DNA from: Steroidobacter agaridevorans
GTDB lineage: Bacteria > Pseudomonadota > Gammaproteobacteria > Steroidobacterales > Steroidobacteraceae
Assembly (NCBI RefSeq): GCF_009932555.1
Contig: NZ_BLJO01000001.1
Span: forward strand, 1,453,258 to 1,517,257
Direction: 5' to 3'
DNA: 64,000 nt
Made by a program: the position numbers and the translations under genes. Each line of letters opens with the position of its first letter. The stretch's first letter is position 1. Shown piece by piece: positions 1-64,000 of this stretch. The notes below the pieces were generated by a model. That model saw nothing but the letters and a program-made list of their open reading frames with translations, made no database searches and was not told where the DNA came from.

Positions 1-2116
1 TGTTGGGAACGTTAGCCGCGCTGCCATCTGGATACGACACCAGCATGGTCGTATCGAACTGACGCAAGCTGGAGCCGCGATACTGATACTCGGCGCGGAG
101 CGTGGCATCCATCGTCTCGCTCAGGTGAAATTTGTAGTCGCCGTAAACATTGCCCATCCATTCCGGAGTATCGAGCACAGACTGCCCGACCTGCGCAGAC
201 ACACCCGGTGCAGATTCGGTGATCTCCGCGTCGGTATAGCTGGCCGTACCGCCGAGCGTGAACGCATCGGTAACAGCCGCTTCGATGGCCAGCTCGGCGC
301 CCTTGATCTCAGCCGCGCCGACATTGCCGACGAACTGGAATCCGCAAGTCGGCAGGTTCACCTGCTGCTGAATCTTGCTCCAATCCGTGTAGTACACGGC
401 CGCATTCACCGTCGCACGACGATCGAGAACCTGGTTCTTGCTGCCGACCTCGTACGTCCACAGCGTATCCGGCCGATAGCTGTCCGGCACGCGATCGATG
501 CCGAGCCGCTCGAAGTCCGGTGCGCACAGCGGGCTATTCGTGTTGAAACGATTCGGCCCGCCCTGACGGAACCCCTTGCTCGCCGTCGTGTAGAGCAGAT
601 TGTCCGGCGTTGCCCGCCAGGTGAGCGACACCTTCGGCGTGACGCCGTCCTCGCTGCTCTTCTTGTCATCGACGGTGCTGGCGCCGCCGTTGAAGATGCC
701 GTCGAACTCCGCGTTGACGGTCTGATCCTGATCGAAGTAGCGCAGGCCCACCGTCAAGTCCAGAGTCGAGAGAATCTCGAACGTGAGCTCGCCGAACGCG
801 GCGAACTGTTTGCTATCCGTGCGCTGATCGCCAAAGTAAGTCACATCGGTGCCCAGGCCGAACGGCACACCCGCCCCCGCCGTGGTCACGACCTGCAGCA
901 GCCGATCTTCCTGGTCGGCATAGTACAAACCGCCCACCCACTGCAGACGACCGCTGAACCCATCGCCCGACAGGCGCAACTCCTGCGTGAACGTCTTGGT
1001 GACCGTGTCAGAAGTGTTATACGAATCGTACGGGAAGAAGGGCGCCGCCAGGTTGCCGATGAACAGCGAGTAATCGCGGTCCCAATTCACGTCACGATCC
1101 ACGTACGCACTGATCGAGGTAAGAGTCGCGCCACCGAAGTCATTGTTGATCGTGAGACTGTAGATGCCCACGTCGTCCTTGGTCGGCTGACCGAAGCGAT
1201 ACGACGCCTCATACTCCGGCAGGTTCGTGAAGAAACTATCCGTGCCGTCTTTCTCGCTCTTTTGAAGGAGCACCGCCGGCACCACCGTCAGCGTATCGGT
1301 AGGCGTGTACTTCGCCGACAGCCGCACCGACAGCAAGTCACGTTCGTTCGCATCGTCCTGATCGAACGTGCTCAGCGTCGAATAGCGAGTCGGCTGCAGC
1401 GCCGCCGGCGGCAGCGTCGTGCTGCGCGTCCAGACTTCGGTATCCCCGCCGGCGACGTTATCGATATAGCCACCAGTCTTGCGATAGGACACACCGCCTC
1501 GCAGCGCCAGCTTCTCTGCGACCAGCGGAATGTTGGCAACTCCCTCGGCCTCGTAAGAAAGATCGCCGCCGCGTGTCGAGGACAAACCAGCCGCAGTCGA
1601 GAACGAGGTCTCGTCGATCACCGCCTGACGGCTCACATATTTAATGGCGCCGCCCATCGCGCTGCCGCCGTAGAGCGTACCCTGCGGCCCCTTCAACACT
1701 TCGACGCGTTCGAAGTCGAAGAACGCCGGATCGATCGCACCCGCGAAGCTCGTAGAGATGGACACCAACGAGATGTCATCGAGATACACACCGACGGTCG
1801 GGCTCGATGCTTCGGTGCTGACGCCGCGAATCGCGTAGCGACTCTGTCCTGGCTCGGTGCCGGCGAAAGTAACGCCCGGCACACTGCGCAACAGGTCCTG
1901 GAACTGCGTGATGCCCTGCTGTTCCAACTGCGCACCCGAGACCGCAGTGACCGCCATCGGCACTTCCTGCAGTTTCTGCTCGCGCTTCTGCGCAGTGACG
2001 ACGATTTCCTCCAGGCCGTCGCCGGCGGCGCCGTCTTGAGCCGAGGCGTGCAGCGGAATCGTGCTGGCAAGAACTGCCGCGCTCATCGCGGCAGCAAGAT
2101 GAGTTCGAGTGTTCAC
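1..2116 (-). CDS. TonB-dependent outer-membrane receptor (3' end cut by window edge)
   Basis: Outer-membrane active transporter that would take up a bulky substrate using TonB energy. The reading frame runs open from a GTG at 2116 to the window edge, about 705 codons, so the last beta-strands are missing. I chose GTG because a GAGG Shine-Dalgarno lies about 8 nt upstream. A signal peptide ending in HASAQ is followed by a TonB-box-like stretch (EEIVVTAQKRE, about residues 35-45) and a plug domain (QFQDLLRSVPGVTFAG, AIRGV, VEVLKGPQGTLYGGSAMGG). The remainder is aromatic-rich barrel. It is the last gene of the operon, 24 nt after the amidohydrolase. The substrate cannot be read from sequence; the family includes siderophore, vitamin B12 and carbohydrate receptors, and nothing here points to iron. 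Confidence 0.93.
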   Translation of the reverse strand, partial: MNTRTHLAAAMSAAVLASTIPLHASAQDGAAGDGLEEIVVTAQKREQKLQEVPMAVTAVSGAQLEQQGITQFQDLLRSVPGVTFAGTEPGQSRYAIRGVSTEASSPTVGVYLDDISLVSISTSFAGAIDPAFFDFERVEVLKGPQGTLYGGSAMGGAIKYVSRQAVIDETSFSTAAGLSSTRGGDLSYEAEGVANIPLVAEKLALRGGVSYRKTGGYIDNVAGGDTEVWTRSTTLPPAALQPTRYSTLSTFDQDDANERDLLSVRLSAKYTPTDTLTVVPAVLLQKSEKDGTDSFFTNLPEYEASYRFGQPTKDDVGIYSLTINNDFGGATLTSISAYVDRDVNWDRDYSLFIGNLAAPFFPYDSYNTSDTVTKTFTQELRLSGDGFSGRLQWVGGLYYADQEDRLLQVVTTAGAGVPFGLGTDVTYFGDQRTDSKQFAAFGELTFEILSTLDLTVGLRYFDQDQTVNAEFDGIFNGGASTVDDKKSSEDGVTPKVSLTWRATPDNLLYTTASKGFRQGGPNRFNTNSPLCAPDFERLGIDRVPDSYRPDTLWTYEVGSKNQVLDRRATVNAAVYYTDWSKIQQQVNLPTCGFQFVGNVGAAEIKGAELAIEAAVTDAFTLGGTASYTDAEITESAPGVSAQVGQSVLDTPEWMGNVYGDYKFHLSETMDATLRAEYQYRGSSLRQFDTTMLVSYPDGSAANVPN

Positions 2117-2140
2117 TGGCGATGACCTCGGATGGATTTA

Positions 2141-3466
2141 TCAGAATGCGACGGCGGCGCCGTCTGCCTTATAGATGCGTCCCTGCTTCATCACGAACCA
2201 AACCTGCTCGAGCAAACGAACGTCGCTCAGCGGATCGCCCTGCACGGCGACGATGTCTGCGAAGTGACCGGGCTGCAGCGTGCCGATGTCCTTGCTGCGA
2301 TCGAGCAGATCGGCGGCGTTCTGTGTGGCGGCGCGAATCACATCGATGGGCGGCATTCCCGCTTCGGCCATGTAGCCGAACTCACGAGCGTTGCGACCGT
2401 GCGGATACACGCCGGAGTCCGTGCCGAACGCGATCGGCACACCGGCTTTCCAAGCGCGATTGAGCGCGGCAACCATGAGTGGGCCGATCTCCAGTGCCTT
2501 GGCCTGCACGGACGGCGGGAAGAAACCGGGCGTCTTCGCGGCCTCAGCAACAGACGCGCCGGCGATAACCGTGGGTACGAGATACACATGATTCTTCTTC
2601 ATGAGCGCGTATGTCTTCGGCGTCAGATACGTTCCGTGCTCGACCGAAGAGACACCCGCCGCCACGGCGAGATACGCGCCTTCGTCACCATGCGCATGCG
2701 CCGCCACTTTCAAGCCATGGCTCTTCGCGGTCTCGACGATGGCTTGCAGCTCGGGGGAGGAGAACTGCGCTCCCGATCCATGATCGGCGACCGACATCAC
2801 GCCGCCCGTCGCCGTGACCTTGATGACATCGGCGCCGCGCTTGATCGCGATGCGTGTGCCGCGAATGGCGCTGTCGACGCCGTCGACGACGCCATCGGCT
2901 TCCGTCGGATGAAACAACTCTTCGCGATATCCCGCGGATGGATCGCCGTGCCCGCCGGAGATGGACAACAGGTTCGTCGCGACGAGCATGCGAGGCCCCG
3001 GCACATCGCCTCGCTCGATGGCATTCTTCAACGCGACATCGACCAGATGTTGACCTCCCAGGTCGCGCACGGTCGTGAAGCCGGACATCAGCACGACCTT
3101 GGCGTTGCGCGCCGCCTTGTAGGCGACATCGCCGTCGGTATCGACGAACTTGTTCAGATAGGCGCCCTTGCCGAACTCCAGTGTCAGATGCGTGTGGCTA
3201 TCGATGAATCCGGGCAAGCACGTGGCCTTGCGCAAATCGACGGTCTGCGCACCGGCCGGGGCGGCGATAAAACCGCTGTCGACTCGAATTACGCGTCCTT
3301 GCTCGATGACGATCGAGCGCTCCAACAGGGGCTGAGCCGAGACAGCCGGATCGATGAGCGTGCCGCAGTGGACGACGACGCTGGGGGCCGGTTCGGCCGC
3401 ATGAGTGACGCTTCCGCCAATCAGCAACCCGACCAGCAGCGAGGAAAGACGAGTCGGTTGAACCAT
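2141..3466 (-). CDS. Secreted metal-dependent amidohydrolase (prolidase/imidazolonepropionase-like)
   Basis: Predicted periplasmic hydrolase of about 441 aa in the amidohydrolase superfamily, which cleaves amide or ester bonds with one or two metal ions. A signal peptide covers about residues 1-23 (GGSVTHA). Metal ligands are visible in order: HTH near 91-93, a candidate carboxylated lysine in VIKVTATGG (about 216), histidines in AAHAHG (about 257/259) and VEHG (about 277), and the catalytic Asp in FGTDSG (about 350). The ATG at 3466 is chosen because the signal peptide starts there; the longer upstream frame is charged and lacks one. The gene follows the GlcG-like gene and precedes the TonB receptor. 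Relatives act on Xaa-Pro dipeptides, carbamates or N-acyl compounds; the substrate here is unknown. Confidence 0.9.
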   Translation of the reverse strand: MVQPTRLSSLLVGLLIGGSVTHAAEPAPSVVVHCGTLIDPAVSAQPLLERSIVIEQGRVIRVDSGFIAAPAGAQTVDLRKATCLPGFIDSHTHLTLEFGKGAYLNKFVDTDGDVAYKAARNAKVVLMSGFTTVRDLGGQHLVDVALKNAIERGDVPGPRMLVATNLLSISGGHGDPSAGYREELFHPTEADGVVDGVDSAIRGTRIAIKRGADVIKVTATGGVMSVADHGSGAQFSSPELQAIVETAKSHGLKVAAHAHGDEGAYLAVAAGVSSVEHGTYLTPKTYALMKKNHVYLVPTVIAGASVAEAAKTPGFFPPSVQAKALEIGPLMVAALNRAWKAGVPIAFGTDSGVYPHGRNAREFGYMAEAGMPPIDVIRAATQNAADLLDRSKDIGTLQPGHFADIVAVQGDPLSDVRLLEQVWFVMKQGRIYKADGAAVAF

Positions 3467-3477
3467 GGTTTGTATTC

Positions 3478-3969
3478 TCAGCTCTTCGCCTTCAGCGCCT
3501 CGACCGCGCTCATCGCGCACGCCGCGTCTTGATCGGGCTGCCCGCCCGACACGCCCACCGCGCCAGCAATCGCTTCGGCGCCGCGCGCGAACGGCACGCC
3601 ACCCGGAATCGATGTGAGTTGCATCGTGATGAATGCATCGCGCGTTCCCGCATCGCCCTGAACGATGGGCGACAGCACCGCCGTCGGTGCTCGCGTGCGA
3701 ACAGAGGTGCGAGCTTTGAGCAGCGCCGCGTCACTCGCCACGGGCATCGCACCGTCCTGCCGCTTCGACGCGATCAGCGCACCGCTCGCATCGACGACGA
3801 CCACACTCAGCGGCGGCATCTTGTTAGCAGCGGCATACGCGAAGCAGCCAGAGATCGCGCGCTCAGCCGCGGCGAGCATCGAATCGGCAGCAGACGGCGC
3901 ACTCTGGCCGAGCGCGGAGGGCCCGACGCACAACACGCAGGCTGCAAGTAACGAACGGATTTGTGACAT
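3478..3969 (-). CDS. GlcG/HbpS-family secreted protein
   Basis: A 163-residue protein of the GlcG/HbpS (DUF336) fold. It has a signal peptide (ending near ALGQSA) and the family core: LSVVVVDASGALIASKRQDG, then KARTSVRT, then a glycine-rich C-terminus (GGVPF, AIAGAVGVSGG, DQDAACA). Characterised relatives bind haem or act beside oxidoreductases, but the biochemical role of most members is not established. Its ATG overlaps the TGA of the quinohemoprotein dehydrogenase by one base (TGATG), so the two are probably translationally coupled. The pairing suggests an accessory role in the periplasmic oxidation reaction. That role is inference. Confidence 0.87.
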   Translation of the reverse strand: MSQIRSLLAACVLCVGPSALGQSAPSAADSMLAAAERAISGCFAYAAANKMPPLSVVVVDASGALIASKRQDGAMPVASDAALLKARTSVRTRAPTAVLSPIVQGDAGTRDAFITMQLTSIPGGVPFARGAEAIAGAVGVSGGQPDQDAACAMSAVEALKAKS

Positions 3970-6230
3970 CAGCGAGAGGCTCCGTTGGAAGCGGTAGTCG
4001 GCTCACGGCCCGGCACGGGCTCGGGCGATCGTGGCAGCTCAGGTGCAGTCGTCGGCACATGAGGCGCCGATTGAGGAGTGTTCTGCGCAGCCTCGTAAGC
4101 ACGCCATGCCGAATCGACGACCGCCGCACGAATCTGCTGAGCTTGAGCGGGCGTGATCAAACCGGCGAACGATCCCATGCCTTTGGCGGCGCGCACGCCC
4201 TTCAACACGATGTCTTCGAATTCCTGGTGAGTCTGCGCACTCATCCAGCGCAGATCGGGAATGGCGCCCGGACCTTCGTTCGCATGGCAGCGCGCGCAGT
4301 TGCGCTTCAGCAGGTCGTTGCCGGTTTGGATATCCGCCGCCGAGCCGAAGCGCTCGACAGCCGGGCGCGGCACGGTAGAAACATGCTCTTTCTCCGCCGG
4401 CTTCGGCACCGGGCCGCCATCGAGCTTGAATGCAACGATGCGCCCGGCATTGCCATATCTTTCCGCAGCCGTGCCGACAGGATGAACGCCGCCCAGCGCG
4501 CCACCGAAGCCCGCCATCACAGCGACGTACTGAATGCCGTCGAGCTCATACGTCATCGGCGCAGCCATGATGCTGGTGCCGATATCGATCGCCGCGAGCG
4601 GATGACCGTCGGTCGCGCGATAGACGTGCAGCGCACCGGTCGATTGGCCCTGGAACACGAGATTGCCCGACGTGGTCATCACGCCGCCGCCATTCCACAG
4701 CGCATTCATCTGGCCAGCCCACTGACCGGATGTTTCGACTTCCCAAACGACTTTGTTTGCAACCGGATCCCACGCACGCAGGAAGCCGCGAATGGTCGTG
4801 TCGGGCTGGCCTTTGCCCAGTTCGGACAACGGCGGGAGATGTTTCGCGGCCGGCGATTCCAACCCCCAGTTGCCGGCGTGTGCGGCGGGGAACGCATACA
4901 GCGCGCCCGTGTTGGGACCGCCCTTCGCATACACATACGGAGCGTCGGGCATCCAGAACACCGCGCTTGCTTCCAGCGTCGGGATGTAAACCAGGCCCGT
5001 GTCCGGATTGAACGCCATCGGATGCCAGTTGTGACCGCCCGCGGGCGAAGGAAACACCAGCTTCGGGCCGTTGCTGTAATCGCCCTGCCCCGTTTCCATC
5101 GCGCGACCCGTCTTCTCGTCGACGCCCGACGCCCACGTCACAGGCACATAAGGCTTGGCCGAGAGCAGCTCACCGGTCGCGCGATCGAGCACATAGAAGA
5201 AGCCGTTCTTCGGCGCCTGCATCAGCACCTGGCGGGTCCGGTCGCCGATGCGCAGATCGGCGAGGATCTTCTTTTGAGTAGCGGTGTAATCCCACTGATC
5301 GCCCGGCGTCGTCTGGTAATGCCACGCCAGCCGGCCGGTCTTCGGATGGATCGCGAGAATCGACGAGACGTAGAGATTGTCGCCGCCGTTCGGACTGCGC
5401 AGCTTGCGCGGATACAAAGCCGAGTTGCCGACGCCGACGTACAGCAGATCGAGCTTGGCGTCATAGGCCATGCCGTCCCAAACAGTGCCGCCGAGGCCCA
5501 CGTCCCAGCGCGACTTTGGATCCCACGTCTTCGCAGCGACTTCGAGCTCAGGGTGCTCGAAGGGGCCTTGCGCACTGCCGGGCACGGTGAAGAAGCGCCA
5601 CGCCAGTTCGCCGGAGCTGATTCGATACGCGCTGATGTAGCCGCGTGCATCCAACTCGCCGCCCGAGTTGCCTATGACGACAACATCGCCTGCAATGTAG
5701 GGCGAGCCGGTGACGGTATAGCCGCGCTCGTGATCGACGATCGTATCGACCTGCCACAGCTGCTTGCCGTCTTTGGCATCGAGCGCCGACAGCCGGCCAT
5801 CGATGGATGCCGTGAACACACGGCCTTCGGCGAACGCCAGGCCGCGGCTGACGATGCCACAACACACTTTGCTGGTAATGGAGTTGTCGACTTTGGGATC
5901 GAACACCCAGCGACGCCGACCGGTGCGTGCATCGACAGCGTGCACGAATCCCCAGGGAGCACTGGCGTACATCACGCCGTCGACGACGACTGGCGTCGCT
6001 TCCTGCCCGTGCGTGGTCTCGAGGTCGTAGCTCCACCCGAAGCCTAGCCGGCCGGCATTGGCTTCATCGACCTGCTGAAGCGGCGAATGATAGGTCTGGG
6101 CGTCGTCGTGGCCACCGGTCAGCCAGCCGACATCGGCCGCTTGCGGAGCCGCGGCTTCGTGCTTGGAACAGCCAGAAGCCAGCAGGCCCAACACAGCCAC
6201 GGCGGACAAGGCACGCCACGCATTGCTCAC
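3969..6230 (-). CDS. PQQ-dependent quinohemoprotein alcohol dehydrogenase, lipoprotein
   Basis: Predicted type II quinohemoprotein dehydrogenase (753 aa) that oxidises an alcohol in the periplasm and passes electrons through PQQ and haem c. The N-terminus carries a lipobox (LLASGC, Cys21). Propeller blades follow, with the vicinal disulfide CC at about 123-124, GGELDARGYISAYRI, WDGMAYD and DQWDYTATQKK (catalytic-Asp region). A C-terminal cytochrome c domain has CARCH at about 645-649 and a likely Met ligand in KGMGSF. GTG start at 6230 with GGGAGAG about 6 nt upstream. First gene of the operon, with its promoter in the 170-nt gap to the AraC gene. The Pro-rich tail after the haem domain is unusual. 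No PQQ biosynthesis gene is in the window. Confidence 0.94.
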   Translation of the reverse strand: MSNAWRALSAVAVLGLLASGCSKHEAAAPQAADVGWLTGGHDDAQTYHSPLQQVDEANAGRLGFGWSYDLETTHGQEATPVVVDGVMYASAPWGFVHAVDARTGRRRWVFDPKVDNSITSKVCCGIVSRGLAFAEGRVFTASIDGRLSALDAKDGKQLWQVDTIVDHERGYTVTGSPYIAGDVVVIGNSGGELDARGYISAYRISSGELAWRFFTVPGSAQGPFEHPELEVAAKTWDPKSRWDVGLGGTVWDGMAYDAKLDLLYVGVGNSALYPRKLRSPNGGDNLYVSSILAIHPKTGRLAWHYQTTPGDQWDYTATQKKILADLRIGDRTRQVLMQAPKNGFFYVLDRATGELLSAKPYVPVTWASGVDEKTGRAMETGQGDYSNGPKLVFPSPAGGHNWHPMAFNPDTGLVYIPTLEASAVFWMPDAPYVYAKGGPNTGALYAFPAAHAGNWGLESPAAKHLPPLSELGKGQPDTTIRGFLRAWDPVANKVVWEVETSGQWAGQMNALWNGGGVMTTSGNLVFQGQSTGALHVYRATDGHPLAAIDIGTSIMAAPMTYELDGIQYVAVMAGFGGALGGVHPVGTAAERYGNAGRIVAFKLDGGPVPKPAEKEHVSTVPRPAVERFGSAADIQTGNDLLKRNCARCHANEGPGAIPDLRWMSAQTHQEFEDIVLKGVRAAKGMGSFAGLITPAQAQQIRAAVVDSAWRAYEAAQNTPQSAPHVPTTAPELPRSPEPVPGREPTTASNGASR

Positions 6231-6335
6231 GAGCGACTCTCCCGAACGATCCCCAATGAGGCTGTTTTACGCGATGTCGGCGCCGCCGGCTTACGCGATC
6301 CTCACTAAGTCGTTCGAGATCGTCACTATCGGTAG

Positions 6336-6363
6336 TCCGGCAAAAGTCGCGCCTTTTGCCGGA
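6336..6363. promoter_or_regulatory. Perfect 11-bp inverted repeat (operator or hairpin) between AraC gene and dehydrogenase operon
   Basis: TCCGGCAAAAG, a 6-nt spacer, then CTTTTGCCGGA: a perfect 11-bp inverted repeat. It sits 37 nt after the AraC stop and about 105 nt before the dehydrogenase start. No T-tract follows on either strand, which argues against a simple intrinsic terminator. The position suits an operator or a stable RNA hairpin; function is inferred from position only. Confidence 0.5.
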
Positions 6364-6400
6364 CGTATCGAAAGGGCCTCGGCCGCTTTCGATCAGAAGA

Positions 6401-7336
6401 TCAGGGGAGTATTCGGGCTTCGCTGGGGGAATGGCCGAAGTAGCGGTGGAAGGCCGAGCTGAACGCGCCCGTCGAGGAATAGCCGACGGAGAGCGCAACT
6501 TCGGAAACGCTCAGGCTGGATTCGCGCAGCAGGCGCCGCGCCTGGTCCATTCGCAGACCGCTGGCGAAGTCGAAGATGGACACGCCGAACAGATTGCGAA
6601 ACCCGGTGCAGAGCTTGTTGCGATTGAGTCCGAACTCGCGGGCCAGATCCTCGATGCGCGCGCCCTCCATGAAGCTTGCTTCCAGACGCTCGCGAACCTG
6701 TTGCAGCTGGCGCTTGTCACGCTCGGTCAGCCGGACCGATGAGGCTCGCGCTTCGGCCGGCGACACCAGGTGCTCCAGCACGGCATGGATGAACTCGAGC
6801 GCCTTGGCCTCGAGAAACAACTTGCGCATCGGACCGGTGCGGCGGCAGCCGAGGATTTCCCGGGCCAGCCGGATCTCATCCGGCGTCGGCACGGCGGTCG
6901 CCAGGCGCGGCGTGTGAGCGTATCGGCTGATGACGTCTTCCAGGACCACGGGAACGCCGGTGTTGCCGGTGTCGAGATACTCGAGGAAGCGCTGCCGCTT
7001 CATGGCGACGGTGATCGACACTTCCTCGTGGTTGGCGAAGATGTGGTCGGTCTTCGGCAGATCGCGCTCATGGAGCAGCACCGCGGTGGCGGTGTCATCG
7101 AGCGCCAGCATGTCGTAGCCATCGAAGGTCAGCGAGCGCCGGCCGGCCAGGCGGACATGGAATTTGATCATGTCCTCGCCGTGGATCAGGCTGTCGTAGC
7201 GCTCGCGCAGGCGGTAGTTGTCGATGGAAAGCCACAGCCGGCTGCCGAAGTCGATCACCTCCGGCAATCCCGAGCCCGGCATGGCCAGGGCTGGCGGCAC
7301 GAACATCGAAGGCACGGACAGCGGCGGCTCGGTCAT
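6401..7336 (-). CDS. AraC-family transcriptional regulator
   Basis: A 311-residue regulator with a C-terminal AraC DNA-binding domain at about residues 215-311: LREFGLNRNKL-like first helix-turn-helix (DLAREFGLNRNKLCTGF), then LSVSEVALSVGYSSTGAFS and FHRYFGHSPSEAR. The N-terminal half resembles the PchR-like group. It lies upstream of and on the same strand as the dehydrogenase/TonB operon, so it is the obvious candidate regulator. The start is only 20 nt after flhB and has no clear Shine-Dalgarno; the ATG falls in a hairpin loop (see 7326-7349), and ATG at 7306 is an alternative. Family assignment is secure; target genes are inferred. Confidence 0.9.
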   Translation of the reverse strand: MTEPPLSVPSMFVPPALAMPGSGLPEVIDFGSRLWLSIDNYRLRERYDSLIHGEDMIKFHVRLAGRRSLTFDGYDMLALDDTATAVLLHERDLPKTDHIFANHEEVSITVAMKRQRFLEYLDTGNTGVPVVLEDVISRYAHTPRLATAVPTPDEIRLAREILGCRRTGPMRKLFLEAKALEFIHAVLEHLVSPAEARASSVRLTERDKRQLQQVRERLEASFMEGARIEDLAREFGLNRNKLCTGFRNLFGVSIFDFASGLRMDQARRLLRESSLSVSEVALSVGYSSTGAFSSAFHRYFGHSPSEARILP

Positions 7337-7349
7337 AGGCGACCGAGTC
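7326..7349 (-). promoter_or_regulatory. Hairpin enclosing the AraC start codon
   Basis: On the minus-strand RNA, CTCGGTC and GACCGAG form a perfect 7-bp stem, extendable to 9 bp with one wobble, around a 6-nt loop. The predicted ATG straddles loop and stem. It could reduce AraC translation or mark the end of the flhB message. There is no U-tract. Confidence 0.4.
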
Positions 7350-7356
7350 TATGACA

Positions 7357-8472
7357 TTACTCTTCGACCGTCACATCCGGCCGCGGCGGCGGCTGGAAGC
7401 CGGAGCGCCTGGCGACGCGTAGCTGGAACACGTACGTCAGCACTTGAGCGACGGCCTGATACACGGTTGCGGGAATCTCCCCGCCGATATCGACGTTTCG
7501 ATACAACACACGGGCCAGCGGCGGCGCTTCGAAGATCGGCACATTGTGTTCGGTCGCGACCTCGCGGATGCGCGCGGCGACCAGGTCGACGCCCTTGGCG
7601 ACGACGATCGGGGCGCGCATGCGCTTCTCGTCGTAACGCAAGGCCACGGCGAAGTGCGTCGGGTTGGTGACGATCACGTCGGCCTTCGGCACGTCCTGCA
7701 TCATGCGCTGGCGGGCGAACTGCTGTTGCAACTGGCGAATGCGGCCCTTCACTTCCGGCGAGCCTTCCGATTCCTTGTGCTCTTCGCGGATTTCCTGACG
7801 GCTCATCTTCAATTGCTTGGCGTACGTGTACAGCTGATAAGGCACGTCGATGCCGGCGATGATCAGCAGGCCCGCGGTGATGGCGATCAACGCCTTGCCG
7901 CTCAGCGTGATGGTGTGAGCAATGGCTTGATGGAGCGGTTCCTGGCCGAGATTGAGCAGCGTGGTCACGTCGTTCCAGAGCACGATCACGGCGATCAGGC
8001 CGACGATGCCGAACTTGGCCAGCGCCTTGATCAGCTCGACCACGGCGCGCATGGAGAAGATGCGCTTCACACCTTCCAGGGGATTCAGCCGGTTGAACTG
8101 CGGCATGAGCGCTTCGGTACTGAACGACCAGCCGCCGAGCGCAAGCGGAGCAAGGATCGCAGCGAGACAGATGATACCGAGCACGGGCGCGCACATCTTC
8201 AAACCGTCGAGCGCCGCGCTCGTCAGCATTGGAATCATCTGCGTGGAATCCAGCGACTGCTCGCGAGTCAGCGTCAGACTCCTTTCCATGAACGAGGACA
8301 TCTTCCCGGCGATTTGATCGCCCATCATGTACAGCGCCGCCGCGGCCGACATCGTCACCGCCGCCGCACTCAGGTCCCTGGATCTGGGGATTTGACCTTT
8401 GCGCCTCGCTTCCTCGAGGCGCTTGGGAGTTGCACTTTCGGTTTTTTCCTGTGCGTCATCGCCCTCTGCCAT
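7357..8472 (-). CDS. flhB: Flagellar type III secretion switch protein FlhB
   Basis: Export-gate protein that sets substrate specificity of the flagellar type III apparatus, in the inner membrane. The 371 residues show the conserved N-terminus (TESATPKRLEEARRKGQIPRS), four hydrophobic segments and the autocleavage motif NPTH at about 270-273, followed by the cytoplasmic FlhB-C domain (FAVALRYDEKRMRAP, EAPPLARVLY). Cleavage between N and P normally switches export from rod/hook to filament substrates, together with FliK. It is the last flagellar gene of this cluster. In many relatives flhA, flhF, flhG and fliA follow; here an AraC gene does. Confidence 0.97.
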   Translation of the reverse strand: MAEGDDAQEKTESATPKRLEEARRKGQIPRSRDLSAAAVTMSAAAALYMMGDQIAGKMSSFMERSLTLTREQSLDSTQMIPMLTSAALDGLKMCAPVLGIICLAAILAPLALGGWSFSTEALMPQFNRLNPLEGVKRIFSMRAVVELIKALAKFGIVGLIAVIVLWNDVTTLLNLGQEPLHQAIAHTITLSGKALIAITAGLLIIAGIDVPYQLYTYAKQLKMSRQEIREEHKESEGSPEVKGRIRQLQQQFARQRMMQDVPKADVIVTNPTHFAVALRYDEKRMRAPIVVAKGVDLVAARIREVATEHNVPIFEAPPLARVLYRNVDIGGEIPATVYQAVAQVLTYVFQLRVARRSGFQPPPRPDVTVEE

Positions 8473-8481
8473 GGCCCACTC

Positions 8482-9261
8482 CTACGGCGAGATCTGAAAC
8501 AGCGTACGGATGAGTCCGAACGCCGCTTCGAGCGATTGGTTGAAGGCGGCCAGCACCGAAGGCAGGCCGATGTACATGATCACCAGGCCGGAGATCAGCG
8601 TGATCGGAAAACCGACCGCGAACAGATTCAGCGTGGGCGCCGCGCGGCTCATCACACCGAACGCAAGATTCACAACGAGCAGTGCGGCCATGCCTGGCAG
8701 CGCGACGATCAACGCGCCCGCGAAGAGCTGAGTGCCCCACTGCGCGACGCGCCAGATCATCTCGCTGTCGAGACCGCTCATGCCGACCGGCAGGGTTGTA
8801 AAACCCTGCACCAGGATCTCGATGAGCACGAGATGGCCGTTGATCGCCAGAAACAGCAGCGTCACCAGGATCATGTACATCTGGCCGAGCACCGGCGTGC
8901 TCACGCCGCGCAGCGGGTCGACGTTGAAGGCGAAGCCGAGACCCATCGTATTGGCCAGCAATTGGCCGCCCATCGCGAGCGCATCGAAGATGAGTTGCAA
9001 CACGAACGCGCTCGCGAAGCCGATCAGCAGTTGATGCACGGTCACGACGACGGCGGCGAACGAAAACACTTCGACGTTCGGCGCTGGAATCAGCGGCGCG
9101 ACGATGAACGTGATCGCGCCCGCCAGAAACAAACGCACCCGCGGCGGCACGAAGCCGGCGCCGAAGATGGGCGCCATCATGAAACAGGCGCCGATGCGCA
9201 GGAATGGCCACAGGTACTGCGCCAGCCAGGCTTCGAGCTGTCCTGTGGTGAGATTGATCAT
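8482..9261 (-). CDS. fliR: Flagellar export gate protein FliR
   Basis: Integral-membrane export-gate component (259 aa) that assembles with FliP and FliQ into the helical gate of the flagellar secretion system. It is almost entirely hydrophobic, with the family signatures PIFGAGFVPPRVRLFLA in the N-terminal third, a central AMGGQLLANTMGLGF and a C-terminal IGLPSVLAAF. Eleven nt separate it from fliQ and 9 nt from flhB, within the fliLMNOPQR-flhB operon. ATG start at 9261. Confidence 0.97.
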   Translation of the reverse strand: MINLTTGQLEAWLAQYLWPFLRIGACFMMAPIFGAGFVPPRVRLFLAGAITFIVAPLIPAPNVEVFSFAAVVVTVHQLLIGFASAFVLQLIFDALAMGGQLLANTMGLGFAFNVDPLRGVSTPVLGQMYMILVTLLFLAINGHLVLIEILVQGFTTLPVGMSGLDSEMIWRVAQWGTQLFAGALIVALPGMAALLVVNLAFGVMSRAAPTLNLFAVGFPITLISGLVIMYIGLPSVLAAFNQSLEAAFGLIRTLFQISP

Positions 9262-9272
9262 CGACCGGTCTG

Positions 9273-9542
9273 TCAGCCGATCAGCCCGGGGATGCTCTCG
9301 AACAGCTCGCGCGTGTAGCCGACGATGAGCTTCAACATCCAGGGACCGGCGATCACCAGCGTCGCCGCCATGCCGATGAGCTTCGGGATGAACGACAAAG
9401 TCATTTCGTTGATCTGCGTCGCCGCCTGGAACACGCCGACCAGCAAGCCGATCGCCAGCGCGGCGATCAGCAGCGGCGCCGCCAGCAGCATCGTGATCTC
9501 CAGCGCGTGGCGGCCGATGGTCATGATGGTTTCGGGCGTCAT
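9273..9542 (-). CDS. fliQ: Flagellar export gate protein FliQ
   Basis: An 89-residue, two-helix membrane protein of the export gate, the usual length for FliQ. Family features: [16 protein letters not shown] at the start, [24 protein letters not shown] in the middle and GPWML before the C-terminal amphipathic part. Its ATG overlaps the end of fliP by 4 nt, indicating coupled translation. Confidence 0.97.
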
Positions 9543-10306
9543 GTATAGAAGCTCGCTGCCAGCGTGCCCATGATCAGGCCCCAGCCATCGACCAGCACGA
9601 ACAGCATCAGTTTGAAGGGCAAGGAAATCAGCACCGGCGACAACATCATCATGCCCATGGACATCAGCACGCTGGCCACGACCAGGTCGATGATCACGAA
9701 CGGAATGAAGATCAGAAAGCCGATCTGGAACGCCGACTTCAGCTCGCTGGTTGCGAACGCCGGCACCAGGATCCGCAACGGCACATCTTCGGGCTTATCG
9801 AAGCCCTGGCCGCCGGAGATGCGCACGAACGTCGCGATATCGCTTTCGCGCGTCTGATCGAGCATGAACCGCTTGAGCGGCTCCACGCCGGTGTTCATGG
9901 CGGTGGTCGCGTCGATCTTGCCTTCCATGTACGGCTGCACGGCCTGGGTATTCACCTGATCGACGACCGGGCCCATGACGAACAACGTCAGGAACAGCGA
10001 CAAGCCGATCAACACCTGATTCGGCGGCGCCTGGCCGGCGCCCAGCGCCTGACGCAGGATGGCCAGCACGATCACGATGCGTGTGAAGGCCGTCATCATC
10101 AGCACGATGCCCGGCAACAGCGTGATTGCCGTCATCAGGATCAGGATCTGCAGCGTCAACGAATACTGCTGACCGCCGCCCGGCGCCGTGGAAACGGTGA
10201 CTGCCGGAATGCCCTGAGCAAAAGAAACAAACGGCGCGAGCAACAACAGAGCCGCCAGCGCATACCGCGCGAGCCCCCGGCCGCGCAGCTTGTCGAAAGC
10301 GCGCAT
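9539..10306 (-). CDS. fliP: Flagellar export gate protein FliP
   Basis: Export-gate pentamer subunit. A cleavable signal peptide (ending near FVSFAQG) is followed by the conserved [20 protein letters not shown]-like core, [18 protein letters not shown], and a C-terminal pair of membrane helices ([30 protein letters not shown]). I set the start at the ATG at 10306, which overlaps the fliO stop as TGATG; a GTG one codon earlier is possible. Length is about 255 aa, typical for the family. Confidence 0.97.
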
Positions 10307-10833
10307 CACAGTCCGAGGCTCCGCTTCAGGATCGATTTGAAATCGGTGGGATGTTGTGGCGTCGAGCCATCGGCAGGCGCGACTGGATTGCTTGGAGTTT
10401 GAGGTGTCACAGGCTCATCGAGAACGTGCAGCGTGCTGACGCGGCCAGGCGCCACGCCGATCAACAACTGCTGTTTGCCAACCTGCACGAGTACGACGCG
10501 CTCTTTCGTACCGACAGCGATCTCTGTAACCACATGCAGAGCGCCATTGCCAAACTTGCCGAAGCCGCGCAGACGACGCGTGACCCAAGCGGCCGCGAAC
10601 ACGATGCCGAGCACGAGCAACAACGACAGCGTCACCTGAGTCAGGCTGCCCGCGCCGACGGCGGCGGGCGCCTGGGACGCTTCGGGGGCCGCGAATTTCT
10701 CGGCGGCGAATACCATCGGTGCGGCTAAACACAGAACGCCGATCGCGGCCGTGACGGCCAGACCTCGAAGCGCCACGCCACGAATGACGGACAACATCAA
10801 GGTGCGCGGCATGAGAACTTTGCCCTGACTCAC
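10306..10833 (-). CDS. fliO: Flagellar assembly protein FliO
   Basis: FliO helps assemble the FliP ring. This 175-residue protein has an N-terminal signal or anchor segment (ending near PMVFAAEKF), a periplasmic Ala/Pro stretch and a membrane helix ([19 protein letters not shown]). The cytoplasmic tail carries the typical [19 protein letters not shown] and [15 protein letters not shown]. The GTG at 10833 has no good ribosome site; ATG at 10812, preceded by AGGG, is an equally good start. It lies between fliN and fliP as usual. Confidence 0.93.
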
Positions 10834-10845
10834 TTCGACATCAAC

Positions 10846-11238
10846 TCACTTCAGCTTGCGGATGCGCTCGGACGGCGAGATCACGTCGGTGAGACGGATG
10901 CCGAACTTCTCGTTCACGACCACGACTTCGCCGTGCGCCACCAGCGTGCCGTTGACGAACACGTCGAGCGGCTCACCAGCCGCTCGATCCAGCTCCACCA
11001 CCGAGCCCTGATTGAGCTGCAGCAGGTTGCGGATCGGGATGCGCGTGCGGCCGACTTCCATGGACAGCGTGACCGGCACGTCGAGGATGACGTCCAGATT
11101 CACATCGCTCGGCGATCCGCTCGGCAGGCCGACATCGGGTTGTGGCTGGGCAGCCGCGCGCTGGCGCTGTTCCTGCTCCAGCAGTTCGGCAAACTGGGCG
11201 GCCTGGGCCGCCTCCATTGCTTCTCTACTCATGCTCAT
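10846..11238 (-). CDS. fliN: Flagellar motor switch protein FliN
   Basis: C-ring switch subunit of 130 residues. The C-terminal SpoA domain (about 50-130) shows VPVTLSMEVGRTRIPIRNLL, QLNQGSVVELDRAAGEPLDV and FVNGTLVAHGEVVVVNEKFG, then IRLTDVISPSERI. The N-terminal 45 residues are low-complexity and charged. FliN forms the lower C-ring with FliM and FliG and binds the FliH-FliI export ATPase complex. It starts 4 nt after fliM. An alternative ATG lies two codons downstream. Confidence 0.97.
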   Translation of the reverse strand: MSMSREAMEAAQAAQFAELLEQEQRQRAAAQPQPDVGLPSGSPSDVNLDVILDVPVTLSMEVGRTRIPIRNLLQLNQGSVVELDRAAGEPLDVFVNGTLVAHGEVVVVNEKFGIRLTDVISPSERIRKLK

Positions 11239-11242
11239 GGGT

Positions 11243-12247
11243 TCAAACCTTCGCGTTCAAAATGTCCAGCATTCGTGGACGCACACGGGAGATACGATCT
11301 TCGATCTGCACGGCCTGCTGGCCGTTGGAAACACCGAACTTGCCGCGGAAGATGGGCACGTCCTCGGCCATGACCGTGGCGCGGCCGTTGAAGTCGCACG
11401 GCAGGATGTCGCCGGCTTTCATATCCATCAGCTGACGCATGGTGAGCTTGGAGCGGCCCAACAACGTCGTCAGCTCGACTTCGGCGTCCTCGATCTCTTC
11501 CTTCAGCGCACTGACCCAGCGCTCGTCGTGCTCGACACGGTCGCTCGCCACGCCGGCGTCCAGCAACTCGCGCAGCGGCTCGATCATCGCGTACGGCATG
11601 GTGATGTGAATATCGCCGCCACCGCCGTCCAGTTCCACGTGGAAGCTGGTGATCACGACGATCTCGGTCGGGCTCACGATGTTCGCGAAGTGCGGGTTGA
11701 TTTCGGAATTGACGTATTCGATATCCAGGGGTTGCACGTGCGACCAGGCTTCTTTGAGATCGGCGAACACGTGTTTGAGCAGCATGTGGATGATCCGCTG
11801 CTCGGTGGCGGTGAATTCGCGGCCTTCGATCTTCGCGTAGCGGCCGTTGCCGCCGAAGAAATTGTCCACCGTGGTGAACACCAGCTTCGGATCGATCACG
11901 ATCAGGCCGGTGCCCCGCAGCGGCACGATCTTCACCAGGTTCAGATTGGTCGGCACGTGCAGCGTATGCACGTACTCGCTGAACTTCAGCATCTTCACCG
12001 GCGCCACCGCGACTTCCGGCGTCCGGCGCAGCAGGTTGAACAGGCTGATGCGGAACAGGCGCGCGAACCGCTCGTTGATCATTTCGAGCGTGGGCATGCG
12101 CCCACGCACGATGCGAACCTGATTCGAGAAATCGTAGTTGCGCGCCTCGCCGGGCGCGACGGGCGCTTCGGTCTTGACGGCGCCGCTGTCTACGCCATGT
12201 AGCAGGGCATCGATTTCATCTTGATTTAGAATGTCACTGCCGGACAT
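11243..12247 (-). CDS. fliM: Flagellar motor switch protein FliM
   Basis: C-ring protein (334 aa) that binds CheY-P and reverses motor rotation. The N-terminal CheY-binding peptide is recognisable (SDILNQDEIDALLHGV). The middle domain (about 45-240) includes MPTLEMINERFARLFR and the C-terminal SpoA domain resembles FliN. It starts 16 nt after fliL stops and precedes fliN. The length is normal. Confidence 0.97.
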   Translation of the reverse strand: MSGSDILNQDEIDALLHGVDSGAVKTEAPVAPGEARNYDFSNQVRIVRGRMPTLEMINERFARLFRISLFNLLRRTPEVAVAPVKMLKFSEYVHTLHVPTNLNLVKIVPLRGTGLIVIDPKLVFTTVDNFFGGNGRYAKIEGREFTATEQRIIHMLLKHVFADLKEAWSHVQPLDIEYVNSEINPHFANIVSPTEIVVITSFHVELDGGGGDIHITMPYAMIEPLRELLDAGVASDRVEHDERWVSALKEEIEDAEVELTTLLGRSKLTMRQLMDMKAGDILPCDFNGRATVMAEDVPIFRGKFGVSNGQQAVQIEDRISRVRPRMLDILNAKV

Positions 12248-12263
12248 GTCTCAATCTCTGTGG

Positions 12264-12764
12264 TTACTGCATCACGAAGCTGGTGAAGTACAGCTGCTCG
12301 ACGCTCTCGGCCTTGCCGCCTTCGGCCGCGATCACGTCCGCCACCGCCTTGAGCGCCTGGGTGCGCAGCTGTTCCTTGCCCTCGCGCGAACTCAACGTCT
12401 CGAACGTCTGGCCGCCGAGCAGCATCAGCAGGTCATTGCGCAGCTTCGGATCGTGTTCCTTGATCAGATCGGCGGTCATCTGGTCGCGGGTCATCACTTC
12501 GATGCTGACCTGCAGGAAGCGCATCATTCCCTTGTTCTGGAAATTCACCACGAACGGCGGATCGAACTTGCTGTAGATCGCGGGCGTCTTCACGGCCGGC
12601 GCAGCCTCCGCGGCCGCATGCTCTTCGCCACTCTTCTTCGCGGTCATGAAATAAACACCGCCGCCCGCTGCTCCCGCAGCGAGGATCGAACACAACACAA
12701 TCACCAGCATTTTGGACTTGCCGGGCGCCGGAGCAGGCGCTTCGGCAGCAGGAGCATCGGACAT
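12264..12764 (-). CDS. fliL: Flagellar basal body protein FliL
   Basis: Inner-membrane protein near the stator. The ATG at 12764 is chosen because GAGGAA lies 8 nt upstream and a sigma-54 promoter occupies 12802-12817, which rules out the longer frame. The 166-residue product has one membrane helix (MLVIVLCSILAAGAAGGGVYF, about 17-37), a linker and the periplasmic FliL domain (FDPPFVVNFQNKGMMRFLQVSIEV). First gene of the fliLMNOPQR-flhB operon. Confidence 0.95.
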   Translation of the reverse strand: MSDAPAAEAPAPAPGKSKMLVIVLCSILAAGAAGGGVYFMTAKKSGEEHAAAEAAPAVKTPAIYSKFDPPFVVNFQNKGMMRFLQVSIEVMTRDQMTADLIKEHDPKLRNDLLMLLGGQTFETLSSREGKEQLRTQALKAVADVIAAEGGKAESVEQLYFTSFVMQ

Positions 12765-12801
12765 CGCGCATTCCTCGAAGACTTCGTCGCTGCCGAATAA
12801 G

Positions 12802-12817
12802 AGCAAGCGACGTGCCA
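12802..12817 (-). promoter_or_regulatory. Sigma-54 promoter of fliL operon
   Basis: On the minus strand TGGCAC-GTCGC-TTGCT: a full match to the RpoN -24/-12 consensus with correct GG-N10-GC spacing. The predicted transcript starts near 12791, leaving about 27 nt of leader with a GAGGAA ribosome site before the fliL ATG. Confidence 0.9.
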
Positions 12818-13006
12818 CGCCTCGGAAGCAGCATGCAAGTGATTAATTCAGAAGAGAAATACGCGAAAAACACAGTGTGAACTGCGACACACCGCAAACT
12901 CGCGACGGAATCTTGGCGCGGGCAACTGTGACGTGCTGCTCAAGAGCACGCCGGCTCGCATCCGGCAGGTGTCAAATGCTGGACGCAGCCATCGTTGTAG
13001 TTGTTA

Positions 13007-13528
13007 TCAACCTTCGACCGGTTTGCGCGGTGTCTGCAGCGTCAGCTGATAGAACGCCAGATCCAGCCAGCCGCCGAACTTGTAGCCCGACTCGCGAATC
13101 GTGCCCGCATGCACGAAGCCGAGCTTCTCGTGCAGGGCGATGCTGGCCGCATTGGTCGCGTCGATGCCGCCCACCATCACATGCAAATCCTGCGCACGGG
13201 CCGCCTCGATCAGACGTTCCATGAGCACCAAACCGAGACCCTTGCCCCGGTGATCCCGATGCACGTACACCGAATGCTCGACGGTGTACTTGTACGCCGG
13301 ACGCTCGCGAAAGACGCCGTACGTGGCGAATCCCATCAGCGCGCCGCTCTCCTCCTCTACGCCGATCACCGGGTAGTGCTTCGCTTCCTTGGCCTTGAAC
13401 CAGGCCACCATGCTTTCCGGTGTGCGCTCCGCATACTCATACACCGAAGTGGATGTGCGGATCTGCTCGTTCAGGATGTCCAGAATCGCCGCACCATGCG
13501 CCGCCAGCGTGCACGTCACGAACTTCAT
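13007..13528 (-). CDS. GNAT N-acetyltransferase (phosphinothricin/amino-acid acetyltransferase-like)
   Basis: A 173-residue GNAT enzyme that would transfer an acetyl group from acetyl-CoA to a small amine. The acetyl-CoA loop reads HRGKGLGLVLMERLI (about 95-109). The surrounding pattern (ILDILNEQIRTSTSVYEY at the start, YTVEHSVYVHRDHRGKGLG, GGIDATNAASIALHEKLGF, DLAFYQLTL at the end) matches the PAT/Bar and L-amino-acid acyltransferase branch. The true substrate cannot be told from sequence. It is on the minus strand just downstream of fluC (12-nt gap), outside the flagellar gene set. Confidence 0.9.
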   Translation of the reverse strand: MKFVTCTLAAHGAAILDILNEQIRTSTSVYEYAERTPESMVAWFKAKEAKHYPVIGVEEESGALMGFATYGVFRERPAYKYTVEHSVYVHRDHRGKGLGLVLMERLIEAARAQDLHVMVGGIDATNAASIALHEKLGFVHAGTIRESGYKFGGWLDLAFYQLTLQTPRKPVEG

Positions 13529-13540
13529 CGCCGGATCTCC

Positions 13541-13924
13541 TCAGGCCGCACCGCTAGCCGTCATCTCGTAACCCAGCCATGCAACCAGCAAGCCAACGAC
13601 GATGCTCAGGACCACGTTGGCGATCGCTACGCCCGGCTCGCCCCGCTTGAACAGCAACAACGTCTCCAGGCCGAACGCCGAGAACGTCGTGAACCCGCCG
13701 AGCAAGCCGGTGAACAGCAGCAGCCGCGCCTCCGGCGTGAAGAAATCCTGCTTCACGGCCATGCCCGCCAGCAGCCCGGCAATCAGGCAGCCAATGACGT
13801 TGACGGCGAACGTGCCGGTGGGAAAGCGCCAGTTCGGCGTCGCATGCAACACCCAGCCGGACAGCTTGAAACGAGCCACCGAACCGACGGCTCCGCCCAA
13901 AGCCACTAACAGCACTGCTTTCAC
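13541..13924 (-). CDS. crcB: Fluoride exporter FluC (CrcB)
   Basis: Small dual-topology fluoride channel (127 aa) that lets F- leave the cytoplasm. Four hydrophobic helices; signatures include GGAVGSVARF at the start, PTGTFAVNVIGCLIAGLL (helix 2) and LGGFTTFSAFGLE (helix 3, the pore phenylalanine/threonine track). GTG start at 13924 with GCGAGG upstream. No fluoride-riboswitch consensus was seen upstream; the leader instead holds nested stem-loops at 13971-14017. Confidence 0.95.
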   Translation of the reverse strand: MKAVLLVALGGAVGSVARFKLSGWVLHATPNWRFPTGTFAVNVIGCLIAGLLAGMAVKQDFFTPEARLLLFTGLLGGFTTFSAFGLETLLLFKRGEPGVAIANVVLSIVVGLLVAWLGYEMTASGAA

Positions 13925-13970
13925 GACCGGACCTCGCGCACAACCTGAACCGGCATTGTGACAGCATTGT

Positions 13971-14017
13971 GCCCGGACATCGACGCAGCCCCGAGGGGCT
14001 GCGAAGTCACTCCGGGC
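13971..14017. other. Nested stem-loop between fluC and the divergent lipoprotein gene
   Basis: An outer 7-bp stem (GCCCGGA with TCCGGGC) encloses a 9-bp inner palindrome (CGCAGCCCC GA GGGGCTGCG, 13984-14003). It lies in the 163-nt divergent gap. It has no T-tract and no recognisable riboswitch core; a regulatory RNA structure or a protein site are both possible. Confidence 0.4.
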
Positions 14018-14087
14018 CTTGTATAGTCCGGCGCAAGCGGCGCTCCATTAGCAAACAAGCCGCGCTTTCTCTCAGCGGAATTCAAAC

Positions 14088-16403
14088 ATGATCGAGAACA
14101 CGGCGGTTCTTCGCAGGATCTTGGGTGCGTTCGCGATATTGCTGCTGCTGGCCGGATGCGGCGGCGGTGGCGGCGGTGGAGGTGGCGATGGCAGCAGCAA
14201 CGGCCGCCATTCGATTTCGCTGTCGACCGGCTCCCTCTCGTTCTCGGGCGTGCAGTACACCACCATCCCCGCGCAAACCGTCACCGCCACTTTCAAGGGC
14301 GACGGCGTGGCGGTCGGCACGCTGCCGGGGCAAGTCCCGGTGTCCTGGCTCCAGGTATTGAGCACCGGCACGAGCGGCAATCAGGCCACCTTCTCGGTTC
14401 AGGTCACTCCCGGCGGACTGCCTGTCGGCACGCATACATCCACACTGCGCTTTCTGAGCGGCGCGGCGGACGGCTCGAGCGTCGTTCATCGCGACCTGAC
14501 CGTCACTCTGAACCTGCGCGAGGGATTCAAAGCCACGGCTGCCGCGGACATGCGATTCACTGCCACGGAAGCCGGTCCCTATACCCCCGCAGACGGAGTG
14601 AACATCCAGATCACCGGCGAGAACGTGGCCTGGAGCATCGAGGATCCGCCGGCATGGCTGCAGTTCTCCGCGACCAGCGGCAATGCCCGGGGAAGCATCA
14701 ATGTCCGGCCGAACATGACCGGCCTCGCTGCCGGCTACTACCAGCAAATCTTTCGTATCAGAGACAGCGTCTCCGGCGGATCGTGGGGAATGTTTGCATC
14801 CGTGCAGGTCAACGAACCGCAGCTCACTCTCAGCAGCACTCAGTTCGATATCCTGCTCAACGCGCAGACGCCGCTGTCGGCCCTGCAGTACAACCTCGCC
14901 GTCTCGGACACGGCATTGGGTCAGAACATTCCCAAAGCCATTTCCTGGGGCGCGAGCAGCAACTCCCCGCTGCTCACCGTCACGCCGACCACAGGCTCCA
15001 CCGCGGGCGCCCCGACCACACTGACCGTCGACCTGGATCGCGATCAGCTCAATGCGCTGCGCTCGGGCGCTTACCTTCCGACGGCGACCATCAACACCTA
15101 CACCTATCTGCGCTTCAACTTGGATGTGCGCCTGCCTCGCGCCAACACCATCGATCCGTACTTCGTGACCGCCGGAACACCCGCGACAGTGACTCTGCTG
15201 GGCGAGAATCTCATCCAGGAAGATCTCGCGCTGTTACGAATGAACGGTCAGCCGCTGTCGGCACTGGGTGCGTCCGCGACGCTGACGAACGAACGGGAAA
15301 TCTCTCTGACTCTGCCGGCGCTGGCTGCCAACGACTACGAGGTGAGCTTCCATAACGAGCTGGGCCTGTCGCGCTCCGCCGCGGCGCTCAAGGTCGTCGT
15401 CGCGCAACCGACTCCCGGCGCCGGCGATATCGTGACCACGGGCAATCGAGTGAAGTTGCTGTTCGATCCGACGCGCACTCGCTTGTACGGCGTCGATGTG
15501 CTGCACGATGAGATCGAACGTTATCAATGGAACGGCACGCAATGGGTGACGCTGAGCAGCGTCTCGATACCGCGGTTGGCGGACGCAGCCCTGCTGCGTG
15601 ACGGCCGTCATCTGGTCGCGTCGACGACCGCATTGCTCTGGAAAGTCGACCTCGACAGCGGCGTGGCCACCACGATCGGCGAGACTGCCGATCCAAGCTG
15701 CATCAATACGCAAGCGCAATCGATGGCGGCGCCGGCGGCCGGCTCCATCTTTGCCGTCACCAGGCTCAGCTGCAGCGATGGCACCGACCTCCAGGAACTG
15801 GATCTGCTGTCCAATGTCATGAACAGGCCGTTCACGCCCGGGCCCGCGTACGTCGAATGGTATTTCCCCACGCCGACGCTGGCGTCGAGCGGTGACGGTC
15901 GCGTACTTGCGATCGGCAGCACCCGCACATCGGGCGGCCACTACGGACTGTTCGACGTGATCGACCGCACGTTCATCGATCGCGGCGACTGGTTCCGATA
16001 CCGCTATTACTACTACTATCGCCTCGCGCTGGACCGCACCGGCACGAGGGTGCTGATCAATAACTACACAGTGCGCGATCGAACCGGCGCCGATATCGGT
16101 CAGCTGCCGGCCAATGAGGCCGCGACGCTGTCCGCCGATGGCACACGCGCTTACGCTTATATCCATGGCGCGGGCGGCACCGGCCACGTGGCGACATTCG
16201 ACATCACGACGCCGGTCGGTGCGCTCAACGTGTTTCCGCAAGTCGGGGCCGATATTGCCGTGCCCAGCGACATGGGCGCCCCCGACACCACCTCGCTCAA
16301 CTTTCCCACCGGCTACGACAGCTTCGGCATGACATTGTCGCCGGACGAGCAACTGCTGTTCATCGGCGGCTCGGCTCGTATCGTCGCCATCGACCTGCCG
16401 TGA
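14088..16403 (+). CDS. Large outer-surface lipoprotein with Ig-like/TIG domains and beta-propeller
   Basis: A 771-residue lipoprotein of unknown function. The lipobox LLLAGC places the acylated Cys at 24, followed at once by nine glycines as a flexible tether. Repeated beta-rich segments follow at about 40-345 (BACON/Ig-like: FSVQVTPGGLPVGTHTSTLR, SWGASSNSPLLTVTPTTGST), then a probable IPT/TIG domain at about 353-440 (PYFVTAGTPATVTLLGENL). The last third looks like a propeller, with repeated VxxxD and GxR segments and a tyrosine run near 640. Divergent from fluC. Likely displayed on the cell surface for adhesion or binding; no catalytic motif was found. Confidence 0.8.
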   Translation: MIENTAVLRRILGAFAILLLLAGCGGGGGGGGGDGSSNGRHSISLSTGSLSFSGVQYTTIPAQTVTATFKGDGVAVGTLPGQVPVSWLQVLSTGTSGNQATFSVQVTPGGLPVGTHTSTLRFLSGAADGSSVVHRDLTVTLNLREGFKATAAADMRFTATEAGPYTPADGVNIQITGENVAWSIEDPPAWLQFSATSGNARGSINVRPNMTGLAAGYYQQIFRIRDSVSGGSWGMFASVQVNEPQLTLSSTQFDILLNAQTPLSALQYNLAVSDTALGQNIPKAISWGASSNSPLLTVTPTTGSTAGAPTTLTVDLDRDQLNALRSGAYLPTATINTYTYLRFNLDVRLPRANTIDPYFVTAGTPATVTLLGENLIQEDLALLRMNGQPLSALGASATLTNEREISLTLPALAANDYEVSFHNELGLSRSAAALKVVVAQPTPGAGDIVTTGNRVKLLFDPTRTRLYGVDVLHDEIERYQWNGTQWVTLSSVSIPRLADAALLRDGRHLVASTTALLWKVDLDSGVATTIGETADPSCINTQAQSMAAPAAGSIFAVTRLSCSDGTDLQELDLLSNVMNRPFTPGPAYVEWYFPTPTLASSGDGRVLAIGSTRTSGGHYGLFDVIDRTFIDRGDWFRYRYYYYYRLALDRTGTRVLINNYTVRDRTGADIGQLPANEAATLSADGTRAYAYIHGAGGTGHVATFDITTPVGALNVFPQVGADIAVPSDMGAPDTTSLNFPTGYDSFGMTLSPDEQLLFIGGSARIVAIDLP

Positions 16404-16499
16404 GGAACAGAGCGGAAATTGCTCACTGACGTTCTCGTGTAACCCTCGGCGCGCCGCTCGCGTCCAACTCGCCAGGTGTCTCATCTGGTCGAGGGCGCG

Positions 16500-17621
16500 A
16501 TGTTTCAGCAATTCGGGCGGGCCGCGGCTGGGGCACTTCTCTTCGTTTGCGGATGGCTGAGCACCACGAGCTGCGCCGCCGGCGAAAATGGGGACATCAC
16601 CACTGCGGTCGGCGAAGCGGCCATTGCGCAATCCATGAAAGCCGCGCTGCAGGGAAACGCCAGGCTCGCGGCCTCGTCGCTGCAATCGGTAGCGAGAAGT
16701 AACTTCGCCGGCAAGGATGTTGTATATCGACGCTGCATGCTGCAGCGATTCGGCTCCGACGCCACGCCGCCGGCGCGACCCGAGGCAGGCGATGCTTTCC
16801 TCAGTAATGTACTGGGGCTGTATCAAACCTACTGGTGGCACGCATTGATGTTCCCTGCCGCGCGCGATCAATATGGCCGCGAACTCCAACGCGGCCTCAG
16901 CGCTCTGCTGGGCGAGTCGGATGCGATCATCGACTGGGACGCGCTGGATGAGCGAGTCGCCCGCGAGCTGCGTGCACGAGGCTACTACTCGCAGCTGGGA
17001 AACACTCCGCCGCTGCGAGAACTGATGGTCTGGCGCACTCAGGATTCCTCCGTGCGCGAAGTCCGGCTGCCCGAGCGTACTTATCCGGTGCAACTCGAGG
17101 TGCTGAATGACTTCGTCTCGCGCGGCTGGAGCTCGTATGCACGCTGCGAGCGTCGCTCGAATGGCGGCTGGGCCACCGATGAGCGCGTGTATGCCGTCGG
17201 CCCCGCATTTCCGCAGGGTCTGGATAGCGAAGCGTTCCGTGCCAGCTTGCTCGGGCACGAAACTCAGCACTTCGCCGATCTGCAGCAGTTCCCCAACCTG
17301 ACATCCTGGGAATTGGAATATCGCGCGAAGCTCACCGAGCTGTGGATGTCGAGGGACTCGCTGCGATTTCTGCTCGGCAAGTTCAACCGGGATCAAGGCG
17401 ACGACGAACAAGTGCCGCACCTGTTCGCGAACAAGCGAGTGATACGCGATCTGCAGGCGTATCTGTCCGCGAACGGTTCGACGCCCGCACAGGACGATCT
17501 GTCGGATGTGCCTGCAGACAAGCTTCGAGCAGCCGCCGTCGAAGTGTTGGCGCGCGACACTCGCACGAGAGAGCACGCGGCGAGCATGGCCGGGACCAGC
17601 CCGGCCATGCCCGGCAAGTGA
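16500..17621 (+). CDS. Secreted protein with HExxH zinc-peptidase-like motif
   Basis: A 373-residue protein I cannot assign to a named family. The ATG at 16500 is preferred (GAGGG just upstream, signal peptide GALLFVCGWLSTTSCAAG). The mature part is largely helical. HETQH occurs at about 253-257, followed within 20 residues by an acidic segment (WELEYRAKLTELW), the layout of a zincin with a downstream Glu ligand. A potential lipobox-like Cys sits in the signal region (STTSC), so it could be membrane-anchored. It follows the lipoprotein by 96 nt on the same strand and may be co-transcribed with it. Peptidase activity is a hypothesis from the motif alone. Confidence 0.7.
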   Translation: MFQQFGRAAAGALLFVCGWLSTTSCAAGENGDITTAVGEAAIAQSMKAALQGNARLAASSLQSVARSNFAGKDVVYRRCMLQRFGSDATPPARPEAGDAFLSNVLGLYQTYWWHALMFPAARDQYGRELQRGLSALLGESDAIIDWDALDERVARELRARGYYSQLGNTPPLRELMVWRTQDSSVREVRLPERTYPVQLEVLNDFVSRGWSSYARCERRSNGGWATDERVYAVGPAFPQGLDSEAFRASLLGHETQHFADLQQFPNLTSWELEYRAKLTELWMSRDSLRFLLGKFNRDQGDDEQVPHLFANKRVIRDLQAYLSANGSTPAQDDLSDVPADKLRAAAVEVLARDTRTREHAASMAGTSPAMPGK

Positions 17622-17624
17622 GAG

Positions 17625-19016
17625 CTACGGGCTCGTCGCCGAGCTGACGTATTCGAACGCCCACTGCTGGTTGAAACTGATGTTGTCGTACCAGAACTGC
17701 ATGACGGCGCCGTCGCCCGTCTGACCGCCGGTGTCCACGGCCTTGCCGTTGGCACGATTGACGATCTTGTAGTGGGAGTCGACCGCCACCAGCGTCCACT
17801 GCTGATTGAAGTTGGGACTGTCCGTCCATTGCCCGACCGCCGAGCCGTCGGCTGTGCGACCGACGCTGTCCAGATATTTCCCGCCCGTCACTGCTCGCAA
17901 CTTCGAATAGCCACCGGAGGTCGTGAGTATCCAACGCTGGTTCGGGCTGTTGCTGGATGCCCACTGCGCGACGTTGGCGCCATCGGCCGTCGCGCCGAGA
18001 TTGTCCAGATACTTGCCGGTTGCCCGATTGCGAATCCGATACGTGCCATTGGCGAGCGCTCCGCCTTGCGGCGGCAGGTTTACGCCCGCGGCGACTGGCC
18101 AGCCGTTGCTGAAGCTCATCGTGGTGATTCTGAGCTTCGCCGCGCCGTTGTCGTTGCCGTCGTAGAAGTGATAAGTGAGCTTGCCTTCGCCGACGCCCAC
18201 GTGACCCGGCCCGATGTATCTGCCGTCGCGATTGGGCAGGAAGATGCTGCCGCCGCCGTTCAACACGCTCGCGCCGGTCTTGTCGAGATACGGGCCGGTG
18301 ATGCTGGTCGAGCGGCCGACGACCGTGTAGTACGTGCTGTTCACCCCGTTACAACACAGGCCGCGCTGGAAGAACAGATAGTAATAACTGCCGTTCTTGT
18401 GCAGATAGGGCGCTTCCACCTGGCCGGGCACGAGATCCCAGCGATTGGAATTGAGCGCCTTGCCGTTCGACGCATTCAGCTGGAGCAGGTCGATGCCGGT
18501 CTGCCAGTTGCCCCACGTCAGCCAATGATTGCTGCCATCGACCAGCGGCGCCGGATCGATGGCGTTGTTGCCGGCGACGACCAATCCTTGATCGGTCCAC
18601 GGACCGGCCAGGTTGGTCGCCGTCGCCAGTCCGATCGCCGCTGCCGCGCCCTGTCCCGCGCAGGAATAGTAAAGACGATACTGACCGTTGACGTTGATGA
18701 CATCCGGCGCCCAGAAGAAGCCGTTGAATCCCGACACGTAATTGTTGATCCAGCTGGGCCACGTGCCCACTGGAAAAACCGGGTTCTCGACGCGCCAATC
18801 GGTGAAGTTGGCATTGCTCGAGGACATCGCCCAGACGCCGTCGCCGGTCGTGAATATCCAATAGCGCCCGTCGACGTTGCGGATCATGCGCGAGGGGTCG
18901 TGGCTCGGCGCGACCTGCGCATGGGCCAGTTGGTTGAACAGCAGTAGCGAGCCGAGCAGGAACAGGATGACCGCCAGAAGGCGGGGTAAAGGTATCCGGC
19001 CGTGCAGTTCCGTCAT
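17625..19016 (-). CDS. GH43 arabinan endo-1,5-alpha-L-arabinosidase-like enzyme with ricin-type lectin domain
   Basis: Secreted glycoside hydrolase (463 aa). A signal peptide ends at LAHAQ. The GH43 five-blade propeller spans about 36-320: HDPSRM (Asp40, catalytic base), FFWAPDVINV, IDPAPLVDG, the acid Glu in GQVEAPYLHK and YIGPGHVGV near the end. A C-terminal ricin-B-like beta-trefoil (about 325-463) has three repeats carrying KYLDNLG/KYLDSVG and NQRW/NQQW motifs, a carbohydrate-binding module. Probable target is arabinan or related plant polysaccharide. GGGAGA ribosome site before the ATG. The promoter region carries a FadR-type palindrome at 19069-19081. Convergent with the HExxH gene. Confidence 0.92.
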   Translation of the reverse strand: MTELHGRIPLPRLLAVILFLLGSLLLFNQLAHAQVAPSHDPSRMIRNVDGRYWIFTTGDGVWAMSSSNANFTDWRVENPVFPVGTWPSWINNYVSGFNGFFWAPDVINVNGQYRLYYSCAGQGAAAAIGLATATNLAGPWTDQGLVVAGNNAIDPAPLVDGSNHWLTWGNWQTGIDLLQLNASNGKALNSNRWDLVPGQVEAPYLHKNGSYYYLFFQRGLCCNGVNSTYYTVVGRSTSITGPYLDKTGASVLNGGGSIFLPNRDGRYIGPGHVGVGEGKLTYHFYDGNDNGAAKLRITTMSFSNGWPVAAGVNLPPQGGALANGTYRIRNRATGKYLDNLGATADGANVAQWASSNSPNQRWILTTSGGYSKLRAVTGGKYLDSVGRTADGSAVGQWTDSPNFNQQWTLVAVDSHYKIVNRANGKAVDTGGQTGDGAVMQFWYDNISFNQQWAFEYVSSATSP

Positions 19017-19068
19017 TGGAATCTCCCGTTGGATGAGTGACTGATCCGTGTCGGCCGACGGGATTTAT

Positions 19069-19081
19069 ATTGTCTGACAAT
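19069..19081. promoter_or_regulatory. FadR/GntR-type operator upstream of GH43 gene
   Basis: ATTGTCTGACAAT is a perfect 13-nt palindrome matching the TNGT-N3-ACNA core of FadR-subfamily GntR regulators. It lies 53-65 nt upstream of the GH43 start, next to an AT-rich promoter-like stretch. No GntR gene is in the window. Confidence 0.55.
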
Positions 19082-19125
19082 TTAAACCGGCGCAAGACCC
19101 TGGTAAAACCGGGTCGAAATACCGA

Positions 19126-19713
19126 TCAGCGGCGGGCCCACGCGAGGGCATCTTCGAGCCGGTCGTTCCCCCAGAACAGCTCGTCTCCCACAACGAACGA
19201 CGGCGCGCCAAAAATGCCCCGCTCCATCGCCTCCGCCGTCTGAGCCTTGAGCTTGTCCTTGGCCGTCGGCGTCTGCGACGTCGCCAGAATCGTTGCGGCG
19301 TCCTGACCGAGCGCGGTCAAGCATTGCTCCACGATGGCAGCACTGGAAATGTCTGCGTCCTCCGCAAAGTTCGCGCGATAGATCGCACGCACGAAACCCG
19401 GCACCCACGCTTGCTCTGAATGAGCACACACGACTCGCGCCGGGAGCAAACCATTGCGCGGAAACACGGATGGTTTGCGCAAGGGAATATCCTGACGCTC
19501 GCACAGGCGCTCCATATCGCGCCACATGTACCGTCCCTTTGCTTGATAAATATTGAAGGGCGAATCGTTCCAGCCCTGCTGCTGAAAGATCGGGCCCAAC
19601 AGAAAAGGCCGCCACACCACTTGTACGGCTCGACTGGCCGCAAGCGCTTCGATACGCATCGCCGCCGGGTAGGAATACGTGCTGGCAAACTCGAACCAGA
19701 ACTCGATCTTCAT
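19126..19713 (-). CDS. 2-hydroxychromene-2-carboxylate isomerase / DsbA-like thioredoxin-fold protein
   Basis: A 195-residue protein of the DsbA/HCCA-isomerase family: FWFEFASTYSY near the start (Ser in place of the DsbA Cys), WRPFLLGPIF, and the cis-proline region GIFGAPSFVVGDELFWGNDR at about 166-185. The kappa-class GST-like branch isomerises aromatic ring-cleavage intermediates with glutathione. Its ATG overlaps the stop of the upstream membrane-protein gene, so it is the third gene of a coupled operon with the FAD oxidase. The physiological substrate is unknown. Confidence 0.88.
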   Translation of the reverse strand: MKIEFWFEFASTYSYPAAMRIEALAASRAVQVVWRPFLLGPIFQQQGWNDSPFNIYQAKGRYMWRDMERLCERQDIPLRKPSVFPRNGLLPARVVCAHSEQAWVPGFVRAIYRANFAEDADISSAAIVEQCLTALGQDAATILATSQTPTAKDKLKAQTAEAMERGIFGAPSFVVGDELFWGNDRLEDALAWARR

Positions 19714-20168
19714 GCAGGCTTCCTCTTTGCGCGGACATCCATGCTAACCGACGGGGGCCTGCTCAGCACTAGCAGAAACAGCGCCAGTACCCAGTGAAAC
19801 GCTACCGGAATGCCTCCAGCATCGATCGCGTTGTCGGCGCCTCGCAGGAGCTGGAGCAGCAGTCGCAGTACCATCGCCACGAAGTAGACGATGGCGAACC
19901 TGCGCACCCACGGCATCCCATGGCGACGTTCCGTCTGCATCTCGCGCATCACCAAGGCCGACATGAGCATCAAGATCGCGATCTGCACTGGCACCAAAAT
20001 CGGATAAGGAATCAGCCCTGAATACCAGTCGCTCATCGGCGGCAACCAGGACGGGGCGGCGAGCAGCACTTCCAGTTGCCCCACGACGCGCAGCAGGAAC
20101 AGGACGGTGCAAGTCCACAGCACTGCCAGTCGCGCCCGATTCGCGTCCAATACGTGCTCGATGTTCAT
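19710..20168 (-). CDS. Small integral membrane protein
   Basis: A 152-residue protein with four hydrophobic segments (LAVLWTCTVLFLLRVVGQL, YPILVPVQIAILMLMSALVM, FAIVYFVAMVLRLLLQLL, VAFHWVLALFLLVLS). I do not recognise a family. The ATG at 20168 overlaps the FAD-oxidase TGA as ATGA, and its own stop overlaps the next ATG, so it is translationally coupled on both sides. A plausible role is membrane anchor or electron/quinone partner for the oxidase, which is speculation. Confidence 0.8.
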   Translation of the reverse strand: MNIEHVLDANRARLAVLWTCTVLFLLRVVGQLEVLLAAPSWLPPMSDWYSGLIPYPILVPVQIAILMLMSALVMREMQTERRHGMPWVRRFAIVYFVAMVLRLLLQLLRGADNAIDAGGIPVAFHWVLALFLLVLSRPPSVSMDVRAKRKPA

Positions 20169-21601
20169 GGCATCCTCGCGAGCTCGTCGCGGTAGTGCCG
20201 GTACCAATCGCTTTGAAAGAGCTCCTGTGGATCGAAGCTTCTTTTCGCGGCCAGGAATCGATCGAACATGGGATAACAGGTCCGCAGCTGGCCGAGCGAG
20301 GCATGACGATGATAGGTGAGAAAGTAGCTGCCGCCGTGGTCGATGGCGATGTCGATCAACCGGCGAAATGCTTCCGCTGAAGTAGTCAAGCCGCGAGCGT
20401 CATGGTCCACGTGCAGGTTGAAAATGACGCACGCGAAGCGCTCGCGAGCCCAGGCCATGAACGTTTCGGTATCGGGCTCGATCAGTCGCACCGTGCCGTA
20501 AATGAAGTCGACCCGGTGCCTGAGGAAATCCTTACGCACATCCTGCATGAAGGCGGCCAGCTGCTCGCGAGGCACATACAGCTCCGTGATCATTTCCGAT
20601 CCGGCAACCTGCGGCTGCAACGCGTCGTCGAGCTTGCCGTGGTAGTCGTCCAGATACACGCTCAACTGATGCGTGTCGCTCCAGTAAATCTGTCCGGAAG
20701 ATTGCAGATAAAAGTCCGCGAATTCGTTGAACGCCTGCAGCTTGTTGCGATGAGCGAGATACAGCAGGCGGCGCCAATCCGCCGGTGACAAGCGAATCTG
20801 ACCTGACGGAATCGGGGTATCGGGATCCACCGGGCGATAGCAGGAGAAGACTCCGTGAGACAGGAACCCACGATCCTCCGGCGCACTCGAGAACTGGAAG
20901 TCGCCGTAGAGATAACCCGCATCGATTCGCTCCTGGAAGCGTTCGATGATTTGCTCCACGCGCGCGAGCTCGACAACGCGCTCCACTTTCTGCCGCGGCG
21001 CCAAGCGCAGCTTCACTGAGGTCACGACGCCGAACAGTCCATAGCCACCGACAACCAGACGAAACAGATCGTAGTTGTGCGCACGGCTGCACTCGACGAC
21101 TGAGCCGTCTGCCCGCACCACTTCGACAGATTCGATGTCGTTGACGAAGGGCGCATAGGCAAGCCCTCGTCCGTGAATATTCGCAGCGACAGCGCCGCCC
21201 AACGTCAGCCGATCCGCGCCCGTTTGTTTCTGCCGGATGCCCCACGCGCTCGCCCCACCACGCTGCGCAATCACGTAGTGTCGTATCAAGTCCGGCCAAG
21301 TGATCCCGGCCTGCGCATGAATGATCCCTCGCTCGCGATCGAAGCCGAGTACCTTGTCCATTGAGCGCATGTCGAGCAGCCACGCGTCGGTGGCAAACTG
21401 CTGGCCGCCCATCGCGTGACACGATCCGGCGACACTCAGGCTTTGGCCACGCTGCTCGGCATGTCGTACAGCTCTGACCACATCCTCAACGGCCCGCGGC
21501 GCGATTCGGCCGAGTACGCTCGTCGAATTGAGATGGGAGTGCTTGTCGTTGCAGACCTCGCGATGTTCTTCCCTCGACTCGAACGTTGCCAGCGCGCTCA
21601 T
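20165..21601 (-). CDS. FAD-linked oxidase (aldonolactone/alditol oxidase-like)
   Basis: A 478-residue flavoprotein of the FAD_binding_4 (VAO) family. The FAD half shows RAVEDVVRAVRHAEQRG, VAGSCHAMGGQQF (about 58-70), QAGITWPDLI, TLGGAVAANIHGRG (about 133-146) and YGLFGVVTSVKLRL. The C-terminal substrate half carries YHRHA near 440 and no sequence specific enough to name a substrate. It starts divergently from the Xre regulator and leads a three-gene coupled operon. Related enzymes oxidise sugar lactones or alditols, or act as DprE1-like epimerases. Confidence 0.87.
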   Translation of the reverse strand: MSALATFESREEHREVCNDKHSHLNSTSVLGRIAPRAVEDVVRAVRHAEQRGQSLSVAGSCHAMGGQQFATDAWLLDMRSMDKVLGFDRERGIIHAQAGITWPDLIRHYVIAQRGGASAWGIRQKQTGADRLTLGGAVAANIHGRGLAYAPFVNDIESVEVVRADGSVVECSRAHNYDLFRLVVGGYGLFGVVTSVKLRLAPRQKVERVVELARVEQIIERFQERIDAGYLYGDFQFSSAPEDRGFLSHGVFSCYRPVDPDTPIPSGQIRLSPADWRRLLYLAHRNKLQAFNEFADFYLQSSGQIYWSDTHQLSVYLDDYHGKLDDALQPQVAGSEMITELYVPREQLAAFMQDVRKDFLRHRVDFIYGTVRLIEPDTETFMAWARERFACVIFNLHVDHDARGLTTSAEAFRRLIDIAIDHGGSYFLTYHRHASLGQLRTCYPMFDRFLAAKRSFDPQELFQSDWYRHYRDELARMP

Positions 21602-21658
21602 GTTGTTCCTTCAGGCTGCCATGGGGTCGGGCGAGCGTGCCGCCCCCTGCCCGGAATT

Positions 21659-21683
21659 CGCAACCGGCCTTGCAGAAGTTGCG
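21659..21683. promoter_or_regulatory. Inverted repeat in the xre/FAD-oxidase divergent gap
   Basis: CGCAAC-N13-GTTGCG lies 48-72 nt before the xre ATG within the 129-nt divergent promoter region. A plausible operator for the Xre protein itself; low statistical weight. Confidence 0.3.
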
Positions 21684-21730
21684 AAATCCAATACTCTGGG
21701 CCTCATCCGACCGAACTGGGATCCCATCCG

Positions 21731-22471
21731 ATGAGCGAGTGCGCGCAGATCGTCGCCGTGTTGAAACGCAGCCTGAAGGCGCGGGGCACGACCTATCGAG
21801 ACCTGGCCGCAACGGTCGGCCTGAGCGAAGCCTCGATCAAGCGCATCTTCGCCGAGGAGACCTTCTCGCTCGCGCGGCTGGAGCAGATCTGCACGGCGTT
21901 GGGATTGAGCATCGTGGAAGTCGCCAGAATGGCGGCTCAACAAACCACTCCCGGAGGCCAACAGCTCACGACCGAGCAGGAAGAAACGCTGGCCACCGAT
22001 TCACACCTGCTCGCCTGCTTTCATCTGCTGCTCAATGGACACGAGCCGCCGGCGATTGCGAGCGAGCTGGACTTGCCGGAACGGGAGCTGCGGCGTCTGC
22101 TGGTCAAGCTCGATGCAGCGAAGCTGATCGAGCTGCAGCCGAAGCTGAAAGTACGCCTGCGCACCTCGAATGTGATCTCCTGGCGCAGTAACGGGCCGGT
22201 GCGACGGCTCTATGAGCAACAGGTGAAAACGGAATTCCTGCAGGCCGATTTCACCGGCCGTCACGAGTCGATCAGCTTTGCTTCGGCCGAGTTGTCCGAC
22301 GCGTCGGCAAAGATCCTGACGCGCAAGGCCGAGATGCTGGCGCGAGATTTCGCCGAGCTTGCCGCACTCGACGCCGGGCTGCCCGATAAGGACAAGCGCA
22401 GTATGGGGTTACTGCTGGCCTTGCGACCGTGGGTGTTTTCTATGTACGACGGGCTGCGAAAGAAAGGATGA
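21731..22471 (+). CDS. Xre/Cro-family transcriptional regulator
   Basis: A 246-residue DNA-binding protein. Residues about 10-66 form an HTH_3 domain (LKRSLKARGTTYRDLAATVG, SEASIKRIF, ICTALGLSIVEVARM). A second region of about 180 residues includes a winged-helix-like segment (PPAIASELDLPERELRRLLV) and a charged helical C-terminus. ATG at 21731 is chosen because the longer upstream frame is not protein-like and overlaps the divergent FAD-oxidase start. Likely controls the divergent oxidase operon; inferred from arrangement. Its stop is 2 nt from the end of the convergent fliK. Confidence 0.88.
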   Translation: MSECAQIVAVLKRSLKARGTTYRDLAATVGLSEASIKRIFAEETFSLARLEQICTALGLSIVEVARMAAQQTTPGGQQLTTEQEETLATDSHLLACFHLLLNGHEPPAIASELDLPERELRRLLVKLDAAKLIELQPKLKVRLRTSNVISWRSNGPVRRLYEQQVKTEFLQADFTGRHESISFASAELSDASAKILTRKAEMLARDFAELAALDAGLPDKDKRSMGLLLALRPWVFSMYDGLRKKG

Positions 22472-22473
22472 AG

Positions 22474-23394
22474 CTAGGCGTACGCGTCGAGCAGTCCGAG
22501 CCTGACCTGAGCGGCCGACACCGCAGCCGCACCGTCTTCGCCGCCGAAGCTGGACGAAGATGAGGAAGACTGCGGCGTGGGATTCTGCTGCTGACGCGGC
22601 GGTTCGCGAGAGACGTTGGCATCGGCCAGCGACAAGCCTTGAGACGCGAACATTTCACGCAAGCGCGGCAAAGCGTTTTCGATGGCATTGCGGGTATCGA
22701 CGTGCGCAGCCCCGAACTGCACCGACGCTTGATCGCCATTCACGGTGATGCGCACTTCCAGCGGGCCGAGATGTTCGGGCGACAAACGCAACGACGCCGT
22801 GTGCTTGCCCTGCTCCACCATCATGGTCATGCGCGAGCCGATCTCGTCGGCCCACTGCGCATTGCCGACAGGAACATTCACCGGACGAGCGTGCGCCGAC
22901 TCGGCCTGGCGCAACGGCGACACGTTGTCGTTCTCCGGCAATTGCGGAATCTCGAACTTGCCCTGCGCCGAAGCCTGTTCCGGTTGAATCAAATCGCTGA
23001 GCAACTGCGCTTCCGGAGCGACCGCATCTTTGCCCTTGCCCACACTCGCTGCGACCACACCAAGCAGCGTCGCTGCCTGCGCATTGCCCTCAGCCTTTAC
23101 TTCCGCCGGCATCACAGGCAACGACATCGGCATCATGCCGAGCATGTCGGTGGACTCGGCATCGCCGTCCAACTCTTCGGTGTCTTCGGCCGCGGCCAGC
23201 ACCGGACCCGTTTGCATGGCCGTCGATGCCGGCGTCGGCGCAACGGCGCCCGCGAGCTGACCCAGCATCGACATGAAATCCACCGAGACGCTGGACGGCG
23301 CGGTCGACGCAGACGTCGCCGGAGCAGCGGCGCCGGACGTGGAAGTGCTGGCGACTGACATGGGAGTACCTGCGGAGGGAACACTGGGCGTCAT
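22474..23394 (-). CDS. fliK: Flagellar hook-length control protein FliK
   Basis: Secreted molecular ruler (306 aa) that ends hook growth and triggers the FlhB switch. The N-terminal two-thirds are low-complexity Ala/Pro/Ser/Thr sequence as usual. The conserved C-terminal Flg_hook domain (about 195-275) has SLRLSPEHLGPLEVRITVNG and RNAIENALPRLREMFASQGL. It is the last gene of the fliE-K run and converges on the Xre gene. Short for the family, where lengths vary widely. Confidence 0.93.
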   Translation of the reverse strand: MTPSVPSAGTPMSVASTSTSGAAAPATSASTAPSSVSVDFMSMLGQLAGAVAPTPASTAMQTGPVLAAAEDTEELDGDAESTDMLGMMPMSLPVMPAEVKAEGNAQAATLLGVVAASVGKGKDAVAPEAQLLSDLIQPEQASAQGKFEIPQLPENDNVSPLRQAESAHARPVNVPVGNAQWADEIGSRMTMMVEQGKHTASLRLSPEHLGPLEVRITVNGDQASVQFGAAHVDTRNAIENALPRLREMFASQGLSLADANVSREPPRQQQNPTPQSSSSSSSFGGEDGAAAVSAAQVRLGLLDAYA

Positions 23395-23396
23395 GA

Positions 23397-23834
23397 TCAG
23401 GGTCTGGGAGTCTTTCGCTGGGCGCGCTCATCGCTTTCGCGCTGCTCGCGTCGTTCGGTCACATGGCGCTCTTCGGCCTGCCAGCGCTCGACCACGTGGC
23501 CCAGCGCCTTGGAACGTTTCAAAGCTTCCTGCCACTTTACGCGCTCGGCTTCGTGTTCGGCGCGGGCGCGGTTCACAAGCGCCTCCTGCTGCTTGATGGC
23601 CTCAGCCAATCTTGCGAGAAAGGCTTGATAGTCCCGCATTTCCATCACGCCGATGCCGCCCGCGGCGCGCTGCTGGAAGCCCTGTTCGTACTCGGCCTTG
23701 TAGCGCACCAGCTCTTCGAGCTTCTTCTCGCCGTCCAACAGCCGCTTTTCGAACGCCGCCACGCTCATCGCGAGACGCTTTTGCGCCTCGTCGACGATGT
23801 GCTGAACGGGCTCGAGTCGTTTCGCTCGCTTCAT
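23397..23834 (-). CDS. fliJ: Flagellar export chaperone FliJ
   Basis: A 145-residue coiled-coil protein: near-continuous charged heptads from MKRAKRLEPVQHIVDEAQKR to the Arg/Glu-rich end. FliJ is the rotor-like stalk of the FliI hexamer and recycles export chaperones. It follows fliI in order but is separated from it by a 298-bp palindromic element. As a result its ATG lacks a strong ribosome site (only CAGG, 8 nt away, contributed by the element). Confidence 0.93.
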   Translation of the reverse strand: MKRAKRLEPVQHIVDEAQKRLAMSVAAFEKRLLDGEKKLEELVRYKAEYEQGFQQRAAGGIGVMEMRDYQAFLARLAEAIKQQEALVNRARAEHEAERVKWQEALKRSKALGHVVERWQAEERHVTERREQRESDERAQRKTPRP

Positions 23835-23838
23835 CTAA

Positions 23839-23870
23839 GGGGCCTGCTGACTCTCATTTAATGGGCTGCG
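23839..23870 (+). repeat. Left terminal inverted repeat of the fliI/fliJ element
   Basis: 32 bp from GGGGCCTGC to GGGCTGCG; exact reverse complement of 24105-24136. It ends 4 nt before the fliJ start codon in minus-strand orientation. Confidence 0.95.
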
Positions 23871-23966
23871 ACGAGCTATTGCGGTTCAGGGCTAGGCGCG
23901 ACGACCGCCGTGTACTCTCCGTACATAAGGGAGGAGTAACGACGTCCTGAACCGCAATAGCTCGTC
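23870..23966. repeat. Internal perfect 21-bp inverted repeat with 55-nt loop
   Basis: GACGAGCTATTGCGGTTCAG plus one G (23870-23890) pairs exactly with 23946-23966. The loop carries a smaller imperfect pair (TACTCTCC with GGAGGAGTA). Confidence 0.92.
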
Positions 23967-24043
23967 CCATCAAAGGATATTTATTCATTAAATGGGTTGC
24001 GCCTCCCGATTCCCATATAAGACATGGGCCTGCCGCTGCGTTA

Positions 24044-24075
24044 CAAAGCTTGCCCCCGTAGGGGGCTGCGCTTTG
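24044..24075. repeat. Internal GC-rich hairpin of the element
   Basis: CAAAGC-TT-GCCCCC, loop GTA, GGGGGC-TGC-GCTTTG: a 12-bp stem with a 2x3 internal loop. Confidence 0.8.
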
Positions 24076-24104
24076 CGCCTTGCTGCAGGCGATTGGAGGC
24101 GCAA

Positions 24105-24136
24105 CGCAGCCCATTAAATGAGAGTCAGCAGGCCCC
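24105..24136 (-). repeat. Right terminal inverted repeat of the fliI/fliJ element
   Basis: Exact reverse complement of 23839-23870; begins one base after the fliI stop codon (minus-strand sense). Confidence 0.95.
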
Positions 24137-24137
24137 A

Positions 24138-25496
24138 TCAGCCGCCTCCCACCAAGGCCTGCAACTGCGCCAGGCTGGTGCGGTAGTCGACCGACTCGTG
24201 GACGTTCTGCTGCAGGAACTTCTGCATGGCCGGCCACGCGGCAATGGCTGCGTCGATGCGGGGATCGCTGCCTTTGTTATAAGCACCGATCGCGATCAGG
24301 TCGCGGTTCTGCTGGAACGTCGACAAAGCTTGTTTGAACTGACGCGCCATCGTCGAATGCTCGTGCGGCACGATCTCGTGCATGACGCGGCTGATGGACG
24401 CTTCGATATCGATCGCCGGATAGTGACCCGCTTCGGCGTAACGACGCGTCAGCACGATGTGACCGTCGAGAATCGCGCGCGCCGAGTCTGCAATGGGATC
24501 TTGCTGATCGTCGCCTTCGCTCAACACGGTGTAGAAAGCCGTGATCGAACCCGCGCCGCTATCGCCATTACCTGCGCGCTCCACGAGCTGTGGCAGCTTG
24601 GCGAACACAGACGGCGGATAACCTTTGGTTGCCGGTGCTTCGCCGATCGCGAGACCGATCTCACGTTGCGCCTGTGCGAAACGAGTGAGCGAGTCCATGA
24701 TCAGCAGAACGTTCTTGCCTTGATCGCGGAAATATTCGGCGATGGCCGTCGCGCGCCACGCGCCATGCAAACGCATCAGCGGAGTATTATCAGCCGGCGA
24801 TGCGACGACGATGGAGCGGGCCAGGCCTTCCGGCCCGAGAATGCGCTCGACGAATTCCTTCACTTCGCGACCACGCTCGCCGATCAGACCGACGACGATC
24901 ACATCCGCGGTCGTATAGCGAGCCATCATGCCGAGCAGCACGCTCTTACCGACGCCGGAACCTGCAAACAAACCGATACGCTGGCCGCGGCCGACTGTGA
25001 GCAACGAGTTGATCGCGCGCACACCGACATCGAGCGGTTCTTCGATCGGTTTGCGCATCAATGGATTGATCGGCGCACCGACCATGCGAATGCGATCTTC
25101 GCAGTTCAGCGGCCCGAGGCCATCGAGTGCATTGCCTGCGCCATCGATGATGCGGCCCATGAGCTGGGGACCGACGATTGCCGTGCCCGCGCCGGTGCGA
25201 GGAACGACGCGTGCGTTCGGCTTGAGGCCGTGAATGTCGCCGGTGGGCATGAGATACAAACGATCGCCCGAGAAGCCGACGACTTCGGCTTCGACGCTGT
25301 GACCGTTCGTTCCCAACACGTCACACCGATCGCCAATCGCCGCCTGACAACCCGCTGCTTCGAGCGTAAGTCCAATCATGCGAGTGAGCACGCCTTCGAC
25401 CGGCGGCGGCTCCAGTCGATCGACGAGCTTCGAGGCACGCTGGAGCTGCTTGGCCCAGTTCGCGCCGCGCTTGAGTTGCAGGACCGGAGTGCTCAT
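24138..25496 (-). CDS. fliI: Flagellar export ATPase FliI
   Basis: Hexameric ATPase (452 aa) powering substrate unfolding and export. The Walker A is [15 protein letters not shown] (about 170-184), the Walker B region [20 protein letters not shown], and the C-terminal half is F1-beta-like ([40 protein letters not shown]). The protein is full-length: the palindromic element begins one base after its stop. Overlaps fliH by 4 nt. Confidence 0.97.
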
Positions 25497-26206
25497 GCCA
25501 CCCCCGGGCCCGGCTCGTTGTCATCGAACATGTCCGCCGACGTGCCAGCTTCAGCAGCCTGTCCTTCGTCACCGCGAATGGCCGTAACGCGTTCATCGCC
25601 CAGCAGAGCGCTGACGACACTGCCGATTCGCGTATCCAACCGTGCGTCGATCTGCGCAGTCTCGGTGGTCACACGGCACCCGCCTCGCCCCATGACGGGG
25701 TCTTCGGCAATCGTCCAGGCGCGCTCGCCGACCGGGGCAGAGAGCTTTTCACGAACGACGGCGGCGTCTTCAGGATGCAAATGAACGCGTACATCGCGCG
25801 CCGATGCAGGCAGCAAAGCTACGGTCTCGCGAATGATCGCGATCACCTGACTCGGATCGATGCGCAACTCACGACGCACCAGATGACGGCCGATCGTCAG
25901 CGCGAGCTGCAACAGCTGATCCTCGACTTCCGGATCGAGCTCGTCGAGCGGACGCGCCAATGAATTGATGATGGTGTCGAGCCGCTGCACCCGGGCCTGC
26001 AGTTGTTCGATTTGCGGACGCATCTCGCGCTCGGCCGCGGCCAGCCCTTGGGCCCGACCTTCGGCGTGGCCCTTGGCAAACGCTTCCTCGTACGTGCGCT
26101 GTTCGAGATCTTCCAGCTCCTGCACGGTCTTGCCGGGGCGACGCCCCTGCACGGCCGCCTGCATGCTGGTGATGCTCGGCAATTCGTAGCGCGCCGGATT
26201 CGTCAT
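25493..26206 (-). CDS. fliH: Flagellar assembly protein FliH
   Basis: Stator-like regulator of FliI (237 aa). The central segment holds the small-residue repeat typical of FliH ([20 protein letters not shown], about 39-58), then a coiled coil and the C-terminal V-ATPase E-like domain ([35 protein letters not shown]). It overlaps fliG and fliI by 4 nt each, consistent with coupled translation. Confidence 0.95.
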
Positions 26207-27219
26207 ACGAACTCTTCACCTTTGCCGCCGAGCTGGATGGTGCCCGCTTCGGCCATCTTACGAACCTGCAGCAGGATTTCTTTCTGCGCGGCTTCCACTT
26301 CGGACAGGCGCACCGGCCCGCGCGACTCGAGATCGTCTTTGAGCATTTCAGCCGCACGCTGCGACATGTTCTTGAAGATCTTCGCCTTGAGCTCGTCGTC
26401 CGCGCCCTTCATCGCGAGCAGCAACTTCTCGCCCGGCACGGCGCGCAGCACTTCCTGCATGCCGCGATCGTCGATCTCGACCAGGTCGCCGAACACGAAC
26501 ATGAGGTCCTGGATCTTGCCGCCGAGCGTGTCGTCGACCTTGCGAATGTTTTCGATCAGCACGCTCTCCTGGCTCGAGTCCAGGAAGTTCATGATCTGCG
26601 CCGCCGTCTTGATGCCGCCGATGATCGAAGTCTTGAGCGCGCCGGTCTTGCCGGCGAATTGTTTCTCGATCACTTCGTCGAGCTCATGCAGCGCCGTCGG
26701 CTGAATGCCGTCCAGCGTCGCGATGCGCATGATCACGTCGGCGCGCAGCCAATCCGGGAACTGCGACAGGATTTCCGCCGACTGATCGGCATCGAGATAC
26801 GCGAGCACGATGGAAATGATCTGCGGATGTTCCTGACGGATCAGCTCGGCCACCGCGCGGGCGTCCATCCACTTGAGCGCTTCCAAGCCCTTGCTGGAGC
26901 GGCCGAACAGAATGCGATCGATCACGCCGCCGGCCTTGTCCTCGCCGAGCGCACCGATCAGCACTTTACGCAGATAGTCGTCGACGCCAATGCCGAGCGC
27001 GGTCTTTTCCTCGAGCTCGCTGGTGAACTCCGAAAGCACGTTCTGCACTTCGGCGCGTGAGATGTTCTGCAACTGAGTCATGGCGGCGCCGATACGCTGC
27101 ACGTCCTTGGCGCCCATGTGCTTCATGATTTCCGTCGCTTCGGCCTCGCCGAGCGACAGCAACAGGATGGCCGCACGCTCGGTGCCATTCCGCTTGCTTT
27201 CCGACTTTTCCCTACTCAT
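26203..27219 (-). CDS. fliG: Flagellar motor switch protein FliG
   Basis: Torque-generating C-ring protein (338 aa). Conserved elements: AILLLSLGEAEATEIMKHMG at the N-terminus, the EHPQ motif (RQEHPQIISIVLAYLD, about 128-143) in the middle domain, and the C-terminal charged torque helix region (FVFGDLVEIDDRGMQEVLR). It overlaps fliF by 8 nt. Normal length. Confidence 0.97.
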   Translation of the reverse strand: MSREKSESKRNGTERAAILLLSLGEAEATEIMKHMGAKDVQRIGAAMTQLQNISRAEVQNVLSEFTSELEEKTALGIGVDDYLRKVLIGALGEDKAGGVIDRILFGRSSKGLEALKWMDARAVAELIRQEHPQIISIVLAYLDADQSAEILSQFPDWLRADVIMRIATLDGIQPTALHELDEVIEKQFAGKTGALKTSIIGGIKTAAQIMNFLDSSQESVLIENIRKVDDTLGGKIQDLMFVFGDLVEIDDRGMQEVLRAVPGEKLLLAMKGADDELKAKIFKNMSQRAAEMLKDDLESRGPVRLSEVEAAQKEILLQVRKMAEAGTIQLGGKGEEFV

Positions 27220-28957
27220 CGTCGCCGACCCACGTCTTTACCAACTGCGCCACACGTGCAGGATCCTGCGTTACCAGAGCGCGGGCTGCCGCGATCTGGC
27301 CGTCATAATCGAGCGGCGCCGCAGCGCCATCAGCGGCGGCCGCTACTGCAGGGCCGGCCACTGCGGCCATCGGCACCGGCGTCACCTGTTGAATCTGAGC
27401 CTGCTTGCCGTCCTTGTCCTTGCTCTTCTTGTCGGCCTTCGGCGGTACGCCGAGCAGGCTGCGGAGCATCGGGCGCAGCACGCTGAACACCAGCACCAGC
27501 AACGCGATCAAGCCCACCAGCAGCTTCGCCACGTCGCGCATCAGCGGCTGTTCCCACAGAGGGATCTCATCCGGCACGATGTCTTCCGGCTTGGTCTCGC
27601 CGCGGAACGATTGATTCACGACGCTGACACTGTCGCCGCGCTGCTCGTTGAAGCCGATCGCGTCCTTCACCAGCTTCGTCATGTTCTCGATCTGCTCCGG
27701 CGTGAGCGCCGTTTCAGTCACTTTGCCGTCTTCGGTCGTCGAGCGCAGGTTGTCCACCAACACCGCCACGGTGAGGCGCTTCAAACGGCCGGCCGGCAAC
27801 TTGGTGTACGCGACCGTGCGATCGATTTCGTAGTTGCGAGTCTGCTGCTTGGACGTGTTGTCCGGCGGCGCGACGCCAGCAGCGCCATTCGCATTAGCGG
27901 GCGCGCCATTGGCGGCAGCCGGCGTGGCGTTCGCACCCGGCGGCAGCGCGGTGCCCGGCTGCGGCGGCTGATTCGTCAACGCGCCCGGTACGCCCTGCGG
28001 ACCGGAGCCGTTGCGACTGGTTTCTTCGGCGAGTTGCTCGCTGCGAACGATCTGGCTGTCGGGGCGATACTGCTCCCGAGCTTCTTCGGTCGTGGACATT
28101 TCCACATCGGCGACGACCTGGGCACGCACGCGATCGGTGCCGACCAACGGCGCCAGCAACTGTTGGACCCGCTGCGTGTAACGATCTTCGAGCTCGCGCG
28201 CGATCTCCATCTGTTTCTCGCGCTCGGCCACTTCGGTGTTCATGCCTTCGGGCGACGACAACAAGCGGCCCTGCTGATCGACCACCGTGACCTGCTGCGA
28301 CTCGAGCTCGGGGATGCTGGACGCGACCAGGTTGACGATCGCAGTCACCTGCTCCGACTCGAGACGACGGCCCGGCTTCATCTGCAGGAACACCGAGGCG
28401 CTCGGCTTACGACGATCGCGAACGAAAGCGGACTGACGCGGCAACGCGAGGTGCACACGCGCACCTTCGACGGCCTGCAGATTTGTGATCGTGCGAGCCA
28501 GCTCGGTTTCCAACGCGTGCTGATAACGCGCGCCTTCCATGAACTGACTGACGCCGAAGCCCGGATCCTTCGACATGACGGAGAAACCGCCATCGCCTTC
28601 GGGCAAGCCCTGGCCGGCGAGTTTCAAGCGAGCATCGTGCACGCGATCGGCCGGCACAGTGATGGCGCCGGTGCCTTCGAGCTTATATGGAATGCCGTTG
28701 GTATCGAGCGCCTGCGCGATCTGCGCGGCATCCTGCTGACCGAGGTTGCCGTACAACAGGCTGTACGTCGGCTCCTTCGACCACAACACGATGCCGACGC
28801 CGGCAGCCACGGCGGCCGCGATGCCGATCAGCAGCACGAGCGGCTTGAAGGCCGGCGGAATGAGCGACGGACGCGGCGGCTGCGCCGGCGTCGACGTTTC
28901 GGGCAACCCCGCCATCTGCTGCGCAGGCGACGGCAATGCTGCTGCTTCAGCGCTCAT
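27212..28957 (-). CDS. fliF: Flagellar MS-ring protein FliF
   Basis: MS-ring subunit of 581 residues. The first membrane helix is near 33-55 (FKPLVLLIGIAAAVAAGVGI), then ring-building domains (YNLGQQDAAQIAQALD-like, RYQHALETELARTI, EGARVHLALPRQSAFVRDRR), a Pro/Ala/Asn-rich loop at about 320-370, the second helix (LLVGLIALLVLVFSVLRPML) and a C-terminal FliG-binding tail (RVAQLVKTWVGDDE). Downstream of fliE by 55 nt. Confidence 0.97.
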   Translation of the reverse strand: MSAEAAALPSPAQQMAGLPETSTPAQPPRPSLIPPAFKPLVLLIGIAAAVAAGVGIVLWSKEPTYSLLYGNLGQQDAAQIAQALDTNGIPYKLEGTGAITVPADRVHDARLKLAGQGLPEGDGGFSVMSKDPGFGVSQFMEGARYQHALETELARTITNLQAVEGARVHLALPRQSAFVRDRRKPSASVFLQMKPGRRLESEQVTAIVNLVASSIPELESQQVTVVDQQGRLLSSPEGMNTEVAEREKQMEIARELEDRYTQRVQQLLAPLVGTDRVRAQVVADVEMSTTEEAREQYRPDSQIVRSEQLAEETSRNGSGPQGVPGALTNQPPQPGTALPPGANATPAAANGAPANANGAAGVAPPDNTSKQQTRNYEIDRTVAYTKLPAGRLKRLTVAVLVDNLRSTTEDGKVTETALTPEQIENMTKLVKDAIGFNEQRGDSVSVVNQSFRGETKPEDIVPDEIPLWEQPLMRDVAKLLVGLIALLVLVFSVLRPMLRSLLGVPPKADKKSKDKDGKQAQIQQVTPVPMAAVAGPAVAAAADGAAAPLDYDGQIAAARALVTQDPARVAQLVKTWVGDDE

Positions 28958-29012
28958 CCTTCACTCCGAACGATTCCATCGAAACCCATAATCATTGGTT
29001 GGTCGCTAGCCA

Positions 29013-29378
29013 TTAAATAGGCATGTTCATGATTTCCTGGTACGCGCTCACGAAGCGATTGCGCACTTCGGTGACCGCGCGGAAGGAAACACTGGCCTTC
29101 TGCATTTCCAACATCACTTGCGGCAGCTCGATGCCGGGCACGCCCTGCTCGAACTTGGTCGCCATGTCCGAGGCGCGCGCCTGCGTCTGGCTGACCGAAT
29201 CCAGTCCTTGTTTCAACACGTTCGCGAACGAGTTGGTCGGCGACTGAACCGCGCTTTCCACACCCGCCACTTTGGCGACATCGTTCTGCGGAGCGCCGAC
29301 GCCACCGCCGACACCCTTGATCTGCGACTGCATGGCGCGGATCTGCGAGAGCACGGCGTCGATCTGTAATGAAGACAT
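29013..29378 (-). CDS. fliE: Flagellar hook-basal body protein FliE
   Basis: Adaptor linking the MS ring to the rod (121 aa). The C-terminal half carries the family pattern SFANVLKQGLDSVSQTQARA, FEQGVPGIELPQVMLEMQKA and SFRAVTEVRNRFVSAYQEIM. It begins 19 nt after the FleR-like gene, with no room for its own promoter, so it is probably transcribed from the sigma-54 promoter at 30570-30585. Confidence 0.96.
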   Translation of the reverse strand: MSSLQIDAVLSQIRAMQSQIKGVGGGVGAPQNDVAKVAGVESAVQSPTNSFANVLKQGLDSVSQTQARASDMATKFEQGVPGIELPQVMLEMQKASVSFRAVTEVRNRFVSAYQEIMNMPI

Positions 29379-29397
29379 GTGCGTTTACTCAGCTGTG

Positions 29398-30537
29398 TCA
29401 GGCCGCAGGAACCACGAAGCCCGCTTCACGCAGCCGCTGCAATTTGTAACGCAGCGTGCGCGGGCTGATACCCAGGCGCCTGGCGGCGGCCTGGCGATTG
29501 CCGTTGTCCGAACGCAAAGCGTCCAGGATCAAATCGCGCTCGGCGCTGGACAGAGAGTCGGACAAGCCGCCCTCCGCCGTGCCGTTCTTGCGCGCTGTTT
29601 CTTGAGCGGCCGGACGCTGAGGCGCGGCCACGAAATCGCGAACCGTCTGGCTCGCGGCGGCCAGCGCGGCCGGCAGCGCATCCAGACCTTCGATCTCGAG
29701 ATGGATGTGCTCCGGCTGGATCACCGAGCTGTTCGCGAGAATCAATGCACGCTGCATGACGTTGTCCAACTCGCGCACGTTGCCCGGCCAGGGATACAGC
29801 AACAGCATGTGAGCGGCATCGGCGCTCAGCGCAGGAATGCGTTCGCCAGCGCGGCAGCGGGCCGTCAACAAACGCATCGCCAGCGGCAACACGTCATCGC
29901 GACGCTCGCGCAGCGGCGAGGTCTGCAGAGGAAACACATTCAAACGATAGTAGAGGTCTTCACGAAACCGGCCGGCGGCGACTTCGGCACGCAGGTTACG
30001 GTTGGTAGTCGCGAGCACGCGTACGTCCAGAGCAATGGAAGAACGACCGCCCAGGCGCTCGACTTCACGTTCCTGCAGAACGCGCAGCAGCTTGGCCTGC
30101 AAGCCCAGCGGCATCTCGGTCACTTCATCCAACAGCAGCGTGCCGCCCTGCGCCTGCTCGAACTTGCCGGCATGGCTGGCATGCGCGCCCGTGAACGAAC
30201 CTTTCTCGTAGCCGAACAGAATGGCTTCGAGCATGTTTTCCGGAATCGCGGCGCAGTTCACCGCCACGAAGGCTTTGCTGGCGCGAGGCGAATGGCGATG
30301 GATGAAACGGGCCAGTACTTCCTTGCCGGTGCCCGACTCGCCCGCGATCAGCACCGTGCAGTCGCTGGCGGCGACGCGACGCGCGAGGTCGGCCAGGCGG
30401 CGCGACGTGTCGGCGATCGCGACCATGTCATCCGATGACGAGAGCGCCGCGCGTGACTCCACCGTCTCCACGGCGTCGTCATTGACGGCCGCTTCGGTGC
30501 TCACGTCGTCGAACTCTGTTTGTGACACTGCGCTCAT
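29398..30537 (-). CDS. FleR-like sigma-54 transcriptional activator lacking a receiver domain
   Basis: Enhancer-binding protein of 379 aa. Only about 60 residues precede the AAA+ domain, so the REC domain of canonical FleR/FlrC is absent. Walker A GESGTGKE (about 66-73), sigma-54 contact loop GSFTGA (113-118), Walker [14 protein letters not shown], arginine-finger region and [15 protein letters not shown] follow. A Fis-type HTH ends the protein ([20 protein letters not shown]). ATG at 30537 is used because the sigma-54 promoter at 30570-30585 excludes the longer frame. No fleS kinase is adjacent. It probably drives class III flagellar operons. Confidence 0.92.
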
Positions 30538-30569
30538 TCGTACGGGTCTCTGGTTGCCACCCCATAGGG

Positions 30570-30585
30570 AGCAAGTTCTGTTCCA
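30570..30585 (-). promoter_or_regulatory. Sigma-54 promoter of the fleR-like/fliE operon
   Basis: Minus strand TGGAAC-AGAAC-TTGCT, with the invariant GG-N10-GC. The predicted start is near 30559, about 21 nt before the ATG. One mismatch (A for C) from the -24 consensus. Confidence 0.8.
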
Positions 30586-30603
30586 GTGCCGCAGCGGAGA
30601 GGT

Positions 30604-30642
30604 TTTGCCGGTGAATCCTGTGGAGCCCATCACACCGGCAAA
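30604..30642. promoter_or_regulatory. 10-bp perfect inverted repeat upstream of the sigma-54 promoter (candidate activator site or fleQ terminator)
   Basis: TTTGCCGGTG-N19-CACCGGCAAA lies 18 nt upstream of the -24 box and 84 nt after the fleQ stop. There is no T-tract. Either an enhancer site for FleQ or a transcript-end hairpin. Confidence 0.45.
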
Positions 30643-30726
30643 GGTTTGCCGCGGCAATCGCGGCCATCGAAGTCAGGGTTGTGCTGAGGGAAGCACTCGG
30701 GGCGAGCGGGACGCGCGCCGCGTACG

Positions 30727-32235
<1,509 letters not shown>

Positions 32236-32270
32236 TCCTACGCCTCGCGCTCAAGCGCGTCAGTCTTTGT

Positions 32271-32285
32271 ATGCCTGACAGGCAT
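32271..32285. promoter_or_regulatory. Perfect palindrome in the fleQ leader
   Basis: ATGCCTG-A-CAGGCAT, a 7-bp perfect inverted repeat around one base, 36-50 nt upstream of the fleQ ATG. The position suits an operator or a small RNA hairpin over the leader. Confidence 0.45.
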
Positions 32286-32406
32286 TCTGTGCCTGGGAAG
32301 GAATCGCTCTATCAGGCTAACCCTGAACGCCGCGTGTGCGTGAACTGCTGCCAGAAATTTGGCGCACGGCTCAGGGGAGAGCTGAGTAAAGCATGGTGCA
32401 GACCGC

Positions 32407-32433
32407 AAAAAAATGCGCACTGGCGCGCACTTT
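32407..32433 (-). terminator. Intrinsic terminator after the PilZ-like gene
   Basis: Minus-strand RNA: AAAGUGCGC, loop GCCAGU, GCGCAUUUU within a run of seven U. A 9-bp stem including one G-U pair. It would end the fliD-fliS-fliT-pilZ transcript about 117 nt after its last stop codon and insulate fleQ. Confidence 0.7.
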
Positions 32434-32549
32434 CATCGCGGCTAAACAGTATCGAAACTGCGTCGGACAATTGGCGCGCGCAAATCGGGTGCGAAGCGCG
32501 TCACACTCGTTGCCGGTGACAACACTTGCCGACTCAACAGGCGGGAGTG

Positions 32550-33116
32550 TTATTTCTTCGGCTGGCGGACGCCCGCGACCTGACGGCGATGCTTGCGAAA
32601 TGCGAGCTTCTCGAGCAGGTCCGAAATGTTCTCGCCAGGCGGCACGAAGCGCACCTTGACCTTGCCGTCAGGGCTTACCGAAGCAATGCGCCCGAACAGG
32701 CGCAACGGATCGGCGACGCAATCGCGCAGATAGACCTCGAGCACGCCCTGGTTGCCCAGTGGCGGGAACGGCGATGAGCCTTGGAACACTCCGCCGAGCG
32801 CATTGAAACGCACCGCTGCGGGCTTGGGGCGCGGACGGCTGGCGATCAGCAGCGCGCCGACCATGTCCAGCAGCAGGTTCATTTTCATTTCCAGCCGCAT
32901 GATGTCGGCGGCGTGCGGGGCGTTCTCGTCGGGCTTCTCGATCTGGCCATGCTCGTCGAGCGCCGCGACCGCCTGCAGCACGCGCAGGTTGCGGTCGGCG
33001 AAGCTGCCGACGATGGCGGGATCGAACGGTTCGGGCAGCGGCCGCCAGGCCACCGGCAGCACGTCTTCGTAGGCGAGCTCTTCGTACAGAATGACCGTGT
33101 CTAATCCTTCATACAT
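32550..33116 (-). CDS. PilZ-like flagellar-cluster protein
   Basis: A 188-residue cytoplasmic protein. The N-terminal half is helical (ILYEELAYEDVLPVAWRPL, MRLEMKMNLLLDMVGALL) and the C-terminal half (about 110-188) looks like a small beta-barrel (VRFNALGGVFQ, LEVYLRDCVADPLRLFGRIA, KVKVRFVPPGENISDLLEKL), the layout of atypical PilZ proteins. The canonical RxxxR motif is not evident before the barrel; RKHRRQ occurs near the C-terminus instead, so c-di-GMP binding is uncertain. ATG at 33116 because the upstream frame is non-protein-like. Five nt after fliT, so part of the fliD-S-T operon. A link to motility control is inferred from position. Confidence 0.75.
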   Translation of the reverse strand: MYEGLDTVILYEELAYEDVLPVAWRPLPEPFDPAIVGSFADRNLRVLQAVAALDEHGQIEKPDENAPHAADIMRLEMKMNLLLDMVGALLIASRPRPKPAAVRFNALGGVFQGSSPFPPLGNQGVLEVYLRDCVADPLRLFGRIASVSPDGKVKVRFVPPGENISDLLEKLAFRKHRRQVAGVRQPKK

Positions 33117-33121
33117 AGCAG

Positions 33122-33466
33122 CTATCTGCTCTGTCTGAGCAGCTCCATCATGCTGTCCACCGCAGCCGAGTCGGGCGTGTCGACCACGCCGTTCGCGACC
33201 GTTCCTTGTGTCTGTGCCTTGGGATCGAAGTGAGGCAATACGTTCGCCGGTGCGATCTTCGCCACGGCCGCATCGGATTCGGCCATCGCCTGCTGGAGCG
33301 CGCCCAGCCACTGGCGATCCTGCGGCGACGCGGACGCCGACAGGTTGTCGAGCAGCTCACGGCGCTCCTGCACCGTCTTCGGCACGTCCTGCCATTGGCC
33401 GGTCATGGCCTGCTGGACGAGCTTGTGAGTGGCGGCCAGTACGCCATCGGCAATGATCGAGCTCAT
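33122..33466 (-). CDS. fliT: FliT-like flagellar export chaperone
   Basis: A 114-residue helical protein in the fliT position: its ATG overlaps the fliS stop (ATGA). Sequence features are weak but consistent (VLAATHKLVQQAMTGQWQDV, VQERRELLDNLSAS, WLGALQQAMAESDAAVAKI). FliT chaperones the filament cap FliD. Called mainly from position, length and helix pattern, so the symbol is tentative. Confidence 0.72.
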   Translation of the reverse strand: MSSIIADGVLAATHKLVQQAMTGQWQDVPKTVQERRELLDNLSASASPQDRQWLGALQQAMAESDAAVAKIAPANVLPHFDPKAQTQGTVANGVVDTPDSAAVDSMMELLRQSR

Positions 33467-33867
33467 CTGCCACGGCCCTCCGGAGCAATCGCGAGCCACG
33501 CACTACGGATCTCATGCAACAGCGTGCTGACTTCGTCGAGCATCTCCACCTTGTTTTCGGTGGTGGCGAGCAGCAGGCGGCGGCACATGTAATCGTACAG
33601 CTCGGCGAGGTTGGCGGCGATCTGTCCGCCATTGCGCAAATCGAGACTGTTGCGCAGCTCACCGACAATGGACATGGCGCGATTGATCAGCCGGGCCTTC
33701 TCGGCGGTCTCGTTCCGCTGCATGCAGCCACGCGCGGTGGCGATGCGCTCGAGCGCGCCATCCAGCAACATCACGATCAGGCGATGCGGGTCCGAAGCCG
33801 CCACGCCACCATGCGCAGCTGCGCTCTGATAGGCGGCAAGATTCGACGATTTTGCGTAACCCAGCAT
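33463..33867 (-). CDS. fliS: Flagellin export chaperone FliS
   Basis: A 134-residue helical-bundle chaperone that keeps flagellin unfolded before export. Family signatures: AAYQSAAAHGGVAASDPHRL at the N-terminus, IVMLLDGALERIATARGCM, and LRNSLDLRNGGQIAANLAEL followed by YDYMCRRLL. ATG at 33867 has GGAG about 9 nt upstream; the in-frame TTG two codons earlier is less likely. It follows fliD by 61 nt. Confidence 0.95.
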   Translation of the reverse strand: MLGYAKSSNLAAYQSAAAHGGVAASDPHRLIVMLLDGALERIATARGCMQRNETAEKARLINRAMSIVGELRNSLDLRNGGQIAANLAELYDYMCRRLLLATTENKVEMLDEVSTLLHEIRSAWLAIAPEGRGR

Positions 33868-33928
33868 GCTCAATGCTCCATCAATCCCTGAAGTGGATAA
33901 CGGCGTCCTGGGTCGTTACTTGAGGCGC

Positions 33929-35305
33929 TTAATTCGGCGACCAGCTCGGCAGCGAATCGATCTGCTGAGCCAGATACGCGGACGTGGCCGACAGGCTCGA
34001 AAGCAGCGTGTCCAGCCGGGTGAACTGCTTCAGATACGTCTGCTGCACGATCTGCATGCGGAGGTCGATATCGCCCTTCTTCTTGGTCAGCGCTTTCTGC
34101 TCCGCCTGCAGGGTCTTGTTGCGCGTGTCGATGGCGGCGCCATCGGCAAGGCGATCTTCGATCTGATCGTACAATTTCGCGGCCACGCCCGTCTCGGGCG
34201 AGCCGAACAGGCGCGCCACGCCGTCGAAGTTGCTGTCCAGGGCGGCATCCAGCTTGGCGTCGTCGATGGTCAGCGTGCCGTCCTTGGGCGAAGAATTGAT
34301 GCCGATGGACGCAAGCGTTTGCATGGCCGGACCAGCCTCGGTCACCGGGTTCGACAACGTGCGACGGAGCTCAGCATCGATGCCGGACAAAATCGAATCG
34401 CCCAGCATCGGACCCGCCGTCCCGCTCGCGGAGTCATAGCCGCCCAGGCGCGTCATCATGCTGCGCAGTGAGTTGTAAGCGGTCACGAAAGACTTGATCT
34501 TGTCCTTCGCTTTGGCGTCGTCGTAGCCCACGGTGACACTGACGGTGGTGTTGTCGGCGGCCGACTCCAGATTCAACGTCACGCCGTCGATCACGCCCGT
34601 GATGGAATTGGTCGCGCTGGTCGTCGAATAACCGGCGACATTCACCAAAGCGTCCTGCGCGGGCCGCAGCTGTGTGTAATTCGCCTGGTTGGTGGGCGTG
34701 TACTCGAGCGCCGAGAGCGTGCCCGTCTGCGTCACTTGAATCGCATTGGCAGCGCCGGTCTTGGTCGACGTGAGCACCAGGTGCGCGCCATCGGCGGCAT
34801 TGATGATCGAAGCGCTGACGCCCGGATTGTTGGCGGAAGAATTGATGGCGTTGCGAATGTCCGCGAGCGTGTTGGCCGGGTCGGCGACACCGACGCTGAA
34901 ACTGGCGCCACCGAGCGAGATCGTCAGCGTGCCCGAGCCGACCACCGTGGTCGGGCCGGCCGCAAACCCCGTCGACGAAATCTGTTGCGCGGTCGCGAGG
35001 CGCTCGACTTCCACATCGTAGCTGCCCGGCGCGGCATTGGCCGAGGCGGTGGCAGTCACGATGTCTTCATTGCTGCTCGTCGTAGAGCGGCCGCTGAATA
35101 CGTTGGTGGTTTTCAAACCGTTCAACGCAGACTGGAAGGAAGACAGCGCGCCGAGCAAGGCGCTGGTCGCGGAAATCTGCAGAGTGTTCTTGGAAACCGC
35201 ACGCGCCAGCTGATCGTCCAGCGGTTTGCGTTCGGCCGCAACCAGCTGGGACACCAGCGTGTTCACGTCGATCGTCGAGCCGCCCACCACACCTGACGTT
35301 GCCAT
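33929..35305 (-). CDS. fliD: Flagellar filament cap protein FliD
   Basis: HAP2 cap protein (458 aa) that folds flagellin subunits at the filament tip. N-terminal FliD_N (about 10-105: STIDVNTLVSQLVAAERKPL), a Ser/Thr/Asn-rich variable middle and the C-terminal coiled-coil region (KALTKKKGDIDLRMQIVQQT, YLKQFTRLDTLLSSLSATSA, YLAQQIDSLP). It starts 21 nt after flaG. No separate sigma-28 box was found in that gap. Confidence 0.95.
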   Translation of the reverse strand: MATSGVVGGSTIDVNTLVSQLVAAERKPLDDQLARAVSKNTLQISATSALLGALSSFQSALNGLKTTNVFSGRSTTSSNEDIVTATASANAAPGSYDVEVERLATAQQISSTGFAAGPTTVVGSGTLTISLGGASFSVGVADPANTLADIRNAINSSANNPGVSASIINAADGAHLVLTSTKTGAANAIQVTQTGTLSALEYTPTNQANYTQLRPAQDALVNVAGYSTTSATNSITGVIDGVTLNLESAADNTTVSVTVGYDDAKAKDKIKSFVTAYNSLRSMMTRLGGYDSASGTAGPMLGDSILSGIDAELRRTLSNPVTEAGPAMQTLASIGINSSPKDGTLTIDDAKLDAALDSNFDGVARLFGSPETGVAAKLYDQIEDRLADGAAIDTRNKTLQAEQKALTKKKGDIDLRMQIVQQTYLKQFTRLDTLLSSLSATSAYLAQQIDSLPSWSPN

Positions 35306-35326
35306 TGTTGGTTCTTCCTTCGTTCG

Positions 35327-35707
35327 TTACACGGTCTGATCGATCAGACCGGTGTGGGCCTTGCCGCCCAGATTCTGCGCCAGGCGCAGCACTTCTTCCG
35401 AGGGGATCTGACGAATGGTGTCGCCCGTGTTGCGGTCCTTGACCGTGACCACCGTGCGACCGCTGTCCTCGTCGATCCGAAATTCCAAGTACCGATTCAT
35501 GCTCTGCATGAATGTTTCCAACTGCTGAGCCGCGCGCTTCACCTCTTCGGCGGAAGGTTCGACAGCCACGTTGGTGGCTTGCACAGCGGGCTTTTGAGCC
35601 TGCGTCGCTTCGGCAGCCGTGGTCGGCTGCGGAAATGACGGCGAGCGGGGAGATCTTGCGATCTCCCCGCCCGCTTCGACCTGACTTGCGTCAAGCCTGC
35701 TCATCAT
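35327..35707 (-). CDS. flaG: FlaG family protein
   Basis: A 126-residue protein between fliC and fliD. The C-terminal FlaG domain (about 60-118) shows VKRAAQQLETFMQSMNRYL, EFRIDEDSGRTVVTVKDRNT and IRQIPSEEVLRLAQNL. FlaG modulates filament length in Pseudomonas and Vibrio relatives. The N-terminal 50 residues are disordered. Nineteen nt after fliC. Confidence 0.93.
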   Translation of the reverse strand: MMSRLDASQVEAGGEIARSPRSPSFPQPTTAAEATQAQKPAVQATNVAVEPSAEEVKRAAQQLETFMQSMNRYLEFRIDEDSGRTVVTVKDRNTGDTIRQIPSEEVLRLAQNLGGKAHTGLIDQTV

Positions 35708-35726
35708 TCACTCCATCGAGTGCTCA

Positions 35727-37151
35727 TTAGCCGCGGAGCAGCGAGAGCACGTTCTGCGGAGCCGAGTTCGCCTGCGCGACCATCGCCGTACCCGCCTGCT
35801 GCAGGATCTGGGCCTTGGTCATCGCCGCCGTTTCAGACGCGAAGTCCGCGTCCTGGATTCGGCTGCGCGAAGCAGTCAAGTTCTCAGCAGTGGTCTGCAG
35901 CGAGGCAACGACCGACGAGAAGCGGTTCTGAGTCGCACCGAGCGTGGCGCGCGCGCCGCTGATCTGGCTCAGCGCGGCGTCGATCGAGGCGAGCGCGTTA
36001 CGCGCATTGTCAGAAGTCGTCACGTCGATGGCGCTGATGGCCGTGCCGGTCTGCGCGATCGTGTTCGCAGCAGTGCCCAGGCCCGTCACCGCCGTGCCGC
36101 CGAAGGTGATCGACGTAACGTCGTTCGGAGCGACGTAAGTCACGTCGAACGTCGCGGTGTGCGTGGTCAAACCACCCAGGCCGTAGCTGGCCAGGGTAGC
36201 GCCCGTGGCGCCGCCAGCGGCGAAGCCAGCGACCGCGATGTTACGACCGTCAGCAGCCGTCAGCTCGAGGCCCGCACCCGTGTCCACCGCCGTCACGCCC
36301 GTAGCAGCCGACTGCGCGTTGATCGCGGTCACCGCGTTGGCAACGTTCGAAGCGGAGCTGGCCGAGCCGGCGATCGTGATCTGGATGCCGTTGATGGTCA
36401 GAGTCGAGTTACCGCTGGCCGAAGCAGCGGCACCCACCGTACCCGTGGCAGTCGTGGCGTCGGCATGCGCCGTCAAGCCCTGGATGCCCTGCGAGTTGAT
36501 CGCGTTGACCAGCGACTTCGTATCGTTGAGCGTCGCGCCGCCCGCAACCGTCACTGCGCCAGCGCCGGTATCGACGGAGAAGGTGCCACCCGTGGTGAGC
36601 GCCTGGTTGCTCGCCTGGAAGCCGTTGAACGCACCCAGCGCGCTCGAGCGGGCATTGGCGATCGAAGAGACCGTGATCTGGTCGGTGGCGGTCGCGTTGG
36701 CGCCGACCTGGAAGGTCTGAGCCTGGAACGAACCGTCGAGCAGCTTCACGCCGTTGAAGGCAGAAGCCTGGGCGACGCGGTCGATTTCCTCGGCGAGCTG
36801 CTGCACTTCGGCGTTCAAGGCAGCGCGGTCAGAGGCGCTGTTCGACGCGTTGGCAGACTGCACGGCGAGTTCGCGCATACGCTGCAGGTTGTTGCCGATC
36901 TGGGCGAGGTCGCCTTCGGCCGTCTGGGCGAGAGAGATACCGTCGTTCGCGTTACGAGCAGCGACCGTGAGGCCGTTGATCTGCGAAGTCAGGCGGTCGG
37001 AAATGGCGAGACCGGCGGCGTCGTCTTTCGCGCTGTTGATGCGCAGACCGGAAGACAGGCGCTGCAGGGAGGTCGCCAACTGGTTGGCGGATGTCGACAG
37101 GTTACGCTGAGCGTTCAGCGACATCACGTTCGTGTTGATAACAAGTGCCAT
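35727..37151 (-). CDS. fliC: Flagellin FliC
   Basis: The only flagellin gene in the window (474 aa). Conserved D0/D1 ends: [18 protein letters not shown] and [20 protein letters not shown] at the N-terminus; [20 protein letters not shown] and [20 protein letters not shown] at the C-terminus. The middle (about 170-375) is an Ala/Gly/Thr-rich variable region with no similarity I can name. Preceded by a sigma-28 promoter at 37252-37278 and the ribosome site AGGAG. Confidence 0.97.
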
Positions 37152-37251
37152 GAATCTAACTCCTGGTGATTACTTCGCCGCAGGACCCCTGTCCTCCGGC
37201 TTGCTCTCAGCACTTACGGCGTGATGTGCGCCGGACTGCTGTTCGAGTCCT

Positions 37252-37278
37252 GTATCGGTGCGTCCCGGGGGAACTTGA
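37252..37278 (-). promoter_or_regulatory. Sigma-28 (FliA) promoter of fliC
   Basis: Minus strand TCAAGTTC-N11-ACCGATAC, 6 of 8 and 6 of 8 matches to TAAAGTTT-N11-GCCGATAA, with the exact 11-nt spacing. About 100 nt upstream of the flagellin ATG, implying a leader of roughly 90 nt. Confidence 0.75.
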
Positions 37279-37385
37279 GTGGGGTTTCCCCCAGCGATAC
37301 AAACTGAGGACTCGGTCACGGACAGTCGCTTTACAGTGGCGAGCAAAGGGTAAAAAGCCTACGCAAAGAGGTCTGTATTTCTCTA

Positions 37386-38594
37386 TCAACGCAGATAGTT
37401 GAAGAGCGACAGATTCGAGATCTTGCTATAGGACAGCTGCGCGGCCTGCAGGCCGACCAGCTGTTGATTCATTTTTGTGAGCGCCTGCGCATAGTCCAGG
37501 TCGCGCAGATCTGATAAGGCGCTGGCCGTATCGATATCCATCGCTTCGCGAGAGGCGTCCGCCGAGTCCAGCGCAGCCAGCCGCGTGCCCACTTGAGCGC
37601 GCACGCCGAGGAAATGATCGGTCGCTTGATCCAGCTGCTGGAGAGAGCCCGAAAGCGTGGAAGTCAGCTTGGCGTTCGCTGTGGCATTGCCCGCGGGCTG
37701 CCTGAGGAGCTCGACGACGTCGCCGATCGTCTCGAACACGCTTTCGTTACGGCTGCGGTTCACCGTGAAGGAATCGCCGGTCGCTGGCGCGCCGCTGACG
37801 GTCACGCTCACGCCATTGAATGCAATTGCGCTGCCGGCGGTGTATGTGCCGGTCTGTACGACGTTCGCCGGAGTGGCGCCGTCGGTGATTTCATAGGCGG
37901 TCGGCGACGTGAAAGTGATGGTGTAATCGTCCGGCACCCAGCTCGGCCGATCGACCACCGAGCCCACGTCGATTCTGCCGGAGCCGGTGTTGCTCATATT
38001 CACGGCCGTCGAGAACGTGCCGTTGCCTTCCGGAATATTCACGAACACTTCATAACCGTTGTGACTGTCGGCGATGCGCTGCGTGCTGGAAATCTGCAGC
38101 TGCCGCGCGCCCTGATCGCCCATGTAGTTGATCGGCGTGCCCTCGCCGCCCGTGAACGGCTGCGTGCGGGTCGAGTAGCCGGAAAACAAATATTCGCCAT
38201 TGCCGTCCTGGCGGTTGGCGATGTCCTGGATCTCGTCCAGGCGCTGCGCCAGCTCGGTCGCGATCGATTCGCGATCGGCGTCGCTCAGCGTGGCCGTGTT
38301 GCCCGCCGACACCACCAGCTCGCGCACGCGGCCCATCGCGCTGCTCATGTCGACGAACGCCTGTTCTTCCAGGCTCAAACGATTTTTCGCGAGCGTGCTG
38401 TTCTTCGAGAACTGCTCCGACTCGGACTGCGAGCGCTGCAGCTCCTGGATGTGCACGTAGGCGATCGGATCGTCGGCCGGCGTGGTGACGCGCAAGCCGA
38501 GCGCCATCTGGTTCTGCAGCTTCGCAAGCGAGGACTGCTGTTCCATCATCGCGCTGAGCGAGCCCATCGAAAAGCCAAGAGTGGACATGCGCAT
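37386..38594 (-). CDS. flgL: Flagellar hook-filament junction protein FlgL
   Basis: HAP3, a 402-residue junction protein related to flagellin. Its N-terminal coiled region (MRMSTLGFSMGSLSAMMEQQ, LAKLQNQMALGLRVTTPADD) and C-terminal repeat (DIDTASALSDLRDLDYAQAL, MNQQLVGLQAAQLSYSKI) are typical. ATG at 38594 has GAGG upstream; an in-frame TTG two codons earlier is weaker. Last gene of the flgB-L run. No T-rich intrinsic terminator was found before the fliC promoter. Confidence 0.95.
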   Translation of the reverse strand: MRMSTLGFSMGSLSAMMEQQSSLAKLQNQMALGLRVTTPADDPIAYVHIQELQRSQSESEQFSKNSTLAKNRLSLEEQAFVDMSSAMGRVRELVVSAGNTATLSDADRESIATELAQRLDEIQDIANRQDGNGEYLFSGYSTRTQPFTGGEGTPINYMGDQGARQLQISSTQRIADSHNGYEVFVNIPEGNGTFSTAVNMSNTGSGRIDVGSVVDRPSWVPDDYTITFTSPTAYEITDGATPANVVQTGTYTAGSAIAFNGVSVTVSGAPATGDSFTVNRSRNESVFETIGDVVELLRQPAGNATANAKLTSTLSGSLQQLDQATDHFLGVRAQVGTRLAALDSADASREAMDIDTASALSDLRDLDYAQALTKMNQQLVGLQAAQLSYSKISNLSLFNYLR

Positions 38595-38708
38595 ATTCAA
38601 CCTCTTCTCAAGCAGCCATCCCTGGAACGTTCGCCAGCCGTTACATCCGTGTACCGGCGTTCGCCCGGTTTGAAGACACGTTAAGTGTCTTCAAAAAGGC
38701 ATCCGGGC

Positions 38709-40601
38709 TCACCCACCAGTCGCCTGGAGCACGGACTGGAAGCAGCTGTCCGCGACTCGAATCATTTGCGAGATCGCCATGTAAGCCTGCTGATAGCGCA
38801 GCAGGTTGGCGGCTTCTTCATCGAGGTTCACGCCGGAGACCGACTGCATGGCGTCCTGCGCTTCCTCGGAGACCACTTTCTGCGCCGCCGCCGTCACCTG
38901 CGCCTGGTTGGTCTTGACGCCGATGTCGCCGACGAACTGACCGATGCCTTGCGACAGCGAGGTCTGGCCGTTGTTCATCACCGGCTCGTTCATCAGGCCG
39001 GCAAGCAGCAGCATGTTGCGGTTGTCGCCCGTGCCGTTGCTGTTGTCTCGGACAGTGAACGAGTCGCCTGCCACCGGCGTGCCATTGATCTCGACGCGCC
39101 AGCCGTTGGCGTCGATGTCGGCGCCCGGCGTGTACGTGTACACGGTCGGATCGCCGCTGATCTGATAGGTCGTCGCGCTGGTGAAAGTGATCGTCGTCGC
39201 CGTGCGCAAATTCGGGTTGGTGGGATTCAACACCTCGCCCGGGCTGATCGTGGCGTTGCCCTGGTTGCCCGCAGTCGCTTGGGCAGCGATGGGCGCCGCG
39301 GCCGCGATCTCGTTCGGATCGGTGATCAACACCTTCATCCCGCCGACCGCGCCCGTCGTCGGCATGATCTTCAAGCTGTCGCCGACGGCAGCCGCGCCGC
39401 TCACGACAATCGAGAGGCCATCGGCCACGAACGGATCGCCGGCGGTACCCGTGCCGGTCATCGGCACGACCGCGCCGGTATCTGCGCGACGCAGGCTCCA
39501 GCCTCCCGCCGTGTTCGTGAGAATGTAATCGGAATTCGTCAGCGCGCCGGCATCGGTGCGCGTGACGGTCGCCCCGGCCGTGCCGGTGTTGTTGGTATGC
39601 GAACGAACCACGACGTCGCCGACCGCGAAGAAGTCGCCGCCCATGTCGCCGTTGAGATCCATGCCGGCGTTGTGCTGTTCGTTCATCACATCGCTCAGCG
39701 CGACGCTCAGCTTGCCGATGGTATTGCGCGCCGGATCGAGCATTTCTGTACGGAAGTTGAGCAAGCCGCCCAGGCTGCCGCCGGCGATCGAGCCGGTGAT
39801 ATCGATAGTGCCGACGCTCGACTGCACTGCCAGGCGCTTGCGCGTCGGATCGTATGGATCGCTGGTCGCCACCACTTTCGCCGGATCGGCGCCGACCACC
39901 AATGGCTGGCCGTTGCCGATGAATACGTTCAACTGGTTGTCGTCGGTCTTGGTGACGTTGACATTCACGTGCGTCGACAGCTCGTCGATCAGCTTGTCGC
40001 GCTGGTCGAGCAGATCGTTCGGCGCCTGGCCGGATTGCGCATAACCGCTGGCGATTTGTTTGTTCAGATCGGCGATGCCGCGCGCCAGCGAGGTAATGGT
40101 ATCGGCCTCGGCGCTGATCGAAGCGTTCACCTGGGTGTCGAGGCTCTTCAGGCTGGAATCGTAGCTCTTCAAGCGATCGACCAGCGTCTGCGCCTCGGCC
40201 AGCATGGTCTGGCGGGCCGCGGTCGAATTCGGCGAATCCGAAACGGCCTGCAACGAGTTGACGAACTTCTGCATCGCTGCGCTCAGACCCGTGGTCGAGT
40301 CGCCGAACAGATTGCTGATGCGTGCCGCCTGAGTCGCGTACGTGTTCGACTGGTAGTAAGCACTCGACGCGCTGCGCGCCTGACTGGACAGGAAGTTGTC
40401 GTAAGCGCGATTGACGGTGGACACGTCCGCGCCGCTGCCTACCCAGTTGCCGCCGAGGAACTGCGGCGTGCGAGTCTGGAAGTCCGGCAACTGCCGGCTG
40501 TAGCCCGGCGTATTGGCGTTGGTGATGTTATGGCTGGTCACATCCAGCGCGCGCTGAAACGCGAGCAAGCCGGAAATGCTGGTGTTCAAAAGGTCTGCCA
40601 T
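38709..40601 (-). CDS. flgK: Flagellar hook-associated protein FlgK
   Basis: HAP1 (630 aa). N-terminal rod/hook motif (LLNTSISGLLAFQRALDVTS, HNITNANTPGYSRQ), a helical D1 region (TTGLSAAMQKFVNSLQAVSD), a long variable insert and the C-terminal motif (VSGVNLDEEAANLLRYQQAY, MAISQMIRVADSCFQSVL). Lies between flgJ and flgL as in most gammaproteobacteria. Confidence 0.97.
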   Translation of the reverse strand: MADLLNTSISGLLAFQRALDVTSHNITNANTPGYSRQLPDFQTRTPQFLGGNWVGSGADVSTVNRAYDNFLSSQARSASSAYYQSNTYATQAARISNLFGDSTTGLSAAMQKFVNSLQAVSDSPNSTAARQTMLAEAQTLVDRLKSYDSSLKSLDTQVNASISAEADTITSLARGIADLNKQIASGYAQSGQAPNDLLDQRDKLIDELSTHVNVNVTKTDDNQLNVFIGNGQPLVVGADPAKVVATSDPYDPTRKRLAVQSSVGTIDITGSIAGGSLGGLLNFRTEMLDPARNTIGKLSVALSDVMNEQHNAGMDLNGDMGGDFFAVGDVVVRSHTNNTGTAGATVTRTDAGALTNSDYILTNTAGGWSLRRADTGAVVPMTGTGTAGDPFVADGLSIVVSGAAAVGDSLKIMPTTGAVGGMKVLITDPNEIAAAAPIAAQATAGNQGNATISPGEVLNPTNPNLRTATTITFTSATTYQISGDPTVYTYTPGADIDANGWRVEINGTPVAGDSFTVRDNSNGTGDNRNMLLLAGLMNEPVMNNGQTSLSQGIGQFVGDIGVKTNQAQVTAAAQKVVSEEAQDAMQSVSGVNLDEEAANLLRYQQAYMAISQMIRVADSCFQSVLQATGG

Positions 40602-40639
40602 GACTTCACCGGAAAAGCGGTTGCGAGTAGCTCATCAGC

Positions 40640-41578
40640 TCAGAACCGACGCAGTCCGCCGCTGCCGTTGTTTGTCGGCGCCGCTGCAGCGAACTTTAGG
40701 GACTTGTCTGATGAGGATTGAGTCAATGCGCGGACTTCGTCGGCTACCGCGACGATCTTCTGCGCGTAATTCGGATCGGTGGCATAGCCACCTTCCTGCA
40801 ACGCCGAGGCGAAGGTGGCCACATCACCACCCGCGCCTCGGGCGTTTTCATACCGAGGGTTGTTGCCGATCAGCCGGGCATAGTCGTTGAAGCTGTCGGC
40901 CGGCGAGTCGTAAGCGCGGAAACGCTCGACCTTGCGCACGGCGACGCCCTGTTCGAATTCCAGCGTCGGCACAGTCGCGGTCGCGCCTTCCCAGCCCGAG
41001 CCCGCTTTGATACCAAACAAGTTGAAGCTCGAGCCGCTCGAGTGGTTGGGAACTGCACGGCCCCAGCCCGTTTCGAGCGCGGCCTGAGCGACGAGCGCAC
41101 TCGGGTCCACGCCGAGTGCCTGGCCGGCGCGTTGCGCGTGCGGCCACATCATCTTCACGAAGTCTTCTTTCGACTTTGCCAGCGGCTGATGGTCGCCGGC
41201 GGCAGAAACATTCTGTGTGGTCGCGGGGAACTCGGCCTGTGCGGCGGCCGCAGCATCCGCGCCCTTGACCATGCCCGACTGCGCCAGCTGGCGCACGAGC
41301 ACGTCCGCCAGGCCCAGACCCTTGCCCTTCGACAACTCCAGCGAGATCTGGTCGTCGAACATGTCCTGGTAGAAATCGCCCTGCGAGCTGTCGAACATCG
41401 AGCCTTCGCCAAAGCTGCGATTGGCGTCGCGCATGCTCTTCAGCATCATCTGCGTGAACAGGCTTTCGAACTGTTTCGCGGCTTCTTTCAGCGTCGCCAC
41501 GTCCTGCTTGGAGGTCGCGTCATTGCGCAATGACGCCAGGGCGGCGAAGTCGAACGAGGCATTGATGGGCGCGGTCAT
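40640..41578 (-). CDS. flgJ: Flagellar rod-capping protein / peptidoglycan hydrolase FlgJ
   Basis: Dual-function protein (312 aa) that caps the growing rod and cuts peptidoglycan. The rod-capping N-terminus is about 20-105 (LKEAAKQFESLFTQMMLKSM, DDQISLELSKGKGLGLADVL). The C-terminal glucosaminidase domain is about 150-295 (GVDPSALVAQAALETGWGRA with the catalytic Glu, FNLFGIKAG, FRAYDSPADSFNDYARLI). Both domains are intact, as in gammaproteobacterial FlgJ. Confidence 0.97.
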   Translation of the reverse strand: MTAPINASFDFAALASLRNDATSKQDVATLKEAAKQFESLFTQMMLKSMRDANRSFGEGSMFDSSQGDFYQDMFDDQISLELSKGKGLGLADVLVRQLAQSGMVKGADAAAAAQAEFPATTQNVSAAGDHQPLAKSKEDFVKMMWPHAQRAGQALGVDPSALVAQAALETGWGRAVPNHSSGSSFNLFGIKAGSGWEGATATVPTLEFEQGVAVRKVERFRAYDSPADSFNDYARLIGNNPRYENARGAGGDVATFASALQEGGYATDPNYAQKIVAVADEVRALTQSSSDKSLKFAAAAPTNNGSGGLRRF

Positions 41579-41590
41579 GGTGGGCGCCCT

Positions 41591-42697
41591 TTAGATGACG
41601 ATCAGCTCGGCGCGCAGCGCGCCCGCTTCTTTCAGCGCTTCGAGAATGGCGACGAGGTCGCCCGGCGCAGCGCCGACCTGATTCACGGCGCGCACGATCT
41701 CATCGAGATTGACGCCCGCATTGAACACAAACATGCGTGCCGCGCCTTGATCGACCTTGATATCGGAACGCGGCGTCACGACGGTCTGGCCATCGGAAAA
41801 CGCGTTCGGCTGGCTCACATCGTTGCGCTCAGTGATCGTCACCGACAGCGAGCCGTGAGCAACAGCGGCCGGCGTCACGCGCACGGCCGAGCCGATCACG
41901 ACTGTGCCGGTGCGGGAATTCACAATCACGCGCGCCGGCGCTTCACCCGGCTGAATCTCGATGGCTTCGAGCGTCGAGAGATAGGAGATGCGCTGGCTGG
42001 CATCCGTCGGCGCCTGCACGCGGACCGAAACAGCATCGACAGCGCGAGCCGTGTCGGGACCGAGCATCTTGTTGATGCCGTCCGTCAAACGGGCCGCCGT
42101 CGTGAAATCCGGGGTATTGAGATTCAACGTTACATACGGCTCGCTCGCAAAGTTGCTCGGCACAGAGCGCTCGACCGATGCGCCGTTCGGTACGCGGCCC
42201 GAGCTCGGCACGTTGAGAGAAACACGCGAGCCGTCCTTGCCCTGCACGCCGAAGCCGCTGACCACCAGGCTGCCCTGACCGATCGCGTACACCTCGCCGT
42301 CGATACCGCGCAGAGGAGTCATCAGCAAGCTGCCGCCGCGCAGACTGGTCGCATTGCCGATCGAGTCCACCGTGATGTCGATCGTCTGGCCGGGCTTCGA
42401 GAACGCCGGCAGATCGGCACGCACCGTCACGGCGGCAACATTCTTCAGCTGCGGATTCACGTTCGCCGGAATCGTCACGCCGAACTTCGCCAGCATGTTA
42501 CGGATGCTTTGAATGGTGAACGGCGCCTGCGACGTCTGATCGCCTGTGCCGTCGAGGCCGACGACCAAGCCGTAGCCCACCAGCTGGTTGCCGCGGACGC
42601 CGGCCACCGACGCCAGATCTTTGACGCGCTCGGCGTGAGCCGGCACGACAAACATCGCGGCAATCGTCAGCGAGGTGAGCAGCTTTGTGAGATTCAT
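41591..42697 (-). CDS. flgI: Flagellar P-ring protein FlgI
   Basis: Periplasmic P-ring subunit. ATG at 42697 opens a signal peptide ending in VVPAHA, giving 368 residues, the usual length. Signatures include [57 protein letters not shown] and [14 protein letters not shown]. The longer upstream frame is Arg-rich and non-protein-like. Thirty-one nt after flgH. Confidence 0.97.
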
Positions 42698-42728
42698 CAC
42701 TCTTTCGACCCGGATTCGGCGCCGCCAA

Positions 42729-43409
42729 TCAGAACGGCAACCAAGGTATATTGAAGAATCGTGCCAACAGGCCCGGCGTGTTGGCGTCGTTGAGCGCGCC
42801 CTTGCCGCCATAGGCGATCTGCGCGTCGGCAACCTTCAAAGATGAGATGGAGTTATCAGGATCGATGTCGATGGGGCGCACGATGCCCTGAATGCGCACG
42901 TACTCGCGGCCCTGATTGATTGTGATCCATTTCTGGCCCCTGACCAGAAGATTGCCGTTCGGCAGCCGCTGCGCCACCGTGACTGTGATGTCGCCCACAA
43001 GTCGGTTGCTCTGATTGCTGTTGCCGGAGCCGTCGAACTCGGCGCTGTTGTCCACCGACATGTTGAGAATCTCGGTGCCGTTGGCGGTTACCGGGCGGCC
43101 GGCAATGGTCGGCCCCGGCATGTCGACGGTGGTCGACTTGCTGGTCGTGGTGCTGGAGCTCTTCGAGGCATTGGTGTTCTCGTTGAGCTTGATCGTCAGC
43201 GTGTCGCCGACACGGCGCGCCACCGAGTTCTCGAACAGCGCGATGTCGTGGCCGACCTGATAGATGGCGCCATTGCCCTGCTCCGGCGTCGGCGCCGGCT
43301 CGGGCCAGGTCGCGGAGTAATCCGGCTCTTTGGGCGGCGTCACGCAGCCGCTGAGCGCGAACGCAGCCGCGGCCATCACGAACAAGTTGCGCACGGTGAG
43401 ATTGATCAT
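42729..43409 (-). CDS. flgH: Flagellar L-ring lipoprotein FlgH
   Basis: Outer-membrane L-ring subunit (226 aa). Lipobox ALSGC (Cys22), then the FlgH domain: [20 protein letters not shown]-like segment, [40 protein letters not shown] and [19 protein letters not shown]. Twelve nt from flgG. Confidence 0.97.
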
Positions 43410-43421
43410 TGCTCAGTTACT

Positions 43422-44207
43422 TCAAAGCTGATTGGTCAGATACGACAGCATCTGATCGGTCGTCGAAATCGCCTTGGAGTTCATTTCATAGGCGCGCTGG
43501 GTTTCGATCATGTTCACCAGCTCTTCCACGACGTTGACGTTGGACGCTTCCAGCGAGCCCTGCTCGATGTAACCCAGGCCGTTCAAGCCCGGCGTGCCGA
43601 CCTGCGGCGCACCGCTCGCGGCGGACTCGACCAGAATGTTTTCACCCTTGGGCTGCAGGCCGGCGGGATTGATGAAGTCCACCAGCTGCAGCGTGCCGAT
43701 CTGGGTCGGTTGCGCTTCGCCGTCCATCTTGGCCGTGACCACGCCATCCTTGCCGATGGTGATGGTTTGCACGCCGTCCGGAATCGTGATGCCCGGCTGC
43801 ACGCGATAGCCGCTTTTAGTCACCAGCTCGCCCTGCGGGCTGACTTCGAAGTCGCCGTCACGCGTGTAGCCCATCGTGCCGTCCGGCAGCAGTACCTGGA
43901 AAAAGCCACGACCGTTCACCGCAACGTCGAAGCTGTTGCCGGTGGTCTGCATGTTTCCTTGCGTGTACTGCTTCTCCGTCGCCACGACGCGAACGCCCGT
44001 GCCCAGCGACAAGCCGGTCGGAGCAACCGTGTCCTGCGAGGTCGAGCCGCCGACCTGACGCACGTTCTGATACAGCAGGTCCTCGAACACGGCGCGGCCC
44101 TTCTTGAAGCCGGTCGTGTTGACGTTGGCGAGGTTGTGAGAAGTCACGGACATGCGCGTCTGCTGCGCATCGAGTCCGGTTTTGGCGGCCCACAAGGCTG
44201 GATTCAT
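43422..44207 (-). CDS. flgG: Flagellar distal rod protein FlgG
   Basis: Distal rod subunit (261 aa). N-terminal rod motif ([40 protein letters not shown]) and C-terminal motif ([40 protein letters not shown]). Normal length; between flgF and flgH. Confidence 0.97.
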
Positions 44208-44243
44208 GATGAGTACCTGAAGCTACAAATAACTGAAACTGGA

Positions 44244-44987
44244 TCAGACGCCGCCACGGAGCAGCTGCGCGGCGGTCGCCGCGTTCTCTTCGGCCGTGCG
44301 CATCGCTTTCACTTGCAGATCGAAGCGACGCGCCAGCTCGATCATGTTGACCATGGCGTCCGCGGTGTTGACGTTGCTGGCTTCGAGCGAGCCGGTGACG
44401 AGTTTCACGTTCGCGTCCGCCGGCAAGTCGGCGCCGGTGGCGCTGCGAAACAAACCGTCCTCGCCGCGAACCATGTCCGCGTCGGGCGGATTCACCAGCT
44501 TGATGCGGCCGATCATCGCGGTGGTTTCCGCGCCCTGGCCCAACGGAATGACGGAGATCGTGCCGTCGGAGCCGATGGTCGCCGACGTGTTCGGCGGCAC
44601 ACTGATCGGACCGCCCTCGCCCATCACTTGCAAGCCCGCACCGGTCATCAACATGCCGGTCGGATCGACGCGCAAATCGCCGGCGCGCGTGTAAGCCTCG
44701 CGCCCATCCTTGCCGAGCACCGCAATCCAGCCCGCACCGTTGACGCCCACATCCAGGTCGCGACCGGTCGCGGTCAACGCGCCTTGCGTCGGATCCCAAC
44801 CCGTCGTCGAGTTGGTCGCGTACGCGCGCGAGGCATATCCCGATCCCGCCACGTTGCGCGTTTGAAATGCGCTCATGTCGGCGCGAAAACCGGTCGTGCT
44901 CGCGTTGGCGAGGTTGTGGTTGTTCGCGGTCTGGGCGCGCAAGGTCTCCTTGGCGCCCGACATCGAGATGTAGAGAAAGCGGTCCAT
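44244..44987 (-). CDS. flgF: Flagellar proximal rod protein FlgF
   Basis: Proximal rod subunit (247 aa). N-terminal MDRFLYISMSGAKETLRAQT and NNHNLANASTTGFRADMSAF; C-terminal [20 protein letters not shown] and LARRFDLQVKAMRTAEENAA, the FlgF-type ending. Starts 43 nt after flgE. Confidence 0.96.
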   Translation of the reverse strand: MDRFLYISMSGAKETLRAQTANNHNLANASTTGFRADMSAFQTRNVAGSGYASRAYATNSTTGWDPTQGALTATGRDLDVGVNGAGWIAVLGKDGREAYTRAGDLRVDPTGMLMTGAGLQVMGEGGPISVPPNTSATIGSDGTISVIPLGQGAETTAMIGRIKLVNPPDADMVRGEDGLFRSATGADLPADANVKLVTGSLEASNVNTADAMVNMIELARRFDLQVKAMRTAEENAATAAQLLRGGV

Positions 44988-45030
44988 TAGTTACTCGATC
45001 TCATCTCTGACAATTTCAGAGGGTCGTGAG

Positions 45031-46254
45031 TTAGCGAATATTGATGATCGTCTGGGTGATCTGGTCCGCGGTCGAGATCATCTGCGAGTTCGCCTGGAAG
45101 TTGCGCTGCGCGGTGATCATGTTGACCAGCTGCGCCGTGATGTCGACGTTCGACGCTTCCAGCGCGCCCGACTGGATCAGACCGAAGCCGGAGTTGCCGG
45201 CCTGGCCGTTCAACGGCTGGCCCGAAGCAAACGTCTGCGCCCAGGTGGTGTCGCCGAGCTGCTGCAGGCCCTGCGGATTCTGGAAGTTCGCGATCGCGAC
45301 CTGGCCGAGCTGCGTCGACTGACCGTTGGTGAAGCGAGCCTGCACCACGCCGGTGGAGTCGATGTCGATGCCGATCAGGCGGCCAGTGGTGTAACCGTCC
45401 TGCGTGATCGAAGTCATGGTGAACGTGTCGCCATACTGCGTTGTACGGCTCAGATCCATGGTCACGTTCATATCCGCTGCGCCCGTCGACAGGCCCGCGG
45501 CTGCATTGTAGGTCGGCAACACGAACTGACCGTTGGCCGGCGTCGTCAGATTGCCGTTCTGGTCATAGACGAGATGCTGCGTGCCGGACGGGTTGCCGTC
45601 GATGGTCACGTGCATGTCCCACTCGTTGGTCGCCGTCTTCACGTAGTACATGCTGGCGGTGTGGGCTGCGCCGAGCGAGTCGTACAGAGTCATCGAACGC
45701 GCGGTGTTGTAGCTGGTCTCGTCAGCCGCATCGAACGGCGTCGTGGTCGGCACCGTGGCGGCGGACGGCAGATTGAACACCGTCTCGACTTCCGTCGTCG
45801 CGGCCGGTGAGCTCTCGCTGGTCACCAGACGCAGATCGGTCATGGTGCTGGTGTTGAATGTGCCGTTGGCTCCCGACGGATACACCTGCAGACGCTGGCC
45901 CTGGCTGTTCACGACGTAGCCGTCGTTGTTCGGACGGAACGCGCCGGCGCGGCTGTAAACAGTGGAGCCGCCGTCGCTCAGAATGAAGAAGCCCTGGCCG
46001 CTGAGCGCCAGGTCCATGCTGTTGTTGGTGGTGTTGATGTTGCCCTGGGTGAACTGCTGCGACACCGAGGCCACCTTCACACCGTTGCCGGTCGCGTTAC
46101 GGTTCACGCCGTACGGAGACACCGCGAACATGTCGGCGAACTCGGCACGCGACTGCTTGAAGCCGGTCGTCGAGGAGTTGGCGATGTTGTTGGCGGTGAC
46201 GTTCAAGTCCTGTTGAGCCGCATTGAGACCGCTGAGCGCGATACCGAAAGACAT
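45031..46254 (-). CDS. flgE: Flagellar hook protein FlgE
   Basis: Hook subunit (407 aa). N-terminal MSFGIALSGLNAAQQDLNVT and ANNIANSSTTGFKQSRAEFA; central hook domain; C-terminal LIQSGALEASNVDITAQLVN and MITAQRNFQANSQMISTADQ. Slightly longer than the enterobacterial hook protein. Downstream of flgD by 23 nt. Confidence 0.97.
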   Translation of the reverse strand: MSFGIALSGLNAAQQDLNVTANNIANSSTTGFKQSRAEFADMFAVSPYGVNRNATGNGVKVASVSQQFTQGNINTTNNSMDLALSGQGFFILSDGGSTVYSRAGAFRPNNDGYVVNSQGQRLQVYPSGANGTFNTSTMTDLRLVTSESSPAATTEVETVFNLPSAATVPTTTPFDAADETSYNTARSMTLYDSLGAAHTASMYYVKTATNEWDMHVTIDGNPSGTQHLVYDQNGNLTTPANGQFVLPTYNAAAGLSTGAADMNVTMDLSRTTQYGDTFTMTSITQDGYTTGRLIGIDIDSTGVVQARFTNGQSTQLGQVAIANFQNPQGLQQLGDTTWAQTFASGQPLNGQAGNSGFGLIQSGALEASNVDITAQLVNMITAQRNFQANSQMISTADQITQTIINIR

Positions 46255-46277
46255 GTGGGTGACTCCTGAAGAATTCG

Positions 46278-46952
46278 TTACTGCACGCGACGCACGTCGG
46301 CCATCGAGATCGAGCCGAGCGTCGCAGTATTCAAAGAAAGATTGGTGCCGGTGGCATCGAGGCTGACGCTGGATACGCGGCCCGACATCAGCACCTCGAG
46401 CGAGCCTGTTTCGCCTTGCACGGTGGCCACGGCTTCGATGTCGTAGGTATCCGACTCAGCCTGGGTGCCGTCATTGCGCAAGCCGTCCCAGGTGAAGTTC
46501 TGCGCGCCTTCGGCGGTCTCGAGCTGGATCTCGCGGACCACCGCGCCAGTCGAGTCGGTGATGCGCAGCTGCAAGGAAGTCGTGCCGGGGGGAACGTCAA
46601 TCTGACCGGTGACGGAGCCGCCCTGCGTATGATCGAAGCTGTCGGCCGACGCGAGAATGTCGCGGCCGATCATGGTCGCGCCGTTCAATGTCTGCGTGGC
46701 ACGGAGCGACGACGCCAATGTTTCCAACGAAGCGCCCATGTCCTGCACGCCGGTCACGGTGCCGAAGGTAGCCAGCTGCGAAATGAACTCGGTGCCTTCC
46801 AGCGGCTTCAAGGGATCCTGATTCCGCAACTGCGCCGTCATCAGCGTCAGGAACGAGTCGATGCCGAGCGTTTGATCTTTCTTCGCCTGTGCCTCGGCAG
46901 CAGCCTGCGCTTGCGCGGCCCAGTTCTGGATCGGATCGGTGGCGATGGTCAT
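46278..46952 (-). CDS. flgD: Flagellar hook cap protein FlgD
   Basis: Hook-assembly scaffold (224 aa). The FlgD motif DSFLTLMTAQLRNQDPLKPL is at about 32-51, then LEGTEFISQLATFGTVTGVQ. The C-terminal half has the Ig-like FlgD domain (SLQLRITDSTGAVVREIQLE, FTWDGLRNDGTQAESDTYDI). The cap is lost from the finished flagellum. Confidence 0.97.
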   Translation of the reverse strand: MTIATDPIQNWAAQAQAAAEAQAKKDQTLGIDSFLTLMTAQLRNQDPLKPLEGTEFISQLATFGTVTGVQDMGASLETLASSLRATQTLNGATMIGRDILASADSFDHTQGGSVTGQIDVPPGTTSLQLRITDSTGAVVREIQLETAEGAQNFTWDGLRNDGTQAESDTYDIEAVATVQGETGSLEVLMSGRVSSVSLDATGTNLSLNTATLGSISMADVRRVQ

Positions 46953-46967
46953 ATCGAATACTCTCTA

Positions 46968-47381
46968 TTACGAGCCGAGCCGCAGCGTGGCCAGCATCAT
47001 TTCCTTGGCGGTATTCATCACTTCGACGTTGTTCTGATACGAGCGCGACGCCGAAATCATGTCGGTCATTTCCTCGACGGTGTTCACGTTGGGCGCGTAC
47101 ACATAGCCATTGGCGTCGGCGAGCGGATTGCCCGGCTCGTAGCGGGCGCTCGGCGCTTCCGGATTCTCGAAGATGCCTTTGACGGCGACGCCGGAGCTCT
47201 GCGCGTCTTTGCCGAGGCCGGTGCGAATGGCTTCGAACAGCGGATGCTTGGCCCGGTAAACCTGGTTCGGATCGCCGCTGACACTGTCGGCGTTCGCGAG
47301 GTTGCTGGCGGTGGTATTGAGGCGCACGGACTGCGCGCTCATGCCGGAGCCGGCGATGTTGAAAATATTGAAAGAGGACAT
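46968..47381 (-). CDS. flgC: Flagellar proximal rod protein FlgC
   Basis: Rod subunit of 137 aa. N-terminal MSSFNIFNIAGSGMSAQSVR, LNTTASNLANADSVSG; C-terminal PNVNTVEEMTDMISASRSYQ and NNVEVMNTAKEMMLATLRLG. Twenty-one-residue cores match the family at both ends. Immediately downstream of flgB (13 nt). Confidence 0.97.
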   Translation of the reverse strand: MSSFNIFNIAGSGMSAQSVRLNTTASNLANADSVSGDPNQVYRAKHPLFEAIRTGLGKDAQSSGVAVKGIFENPEAPSARYEPGNPLADANGYVYAPNVNTVEEMTDMISASRSYQNNVEVMNTAKEMMLATLRLGS

Positions 47382-47394
47382 GAATCGTTACCTC

Positions 47395-47802
47395 TTATTG
47401 GCCCGTGATTGCCGTCATCAGGCCGCGGAACTTCGAGTTGAGGAACTGCAGCGTCGCCTGATAGCGAACGGTGTTCTCGGCGAACGCGGCCTGCTCCAAT
47501 TGAGCGTCCACGGTGTTGCCATCGAGCGAGGGCGCGAGCGGCGTGCGGTATTTCAGTTCAGGCGCGGGCGCGCCGTTAACCATCTTGGGCCCGATGTGTC
47601 CCGCATTCGTCGTCTGCAGATGCACGCCCTGCTGCGCATTGCCGCTGGCCTGCGCCAGCGCGCTCTTGAAATCGATGTCACGAGCGCGATAGCCCGGCGT
47701 GTCGGCATTCGCAAGGTTTGCCGCGAGCAGTTCGGTACGCTGCGAGCGCAGCGTCAGCGCTTGCGCGTGCACTCCAAGATGTTTGTCGATTGCGCTCGTC
47801 AT
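47395..47802 (-). CDS. flgB: Flagellar proximal rod protein FlgB
   Basis: Rod subunit, 135 aa from the ATG at 47802 (the longer frame crosses the sigma-54 promoter at 47840-47855). Signatures: LTLRSQRTELLAANLANADT, PGYRARDIDFKSALAQ, and VRYQATLQFLNSKFRGLMTA at the end. First gene of the flgBCDEFGHIJKL operon. Confidence 0.96.
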   Translation of the reverse strand: MTSAIDKHLGVHAQALTLRSQRTELLAANLANADTPGYRARDIDFKSALAQASGNAQQGVHLQTTNAGHIGPKMVNGAPAPELKYRTPLAPSLDGNTVDAQLEQAAFAENTVRYQATLQFLNSKFRGLMTAITGQ

Positions 47803-47839
47803 AACTGCATCCGCCAGAAAACTGTCTGCGAAAGTAGTT

Positions 47840-47855
47840 AGCAAGGCGCGTGCCA
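47840..47855 (-). promoter_or_regulatory. Sigma-54 promoter of flgB operon
   Basis: Minus strand TGGCAC-GCGCC-TTGCT, a full match to the -24/-12 consensus. Predicted transcript start near 47829, about 27 nt before the flgB ATG. Confidence 0.92.
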
Positions 47856-48202
47856 CACCGGCGCGAGCCGCATGTTTCCTAGGGCTCTGAAGCGCTTCGG
47901 TCGTTAGCAAACAAAAATCTCGCGACGTGGGTCACATGCGAGGGCGGCAATGCTTTGCCGCTCGGCAGAGACGACGTCGGTGGCTGGCGCCGCCCGAGGT
48001 GACGTCCCTCCTTCCGGCACCGTGCTCCCCTACTGCCTTCGCTATCGCTCGGCCCGTTGGCGTCAGTGGTAACGGCGACCGTCGCTTCAGAGCGTCACCA
48101 ACCGTCCAGTCGGTTTGTGCGCGTTTCGTCGTCTGGCTGATTTGTTGCGTGCGTCACAGTTCGTACGATGAGGTGCGCGCGATCTGGGGTTTGCGCGATT
48201 TG

Positions 48203-48218
48203 TGGCATTTCACTTGCT
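48203..48218 (+). promoter_or_regulatory. Sigma-54 promoter of flgA
   Basis: TGGCAT-TTCAC-TTGCT with correct GG-N10-GC spacing. With the usual 12-nt distance, transcription would start near 48229, only about 8 nt before the flgA ATG. Confidence 0.85.
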
Positions 48219-48236
48219 TTGTTTCAGGCAGCGTCA

Positions 48237-48974
48237 ATGAGACGACTCTCGGCGGTTTCGATAGTGACCAGTCTTCGTTCCTATATATGTGTGTTGGCAA
48301 GCGCCCTCGCCGCGCTGGCGTTCTCGGCGAACGCGAGCGCCAACGTGCAACCGATCGAATCGATTCAGGCGGCGGCCGAACAATTCGTACGGGCTTCCCT
48401 GCCGGAAAAATCCGTCAAGCATTTCGTGACCGCGGGCAATCTCGACTCGCGACTGCGGCTCGATGAATGCGCCTCGCCGCTCGAGGCGTTCTCGCAGGGC
48501 ACGGGCATGAATACCGGCCGCATGACCATCGGCGTGCGCTGCCCGTCTGCAACGCCCTGGACGATCTATGTGCCGGTCACCGTCGAGGTTGAAGTGTCGG
48601 TGCTGGTGTTGCGCCGGCCGCTCGCCCGCCGTTCGCCGGTTGCGCTTACCGATGTCGAGCCGCAGGTCCGGCGGATGCCCGGACGGGCGTCTCTGTTTGT
48701 CAGTGACGCCGCCAGCCTGCAGGGCCATCGGTTGAAGCGCTCGCTGCCGGTCGGCACGGCGCTGACCGTCGAGATGCTCCAGCCGAACGTGTTGGTCCGC
48801 CGCGGTCAACAGGTCACGCTGATTGCCGCTAACAGTGGCGTGCAGATTCGCGCCCAGGGCCAGGCGCTCACCGAGGGCGCCGCCGACGAGCGCGTGCGGG
48901 TCCAGAATGTGAGCTCGCTCAAGGTTGTGGAAGGTGTGGTGGAAAGTGATGGAGTTGTCAGGGTCGGGTTATGA
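48237..48974 (+). CDS. flgA: Flagellar P-ring assembly chaperone FlgA
   Basis: Periplasmic chaperone (245 aa) for FlgI. ATG at 48237 opens a signal peptide (YICVLASALAALAFSANASA). The rest contains the FlgA/SAF C-terminal domain: RRSPVALTDVEPQVRRMPGR, LKRSLPVGTALTVEMLQPNV, LVRRGQQVTLIAANSGVQIR and QGQALTEGAADERVRVQNVS. Transcribed divergently from flgB. No strong ribosome site; the predicted leader is very short. Confidence 0.95.
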   Translation: MRRLSAVSIVTSLRSYICVLASALAALAFSANASANVQPIESIQAAAEQFVRASLPEKSVKHFVTAGNLDSRLRLDECASPLEAFSQGTGMNTGRMTIGVRCPSATPWTIYVPVTVEVEVSVLVLRRPLARRSPVALTDVEPQVRRMPGRASLFVSDAASLQGHRLKRSLPVGTALTVEMLQPNVLVRRGQQVTLIAANSGVQIRAQGQALTEGAADERVRVQNVSSLKVVEGVVESDGVVRVGL

Positions 48975-49002
48975 AAACCCGCGCGAAAACGCGGCAGTTT
49001 TC
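48973..49002 (+). terminator. Intrinsic terminator of flgA
   Basis: GAAAAC-C-CCGCG-like outer and inner arms around a CGAAAA loop, closed by CGCGG-CA-GTTTTC. The stem starts at the last base of the flgA stop codon region and ends in a T-rich arm. It insulates flgA from flgM. Confidence 0.6.
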
Positions 49003-49307
49003 TGACACTGGGGTTTTCCCTCTGTCGCCAAACGACGCCACAAGCGTCGGCCGCGCCGCGAATGTGCCGCGAGTCCCAGAAACTTCAGGTGGAGACGAGT
49101 TTTGCGTCTGTTGTGTCGCTTTGCAGGAGTGAGTGGAGCCAGGTCGATTTGACCTATTGTCACGCTGGTATTTCGCGGCTTGGGCGATTCCCCTAAGGCA
49201 GGTCTGAGGCCGCAGCCGATGAGGTTGCTAAAGTTCTCAGAATTGCGGCCGTTACCCCTTTCGAGCGGTGCGACGTTGGTGTCGTGGCCGCAACCGGAGA
49301 AAGGACC
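48975..49307. other. Non-coding gap between flgA and flgM (333 nt)
   Basis: Holds the flgA terminator at its start and the sigma-28 promoter of flgM at 49229-49255. Between them (about 49010-49220) I see no ORF with a ribosome site and no strong repeat. Confidence 0.6.
49229..49255 (+). promoter_or_regulatory. Sigma-28 (FliA) promoter of flgM
   Basis: TAAAGTTC-N11-GCCGTTAC: 7 of 8 in the -35 and 6 of 8 in the -10 element against TAAAGTTT-N11-GCCGATAA, with exact spacing. Start predicted about 45 nt before the flgM GTG. Confidence 0.88.
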
Positions 49308-49622
49308 GTGACTACCAAAATCACTGGCTATCAGAACACCCCTGTGCAGGTGGGCACCGATAAGTCGGTGACTCGCGCGAAGGATGGCGCAGCTGGCTCG
49401 GCCGAAGTGGCGAGCAAGCCGGCCAATCCCGTGCAGATCACTGATCAGGCCCGCAAGCTGGCGGCGCTGGAACAGACAGTGAATAGCGTGCCGGTGGTGA
49501 ACGAGGCGAAAGTCGCGCGCATCCGCCAGGCGATCGAAGACGGTAGTTACCAGGTGGTGCCGGAGCGCATCGCCGACAAGCTGCTCCGCATGGACCGCGA
49601 TCTGGGAGCTGCTGCTAAATAA
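49308..49622 (+). CDS. flgM: Anti-sigma-28 factor FlgM
   Basis: A 104-residue anti-sigma factor that holds FliA until the hook is finished and is then exported. The N-terminal half is disordered and Ala/Gly/Thr-rich. The conserved C-terminal half reads [20 protein letters not shown], then [19 protein letters not shown] start at 49308 with GGAGAAAGG just upstream. Followed by flgN after 13 nt; both are transcribed from the sigma-28 promoter upstream. Confidence 0.95.
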
Positions 49623-49635
49623 GGAGTGAGGTTTC

Positions 49636-50121
49636 GTGGATCCGGTTGTCTGTCGCGATACGCTCGACAAATTGATCACCGAAGAATCGGGCACGCTCGA
49701 CCAGCTGCATCAGCTGCTCGAGCGCGAGCACGAATATCTGGTCGCCAACGATGTGGATGCACTGGAGCGCGCAGGCAATGCGCGGCAGAACTGCATCGGC
49801 ACGTTGATGCGCATCGACGACGACCGCAAGGCGCTGTGCCGGGCACTGAATGTGTCGCCGGATCAGCAAGGCCTCGATCGCGTCCTGGCGTGGTGCGATC
49901 CTTCCAAACAATTGCGTCGGCGCTGGAAAGAATTGGGCGAGCGAGCCGATCGCTGCCGTGCCGCCAACGATCGCAATGGCGCATTGGTCACTGCGCGTAT
50001 GAGCCGCGTTCAAGGCATGTTGGACATCGTTACTGGCCGCGCCAATCAGCCAAAGACTTATGGCCGCCAGGGCGCATTCGAGAATCAGCCGCGCACGGGC
50101 CGCGTAATCATCTCCGTCTAA
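49636..50121 (+). CDS. flgN: Flagellar export chaperone FlgN
   Basis: A 161-residue coiled-coil chaperone for FlgK and FlgL. Pattern: LDKLITEESGTLDQLHQLLE, REHEYLVANDVDALERAGNA, RQNCIGTLMRI and a C-terminal GRQGAFENQPRTGRVIISV. GTG start at 49636 with AAGGAGTGAGG upstream. It ends 14 nt before a strong intrinsic terminator. Confidence 0.92.
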   Translation: MDPVVCRDTLDKLITEESGTLDQLHQLLEREHEYLVANDVDALERAGNARQNCIGTLMRIDDDRKALCRALNVSPDQQGLDRVLAWCDPSKQLRRRWKELGERADRCRAANDRNGALVTARMSRVQGMLDIVTGRANQPKTYGRQGAFENQPRTGRVIISV

Positions 50122-50134
50122 AGCGTTACCTTCA

Positions 50135-50161
50135 CGTGGCCGCCTCGGCGGCCACGTTTTT
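50135..50161 (+). terminator. Intrinsic terminator of flgMN
   Basis: CGTGGCCGCC-TC-GGCGGCCACG followed by TTTTT: a 10-bp perfect GC-rich stem and U-run on the plus strand. It lies directly against the stop codon of the convergent small gene. Confidence 0.95.
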
Positions 50162-50464
50162 CTATCCGTTGATGTGATTCAGATCGACGGCTCTTTCGGG
50201 AGCCGGCGGCGCATCGCCATTGGCGACGACATCGCCAAGTCGCATCAGGATGCTCGCAGTAAGCGCACTGCCCTCTTGTTTCAGCATGCGCGAAACCGCC
50301 AGGTTCAGCAGCGCATTCGCAATGTACTCACGTTGCGCCATCGGCACGTCACGCAGCGAGTTCTGAATCCGATGCATGACGGATTGCAGCTGCGCCACTT
50401 CCACGCCGCGATCGTCATCGGTCATCACACGAGTCAAACAACGGCGGGATACGACTGCGTTCAT
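50162..50464 (-). CDS. Small hypothetical protein downstream of flgMN
   Basis: A 100-residue helical, soluble protein with no motif I recognise (VEVAQLQSVMHRIQNSLRDV, ANALLNLAVSRMLKQEG). ATG at 50464; an internal ATG (MTDDDRG) at codon 14 is an alternative. Codon pattern and length look genuine. It converges on flgN across the terminator and follows a small membrane-protein gene by 17 nt, so those two may form an operon. Confidence 0.6.
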   Translation of the reverse strand: MNAVVSRRCLTRVMTDDDRGVEVAQLQSVMHRIQNSLRDVPMAQREYIANALLNLAVSRMLKQEGSALTASILMRLGDVVANGDAPPAPERAVDLNHING

Positions 50465-50481
50465 CACTTGGCTCCGTCGAC

Positions 50482-50676
50482 TCAGGACACGAAATGCAGC
50501 GCCTCGGCCCAGGCTCGCAAACCGACGATCGCGGCGAGCACGGCGCTGACAAGAGTTGGGAAGGTGGGGAGCGGCACGCGCAACCAGCGTTGCCGCGGCG
50601 ATGCTGAATAAGCGAGTGCGCCTGCCAGCAGCCAGGCGGCCAGAGCGAAGATCAGCAACCAAACATCTGTTGGCAC
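50482..50676 (-). CDS. Small two-helix membrane protein
   Basis: A 64-residue protein with two hydrophobic segments (VWLLIFALAAWLLAGALAYS; FPTLVSAVLAAIVGLRAWAE) separated by a basic loop. GTG start at 50676 with GAGG about 5 nt upstream. No family recognised. Probably co-transcribed with the following 100-residue gene. Confidence 0.5.
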   Translation of the reverse strand: MPTDVWLLIFALAAWLLAGALAYSASPRQRWLRVPLPTFPTLVSAVLAAIVGLRAWAEALHFVS

Positions 50677-50820
50677 GACTACCTCGACTACGCCGATGTT
50701 TTATTCGGCGGCGATGTGAGATAGCTGGCTGCGCCGCTGGAGGGGGAGGAAGCGGCGCTTGCTGGCGAGATCGCAAAGGTCTTCGACCTCGCGACCGATA
50801 GTGTCAGCAACAAGCTCACG

Positions 50821-50855
50821 GAGTCCCGCAGGACTCACGTGACCGGCACGGTCAC
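50821..50855. terminator. Tandem hairpins at the hemP stop codon
   Basis: Two short stems on the minus-strand RNA: GTGACC/GGTCAC overlapping the hemP TGA, then GAGTCC/GGACTC 3 nt further. No U-run follows, so terminator function is uncertain. Confidence 0.4.
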
Positions 50856-51052
50856 TTCGTGAGGATGAGCTTGTTACTGTGAGTCACACGCAAGCGGTAA
50901 TAACCGCCGCTGTGCTCGATCAGAATTTCCCGCGCCTTGCCGAAGAGCTCTTCGGAACGCAGTAAAGGAATCGCCGGCAAACGAGCAAGCTCGGTGGCCG
51001 GCGATCGAACCTCCGCTGGGCGGAGAGGGGTTTTGGGTTGTGGTTGCAGCAT
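50852..51052 (-). CDS. hemP: Hemin uptake protein HemP
   Basis: A 66-residue protein with the HemP C-terminus: SEELFGKAREILIEHSGG, then YYRLRVTHSNKLILTK. HemP proteins are short, iron-repressed and linked to haem uptake; in some bacteria they act as regulators of haem receptor genes. A Fur box lies 7-25 nt before the ATG, which has no obvious ribosome site. The gene stands downstream of the DUF6607 gene on the same strand. The N-terminal 30 residues are Pro/Arg-rich and variable. Confidence 0.88.
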   Translation of the reverse strand: MLQPQPKTPLRPAEVRSPATELARLPAIPLLRSEELFGKAREILIEHSGGYYRLRVTHSNKLILTK

Positions 51053-51058
51053 GGATGC

Positions 51059-51077
51059 AAATGATAATGACTCTCAC
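51059..51077. promoter_or_regulatory. Fur box upstream of hemP
   Basis: AAATGATAATGACTCTCAC: hexamers AATGAT/GATAAT followed by a degraded third arm. Immediately upstream of hemP, consistent with iron repression. Confidence 0.7.
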
Positions 51078-51145
51078 TAACAGTGCAAGGGTCTATTGGA
51101 CTTTTTTTGCTTCCTTCGGTTTTGTACCTATGCCGGACCGGGGAC

Positions 51146-52291
51146 TTAGGGCAAAGCGCCCATATCTTTCAATGCATTACGTATGACGGTCTGACTATCG
51201 GAGCTGGCCGCAGCGCCCTTCTCCGCAATCTCATCCGCCTGCGCGAAGAGCGGGTGGAACAGGCCGAGTTTGTCGACCGGCCCCTTCAATGTGACTTCGC
51301 CCTGCTTCACGAAGATCTGCGACCACTCGTCACGCACCTGGTCCCAGAATTGTTTGGTTCGATCGTAATAAGCATCGGCTTGCGCGAAATCAGCGTCGCG
51401 AATCCGCTCGTAACGAGCGACGCCGTATTCGCGCGCGACATACGGTTGCGATGGATCGACGGTCCGCGTCGACGTGAGCACCGTCTTCAGATTGTTTTCT
51501 TCCTGGATCCAACCGGTCGGCGAAATGGTGTGACGATTGGTGCCGACCAGCGCTTGATAGTCATCGCGCACGCTCCATTCGCGGCGTGGCAGCGGCCGCC
51601 AGGTTTCGCCGCTCAACCAGGTGGAGAAACTCGCGGAATGTTCCCAACGTCCGACGCTGGCGTAGCGCGGCGATTCGTCGACTTGATAAACCGTTTGCAG
51701 CCACGCGCCCTTGGATTCGGCGGCGCTGAGCTTGCGACGCTGCCAGCGGTCGCGACCGCGATACTCGACGATGTGCGTCGGCTCGTATTGCCAGTCCTGG
51801 CGCCAATGTTTGGTGACCATGGGCTCGCTGATCGAGCCATCCTTCTGCACGATGCGCATCTCGAGAATGTGCACCAGGCTGATGTTCTTGCCGTCGTCGC
51901 TGTCGACGTAGATCTTTTCCGTGCCCCACGATTGATAAGGCGCGTTCGGCTTGTCCTGCCGCTTGAAAGGCACGACTTCCAGGAAGTCGAACGTGACTCG
52001 AAACGTGCCGGCCATGGCGACGATGGCGCGACGATCGCGTTCCTGAGCCGAGATGCCGTCGGCGCGCAAATCTTTCCACGCTTTCGACGGTTCGAGATCG
52101 AGTGTGATCGGCGCGCCTTTGGTAGTACCACCGCGCGGCGCTGGCGCGCCCGCTTCCAAAGGCCACGAGAACGTGTAGCGCGCCGGCGCCGAAGTCTGTT
52201 GTGGTTTGCCTGAGTACTCGTCGGCGCCCGACGCCGCACTAACAAACAAAGTCGCCGCGAGCGCAACGACCCAACCTTCCAGTCTGATCAT
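51146..52291 (-). CDS. DUF6607 family secreted protein
   Basis: A 381-residue protein with a signal peptide (VVALAATLFVSAASGADEY). The body is rich in Trp and Tyr with a DUF6607-like pattern (GTFRVTFDFLEVVPF, YQSWGTEKIYVDSDDGKNIS, VTKHWRQDWQYEP, WLSGETWRPLPRREWSVRDD). The biochemical function of the family is not known. ATG at 52291 is favoured by AGGAG 7 nt upstream (an in-frame TTG two codons earlier exists). Its position just before hemP and a Fur box suggests a part in iron or haem metabolism, by association only. Confidence 0.82.
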   Translation of the reverse strand: MIRLEGWVVALAATLFVSAASGADEYSGKPQQTSAPARYTFSWPLEAGAPAPRGGTTKGAPITLDLEPSKAWKDLRADGISAQERDRRAIVAMAGTFRVTFDFLEVVPFKRQDKPNAPYQSWGTEKIYVDSDDGKNISLVHILEMRIVQKDGSISEPMVTKHWRQDWQYEPTHIVEYRGRDRWQRRKLSAAESKGAWLQTVYQVDESPRYASVGRWEHSASFSTWLSGETWRPLPRREWSVRDDYQALVGTNRHTISPTGWIQEENNLKTVLTSTRTVDPSQPYVAREYGVARYERIRDADFAQADAYYDRTKQFWDQVRDEWSQIFVKQGEVTLKGPVDKLGLFHPLFAQADEIAEKGAAASSDSQTVIRNALKDMGALP

Positions 52292-52379
52292 GATCAAACT
52301 CCTGAACGCTTCAGCTTGGATCCGACGTGGTCCTGGCGGTCCCGTCAGTGTAAGCGAGCTGGCGCTCAGGATTGCAGGG

Positions 52380-53765
<1,386 letters not shown>

Positions 53766-53888
53766 GTGTGACTCTCGCTCGATGCCAGGCTGCAAATACT
53801 AAACGCACCGACTGCATGGCGGTGTTGCGGGCGGACACATTAATCGATGTCTCAGGACAATTTCGAAATTTCTTGCTAGAGGCTTGCC

Positions 53889-53907
53889 AATGAGAATTAT
53901 TCTCATA
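53889..53907. promoter_or_regulatory. Fur box upstream of the PepSY/flavoreductase operon
   Basis: ATGAGAATTATTCTCAT is a perfect palindrome (53890-53906) closely matching the Fur consensus, 72 nt before the PepSY gene. Iron repression of the four-gene operon is expected. Confidence 0.9.
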
Positions 53908-53978
53908 TGATGCCGGTCATTCACCTTGCAATGAGTACGGTCCGCCAGTGATTTCCGCCGCGATCGAAGCGATTGTCC

Positions 53979-54632
53979 ATGGCTGAAGCCATCCGCGCCT
54001 CATCCGCTCGAGCGCAGAAGACCCGCGCGTTCTGGTTGAAGCACCTTCACCAGTGGCACTGGATGAGCGCCGCGATGTGCCTCATCGGCATGGTGTTGTT
54101 CAGCATCACCGGCTTCACGCTCAACCATGCGTCGTGGATCGGCGCGAAGCCGGAAGTGACGACACAGACTGCTCAACTCCCCGATTCATTGCTCGCGCAA
54201 TTGAAGAAGACGTGGGAGACGGACGCCGATGAGAAAGCGGCGCTGCCGGCGCCAGTGGCCGATTGGCTCGGCGAAACCTTGTCGGTGCGAGCCGCCGATC
54301 GCGAGACCGAATGGTCCGACGATGAAATCTACGTGTCCCTGCCCCGCCCCGGCGGCGACGCCTGGCTGACCGTGAATCTGGAGGACGGCGAGGTCACGCA
54401 CGAACTCACCGATCGCGGCTGGCTGTCGTACTTCAACGATCTGCACAAGGGCCGCAACGCGGGCGCTGCGTGGAGTTTGTTCATCGATGTGTTCGCATTC
54501 GCGGCGCTGGTGTTCGCAATCACCGGGCTGCTGCTTCTGAAAATGCACGCGGGCAATCGTCCGGGCACCTGGCCAATGGTGGGCCTAGGATTGGTGCTGC
54601 CGCTGCTGCTGGCGATTTTGTTCATCCATTGA
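53979..54632 (+). CDS. PepSY-associated TM helix protein
   Basis: An inner-membrane protein of 217 aa. First helix near 28-48 (MSAAMCLIGMVLFSITGFTL), a periplasmic PepSY-like region (VTTQTAQLPDSLLAQLKKTW, DAWLTVNLEDGEVTHELTDR), then WLSYFNDLHKGRNAGAAWSL and two C-terminal helices. The histidine-bearing LHKGRN motif is typical of PepSY_TM reductase-type proteins, which bind haem in the membrane. First gene of a Fur-box operon with DUF2271, DUF4198 and a flavoreductase. ATG at 53979. Confidence 0.9.
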   Translation: MAEAIRASSARAQKTRAFWLKHLHQWHWMSAAMCLIGMVLFSITGFTLNHASWIGAKPEVTTQTAQLPDSLLAQLKKTWETDADEKAALPAPVADWLGETLSVRAADRETEWSDDEIYVSLPRPGGDAWLTVNLEDGEVTHELTDRGWLSYFNDLHKGRNAGAAWSLFIDVFAFAALVFAITGLLLLKMHAGNRPGTWPMVGLGLVLPLLLAILFIH

Positions 54633-54640
54633 GGTGGGTC

Positions 54641-55162
54641 ATGAGAAGAATCACAAAGCTGGCAGGCGCCATGCTGCTGATGGGAGCGAGCGCCGCATCG
54701 TCCGGCGCCGAATTGAATCTGAAGCTGGAAATTCCGCGGCTCGACGTGGCCGAATATCATCGCCCCTATGTCGCGGTGTGGGTCGAGAACCAGGATCAAA
54801 GCACGGCCGCGCAACTCGCCGTCTGGTATCAAACCGATTCGAAGAAAGAAGACGGCACGCAGTGGCTGAAAGACCTGCGCCAGTGGTGGCGACGTGGCGG
54901 CCGCGAGTTACAGATGCCCGTCGACGGCGTGACCGGTGCGACGCGTCCGGTCGGCGCGCACGTGCTGACCTACAAGGGCAGTGACAAACAGCTCGCCACT
55001 CTCGCGCCCGGCAAATACAACGTCGTGGTCGAAGCAACGCGTGAAGTCGGCGGACGCGAGCTGCTCCGCTTGCCGTTCGAATGGCCCGGCACCCAGAAAC
55101 AAACGGCGACGGCTCAAGGCAAGACCGAGCTCGGCGCCATCACCCTCAACGTCACTCCTTAA
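54641..55162 (+). CDS. DUF2271 periplasmic protein
   Basis: A 173-residue secreted protein. Signal peptide ends near ASSGAE; the mature part is beta-rich: [71 protein letters not shown]. The DUF2271 family occurs beside PepSY proteins and may have a periplasmic flavin- or substrate-binding role; the DGVTGATRP segment resembles an FMN-attachment motif (D-G-V-T-G-A-T). ATG at 54641 with GAGGTGGG upstream. Confidence 0.88.
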
Positions 55163-55178
55163 CTTGGCGAGGAAAACC

Positions 55179-55985
55179 ATGAAAACCGCACTTCGCGCCT
55201 TCGCTGTTTCCGCTGCCCTGCTCGCGCCGTTCGCGAGCCATGCGCACAAGATGTGGCTGCTGCCCTCCGCCACCGTCTCGACCGTCGATCAATGGATCAC
55301 GGTCGACGCGGCCGTCTCGAATGATTTGTTCTACTTCAACCATGTCCCGCTGCGCCTGGACTCACTGGCGATCACCGCGCCGGACGGCTCGAAAGTGAAT
55401 GCGGAGAATCCGTTCACGGGCAAATATCGCAGCGTGTTCGACGTGCAGCTGAAGCAGAACGGCACGTACAAAGTGGCGCTCGTCAACAATGGGCTGTTCG
55501 CCAGCTACGAACAGAACGGTCAGCGCAAGCGCTGGCGGGGTAACGCCGAGAAGTTCGCCAAGGAAGTCCCCGCCGATGCGAACAACCTGCAGGTCAGCGA
55601 ATCGTTCGGCCGCGTCGAAACGTTCGTCACTGCCGGCAAGCCGACCGAGACCGCGTTGAAGCCGGCCAACATCGGGCTCGAGCTCATTCCGCTCACGCAT
55701 CCGAACGATCTGTACGCCGGTGAAGCGTCGAAGTTCCGGTTCCTGATCGATGGCAAGCCCGCTGCCAATCTCGACGTGGTCGTGCAGCCTGGCGGCACGC
55801 GCTATCGCAACGAGCAGGAAGAGCAGAAGCTCAAGACCGATGCGAACGGCGAGCTGAGCGTCAACTGGCCCGTGCCCGGCATGTATTGGCTCGAAACCGG
55901 CACGGAAGATCAGAAGACGTCGCTGAAGCAGGCCAAGCAGCGCCGGCTGAGCTACGTCGCGACGTTCGAAGTGTTGCCGCAGTAA
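55179..55985 (+). CDS. DUF4198 periplasmic protein
   Basis: A 268-residue secreted protein with a signal peptide ([14 protein letters not shown]) and the DUF4198 pattern: [40 protein letters not shown], a central [20 protein letters not shown] and a transthyretin-like C-terminal domain ([40 protein letters not shown]). Relatives occur with nickel or iron transport genes, hinting at metal-complex binding. Ribosome site GCGAGGA before the ATG. Confidence 0.9.
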
Positions 55986-55992
55986 GGCGGCA

Positions 55993-57375
55993 ATGTCCGA
56001 GCTTCTGGCCGGTCTCAGCGACGCACGACTGTACTCAGCGTGCGTCGTTGTGATTTTGTATCTCACGACCAGTGCCTATTTCCTATGGCCGCGTCGTCGG
56101 CCGGCACTCGTCGCCACCGGCGCCGATCGGACCGCCGCCCCCACCTTGATCGCGTTCGCGAGCCAAACCGGCTTTGCGGCCGAACTCGCAAATAGAACGG
56201 CGCAATCGCTGCAGGCGGCCGGCGCGCCGGTGATGCTCGCGTCGTTACAGCAGGTCGACGACGAGATCCTGCGGCAGGCGAAACAGGCGTTGTTCGTCGT
56301 GAGCACGACTGGCGAAGGCGACGCGCCAGATCCCGCGGCCGGATTCGTTCGCGATGTGCTCGACAGCTCCGTGCCACTGAAGAGCCTGAGTTACGGCGTG
56401 CTCGCCTTGGGCGATCGTGAGTACGACAACTACTGCGCCTTCGGCCATCGCATCGATCAGTGGCTGAGACATCAAGGCGCAACCGCATTGTTCGACGTGA
56501 TCGAAGTCGACAACGGCGATGAAGGCGCGCTACGCCATTGGCAGCATCAGCTCAGCGTTATCGGCAACAGCCCGGACCTGCCCGACTGGGAAGCGCCTCG
56601 CTACGATCGCTGGCGATTGACAGCGCGACATCAGGTCAATCCCGGCAGCGCGGGTGACGCGTGTTTCCACATCGAACTACAACCCCAAACCAATGCCAGC
56701 GCGACCTGGCAAGCCGGCGATATCGCGGAAGTCGATCCACGCAATTCGACTTGGGATGAGAAGCTCGAGCCGCTGCCCCATCGCGAATATTCCATCGCGT
56801 CGTTGCCGGCGGATGGAGCGATACATCTACTCGTGCGACAGATGCGAAGGCCGGATGGCGGGCCCGGACTGGGCAGCGGCTGGCTGACGGCTGGCGCGCG
56901 AGTCGGCGATGACGTTGCCGTCCGTGTGCGGACCAACCCGAACTTTCATGCGCCTCAAGGGGATGCGCCGTTGATCCTGATCGGCAACGGCACTGGCATC
57001 GCCGGATTGCGTGCGCTGCTGAAGACGCGCATCGGCGAAGAACGTCATCGCAACTGGCTCATCTTCGGCGAACGCAATGCCGCCCATGACCGATTCTATG
57101 GCGATGAGATCGAGCGGTGGCGCAACGAAGGAAAATTGGAGCGCGTCGATCTGGTGTTTTCACGCGATCAAGCCGAACGGCGCTACGTACAGCATCGCGT
57201 GCTCGAATGCGCCGACGACTTGAAACGCTGGATCGACGACGGCGCCGCGATCTATGTCTGCGGCAGTTTGCAGGGAATGGCGCCGGCGGTCGACGCCGCA
57301 CTATCGGAGGTACTCGGCGCCGGCACGCTGGAAGAGTTGGCGATCTCCAGTCGATACCGGCGCGACGTGTACTGA
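55993..57375 (+). CDS. Membrane-anchored flavodoxin/NADPH flavoprotein reductase (sulfite reductase alpha-like)
   Basis: A 460-residue diflavin reductase. One membrane helix at about 13-32 (LYSACVVVILYLTTSAYFLW), a flavodoxin domain at about 50-190 (LIAFASQTGFAAELANRTAQ, VVSTTGEGDAPDPA, GVLALGDREYDNYCAFG), then the FAD/NADPH module (PLPHREYSIASLPADGAIHL, LILIGNGTGIAGLRALL, GDEIERWRNEGKLERVDLVF, YVCGSLQGMAPAVDAAL, ending in RRDVY). It would feed NADPH electrons to the PepSY partner. Last gene of the Fur-box operon. Confidence 0.92.
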   Translation: MSELLAGLSDARLYSACVVVILYLTTSAYFLWPRRRPALVATGADRTAAPTLIAFASQTGFAAELANRTAQSLQAAGAPVMLASLQQVDDEILRQAKQALFVVSTTGEGDAPDPAAGFVRDVLDSSVPLKSLSYGVLALGDREYDNYCAFGHRIDQWLRHQGATALFDVIEVDNGDEGALRHWQHQLSVIGNSPDLPDWEAPRYDRWRLTARHQVNPGSAGDACFHIELQPQTNASATWQAGDIAEVDPRNSTWDEKLEPLPHREYSIASLPADGAIHLLVRQMRRPDGGPGLGSGWLTAGARVGDDVAVRVRTNPNFHAPQGDAPLILIGNGTGIAGLRALLKTRIGEERHRNWLIFGERNAAHDRFYGDEIERWRNEGKLERVDLVFSRDQAERRYVQHRVLECADDLKRWIDDGAAIYVCGSLQGMAPAVDAALSEVLGAGTLEELAISSRYRRDVY

Positions 57376-57380
57376 GAAAC

Positions 57381-57731
57381 TTATATCCCCCAGCCGAGAT
57401 GATTCGGATAAGGCTGACGCTCGCCGACGTATCTCAGACCCTTCACGCAGCGGATGATCCACCATACCGCCAGCGCGATCAGGATCGGAATGCCGATCAG
57501 CACCCAGCTCAACACCGCACCGACTGCGCCGATCGCCAAGCCCATCCAGAACGTGCGGATCTGCAACTCGTAATGCGTGCGCAGCCACTCGGGTGCGTCG
57601 TCCTTGTAGACGTAAGCCACGATCACGCCGATCAGCGCCGTCACGCCCGAAATCAACGCCAGCAAATAGAGCACGTAGATGACGTTGACCATCGACGTAT
57701 TCGCCGAACCGTTCGTAACGCTCTGATTCAC
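57381..57731 (-). CDS. DUF4870/Tic20-like membrane protein
   Basis: A 116-residue membrane protein with three helices (VIYVLYLLALISGVTALIGV, FWMGLAIGAVGAVLSWVLIG, LIALAVWWIIRCVKGL) and the family sequence YKDDAPEWLRTHYELQIRTF. GTG at 57731 is chosen for GGGAGAG 6 nt upstream; a TTG at 57746 would add five residues. Function unknown. Convergent with the flavoreductase, 5 nt apart. Confidence 0.87.
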   Translation of the reverse strand: MNQSVTNGSANTSMVNVIYVLYLLALISGVTALIGVIVAYVYKDDAPEWLRTHYELQIRTFWMGLAIGAVGAVLSWVLIGIPILIALAVWWIIRCVKGLRYVGERQPYPNHLGWGI

Positions 57732-57929
57732 GCCGGGCTCTCCCAAGCAGCAGTAATGGGAAAATTGTGCGGCCGGTCACCTTCCGGCTCAACCGCATTC
57801 ACCGGCAAATAGCCGCGACTGGCCTGGATTCTTGCCGGCGGGGAATCAATTACATGCCAAGGGCCCCGATGATGGTCGGATCGCGACGGCGTAATCTGCC
57901 TTCCACAGTTTGAAAGCGCGGAGAAGTCC

Positions 57930-58121
57930 ATGCTCGATATCGAAGACGACAACGTGGTCCACATGCCGACGAATGTTCAGACGACTTCGCCGGAAGCCGC
58001 GAAGACGCTGGAGCAGGCGTGGCAACGGCGTCGGGCCGAGCTCGCTGGCTGGACGCCGTCGGCGGGGTGGCTCACGGATCGACGTGACGTAAGGCATCTC
58101 ACCCGGGCAGGCGCTCGCTGA
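57930..58121 (+). CDS. Small hypothetical protein
   Basis: A 63-residue soluble ORF (MLDIEDDNVVHMPTNVQTTS, EQAWQRRRAELAGW) with GGAGAAG 5 nt upstream of the ATG. No family recognised. It is convergent with the MoeB gene and 198 nt beyond the DUF4870 gene start. Possibly real from ribosome site and amino-acid composition. Confidence 0.45.
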   Translation: MLDIEDDNVVHMPTNVQTTSPEAAKTLEQAWQRRRAELAGWTPSAGWLTDRRDVRHLTRAGAR

Positions 58122-58133
58122 AGAGATCCAACC

Positions 58134-59279
58134 TCAGCCGACCGGAGCGACGACGAACGACTCGTCGATCTCCTTGGCCCAGCCCAGCAAGCCGCCTTCC
58201 AAGTGAGCGATATTCGCCAGCCCGGCGCGGGTAGCGATGGCCGATGCGGTCAAGCTGCGCGCCCCGCTCCGGCAGATGAAAACAGTCAGCCGGTCGCGCG
58301 GCACTTCATCGATCCGGCGCTGGATCTCGCTCACAGGAATATGTACCGCGCCCGGCAAGTGTGAAGCGCCGAACTCGCTCGGCGAGCGCACATCGACGAT
58401 GGCCACCTTGCCAAGCAGCTCTCGCAGCTCGAGTGGCGACAGATTCCGCACCTGTGCCATCACATCGGCACTGCAGAGCTCCGCGAGATCCGCGGGCTCG
58501 TGAATCGTCGGATGATCGCCGCAGACGGCGCAGTCCGTACGGCGCGTGAAACGAAACTCTCCGAAGCGCATCGCCAACGCGTCGTAGGTCAACAGGCGTC
58601 CTAGCAAAGGCTCGCCGACGCCAACGATCAATTTGATCGCTTCGGTCGCCTGGATCGTGCCCATCACGCCAGGCAACACACCGAGCACGCCGGCTTCGGC
58701 GCAGTTCGGCACGAGCCCGTCCGCGGGCGGCTCAGGAAACAAGCAGCGATAGCAAGGCGCCTGGCCGGGCGCATACGTCATCGCCTGCCCTTCGAAGCGA
58801 TGGATGGCGGCCGACACCAACGGCTTGCGCAGAATCACGCACGCGTCGTTGGTGAGATAACGTGTGTTGAATCGGTCGGTGCCGTCGAGAATGACGTCGT
58901 ACCTGGCAAAGATCTCGCGCACATTGGCAGCCCGCAGCTCGACGGCGTGCGACACCAGCTCGATCTCCGGGTTGAGCGCGAGCAAACGTTCCTTCGCGGC
59001 GTCGGCCTTGGGCCGCCCGACGCTCTGCGTGTCATAGAGCACCTGCCGCTGCAGATTCGAGACATCGACGCGGTCGTTGTCGATCACCCCGATCGTGCCC
59101 ACGCCCGAGGCCGCCAGATAAAGCGCGGCCGGCGAACCCAGGCCGCCGGCGCCGACCAGCAGCACTTTCGCGGCCTTGAGCTTTTCCTGGCCCTGGACAC
59201 CGATCTCGCGCAACGCCAGGTGGCGGCTGTAACGCGCGAGATCCGCAGGAGATAACGAGACGGTAGACGGGGTCGACAT
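58134..59279 (-). CDS. moeB: MoeB/ThiF-type adenylyltransferase fused to rhodanese
   Basis: A 381-residue E1-like enzyme that adenylates the C-terminus of a ubiquitin-like sulfur carrier (MoaD or ThiS type) and, through its rhodanese domain, may thiolate it. ATP site VLLVGAGGLGSPAALYLAAS (about 40-59), IGVIDNDRVDVSNLQRQVLY, catalytic Cys in NCAEAGVLGVLPGVMG, zinc pairs CYRC and CAVC. The C-terminal rhodanese domain (about 280-381) has VAIVDVRSPSEFGASHLPGA and active-site ICRSGARS. ATG at 59279. MoeB versus ThiF/MoeZ cannot be settled here. Confidence 0.92.
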   Translation of the reverse strand: MSTPSTVSLSPADLARYSRHLALREIGVQGQEKLKAAKVLLVGAGGLGSPAALYLAASGVGTIGVIDNDRVDVSNLQRQVLYDTQSVGRPKADAAKERLLALNPEIELVSHAVELRAANVREIFARYDVILDGTDRFNTRYLTNDACVILRKPLVSAAIHRFEGQAMTYAPGQAPCYRCLFPEPPADGLVPNCAEAGVLGVLPGVMGTIQATEAIKLIVGVGEPLLGRLLTYDALAMRFGEFRFTRRTDCAVCGDHPTIHEPADLAELCSADVMAQVRNLSPLELRELLGKVAIVDVRSPSEFGASHLPGAVHIPVSEIQRRIDEVPRDRLTVFICRSGARSLTASAIATRAGLANIAHLEGGLLGWAKEIDESFVVAPVG

Positions 59280-59450
59280 GGAATCGACCATCACACTTGG
59301 GCTGGACGCTGTCAACCGCGAACCTGAACCGTTGCTAAATAGAGAAAGCGCAGTGGCATGGATTGCGAGCTTGTTCCACCGACACGCGCCCTTTCGGCCA
59401 GACCGTTGAGACACGCGCCAGCTTCGCTCGATAATTCCTGCGTCGGGGGC

Positions 59451-59474
59451 CTGACCTATTAAGCCCGGGGTCAG
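59451..59474. repeat. Small inverted repeat in the moeB/AraC divergent gap
   Basis: CTGACC-N12-GGTCAG preceded by GGGGGC. Within a 288-nt gap between divergent moeB and the AraC gene. It resembles a solitary REP-type palindrome; no function assigned. Confidence 0.35.
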
Positions 59475-59567
59475 CACGATCGGACGCGGAGTGACACGCA
59501 GCGGAGCAGCCCAGAAGGCTTTTCTCGTTGTATCCTCGACGCAGCAATACGGTGCCGGAGATCACCG

Positions 59568-60458
59568 ATGAGTGCCACGAGCAACCCCCTGGCCGCTGCG
59601 ACCTCAGCACCGCCGCGAGTCCAGCGAACAGTCAACGCCAACATCAATAATTTCTCTGCCGGTCTGACGCGCATCGACCCGCGGCCGTACGCCATCGTGT
59701 GCATGCATATCGGGCCCTCGGTCGAAGTCACTTGCGATCGCGGCGGCAAGCTGCGCCATGGCCGCGAGGTCGCGGGCGATCTGGACATCGTGCCGGCGCA
59801 TACACCGGCGGCATGGGAAACCAAACAAAGCGGCACCACACTGGTGATGCGCGTACCCGACGAGTTACTGCGCTGTGTGGCCGTCGAGCTGGACATGGAC
59901 CCGTCCAATATCGAGATTGCCGACCGCTTCCAGTTGCGCGATCCGTTCATCGAACACATCGGCTGGGCAATCAAGGCGGACCTCGATTCCGGCGGCGCCG
60001 GTGGACGGCTGTTCCGCGAGAGCCTCGGCACCGCGCTCGCCGCGCGCCTGCTCCAACGTCACAACCGCCGCTCGTTGCCGATGCGCGATCCCAAAGGTGG
60101 ATTGAGCGCATGGAAACTCAAGCTGGTGATCTCGCACATCGAGGACAACCTGGAGAGCGAGCTGTCGCTGGCCGAGATCGCGAAGGTCGCCGGCGTCAGC
60201 GTGTCGCATTTGAAGACGCTGTTCCGGCGCTCGACCGGCACTCCGGTACATCAGTACATCCTGCGCCGGCGCGTGGAGCGGGCGAAGTTGCTGCTACAGG
60301 ATGAGTCGTTGTCGATCGCGCAAATCGCGTTCGCGACGGGCTTCGCGCATCAGAGTCACCTGGCTCGTCACATGCGCAAGATTCTGGGGGTCACGCCGGC
60401 AGCGGCGCGTCGCGATCTGGCCCATCCGCACGTCGCGGAGCAAGCGGCGAACATCTAA
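59568..60458 (+). CDS. AraC-family transcriptional regulator
   Basis: A 296-residue regulator. N-terminal sensing half about 25-185; C-terminal AraC domain about 190-290 with ELSLAEIAKVAGVSVSHLKT, LFRRSTGTPVHQYILRRRVE, RAKLLLQDESLSIAQIAFAT and FAHQSHLARHMRKILGVTPA. Divergent from moeB and convergent with the acyl-CoA synthetase. The target is unknown. Confidence 0.92.
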   Translation: MSATSNPLAAATSAPPRVQRTVNANINNFSAGLTRIDPRPYAIVCMHIGPSVEVTCDRGGKLRHGREVAGDLDIVPAHTPAAWETKQSGTTLVMRVPDELLRCVAVELDMDPSNIEIADRFQLRDPFIEHIGWAIKADLDSGGAGGRLFRESLGTALAARLLQRHNRRSLPMRDPKGGLSAWKLKLVISHIEDNLESELSLAEIAKVAGVSVSHLKTLFRRSTGTPVHQYILRRRVERAKLLLQDESLSIAQIAFATGFAHQSHLARHMRKILGVTPAAARRDLAHPHVAEQAANI

Positions 60459-60462
60459 TAAC

Positions 60463-62148
60463 TCAAGCAGTGATGTCTTCGCGGAGTTGCAGCTCCGCGA
60501 TCATCTGCTCGCGCATGATGAACTTCTGAATCTTGCCGGTGACCGTCATCGGAAACTGCTCGACGAAGCGAATGTGGGTCGGCACTTTGAAGTGCGCGAT
60601 CTGGTCGCGGCAGAACAGGCGAATCGCGTCGGCGTCGCACGGCTCGGCGCCTTTGAGCCTGATCCACGCGCACACCACTTCCCCGTATCGCTGATCCGGA
60701 ATGCCAAAGACCTGCACGTCCTGGATCTGCGGATGCCGATACAGGAACTCCTCCACTTCACGCGGTGAAATGTTCTCGCCGCCGCGAATGATCAGGTCTT
60801 TCACGCGGCCGGCAATGTTGCAATAACCTTCGGCATCGATCACCGCCAGATCGCCCGTGTGCATCCAGCCTTGCTCATCGACGGCTTGACGCGTTTTCTC
60901 CGCGTCATCCCAGTAGCCGGTCATCACGCTGTAGCCGCGAGTCAGCAACTCGCCGCGCTCGCCTCTCGGCACAACGCGCCCTTCCGTATCGACGATCTTC
61001 ACTTCGAGATGCGGGTGAATCCGGCCGACCGTGGACACGCGACGTTCGATGGAATCGTCGCTGCGACTCTGGAAACTGACCGGACTGGTCTCCGTCATGC
61101 CGTAAGCGATGGTGACCTGGCGCATGTTCATGTCGGCGATGACGCGCTTCATCACTTCGACAGGACACGGCGCGCCGGCCATGACACCTGTGCGCAGAGA
61201 GCTGAGGTCGTAGTCACGAAATTGCGGATGATCCAGCTCGGCGATGAACATCGTTGGCACGCCGTACAGCGCCGTGCACTTCTCGGCAGCGACTGCTTCC
61301 AGCACAGCACCCGGCTCGAACGCCTCGGCGGGGAAAATCATCGCCGCCCCGTGCGTCACGCAGCCGAGCACGCCCATCACCATGCCGAAGCAGTGATACA
61401 ACGGCACGGGAATGCACAAACTGTCTTCGTGTGTGAATCCCATGTGGCTCGCCACGAAGTAGCCGTTGTTCACGATGTTGTGATGAGACAGCGTCGCGCC
61501 CTTGGGCAGACCCGTCGTGCCGCTCGTGAATTGAATGTTGATGGGATCTTCGGGCTGCAGCAGCGAGCGCAGCTCATTCAACCGCTCGCGTTCGACATCC
61601 GTGCCCAATGTTTCAACCGAGCGGAACGGCATGAAGCCCGGCACACGCGCGTCATCGGTGAGAATTACCGTGCGCAACGTCGGCAGCCGCGCTGCCTGCA
61701 GATCGCCCACCGCACTCGTCGCCAGCTCTGGCGCGAGTTGCCGCAACATGCCGATGTAGTCGCTGCTCTTGAAACTCGGCGCGAGGATCAGCGCCTTGCA
61801 GCCCACTTTATTGAGCGCGAATTCGAGCTCGGAAATTCGATACGCGGGATTGACGTTGACCAGGATCAGCCCGGCCTTCGCCGTTGCGAATTGGGTGAGC
61901 ACCCATTCATAGCGATTCGCCGACCAGATGCCGACGCGGTCGCCCGGCTGCAGGCCGAGGTTGCTCAGGCCAGCAGCGAAGCGATCCGCCGCTTCGTTCA
62001 ATTCACGATAGGTCCAGCGGATGTTCTGATGGCGGACGATCAGCGCCGGCCGGTCGGCCCAGCGACGCGCGGCGTCCTCGAGTGCGACGCCGACGGTCTT
62101 GTAAAGCAACGGCACCGGACTGGTGCCGCAGACATAGCTCAGCTCCAT
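60463..62148 (-). CDS. AMP-dependent acyl-CoA synthetase (fatty-acid or aryl-CoA ligase)
   Basis: A 561-residue ANL-family ligase activating a carboxylic acid to its CoA thioester through an acyl-AMP. P-loop-like [20 protein letters not shown] (about 207-226), [13 protein letters not shown], the hinge [20 protein letters not shown], and the C-terminal catalytic lysine in VTGKIQKF. Sequence resembles the medium-chain or FadD-like group; the acid is not determinable. Followed (39 nt upstream in coordinates of the next start region) by a small asparaginase-like gene on the same strand. Confidence 0.93.
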
Positions 62149-62186
62149 GGTCCTATCCCCCTGAAGCGAGCGTCCGGCCCGCTTGC

Positions 62187-62690
62187 TTACTCGGCTGTCG
62201 AGACGAAGCGTGCGTGCTCGCGGTCTTTCTTGACCTCATCGCCACGGAAGACCTGGCCGCTCATGGCCACGTACACGCCCGCCGGCAAGGTCTGCACCGC
62301 TGCGAAAGCCATCCCCAGATTGAACATCGCATCGCTCTCCGCGAAGCGGGCCGGCGACAGCGCGCCTGTGAACACGATGGTCTTGCCCGCGATGGCTTTG
62401 AGCACCTGGGCCGAGTCGGTCATGGTGTCGGTGCCGTGCGTGATGACGACGCGATCGGTGTCGAGCGCGGCGACCGTCTCGAACAGCGCCCGGCGATCCT
62501 GGTCGGTCAGGTCCAGGCTGTCCTTGCGGAACATCTCGACGACGCGGAACGGGCGCGTGACGTTGGCTACGTCCAGCATCTTCTTGACCATGGGCTCGCC
62601 GATCTTGTACGCGCTGAGCGCGTCGAAGTAGGCCTTGTCGATGGTGCCGCCGGTGGTAATGACTACGATGGGTGGGGTGACTTTTTGCAT
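62187..62690 (-). CDS. Short asparaginase-like (N-terminal domain only) protein
   Basis: A 167-residue protein covering only the N-terminal asparaginase fold. Catalytic motifs are present: ITTGGTIDK (first Thr) and [17 protein letters not shown] (second Thr and Asp), plus [20 protein letters not shown]. Full-length asparaginases have about 330 residues with a second domain that completes the site, so activity on asparagine is uncertain. ATG at 62690. It precedes the acyl-CoA synthetase gene on the same strand by 38 nt. Confidence 0.9.
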
Positions 62691-62800
62691 CCGGGCAAGA
62701 TACCAGCCGCGAGCGCCCGACTGAAGTAGAGCCATGAACCCGCTTCACGAGTCGGTGCGTTAAAGTCCCCGTCGAGTTTTATGTCTGGCGGAGAGCAGCG

Positions 62801-63832
62801 ATGGAATTCAGGCAATTGGGCGCATCGGGCTTCAGGGTCCCGGTGTTCAGCCTCGGCACCGGCACATTCGGCGGCAAGGGCGAGTTCTTCAAGAGTTGGG
62901 GCGACAACGATGTGAAGGAAGCCACCCGGCTGGTCGACATCTGCCTGGAAGCCGGCATCAACATGTTCGACTCCGCCGATATTTACTCCGGCGGCGCCGC
63001 AGAAGAAATCCTCGGCGCGGCCATCCGCGGCCGGCGCGATCAGGTCATCATTTCCACCAAAGCCACCTTCCGGCATGGCCAGGGGCCGAACGATGTGGGC
63101 TCCTCGCGCTTCAACCTGGTCCGCGCAGTCGATAAAGCACTGACCCGCCTGGGAACCGACTACATCGACATCTTCCAGCTGCATGGCTACGACGCACTCA
63201 CGCCGGTCGAAGAGACGCTGCAAACGCTCGACGACCTGGTGCGCGCCGGCAAGCTGCGTTACACCGGCGTGTCGAACTTCTCCGGCTGGCATTTGATGAA
63301 ATCGCTGGCGGCATCGGATCGTCATGGCTGGAACCGCCACGTCGCGCATCAGGCGTACTACTCGCTGATCGGCCGCGACTACGAATGGGAGCTGATGCCG
63401 CTGGGCATCGAGCAGAAAGTCAGCGCCATCGTCTGGAGCCCGCTCGGCTGGGGCCGGCTGACCGGCAAGATCCGTCGCGGCCAGGCATTGCCCGAAACCT
63501 CGCGCCTGCGTTCGCAGCTGAGCGTCGACAAAGGTCCGCAGGTGGCGGACGAGTACGTCTACAAGGTCGTCGATGCGCTCGACGAAGTAGCCAAGGAGAC
63601 CGGCAAGACCGTGCCGCAGATCTCGCTGAACTGGCTATTGCAGCGGCCGACCGTCGCGAACGTCATCATCGGCGCCCGCAACGAACAGCAGCTGAAGCAG
63701 AACCTCGGTGCGCTCGACTGGAATCTCACCCCCGAGCAGGTGAAGAAACTGGACGAGGCCAGCGCCACACCGCTGGCCTATCCGTACTGGCATCAGCGCG
63801 ACTTCACGGAGCGCAATCCGCCGCCAGTCTGA
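62801..63832 (+). CDS. Aldo/keto reductase
   Basis: NAD(P)H-dependent TIM-barrel oxidoreductase (343 aa). Tetrad: Asp and Tyr in NMFDSADIYSGGAAEEIL (about 60-77), Lys in VIISTKATFRHG and His in IFQLHGYDALTPVEETL. Cofactor end: VANVIIGARNEQQLKQNLGA. It resembles the AKR12/YghZ-like group. The natural substrate is unknown. Starts 110 nt after the divergent asparaginase-like gene, with AGCGATG at the start and weak ribosome site. Confidence 0.93.
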   Translation: MEFRQLGASGFRVPVFSLGTGTFGGKGEFFKSWGDNDVKEATRLVDICLEAGINMFDSADIYSGGAAEEILGAAIRGRRDQVIISTKATFRHGQGPNDVGSSRFNLVRAVDKALTRLGTDYIDIFQLHGYDALTPVEETLQTLDDLVRAGKLRYTGVSNFSGWHLMKSLAASDRHGWNRHVAHQAYYSLIGRDYEWELMPLGIEQKVSAIVWSPLGWGRLTGKIRRGQALPETSRLRSQLSVDKGPQVADEYVYKVVDALDEVAKETGKTVPQISLNWLLQRPTVANVIIGARNEQQLKQNLGALDWNLTPEQVKKLDEASATPLAYPYWHQRDFTERNPPPV

Positions 63833-63843
63833 TACTCACATTC

Positions 63844-63866
63844 GCACCGCCCCGAGGGGGCCGTGC
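63844..63866. terminator. Hairpin in the convergent aldo/keto reductase - deacylase gap
   Basis: GCAC-C-GCCCC, loop GAG, GGGGC-C-GTGC: a 9-bp stem with one mismatch, between two convergent stop codons. No T-run on either side, so termination is tentative. Confidence 0.45.
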
Positions 63867-64000
63867 CTAAGAGCCCTTCTGATAGCCAGGTCCGCGCACG
63901 ACCTGGCCGGGCTTCGCGCCGGTGTGTTCGCCGTCGCGAAGCACTTGCACGCCGTTGACGAAGACGTGTTGCACGCCGGTCGCGTACTGATGCGGCTTCT
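63867..64000 (-). CDS. N-acyl-D-amino-acid deacylase/amidohydrolase, C-terminal end (5' part beyond window)
   Basis: The last 43 codons of a minus-strand gene entering from the right edge. The reading frame ends KPHQYATGVQHVFVNGVQVL, RDGEHTGAKPGQVVRGPGYQ, KGS, stop. This is the typical C-terminus of D-aminoacylase-type amidohydrolases (VNGxxVxxxGxHTGxxPGxxLRGP). Only the tail can be seen, so the substrate class is not defined. Confidence 0.75.
   Translation of the reverse strand, partial: KPHQYATGVQHVFVNGVQVLRDGEHTGAKPGQVVRGPGYQKGS

Follow-up and report, generated by a model that had tools for sequence, protein, structure and literature searches.

Non-autonomous transposable elements of the MITE type are usually regarded as what is left of a single IS within a species or genus. 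In REPINs and BIMEs two hairpin units lie inverted on either side of a spacer, REPINs being smaller than the 298-bp element considered here. Correia elements (NEMIS), RUP and BOX are, like this element, small non-autonomous repeats found near genes, and to our knowledge they have other ends and no known comparable four-way junction.

IS711 is given as an IS of 842 bp with two overlapping frames, which seems to duplicate the TA of YTAR and is reported to prefer insertion into the Bru-RS1/Bru-RS2 palindromic repeats of Brucella (PMC2266754); these repeats measure 103-105 bp (PMC2267715). In Paracoccus, ISs of the IS427 group are 832-865 bp long and nearly all have 2-bp repeats (PMC3281130). The IS427-group ISs (IS711/IS6501, IS1248) have the consensus ends, the YTAR target and the TA duplication in common with the element family described below, whereas the element carries no transposase gene and four IS loci with matching ends carry no element core. 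Bru-RS1/Bru-RS2 are likewise repeated palindromes tied to an IS of similar type, differing from the element in size.

The window, a stretch of 64,000 nucleotides of Steroidobacter agaridevorans, contains a 298-bp palindrome which is a mobile element (Table 1). The perfect 32-bp terminal inverted repeats reported in a preliminary description are borne out by arms complementary at every position, and so is its account of an element without a transposase, no such gene being present within the 298 bp. The window copy has the ends GGGG...CCCC and, after the extra G of its arm, differs at 3 of 16 bases from the family consensus GGGCCTGTTAACAC. As single-stranded DNA, the region 23830-24145 is predicted to fold with -111.4 kcal/mol, shuffles averaging -52.0 (z -14.4), and as RNA of the minus strand with -196.3 kcal/mol (z -17.1), none of the 100 shuffles being as good in either case. 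The predicted DNA fold is a perfect four-way junction of the outer stem, two long hairpins (A and B) and a small one (C), in which the helices abut at 23870/23871, 23965/23966, 23996/23997 and 24104/24105 with no unpaired base. Hairpins A and C together match R2, a covariance model of the family, at 23868-24000 with an E-value of 4.1e-27, the window copy being part of the R2 training set, and hairpin B gives a weak minus-strand match to it at 24028-24090 (29.3 bits, E 8.1e-4).

Table 1. Positions of the element, its predicted parts and the flanking genes in the window.
Feature	Coordinates	Strand	Description
fliJ	23397..23834	-	PF02050, E 1.2e-21; 4 bp between start codon and element
Whole MITE-like element	23839..24136	.	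298 bp; copies elsewhere, empty sites
Left terminal arm, outer stem of the predicted four-way junction	23839..23870	+	32 nt, 100% complementary to 24105-24136
Hairpin A	23871..23965	+	Predicted stem 23871-23892/23944-23965 (22 bp); conserved core CTAGGCGCGACGACCGCCGTGTAC...AAGGGAGGAGTAACGACG
Small hairpin C (CCCAT...ATGGG)	23966..23996	+	Predicted DNA fold
Hairpin B	23997..24104	+	Predicted 10-bp base; diverged inverted core of hairpin A at 24028-24090, minus strand
Right terminal arm	24105..24136	+	32 nt, pairs with the left arm
fliI	24138..25496	-	PF00006, E 5.8e-87; PF18269, E 8.1e-28; 1 bp between stop codon and element

Both flanking frames are open and their Pfam domains confirm the assignment to FliI and FliJ, the frame at 24138-25496 being assigned as FliI from its domains and its place among fliF, fliG, fliH, fliJ and fliK. 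The joined flanks of 14 insertion sites were searched over 14 genomes of the genus and the spanning matches were then aligned. The window site, for which a search for empty counterparts had been proposed, is empty in all four same-genus relatives with a spanning match (G011, G002, G008 and G010) and reads CATCTAG in two of them, CATCTAA in one and CATCTGG in one, followed by NTCA. The spacing between fliI and fliJ in these four aligned relatives is 5 bases; the element does fill a gap, as proposed, though the two genes do not strictly abut without it. No duplication is visible at the window copy, since its flanks, once joined, are exactly as long as the empty site, and the earlier observation to this effect is correct for this copy but not for the family, whose members often have TA on both sides within CTAG. 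The motif GGGAGG upstream of fliJ stays in fliI and lies 298 nt further off unless the outer stem folds, and the element may possibly affect fliJ in a secondary manner through this displaced motif.

A DNA search of 40 genomes (the genome of the window and 39 relatives) gave matches in six, all of the same genus. Three full copies are present in the own genome, namely that of the window and two with 87% and 85% identity to it, and Peristeroidobacter soli JW-3 (G002) has 16 full-length and 2 partial matches. The outcome named in the preliminary description as contrary to mobility, a single copy with its sequence conserved in all relatives, is therefore not what is seen, as further copies were found and the relatives are empty. 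The perfect arms had also been taken to imply recent movement or active maintenance; they are perfect, but do not prove very recent movement because the other copies in the own genome are only 87% and 85% identical.

The genomic surroundings and the arms were analysed in 20 copies, since one of the 21 full-length matches of this search had no locus. Gene 3' ends lie within about 20 bp on both sides of five of these copies, on one side of nine and on neither side of six, a tally which takes L001 as one-sided, its left match being a chance frame (raw script count 6/8/6). The first G of the element completes a TAG stop codon on 10 sides of the 20 copies. Diverged copies in two further genomes (G003 and G012) differ in ends and stems and have the same fold and core.

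Several shorter or altered forms were also observed. An extra insert of about 25 nt (CGTGACCAACGGAAATGCC...GGCAC) interrupts the hairpin A core in some G003 copies (L028, L034 and L038). The genus also contains remnants with internal deletions or truncations, clear at L080, L081, L083 and L088 and partial at L079 and L086, some remnants keeping one terminal sequence with CTAG at the far side. Palindromes of about 50-55 bp in related genomes (L306:285-336, L307:332-383 and L371 at about 299-353) contain little beyond two terminal repeats placed back to back and are apparently the smallest forms of the family.

The target site was examined by alignment with orthologous sites and by counts of the flanking bases. 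In 2 of the 12 aligned sites (L045/L184 and L047/L186) the ortholog carries CTAG and the filled site, rather cleanly, C-TA-(element)-TA-G, homology being clear on the left flank only. The duplication is not clean at the other 10; among these, L029 has a length that fits a TA duplication, its relatives reading TCAG, and the remaining junctions are too diverged or give no simple fit. Delimitation was achieved for 107 of 111 loci, 95 of them with a G-run usable for the flank count. TA is present on both sides in 48 of these 95 elements and lacking on one or both sides in 47, and YTA is found on 111 of the 122 TA-bearing sides. A TA duplication in YTAR is seen for many members, the window copy itself not being one of them. 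The tetranucleotide CTAG is under-represented in the 64-kb window, with 12 occurrences (one inside the element) against 28.2 expected under an order-2 model.

Ends vary between the subfamilies while the fold stays. A rough pattern sort of the 107 delimited members gave 72 with GGGYCTGTT-like ends, 22 with GGGARCCTCTGATT-like ends, six with GAACCTATCTCA-like ends and seven with none of these, and 38 of the 107 have perfect arms. Differences between arms were counted over 31 positions in 19 copies, L027 being excluded for its shortened right end; the mean is 0.47 within a copy versus 2.44 between copies, and re-pairing of the arms between copies gave none as similar as the real pairs in 10,000 trials. 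The arms of one copy change together, because the difference within a copy is far below that of re-paired arms. Such joint change could be due to selection on pairing, to one arm templating the other or to a recent origin of each copy.

A search for the enzyme mobilising the element, proposed at the outset, showed nearly the same ends on transposase-bearing IS5-family ISs of other genera and no IS5-type transposase in the own genome. Two ISs with the ends CTAGGGCGTGTTAACAC were identified in G081 and G105, which belong to another family of the order, and their frames match PF13340, PF01609 and NF033580 (transpos_IS5_3). The IS of G081 reads CTA-GGGCGTGTTAACACTAA...TGTTAACACGCCC-TAG and contains transposase pieces in two frames (PF13340, 1.5e-23; PF01609, 1e-12; NF033580, 2.7e-40). 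Ends placed by script and reading GGGCGTGTTCACACTA adjoin IS5-family transposase genes that are annotated on Cupriavidus oxalaticus and Polaromonas sp. JS666 plasmids, and one end of the Polaromonas JS666 IS is identical to the family consensus. ISs L300 and L301, in which the transposase occupies two overlapping frames, differ from the consensus at one base. The four matching ISs are 819-861 bp long by script, flanking bases included, and from their length, target and frames they probably belong to the IS427 group. Model R2 matched none of these four IS loci; there is no element core there and therefore no sign of an IS-derived interior.

Within the genus, PF13340 was found in none of the 14 genomes, the own genome included. 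PF01609 was not found in G000 (the own genome), G002, G011 and G012 and has three matches in G003, which were rejected as the mover since no element-type ends lie beside them by the patterns tried. PF13358 (IS630) was also rejected as a candidate, having across five genomes one match above the cut-off and one below, both in G003, and none in G000; the frames of its weak matches in G002 (one) and G011 look like other integrase-type transposases. No autonomous IS with the same ends was seen within the genus, where a loosened scan over 17 single-ended loci detected no partner end 800-900 bp off; about half of the 14 inspected are internally deleted remnants, the rest being due to chance or unclear. 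For the GGGARCCTCTGATT ends, a pattern search of 8 genomes found no transposase. A scan of 17 stretches (those of the 20 fetched which bear on these ends, 10 of them inspected in part) and 12 loci revealed no pair of such ends 800-900 bp apart and one loose pair at 638 bp. At L364:150-460, the apparent end of an IS3-type transposase gene adjoins TAGGGGNACTCTGATTTATTC ends by eye, and the second end type may derive from this gene.

Conservation of the fold extends well beyond the genus. A 15-sequence alignment has double compensatory changes at 12 of 34 pairs. The first covariance model, R1, matched 42 of 396 genomes of the order, in 11 of 72 genera, and the second version R2, built from the R1 matches with a short calibration and hence rough E-values, matched 92 of 398 genomes from the phylum, in 50 of 213 genera, with 59 of the 92 reaching E<=1e-8; the own genome is included in both counts and at most 8 candidates were scored per genome. 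As a control, R2 was run on 45 loci with no known member and produced nothing at E<=0.01, the best value being 0.2. In 51 matches from 28 loci (27 of the R2 phylum survey and one Azotobacter plasmid), 93.9% of the cells are paired versus 63.3% in shuffles, the covariation score is 0.748 versus 0.199 (0 of 500 shuffles) and slid structures are 35-39% paired; these pair counts lean to the structure because R2 was built from R1 matches and the alignment A4 was fitted to R2. A model-independent blastn search with the hairpins of distant members located the core on plasmids of Azotobacter, Halomonas and Pseudomonas.

Outside the genus 83 members were delimited, 60 of which are 260-275 bp long, 17 longer and 6 shorter. 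CCC(TTC)GGG or CCC(GAA)GGG occurs in the middle part of 29 of these 83 and is absent from 54. In many members the core is present twice in inverted orientation, and many give two overlapping inverted model matches. Searches of phages found no member, those of plasmids none carrying the window element, those of E. coli none with one distant member as the query and those of IMG/VR none with the core pattern.

Taken together, these data argue for a non-autonomous transposable element (MITE) with IS5/IS427-type ends, moved in trans into CTAG/YTAR, whose interior is a conserved folding module, a reading to which a probability of roughly 85% may be assigned. The assignment to the IS5/IS427 type was made because the family ends match those of IS5-family ISs, together with the descriptions of IS711 and the IS427 group. 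Like a MITE, the element is short, devoid of a transposase gene, dispersed in copies, polymorphic in its presence and equipped with ends shared with ISs; a matching transposase in the same genome, a usual though not required attribute of MITEs, was not seen in G000. The composite palindrome family proposed as the other option in the preliminary description is equally in keeping with the copies, the empty sites and the ISs with nearly the same ends. The searches show directly that copies are dispersed, that sites are empty in relatives, that a target is preferred, that IS ends match and that the fold is conserved, while the nature of the enzyme is deduced from these results. A transposase of the IS5/IS427 type, formerly present or provided by an incoming IS, probably moved the copies in trans by recognising the ends (consensus GGGCCTGTTAACACT), and insertion into CTAG/YTAR would duplicate the TA. 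Such insertion would be tolerated because CTAG/YTAR sites often are or overlap the stop codons of genes. The interior is, on this reading, a conserved module and not a decayed transposase gene, its single strand forming a four-way junction in which the core hairpin occurs twice, inverted. By bringing both ends together, for example at a replication fork, the folded single strand may favour mobility.

Several other explanations were considered. It is conceivable, though rather improbable, that the parasite is the fold itself, a DNA or RNA module spread over the phylum as a junction-perfect four-way structure, wearing the ends of several ISs and using whichever transposase is available, with the folded strand pairing the ends and being the recognised or protected form.

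A structured non-coding RNA or an mRNA 3'-end element maintained by selection on the RNA and hitch-hiking on IS ends appears unlikely. The core sequence is conserved, the stems covary and the core strand has more G-T wobbles than A-C mismatches (38:16 for the outer stem of A4, 82:35 for A3), but a folded DNA strand would give the same wobble excess and the related rows are not independent. The excess weakly favours a folded single strand, DNA or RNA, over the copying of a duplex palindrome alone. No promoter- or terminator-like site is present in 23600-24400, and Rfam 15 contains no corresponding family, with nothing up to E 1 within the window copy and none up to E 0.1 over 12 loci, 11 of them with members; the patchy presence and the empty sites likewise speak against an RNA.

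A REP/REPIN-like origin, in which two inverted hairpin units are moved by a Y1 (RAYT) transposase recognising the folded strand, is very improbable. The presence of the core hairpin in two inverted copies, often near gene ends, is reminiscent of such repeats, as is the weak match of hairpin B to the core on the opposite strand. Y1_Tnp (PF01797) is present in 6 of the 14 genomes of the genus, of which G012 alone, with one match, was also among the genomes that the element matched in the first DNA search; it was not found in the other five copy-bearing genomes (G000, G002, G003, G008 and G011). In contrast to REPINs and BIMEs, the element has a TA target and long ends common to IS5-family ISs, and a size of about 260-310 bp is usual among members. 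An origin as a regulatory structure local to the fliI-fliJ junction, which the placement of the element exactly between both genes might suggest, is refuted by the empty sites of all four aligned relatives and the homologous copies at unrelated loci.

The MITE with IS5/IS427-type ends belongs to a family with a phylum-wide four-way fold under changing ends, which seems to be undescribed in Rfam and in the open-access literature searched. It offers a natural sequence predicted to fold as a four-way junction without unpaired bases, and the model serves the annotation of many intergenic palindromes. The conservation of the interior fold over that of the ends, in 50 of the 213 genera sampled, suggests that the interior of a MITE may have a function, which can be tested.
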